This document shows, one piece after another, positions 1 to 6,196 of a stretch of 6,196 bases of DNA (positions are counted from its first letter, which is position 1; the number at the start of each line of letters is the position of its first letter). Source of the DNA: an uncultured Actinomycetes bacterium (lineage in GTDB: Bacteria; Actinomycetota; Thermoleophilia; Solirubrobacterales; 70-9); NCBI GenBank assembly GCA_946479725.1, contig CAMLHB010000146.1, positions 1 to 6,196 of the forward strand, written 5' to 3'. The translations under genes were made by a program, and so were the position numbers. The notes beneath the pieces were generated by a model that saw nothing but the letters and a program-made list of their open reading frames with translations, was not told the origin of the DNA and did not search any database.

Positions 1-627
1 CTGCGGCGCAATCGTCGCCCGCCCGACCGGCCTCTCCCCCGGCCGCTGGTAGCTCGCCGCCAGCTCGAAGAAGTTCTGGGCGATCTTCAGCCCGTACTCG
101 GTGGAGATCGACTCGGGGTGGAACTGGACGCCCCAGATCGGCCGCCTGGTGTGCTCGACCCCCATCACGACGCCGTCGTCGGACCAGGCGACGATGCTGC
201 CTTCCGGCCCGGGCGGGCTGGTGATCGCCAGCGAGTGGTAGCGGACGACCGAGAAGCCCTGCGGAACGCCTTTGAAAAGGCCCTTGCCTTCGTGCATGAC
301 CCGGCTGAGGCGACCGTGCATCGCCATCGGCGCCCGGTTGACCGTCCCCTCCAGCAGGTTGCCGATTCCCTGGTGGCCGAGGCAGATCCCGAAAACCGGG
401 ACTTCGCTCTTGCTGAGGATGTCGCTGCAGACGCCGAAGTCGTGCCAGCGCGAGGGATGCCCGGGGCCGGGCGAGAGCACGATCGCGTCGAAGTCCATCC
501 GTGTCAGCACCCGCCAGCTGACCGCGTCGTTGTTGACCACCATCGGCTCCTCGCCCGAGGCCGCGGCCAGCAGGTGGAAGACGTTGTAGGTGTAGGAATC
601 GTGGTTGTCGACCAAAAGCGTTTTCAC
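1..627 (-). CDS. PabA/TrpG-type glutamine amidotransferase, probable N-terminal half of a fused aminodeoxychorismate synthase (3' end outside window)
   Basis: Class I glutamine amidotransferase that hydrolyses glutamine and passes ammonia to a chorismate-using partner (PabB or TrpE type); cytoplasmic. I read 209 codons from a GTG start. Visible motifs are VDNHDSYTYN at residues 6-15, the oxyanion strand SPGPG at 52-56, the nucleophile elbow GICLGHQ at 80-86 (Cys82), and HPES at 170-173 (His170, Glu172), so the catalytic triad is complete. The frame stays open about 20 residues past the usual end of a stand-alone domain (NFFELAASYQRPGERP onward) to the window edge. The domain style resembles PabA-PabB fusions of actinobacteria, so a C-terminal PabB-like synthase beyond the edge is likely but unseen. 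The GTG lies one base after the stop of the synthetase-like gene, with an AGAGGGAG ribosome binding site inside that gene's last codons, suggesting translational coupling. A PABA/folate role is the default; anthranilate synthase or a specialised-metabolite enzyme are alternatives. Confidence 0.88.
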   Translation of the reverse strand, partial: MKTLLVDNHDSYTYNVFHLLAAASGEEPMVVNNDAVSWRVLTRMDFDAIVLSPGPGHPSRWHDFGVCSDILSKSEVPVFGICLGHQGIGNLLEGTVNRAPMAMHGRLSRVMHEGKGLFKGVPQGFSVVRYHSLAITSPPGPEGSIVAWSDDGVVMGVEHTRRPIWGVQFHPESISTEYGLKIAQNFFELAASYQRPGERPVGRATIAPQ

Positions 628-628
628 G

Positions 629-2323
629 TCAGGCTCCCTCTAGTCCCAGGCCGCGCAGGCCCTGCTCGAGCACCGGCTGCACGACCGCCTCGACCTCCGG
701 TGCGCGCTCGTCTTCTCGGTACCAGCGCGCGAAGTGGGAGAGGTACCTGGAGAGCGGGGCGACGTCGAACTCGTCGACGGCGCTTGCCAGGTGCACCCGG
801 TAGTGCTCCGATTGGACCACGGCGAAGCGGTAGTCCGGGTCCTCGGCCGGACGCTCGCCCTGGATCTCGGCGGAGGCGTGGTGGGCCTGCGCGCGCGCCA
901 GGTCCCAGCCAAGGCTCCCTTTTCCTTCGACCAGAAGCTTCTCCTTGCCGAACTTGACCTGCTTGGTCGTCGGCTGCAGGAGGAAGTAGCCGAGCGCGAC
1001 CTGGGCCGGCACCGTCTCGCGGTGCGGGTGGCGCGCCATCTCGGCGGCGAGCTCGGGGTTCCGGGAGAGCTCGTCCTCGAGCCACTCGACCAGGTCGTCG
1101 ATCAGCAGCGCCCCTTTCTTCGAGGAGCTGATTGATTCGTTCTCCCGCGCGACCATGCCGTGGAAGATGTCGTGGGTCGGCGGGCCTCCCCCCTTGGCGG
1201 AGCCGTTGCCGTTGCCGTTGACGAGCCCCATCTCGTCGATCAGCTTGCGGCGGCAGGTGACGTGGGCGACCCACTCGTTGCCGCAGACCTGCATCGAGAT
1301 CACGTCGTCGAGCTCGTCGGCGGCGGCCCAGTAGGCGAGCGCCCGCATGTGCTGGGTCGGCAGGCCGTCGGAGCGGACCAGCGGCATCTCTTCCAGCTCC
1401 TCGCGTTCGGTCTCGTACATGACCATGTCGTCGCCCCAGCGCTTGGTCAGGGTGCCGTCGGCGAGGCCCTGGTTCATGAACTGGGCGACCTCGGGAAGGA
1501 AGTCGGACTCGAAGATCACCTTGTCGAAGGCGATCCCCAGCCGGGCCAGGGTCTTGCGCTGGCCGGAGATCACCCAGGAGCGGGTCTTGGACCACAGTTC
1601 CAGCGCCTTCTGGTCGCCGTCGAGGACCCGCATCATCATCTCGTCGGCTTTGTCGTTGTAGCTGGTCGACTCGCGGGCGACCGAGTCCTCGGCGCCGTCG
1701 TCGCCGGCGCCGCCGTTGCGGCTGGCGGTGACATAGTCGGCGTAACAGAAGCCGACGAAGTGGTCGGACTTCTCGTCCGCGTCAGGGCCGGAGTCCTCGC
1801 CGGCGCGGGTGGCGACGCCAGCCATCGCCTCGCCCATGCTGCGGCCGACGTCGCAGATCAGGCTGCGGTTCTCGACCCTCGCCCCGGCCTGCTTGAGGGC
1901 CCCGGCGATCGCGTTGCCGACGGCGAGGTTGCGGAGGTGGCCGATGTGCAGCGCCTTGGTCGTATTGGCGCCCCAGAAGTAGACCGCGTAGCGGTTCTCG
2001 GCGGCCATCTCGGCCAGCTCGCCGATATCCCCCTCGGCGGCGCGGATCTCGCCGCCGCGGGCTTCGATCCACTCGTCGCCCAGTTTCAGCTTCGGCTGGT
2101 CGTGCTCGCGGTCGATCGCCGCCACCCAGGGCTCGGCCTCGATCCGGTCGAGCGCCGCCTTCGCCTCCTCGCTCGCCCGCCAGTCCTCGCCCTTCGGCAG
2201 CCGCGGGATCAGCATCAGGTCGAAGCCGGCCTCGGGCCGGTACGGCGCCCGCGCCGCCCACAGCGCCTTGCCGCTCTCCCCTGCCGCGACCTCGTCGAAT
2301 CTGTTGAAGATGTTCTCGCCCAT
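629..2323 (-). CDS. Divergent arginyl-tRNA synthetase-like protein
   Basis: Class Ia synthetase fold of the ArgRS family, 564 residues from the ATG, within the usual ArgRS length range. An N-terminal Add1-like region (about 1-95) is followed by the catalytic core: NTTKALHIGHLRN with HIGH at 126-129, ALELW-K-R near 240-247, RLGIAFD then FES near 262-273, and LVRSDG at 315-320. A degenerate KMSKS-like loop (SISSSKKG, 397-404) and a shortened DALR-type anticodon-binding end (about 515-564) follow. An Asn/Gly-rich loop at about 369-380 interrupts the core. By eye alignment, the Tyr and Asp that contact the guanidinium in true ArgRS (Y-x3-D) are Gln324 and Ala328, and the acidic residue five before the conserved Asn120 is Tyr115. 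Arginine specificity is therefore doubtful; it may activate another amino acid or act outside translation. I chose the ATG over an in-frame GTG at 2374 because that GTG lies in the tRNA acceptor stem. There is no clear ribosome binding site. It sits 46 bases after a tRNA gene and one base before the amidotransferase, implying an operon. Confidence 0.88.
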   Translation of the reverse strand: MGENIFNRFDEVAAGESGKALWAARAPYRPEAGFDLMLIPRLPKGEDWRASEEAKAALDRIEAEPWVAAIDREHDQPKLKLGDEWIEARGGEIRAAEGDIGELAEMAAENRYAVYFWGANTTKALHIGHLRNLAVGNAIAGALKQAGARVENRSLICDVGRSMGEAMAGVATRAGEDSGPDADEKSDHFVGFCYADYVTASRNGGAGDDGAEDSVARESTSYNDKADEMMMRVLDGDQKALELWSKTRSWVISGQRKTLARLGIAFDKVIFESDFLPEVAQFMNQGLADGTLTKRWGDDMVMYETEREELEEMPLVRSDGLPTQHMRALAYWAAADELDDVISMQVCGNEWVAHVTCRRKLIDEMGLVNGNGNGSAKGGGPPTHDIFHGMVARENESISSSKKGALLIDDLVEWLEDELSRNPELAAEMARHPHRETVPAQVALGYFLLQPTTKQVKFGKEKLLVEGKGSLGWDLARAQAHHASAEIQGERPAEDPDYRFAVVQSEHYRVHLASAVDEFDVAPLSRYLSHFARWYREDERAPEVEAVVQPVLEQGLRGLGLEGA

Positions 2324-2369
2324 AGCCGTGATTTCGAACGTTTTCGCTTTCGAATTTGGTTGTCCGAAA

Positions 2370-2442
2370 TGCACCCGCCGGGGCTCGAACCCGGATCTTT
2401 GGCTTACAACGCCAACCCTTTAACCGATTAAGGCACGGGTGC
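2370..2442 (-). tRNA. tRNA-Thr (anticodon TGT)
   Basis: Folds as a complete cloverleaf by hand. The 7-bp acceptor stem is GCACCCG/CGGGTGC. The 4-bp D stem is CCTT/AAGG around a loop containing GG. The 5-bp anticodon stem TTGGC/GCCAA encloses loop GTTGTAA with anticodon TGT at 2406-2408. The variable loop has 4 bases, and the T stem CCGGG/CCCGG holds loop TTCGAGC. The discriminator is A at 2370 and no CCA is encoded. G1-C72, C2-G71 and G35-U36 agree with bacterial threonine identity. C10-G25 in the D stem is uncommon, since most tRNAs have G10. It reads ACA (and wobble) codons. It has its own promoter-like sequence upstream and is probably cut out of a transcript that continues into the synthetase-like gene. 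Confidence 0.93.
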
Positions 2443-2496
2443 TAGCTATGTTTCCCCGCCCCTGAGCGAAGTCCCTGATTGCTCAAGCGCTGCGGC

Positions 2497-2526
2497 AGCA
2501 TAACCACGGATCTCTATCTAAGTCAA
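2497..2526 (-). promoter_or_regulatory. Sigma-70-like promoter for the tRNA-Thr/synthetase-like unit
   Basis: On the minus strand there is a -35 TTGACT (2521-2526), an 18-base spacer, and a -10 TATGCT (2497-2502); TTATGC with a 17-base spacer is the alternative reading. Predicted start of transcription is near 2490, giving a leader of roughly 47 bases before the tRNA 5' end. The match to consensus is good for such a GC-rich genome. No other convincing promoter was seen between the XRE gene and the tRNA, so it probably serves the tRNA and, by read-through, the genes after it. Confidence 0.6.
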
Positions 2527-2539
2527 ATAATTTGACTTA
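2519..2539. promoter_or_regulatory. Perfect AT-rich palindrome, candidate operator
   Basis: Arms TAAGTCAAA (2519-2527) and TTTGACTTA (2531-2539) are exact reverse complements around a 3-base centre. The left arm contains the -35 hexamer of the promoter reading into tRNA-Thr, so a bound dimer would block RNA polymerase. Its AT content stands out against the surrounding DNA. The XRE-family gene ending 86 bases away encodes the nearest candidate binding protein. A hairpin terminator is less likely because the stem is AT-rich and weak. Confidence 0.55.
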
Positions 2540-2566
2540 ACGCCTGGAAATCGCGTGGGAACAACG

Positions 2567-2611
2567 CGAGTCCGCGGAGAGCGTCGATATACGACGGCTA
2601 TCGCGGACTCG
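2567..2611 (-). terminator. Long hairpin downstream of the XRE gene, candidate terminator
   Basis: A 10-bp perfect outer stem (CGAGTCCGCG at 2567-2576 against CGCGGACTCG at 2602-2611) encloses a second 5-bp stem (CGTCG 2582-2586 with CGACG 2592-2596, loop ATATA). It begins 14 bases past the XRE stop codon in the direction of transcription. Only a weak T-rich stretch (CGTTGTTCC) follows on the minus strand, so intrinsic termination would be of the U-poor type often proposed in actinobacteria. A structured small RNA or a protein-binding cruciform are alternatives. Confidence 0.5.
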
Positions 2612-2625
2612 AGAGATAGGCGGTC

Positions 2626-2907
2626 TCAAGGCGTGGGTTCGCCGCTCTTCGGCTGGGGAGGAGTCCCGTGCTTGGCCTCGAGGTCCTCGGCCAAGGCGGC
2701 CAGCACGGGCAGCGGCACCTTGAGGCCGGCGGCGATGCGCCGGATGTTCCCCCAGGTCGGGTTGACCCGGCCCGACTCCAGGTGCGAGATCCAGGTCGGA
2801 TGGATGCCGGCGACGAAGCCCAGCGCTTCCTGGCTCATCTGCTCTTCGCGACGGAGCTGGCGGATGGCCTTGCTGAGGCCGACTTGGGGATCGTCGCGGC
2901 GCGGCAT
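2626..2907 (-). CDS. XRE/Cro-family helix-turn-helix regulator
   Basis: A 93-residue DNA-binding protein consisting almost entirely of one HTH_3 domain (about residues 10-70). The motif runs LSKAIRQLRREEQMSQEALG, then the recognition region HPTWISHLESGRVNPTW, then the closing helix IRRIAAGLKVPLPVLAALAE. The C-terminal tail (about 75-93) is short, Pro/Gly-rich and probably unstructured. There is no ligand-binding or protease domain, so it is a minimal repressor-like protein that likely binds a palindrome as a dimer. An in-frame TAG directly before the ATG rules out an earlier start. The nearest purine-rich stretch (GGGAGGC) is about 20 bases upstream, too far for a normal ribosome binding site, so initiation may be weak or leaderless. 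Downstream lies the tRNA-Thr promoter with a perfect palindrome; upstream lies an SOS-box-like sequence. The target is inferred from position only. Confidence 0.87.
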   Translation of the reverse strand: MPRRDDPQVGLSKAIRQLRREEQMSQEALGFVAGIHPTWISHLESGRVNPTWGNIRRIAAGLKVPLPVLAALAEDLEAKHGTPPQPKSGEPTP

Positions 2908-3062
2908 CTACGGAAGGGAATTTGCCTCCCGCCCCCGCGTCCATAGAGGCAGGCTCAACAGTTCGCCGCAACCCGTCCCCACCGGCTTTCTTCCGGTACG
3001 AGAAGGTCCGCGGAGGTGCCGTGGACGAGGACCCTGATTAGGGGGGCGGTCTCTCGCGGTCA

Positions 3063-3092
3063 CGAACACGAACATATGTTCGCATACGTTCG
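3063..3092. promoter_or_regulatory. SOS-box-like palindrome (LexA type) with flanking half-sites
   Basis: The core CGAACATATGTTCG (3069-3082) is a perfect 14-base palindrome fitting the GAAC-N4-GTTC consensus of LexA boxes in Gram-positive bacteria and actinobacteria. An extra CGAAC (3063-3067) precedes it and an extra GTTCG (3088-3092) follows it, giving two direct repeats on each side. It lies in the 204-base gap between the kinase stop and the XRE start, so the XRE gene about 160 bases downstream is the only gene it could control from a promoter position. No clear -10/-35 pair was found with it. Apart from this cluster I see no gene in 2908-3111. Confidence 0.6.
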
Positions 3093-3111
3093 CGCGGATT
3101 AATAGGGCAGA

Positions 3112-4425
3112 TCAGCCGGCTTCCGCTCGAGCCGCCGCCAGCTCTTCTTCCACCGTGCCCGTCTGGTTCGGGATTTCCAGGCGCTTTTCCAGCACCGGGA
3201 CCGCCTCTTCCGGGCGGCCGCTGAGGCGCAGGGCGTTGCCGAGGTTGAAGAGCGCGTAGGCATAGGAGAGTTCTTCGCTGTCCGCGGGGAAGGCGGCGAC
3301 GGCTTCTTCGAGCACGGGGACGGCGGCTTCGTATTCGCCCGCCTGGATCAGTTCGTAGCCCTGTTCGTTGAGGGAGGCGCCGAGTTCGGGGTCGGTGCCT
3401 TCGGCGCTCGCGACCGGGATGCTCGCTTCGGCTTCTTCGGCCCCCGCTCCCTCTACCGGCGCCGGCTTCGGCTTCGGTTTCGCTTTTGCCTCCGCTTTCG
3501 GTTTCGCGTTCGCCGCCTGCCGCCCTCCCTTGTCCTTGCCGCTGGGGTCGCTGCCGCCGAGAGCGACCAGGATCACCACCGCGACCGCGGCGATCATCGC
3601 CAGCAGGGCGACGAACGCGCCGGTCCGGCTCGATCGCGACCCGCGAGGCTGGATCGGCGGCGGCTCGAACACCTGGGTCGGCTGTTCCACGACCGGCGGC
3701 GGGACCGGCCGATCGAGGCTGACAAGCGCCGCCTGCGCCGAGGCGGGACGATCTGCCGGGTCCTCCTCGGTCAGGCGCTCGACCAGCCCCTCGAGGGCAC
3801 ACGAGCGGTTCCCCCGGCAGCCGCGCAGGACCACGCCCAGCGAGTAGAGGTCGGATCGCTCACTCGCCGGCCGTCCTTCCATCACCTCCGGCGCGGCGAA
3901 GCGCTCGGTGGCGAGGATCAGCCCCGTCTTCGTCATCGCCGTGGCGTCGAGCGGCTGGGCAATCCCGAAGTCGATCAGCTTCGCCGTCCCGCCCGGTTCG
4001 ACGATGATGTTGCCGGGCTTGACGTCGCGGTGGAGGATGCCGGCGCCGTGGATGTGGGCCAGCGCCTCCAGCATCTGCCGCGCCAGCCTGTCGCAGTCCA
4101 CCCCCCGCCCCCGTTCCAGCAGCTCCGCCAGGCTCTCGCCCGGCACGAACTGCATCACCAGGTAGGGCCGTTCCCCCTCTTCGGAGAAGTCGTAGACGCC
4201 GACCAGATTGGGATGCGAGACCCCCGCCGCCGTCTGCGCCTCGCGCCGGAAGCGGGCGACGAAGCCCGGGTCGGCGGCGATCGTGTCGGCCAGCACCTTC
4301 ACCGCGACCGGCCGCTCCAGCACCTCGTCCTGCCCGAGCCACACCGCGGCCATGCCGCCGCGCCCGAGCGTACGCTCGAGCCGGTAGCGGTCCTTCAGCA
4401 ACTCCCCGGTGCCGATCGTGGCCAC
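3112..4425 (-). CDS. Transmembrane Ser/Thr protein kinase (PknB-like) with extracytoplasmic TPR region
   Basis: A 437-residue Hanks-type kinase. The glycine loop is GRGGMAAVW (21-29), ATP-binding Lys43 lies in AVKVL, the helix-C Glu is Glu62, the catalytic loop HRDVKPGNI (132-140) has Asp134, DFG is at 152-154 and APE at 178-180. All catalytic residues are present, so it should be active. After SDLYSLGVVL (191-200) the C-lobe jumps to LVERLTEEDPADRP; this part is about 30 residues shorter than in PknB. A Pro-rich juxtamembrane stretch (240-260) leads to one membrane span (about 269-289), a Lys/Pro/Ala-rich linker (300-323) and a C-terminal TPR-like region (about 350-415), predicted outside the cell as a sensor or scaffold in place of PASTA repeats. 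The start is GTG, preceded by an AGAGGAAG ribosome binding site. The NTF2-like gene lies 48 bases upstream on the same strand. Substrates cannot be inferred. Confidence 0.92.
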   Translation of the reverse strand: MATIGTGELLKDRYRLERTLGRGGMAAVWLGQDEVLERPVAVKVLADTIAADPGFVARFRREAQTAAGVSHPNLVGVYDFSEEGERPYLVMQFVPGESLAELLERGRGVDCDRLARQMLEALAHIHGAGILHRDVKPGNIIVEPGGTAKLIDFGIAQPLDATAMTKTGLILATERFAAPEVMEGRPASERSDLYSLGVVLRGCRGNRSCALEGLVERLTEEDPADRPASAQAALVSLDRPVPPPVVEQPTQVFEPPPIQPRGSRSSRTGAFVALLAMIAAVAVVILVALGGSDPSGKDKGGRQAANAKPKAEAKAKPKPKPAPVEGAGAEEAEASIPVASAEGTDPELGASLNEQGYELIQAGEYEAAVPVLEEAVAAFPADSEELSYAYALFNLGNALRLSGRPEEAVPVLEKRLEIPNQTGTVEEELAAARAEAG

Positions 4426-4473
4426 GGGTCTTCCTCTACCCAGTTGCGGGCGATTGCTGCCCGGTCGCCGCGA

Positions 4474-4884
4474 TCAGCCGCGCAGCGCGCGCCAGACCAT
4501 GCCCGGCCGCACGCCGACCTTCGGCCCGAGCACGAGGGCGAAGAGGGTGAGTGCCAGCCAGGGGCGCAGGTGGGGACCGATGCGGCGGATCCGGCCCTCG
4601 GCGTCGAGGTCGAAGACCATCGCGTCGGTCAGACGGACGCCGAGCAGGCGCGCTTCGCCGACCATCACCCGGCGGGGCCCCTCGCCGAGGCAGTCCGTCC
4701 AGCGCAGGCCCTTGAGGCTGCCGTAGACCGCGGCGAGGAGGACCTCGACGTCCTTCTCCCCGCGGAAGACCATCCGTCCCGAGATCGGCGAGACCAGCTC
4801 GACGTCGGGCGCCAGCGCCGCCATCATGCCGCTGACGTCGCCGGCCTCCGAAGCGGTCCGGTACTGCTCGAGCGCGTCGGCCAT
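4474..4884 (-). CDS. NTF2/SnoaL-like small protein
   Basis: A 136-residue protein with the start typical of the SnoaL/NTF2 fold: an N-terminal helix (EQYRTASEAGDVSGMMAALA, 6-25), then APDVELVSPISGRMVFRGEK (25-44). This is the helix followed by a cone-forming beta strand seen in polyketide cyclase-like and nuclear transport factor 2-like proteins. Beta strands continue to about residue 103 (MVFDLDAEGRIRRI). The end (105-128, LRPWLALTLFALVLG) is hydrophobic and followed by basic residues, and may be a membrane-associating tail or pack against the cone. No catalytic residues can be assigned, and the family is functionally mixed. There is no ribosome binding site before the ATG, but a TANNNT element (TATCGT, 4891-4896) ends six bases upstream, so a leaderless transcript is likely. 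It precedes the kinase gene by 48 bases and may be co-transcribed with it. Confidence 0.82.
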   Translation of the reverse strand: MADALEQYRTASEAGDVSGMMAALAPDVELVSPISGRMVFRGEKDVEVLLAAVYGSLKGLRWTDCLGEGPRRVMVGEARLLGVRLTDAMVFDLDAEGRIRRIGPHLRPWLALTLFALVLGPKVGVRPGMVWRALRG

Positions 4885-4890
4885 GCGGCA

Positions 4891-4896
4891 ACGATA
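4891..4896 (-). promoter_or_regulatory. Candidate -10 element of a leaderless promoter for the NTF2-like gene
   Basis: TATCGT on the minus strand ends six bases before the ATG, the spacing expected if transcription starts at or next to the A of the start codon. No -35 element is evident, which is common for actinobacterial promoters of this kind. The remaining divergent gap (4897-5086) shows no gene, only a small inverted repeat at 5044-5060. Confidence 0.4.
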
Positions 4897-5043
4897 TTGA
4901 CCGGGGGCGTGCGGGGGCCGGCGCCCGAGCAGCAGCTAACCGCCAAGCGGGCCGTAGCGCTCGCCCACCGGCAGCCGCGCCGCGGGGTGCCAACCGCACG
5001 GCGTCGAGCCAGAAGCGCGATCCCAGCCGCAGTCGGCGCCACC

Positions 5044-5060
5044 TCCCGGAAAGTGCGGGA
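5044..5060. repeat. Short inverted repeat in the divergent intergenic region
   Basis: TCCCG (5044-5048) and CGGGA (5056-5060) are exact reverse complements separated by seven bases. The repeat sits 26 bases upstream of the likely -10 element of the VOC-fold gene, so it could be an operator. In DNA this GC-rich a 5-bp arm can also arise by chance. Confidence 0.25.
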
Positions 5061-5086
5061 AGTAGCGATCCCTTGGCCCCGTTCCA

Positions 5087-5092
5087 TACCAT
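5087..5092 (+). promoter_or_regulatory. Candidate -10 element of a leaderless promoter for the VOC-fold gene
   Basis: TACCAT fits TANNNT and ends seven bases before the A of the ATG at 5100. Together with the absence of any Shine-Dalgarno sequence this supports leaderless transcription and supports the 5100 start over the upstream in-frame TTG at 5073. No -35 element is clear. Confidence 0.4.
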
Positions 5093-5099
5093 CGGCCGC

Positions 5100-5537
5100 A
5101 TGGGAATCCAGCGCATGGAACACGTGGGGATCGTCGTCGAGGACCTCGACGCGGCGATCGAGTTCTTCACCCAGCTCGGCCTCGAGTCCTCCGGCAAGGG
5201 CCAGGTCGAAGGTGACTGGGTGGGCCGGATCATCGGCCTCGACGACGTCGAGGCCGAAATGGCGATGATGCGCGCCCCCGACGGCCCGACCGAGATCGAG
5301 CTGGTGAAGTTCCACAACCCCCCAGCCCAGGCCAGCGACTCCACCGGCCCTTCCAACGCCCTCGGCCTCCGCCACATCACTTTCCTCGTCGAGGACATCC
5401 ACGCCGTCGTCGAGGGTCTCGAAGCCCGCGGCACCGAGCTCGTCGGCGAGCTGGTCCGCTACGAGGACATCTACGAACTCTGTTACGTCCGTGGCCCCGA
5501 GGGCATCATCGTCGAGCTGGCGGAGAAACTGTCCTGA
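5100..5537 (+). CDS. VOC-superfamily (glyoxalase/bleomycin-resistance fold) protein
   Basis: A 145-residue protein with two beta-alpha-beta-beta-beta modules. The first opens with RMEHVGIVVEDLDAAIEFFT (5-24) and closes with TEIELVKFHNP; the second opens with GLRHITFLVEDIHAVVEGL and closes with PEGIIVELAEKL. The four positions that bind a divalent metal in this superfamily are filled: His8, Glu67, His92 and Glu139. A metal-dependent lyase, epimerase (methylmalonyl-CoA epimerase-like) or dioxygenase activity is therefore plausible; the substrate is unknown. An in-frame TTG at 5073 would add nine residues (MAPFHTIGR) outside the conserved fold, so I prefer the ATG at 5100, which has a -10-like element at leaderless spacing. 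It is divergent from the NTF2-like gene and 85 bases before the next plus-strand gene. Confidence 0.88.
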   Translation: MGIQRMEHVGIVVEDLDAAIEFFTQLGLESSGKGQVEGDWVGRIIGLDDVEAEMAMMRAPDGPTEIELVKFHNPPAQASDSTGPSNALGLRHITFLVEDIHAVVEGLEARGTELVGELVRYEDIYELCYVRGPEGIIVELAEKLS

Positions 5538-5591
5538 ACACGCCGGAGTCTATTGTCTGAAGTCGCTGGCCGAATCGCAACTCGGCGGGTA

Positions 5592-5605
5592 GGGTCGTAA
5601 GACCC
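5592..5605 (+). promoter_or_regulatory. GNRA-loop hairpin in the leader of the ABM-like gene
   Basis: GGGTC (5592-5596) pairs perfectly with GACCC (5601-5605) around GTAA, a GNRA tetraloop in RNA. It ends four bases before the Shine-Dalgarno sequence AAGGAGG (5610-5616), itself six bases from the ATG. The ribosome binding site is left unpaired, so the hairpin is more likely to stabilise the mRNA 5' region or serve as a protein site than to block translation. Confidence 0.45.
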
Positions 5606-5622
5606 GATGAAGGAGGAACTCG

Positions 5623-5898
5623 ATGAGTGTCCTGATCCGCTTTGCCCCCTCTGCCCTGACGACCGCTCAGTACGACGAGTCCGTCCGCAAGCTCGAAGCC
5701 GCCGGTGACTTCCCCCCCGACGGACTCGACTACCACGTCTGCTTCGGCACCGAGGGAAGCCTTCGCGTCAGCGAGATCTGGGATTCCCGGCAGCAGCTCG
5801 ACGCATTTGGCGAGCGACTGATGCCTGTCCTTGCCGAGGTCGGCATCGACCCCGGTGAGCCGGAAATCATTGAGATCCACAACATCGTCAAGCGCTGA
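5623..5898 (+). CDS. Small dimeric alpha-beta barrel (ABM-like) protein
   Basis: A 91-residue protein with the layout of the antibiotic biosynthesis monooxygenase / dimeric alpha-beta barrel fold. The first strand is SVLIRFAPSALTTAQYDESV, then a helix (14-27), GLDYHVCFG (34-42), the strand LRVSEIWDS (47-55) with the EIW signature, the helix QQLDAFGERLMPVLAEVG (57-74), and the last strand PEIIEIHNIVK (80-90). Such proteins form dimers with a pocket for a small aromatic or lipid-like ligand. Most small stand-alone members have no proven activity, and none can be assigned here. His38 and Trp53 are pocket candidates by position. The start is secure: AAGGAGG lies six bases before the ATG, the best ribosome binding site in the window. 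A TANNNT element (TATTGT, 5551-5556) is a possible promoter, giving a leader that carries the GNRA hairpin. Confidence 0.82.
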   Translation: MSVLIRFAPSALTTAQYDESVRKLEAAGDFPPDGLDYHVCFGTEGSLRVSEIWDSRQQLDAFGERLMPVLAEVGIDPGEPEIIEIHNIVKR

Positions 5899-6000
5899 CG
5901 GCGACGAAGCACGGAGCGCTTTGGGCGCCAAACGGGGGGCGCGGTGCTCTATCGGGGAGACAGGATCAACTTGGCTTCGGCAGTCGGTTAGACGCGCCTC

Positions 6001-6019
6001 CGTATCACCCTCGTATCAC
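6001..6019. repeat. Two direct repeats, candidate operator of the antitoxin-like gene
   Basis: CGTATCAC occurs at 6001-6008 and again at 6012-6019, an 11-base period, so both copies face the same side of the helix. They end 48 bases before the start codon, where a repressor or activator would act. Type II antitoxins often control their own promoters through such repeats; that link is inferred. The rest of 5899-6067 shows no gene; TTTGG/CCAAA at 5920-5932 is a weak hairpin that might end the ABM-like transcript. Confidence 0.4.
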
Positions 6020-6067
6020 GGTTCTTCCCGCACCGCGTCGGCCTTCAGCGATACCCTGTATGTTGCG

Positions 6068-6196
6068 ATGGCTACCGCAAAGCAGGATGCCCGAAGGGTG
6101 CTCGACCGTCTCCCCGAGGGAGCCTCGTTTGAGGACATCCAGTACCACCTCTATGTCCTGCAGCGCATCGAGCGCGGCCGCGAAGACGTCGAGGCA
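6068..6196 (+). CDS. Antitoxin-like small protein (3' end outside window)
   Basis: Only the first 43 residues are present. They read ATAKQDARRVLDRLPEGASF (2-21), then EDIQYHLYVLQRIERGRED (22-40). The 'LP..AS.EDIQYHLYV...IERG..D.E' pattern is one I recognise from short proteins of about 70-80 residues that commonly sit just upstream of RelE/ParE-type toxins and act as antitoxin or regulator. A toxin gene would be expected immediately right of the window, but it is not seen. There is no Shine-Dalgarno sequence; TACCCT (6052-6057) ends ten bases before the ATG and may be a -10 element of a leaderless or short-leader transcript. Direct repeats lie just upstream. Confidence 0.65.
   Translation, partial: MATAKQDARRVLDRLPEGASFEDIQYHLYVLQRIERGREDVEA

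Follow-up and report, generated by a model that had tools for sequence, protein, structure and literature searches.

To our knowledge, few natural aminoacyl-tRNA synthetases with a private tRNA partner are known. One is the pyrrolysine cassette, which combines the class II synthetase PylRS, tRNAPyl with a CUA anticodon and the genes for pyrrolysine biosynthesis. The locus described here shares that layout, with a private synthetase and tRNA next to genes that apparently serve to make an amino acid, but its synthetase has the class I ArgRS fold and its tRNA carries the sense-codon anticodon UGU. ProRSx/tRNAProX of Streptomyces, as far as the available parts of two reports describe it, consists of a duplicated synthetase and an adjacent tRNA of varying anticodon, with the canonical synthetase elsewhere (PMC10365949, PMC11415595). 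The present pair likewise joins a synthetase duplicate to a neighbouring private tRNA of conserved body and varying anticodon, and its relatives likewise retain the canonical synthetase (15 of 15); it differs from ProRSx as described there in being derived from ArgRS, in its changed pocket and in the biosynthetic operon behind it. In Desulfobacterales, an extra synthetase isoform, CysRS*, is coupled to an extra tRNA, SelC*, as in our pair; according to the available part of that report, CysRS* differs from our synthetase in lacking an anticodon-binding domain and in still using cysteine (PMC9437257). Private synthetase/tRNA pairs are already known, and the one described here differs from them in its ancestry, its pocket and its operon. 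Nothing naming this pair was found among the papers listed in searches of the open-licence PubMed Central literature, most of those lists being capped; the available text of PMC8629427 mentions none of Conexibacter, Thermoleophilia, Solirubrobacter or Actinobacteria, that of PMC12945691 contains none of six terms that included ArgRS, and that of PMC7609411 mentions none of ArgRS, Conexibacter and Solirubrobacter.

The window, meaning the whole 6,196-nucleotide stretch of DNA analysed, contains an ArgRS-derived synthetase paralogue that we think likely to charge the dedicated tRNA beside it; the amino acid would be noncanonical and probably of p-aminophenylalanine type. The features are as follows.

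1..627, minus strand: aminodeoxychorismate synthase, truncated at the window end; the first 209 aa are present and form the glutamine amidotransferase part
629..2323, minus strand: ArgRS-derived synthetase paralogue, 564 aa, from profile scores and ArgRS fold
1121..1135, minus strand: KMSKS-like loop SISSS, residues 397-401
1340..1342, minus strand: Ala328 codon (yeast Asp351 position)
1352..1354, minus strand: Gln324 codon (yeast Tyr347 position)
1937..1948, minus strand: HIGH motif, residues 126-129
1955..1957, minus strand: Lys123 codon, HIGH-loop lysine (yeast Lys156 position)
1979..1981, minus strand: Tyr115 codon (yeast ArgRS Glu148 position)
2370..2442, minus strand: dedicated tRNA, anticodon UGU; named tRNA-Thr by ARAGORN from the anticodon
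2406..2408, minus strand: anticodon TGT of the dedicated tRNA
2497..2526, minus strand: promoter-like site ahead of the tRNA, TTGACT-18-TATGCT (1 found, 0.2 expected)
2626-2907, minus strand: HTH regulator, an ordinary neighbour
3112-4425, minus strand: Ser/Thr kinase with TPRs, an ordinary neighbour
4474-4884, minus strand: SnoaL-like protein, an ordinary neighbour
5100-5537, plus strand: glyoxalase-like protein, an ordinary neighbour
5623-5898, plus strand: small protein without a Pfam match, an ordinary neighbour

The paralogue is predicted to have the full-length ArgRS fold and keeps HIGH, as the initial annotation had proposed. Its proposal that the arginine-contacting residues are replaced also held: in our alignment, yeast E148, Y347 and D351 correspond to Tyr115 (where an acidic residue is expected before Asn120), Gln324 and Ala328. 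The alignment used 6 of 15 canonical argS loci, leaving aside L007, L191 and L192, which yielded no ORF, and L008, L193, L196, L198, L199 and L201, which were read in a wrong frame; two Methanomicrobiales sequences that retain the Tyr/Asp pair (L004 and L005, 27-28% identity) were kept outside the paralogue family. The altered KMSKS-like loop had been read as a further sign of lost function, an argument that falls because the HIGH loop has its lysine, Lys123, which we take to play the usual role of that residue. Among canonical-type ArgRS, those of L006, L194 and L200 themselves deviate at HIGH (HVGT or HVGG, and nothing recognisable as HIGH in L200).

The profile scores separate the paralogue from canonical ArgRS. 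Against the argS equivalog TIGR00456 it reaches 88.7 bits, under the cut-off of 261.65, and 18 paralogue matches in relatives range from 62.9 to 105.2 bits. Pfam detects PF00750 alone, at a low 25.7 bits, without the DALR anticodon domain and the N-domain; both of these profiles are missed in 6 of 6 class-sample paralogues tested, whereas both are found in 3 of 3 canonical ArgRS of relatives (DALR_1 at 95-122 bits). The distant L268 paralogue gives a weak DALR match of 18.4 bits, below cut-off. The paralogue differs from canonical bacterial ArgRS in its arginine contacts, DALR and N-domain profiles and equivalog score, while the whole fold, HIGH, the VRSDG region and Asn120 are common to both.

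The nearest relatives of the paralogue come from Solirubrobacterales, Actinobacteria and Thermoleophilia metagenome-assembled genomes, at 70-91% identity. In a class sample of 299 genomes, 181 have some match at 1e-3, presumably mostly ordinary argS, and the paralogue itself is found in 15 (17 matches at E < 1e-60), with one further copy in G291 at E 1.7e-35; G315, G317 and G318 are three further paralogue genomes. A second, canonical argS, expected under the reading of the initial annotation, lies above the TIGR00456 cut-off in 15 of 15 paralogue-bearing genomes (3/3 and 12/12), a count that covers 15 relatives and leaves aside the window's own genome, G315, G317, G318 and G570. With the Conexibacter protein as query and three candidates scored per genome, 2 of 396 genomes in a phylum sample match at 1e-25, namely G200 itself and G570 (29% identity), and from these searches the paralogue seems rare outside the class. 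One protein, P0212 (845 aa), is listed as a single chain that combines PF00750 with methyltransferase domains, and it is 72% identical to the Conexibacter paralogue. Genome G189 has a second close copy (L051, on G189:C59) that adjoins a 213-aa protein without a Pfam match. Several of the genomes are metagenome-assembled (L001-L003 by title), and misassembly of the synthetase/tRNA layout is unlikely because the same layout recurs in many of them.

The strongest evidence is the adjacent dedicated tRNA, which the initial annotation overlooked. Its 3' end lies 46 nt upstream of the synthetase start, and this adjacency is an argument for retained tRNA charging by the enzyme. All 10 UGU-type loci examined, the window included, have the sequence TTATG upstream of the tRNA, and together with the promoter-like site this suggests that tRNA and synthetase probably share one transcript. 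Between promoter and tRNA, window positions 2443-2496 form a short leader in which there is an inverted repeat, TTGAGC...GCTCA; the leader also holds the motif CAATCAGG, found in 7 of the 10 UGU-type loci.

In the class sample, a tRNA is adjacent to the paralogue or within its cluster in 14 of 18 loci; none was found next to the gene in the other four (L051, L056, L058 and L059), nor in the distant L268. The anticodon is UGU in L001-L003 and L045-L047, UAA in L048-L050, AGU in L052, UCU in L053-L055 and CCU in L057, and further family members (L244-L246) have a UGU tRNA upstream. At 13 of 15 loci measured, again with the window, the tRNA ends 24-69 nt before the chosen synthetase start; in L048 it lies within the cluster at a distance of about 4 kb, and in L057 it is divergent. 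With the anticodon arm excluded, the window tRNA is 0.89 identical to the UAA tRNA of L049 and 0.80 to the AGU tRNA, and the nearest ordinary tRNA in the G001, G154 and G200 sets reaches 0.70. By sequence, then, this is a private tRNA family whose body is conserved while the anticodon changes (UGU, UAA, AGU). The CCU tRNA (0.70-0.80 to these three types, 0.79 to an ordinary tRNA-Lys) and the UCU tRNA (at best 0.77 to the family, 0.76 to an ordinary tRNA-Thr) do not clearly belong to it. Conservation of the body through changes of anticodon, together with the diverged anticodon domain of the enzyme, argues that the synthetase may recognise the tRNA body independently of the anticodon.

The tRNA and the paralogue occur together. 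Searched as DNA, the window tRNA finds full-length relatives (86-96%) in nine of 50 genomes of G001's family, exactly the nine that carry the paralogue; four others match more weakly (2e-6 to 8.5e-4), and G318 carries an extra 43-nt piece. With the UAA tRNA as query and three candidates scored per genome, full-length relatives at E 6.6e-11 or better come from exactly 10 of the 299 class genomes, the ten in which the paralogue shares about 49% identity or more with that of the window, and eight more class genomes match at 1.8e-4 to 8.5e-4. The private tRNA is extra to the normal isoacceptor in both genomes examined for this: the 48 tRNA hits of G001 include a separate, ordinary tRNA-Thr(UGU), and among the 41 of G154 is an ordinary tRNA-Leu(UAA) with the long arm. 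G200 is different, as no UCU tRNA other than the paired one was found among its 46 hits. Separately, by eye, tRNAs with an enlarged D-arm, which ARAGORN misnames or misses, are present at L081:1501-1596, L154:1500-1596, L056:5030-5230 (minus strand) and L268:460-550; the L056 tRNA has an apparent D-arm insertion of >100 nt, and those of G001 and G154 look like the otherwise unlisted tRNA-Glu(UUC).

Behind the synthetase is a biosynthetic operon. The aminodeoxychorismate synthase frame begins one base beyond the synthetase gene, and the window cuts it at base 1; the part present is 97% identical to L001:9697-11865, which clears the TIGR00553 pabB cut-off (351.1 over 328.4). We surveyed the operon by tblastn with the L001 cluster, taking as close the 11 loci whose paralogue is 49-91% identical. 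Aminodeoxychorismate synthase lies directly downstream in 10 of these 11 and in the window, and beside the paralogue in 0 of 7 more distant loci; the exception, L051, lacks both the tRNA and the aminodeoxychorismate synthase in its neighbourhood. In counts for which several loci stop at contig ends, the ten synthase-bearing loci have a GNAT in nine, a chorismate mutase in eight, an acetylpolyamine-amidohydrolase-like deacetylase in seven (not found in L049 and L050), a P450 in seven (on the other side in L049) and a Lys/Orn-monooxygenase-like enzyme in five (L001, L003, L046, L047 and L052). Loci with paralogues as little as about 50% identical still show the same gene order. The closest counterpart of the monooxygenase is an L-lysine monooxygenase (4d7e, 203 bits) and that of the deacetylase is acetylpolyamine amidohydrolase, and the chorismate mutase matches solved mutases weakly, at 25.7 bits; neither a PapC-like prephenate dehydrogenase nor a clear tRNA-dependent transferase was found among the operon genes scanned. 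The available part of PMC7570522 describes an aminodeoxychorismate synthase in an actinobacterial cluster, as here, for dnacin B1 (DinV), and describes no synthetase/tRNA pair there, unlike here. Since that synthase is assigned to p-aminophenylalanine synthesis (PMC7570522), the present operon may make an amino acid of p-aminophenylalanine type.

Other branches have other neighbours. Genes for lysine 5,6-aminomutase alpha and beta adjoin the paralogue in 4 of 4 loci, L056-L059 (alpha in L056 scores 758 over 600 bits), which suggests another noncanonical amino acid; in L056 the stretch concerned is 7098-12465. Behind the paralogue in L053-L055 come two methyltransferases and an ATP-grasp ligase (3/3). 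Such a turnover of neighbouring small-molecule enzymes from one branch to the next would fit retargeting of the synthetase to self-made amino acids.

The ProRSx system provides the alternative that survives best. The pair would then be a device for deliberate mistranslation that places a standard amino acid, be it arginine or another of the twenty, on a tRNA with a foreign anticodon and yields statistical proteins at rare codons. As in the available descriptions of ProRSx/tRNAProX (PMC10365949, PMC11415595), a paralogue stands beside an odd tRNA of conserved body whose anticodon changes, even to one with A34 (AGU, L052), and the Rfam score of the window tRNA, 66.2 bits, is that of an ordinary tRNA. 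ProRSx is, however, described as keeping its parent amino acid (PMC9437257, as far as available), whereas the guanidinium contacts are gone here, and the present synthetase heads a conserved biosynthetic operon of a kind unreported for ProRSx in the available parts of PMC10365949, PMC11415595 and PMC9437257. We regard this reading as unlikely. More improbable still is that the protein has ceased to be a tRNA synthetase and works as an amino-acid ligase on a small molecule or on a protein, the tRNA being just a neighbour. Such a change has a precedent in MshC, which is related to CysRS and acts as a ligase on a small molecule.

We return to the charging of the dedicated tRNA with a noncanonical amino acid. 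The initial annotation had suggested a different amino acid or an aminoacyl-tRNA supplied to a pathway; the changed pocket, the canonical argS of relatives and the operon support this in good part; its KMSKS argument drops out, and the tRNA had escaped it. In the mechanism we propose, the synthetase would still form an aminoacyl adenylate with ATP and load a tRNA, its pocket would no longer fit arginine, and it would read the body, not the anticodon, of its partner. Aminodeoxychorismate synthase would convert chorismate to 4-amino-4-deoxychorismate, which the chorismate mutase would rearrange towards a p-aminophenylalanine-type amino acid; GNAT and deacetylase could tailor it, perhaps by masking and unmasking an amine, and P450 and N-monooxygenase could modify the aromatic amino acid further. 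The charged tRNA would enter a tRNA-dependent biosynthetic step or serve the ribosome at a very rare codon, and we lean slightly towards the former.

Codon usage bears on the ribosomal route. In eight genomes ranked, the operon-type private tRNAs read very rare codons: ACA ranks 2, 3, 5 and 4 of 61 in four genomes, TTA ranks 1 in three, and ACT ranks 9 of 61 in one (3 of 3409 codons). Other types read commoner codons (AGG rank 21 in G231, AGA rank 32 of 61 in G200), and these counts limit a rare-codon anticodon to the operon type, not a general rule. The rarity fits either avoidance of harm or use at a rare codon. Columns of the special codon in the operon genes revealed no clear client; ACA occurs at codon 42 of aminodeoxychorismate synthase in the window and L001, not in L003. 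A NUDIX-family gene behind the operon (L221:1213-1683, L222:5150-5641 and L223:13901-14380, minus strand) has two ACA codons in each of these loci and none in L220; those at codons ~3 and ~109 are each common to two loci, though ACA is very rare there. ACA makes up 0.000-0.014 of Thr codons in nine genomes with the pair versus 0.011-0.044 in five of the same family without it, on home-made gene calls and with one control of only 1584 codons; we dropped ACA avoidance as a sign of ribosomal ambiguity because the genomes without the pair overlap.

Conexibacter woesei (G200) provides the case for a divergent isoenzyme that is still specific for arginine and serves an alternative tRNA. The fold is that of ArgRS, and the codon read by the paired tRNA, AGA, is aligned with Arg at 0.32 of 137 positions, above any other residue; in the alignment control the Arg share is 0.54 for CGC (1132 positions), 0.33 for AGG (26) and 0.32 for AGA (137), and for AGA elsewhere it is 0.40, 0.19 and 0.61 on 15, 14 and 12 positions. 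At 73% GC, G200 (L055, L224-L233) has 71 AGA per 10,000 codons, four times AGG, and its single UCU tRNA is without the GGATA D-loop of other Arg tRNAs. We considered AGA as special to the Conexibacter paralogue gene and rejected this, as whole-locus counts show AGA to be common there. With AGA well used and aligned mostly with Arg, and with only one UCU tRNA, the G200 pair may serve ordinary translation. For the family, the loss of the E148, Y347 and D351 equivalents, anticodons (UGU, UAA, AGU) that are not those of Arg, and a TIGR00456 score of 88.7 against 261.65 bits make an arginine isoenzyme very improbable. An argS duplicate in decay with a stray tRNA next to it, which the low Pfam score of 25.7 bits might suggest, is hardly credible given a frame of about 560 aa that stays open at 85-95% identity across the best 120 homologues, no internal stops among the matches listed, and gene order preserved to about 50% identity.

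Charging of the private tRNA with a noncanonical amino acid remains our preferred reading, and it leads to a bolder one that we put forward only tentatively. The locus could be a genetic-code-expansion cassette, unrelated to those of pyrrolysine and selenocysteine, within an ArgRS-derived family retargeted in each branch to a self-made amino acid, be it aminodeoxychorismate-derived, aminomutase-derived or methylated, and loaded on private tRNAs; in the window's clade the additional amino acid would then be inserted into some proteins or peptides at very rare sense codons. ProRSx and CysRS* are described, in the parts of the reports available, as retaining the parent amino acid, while the present pair has a rebuilt pocket. 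If true, our reading of a pair that many members of one bacterial class retain, tied to an operon for an unusual amino acid, would illustrate the conversion of a standard synthetase to a new substrate and would provide synthetic biology with a class I pair tolerant of anticodon changes, and the existence of another encoded amino acid would become a directly testable question.
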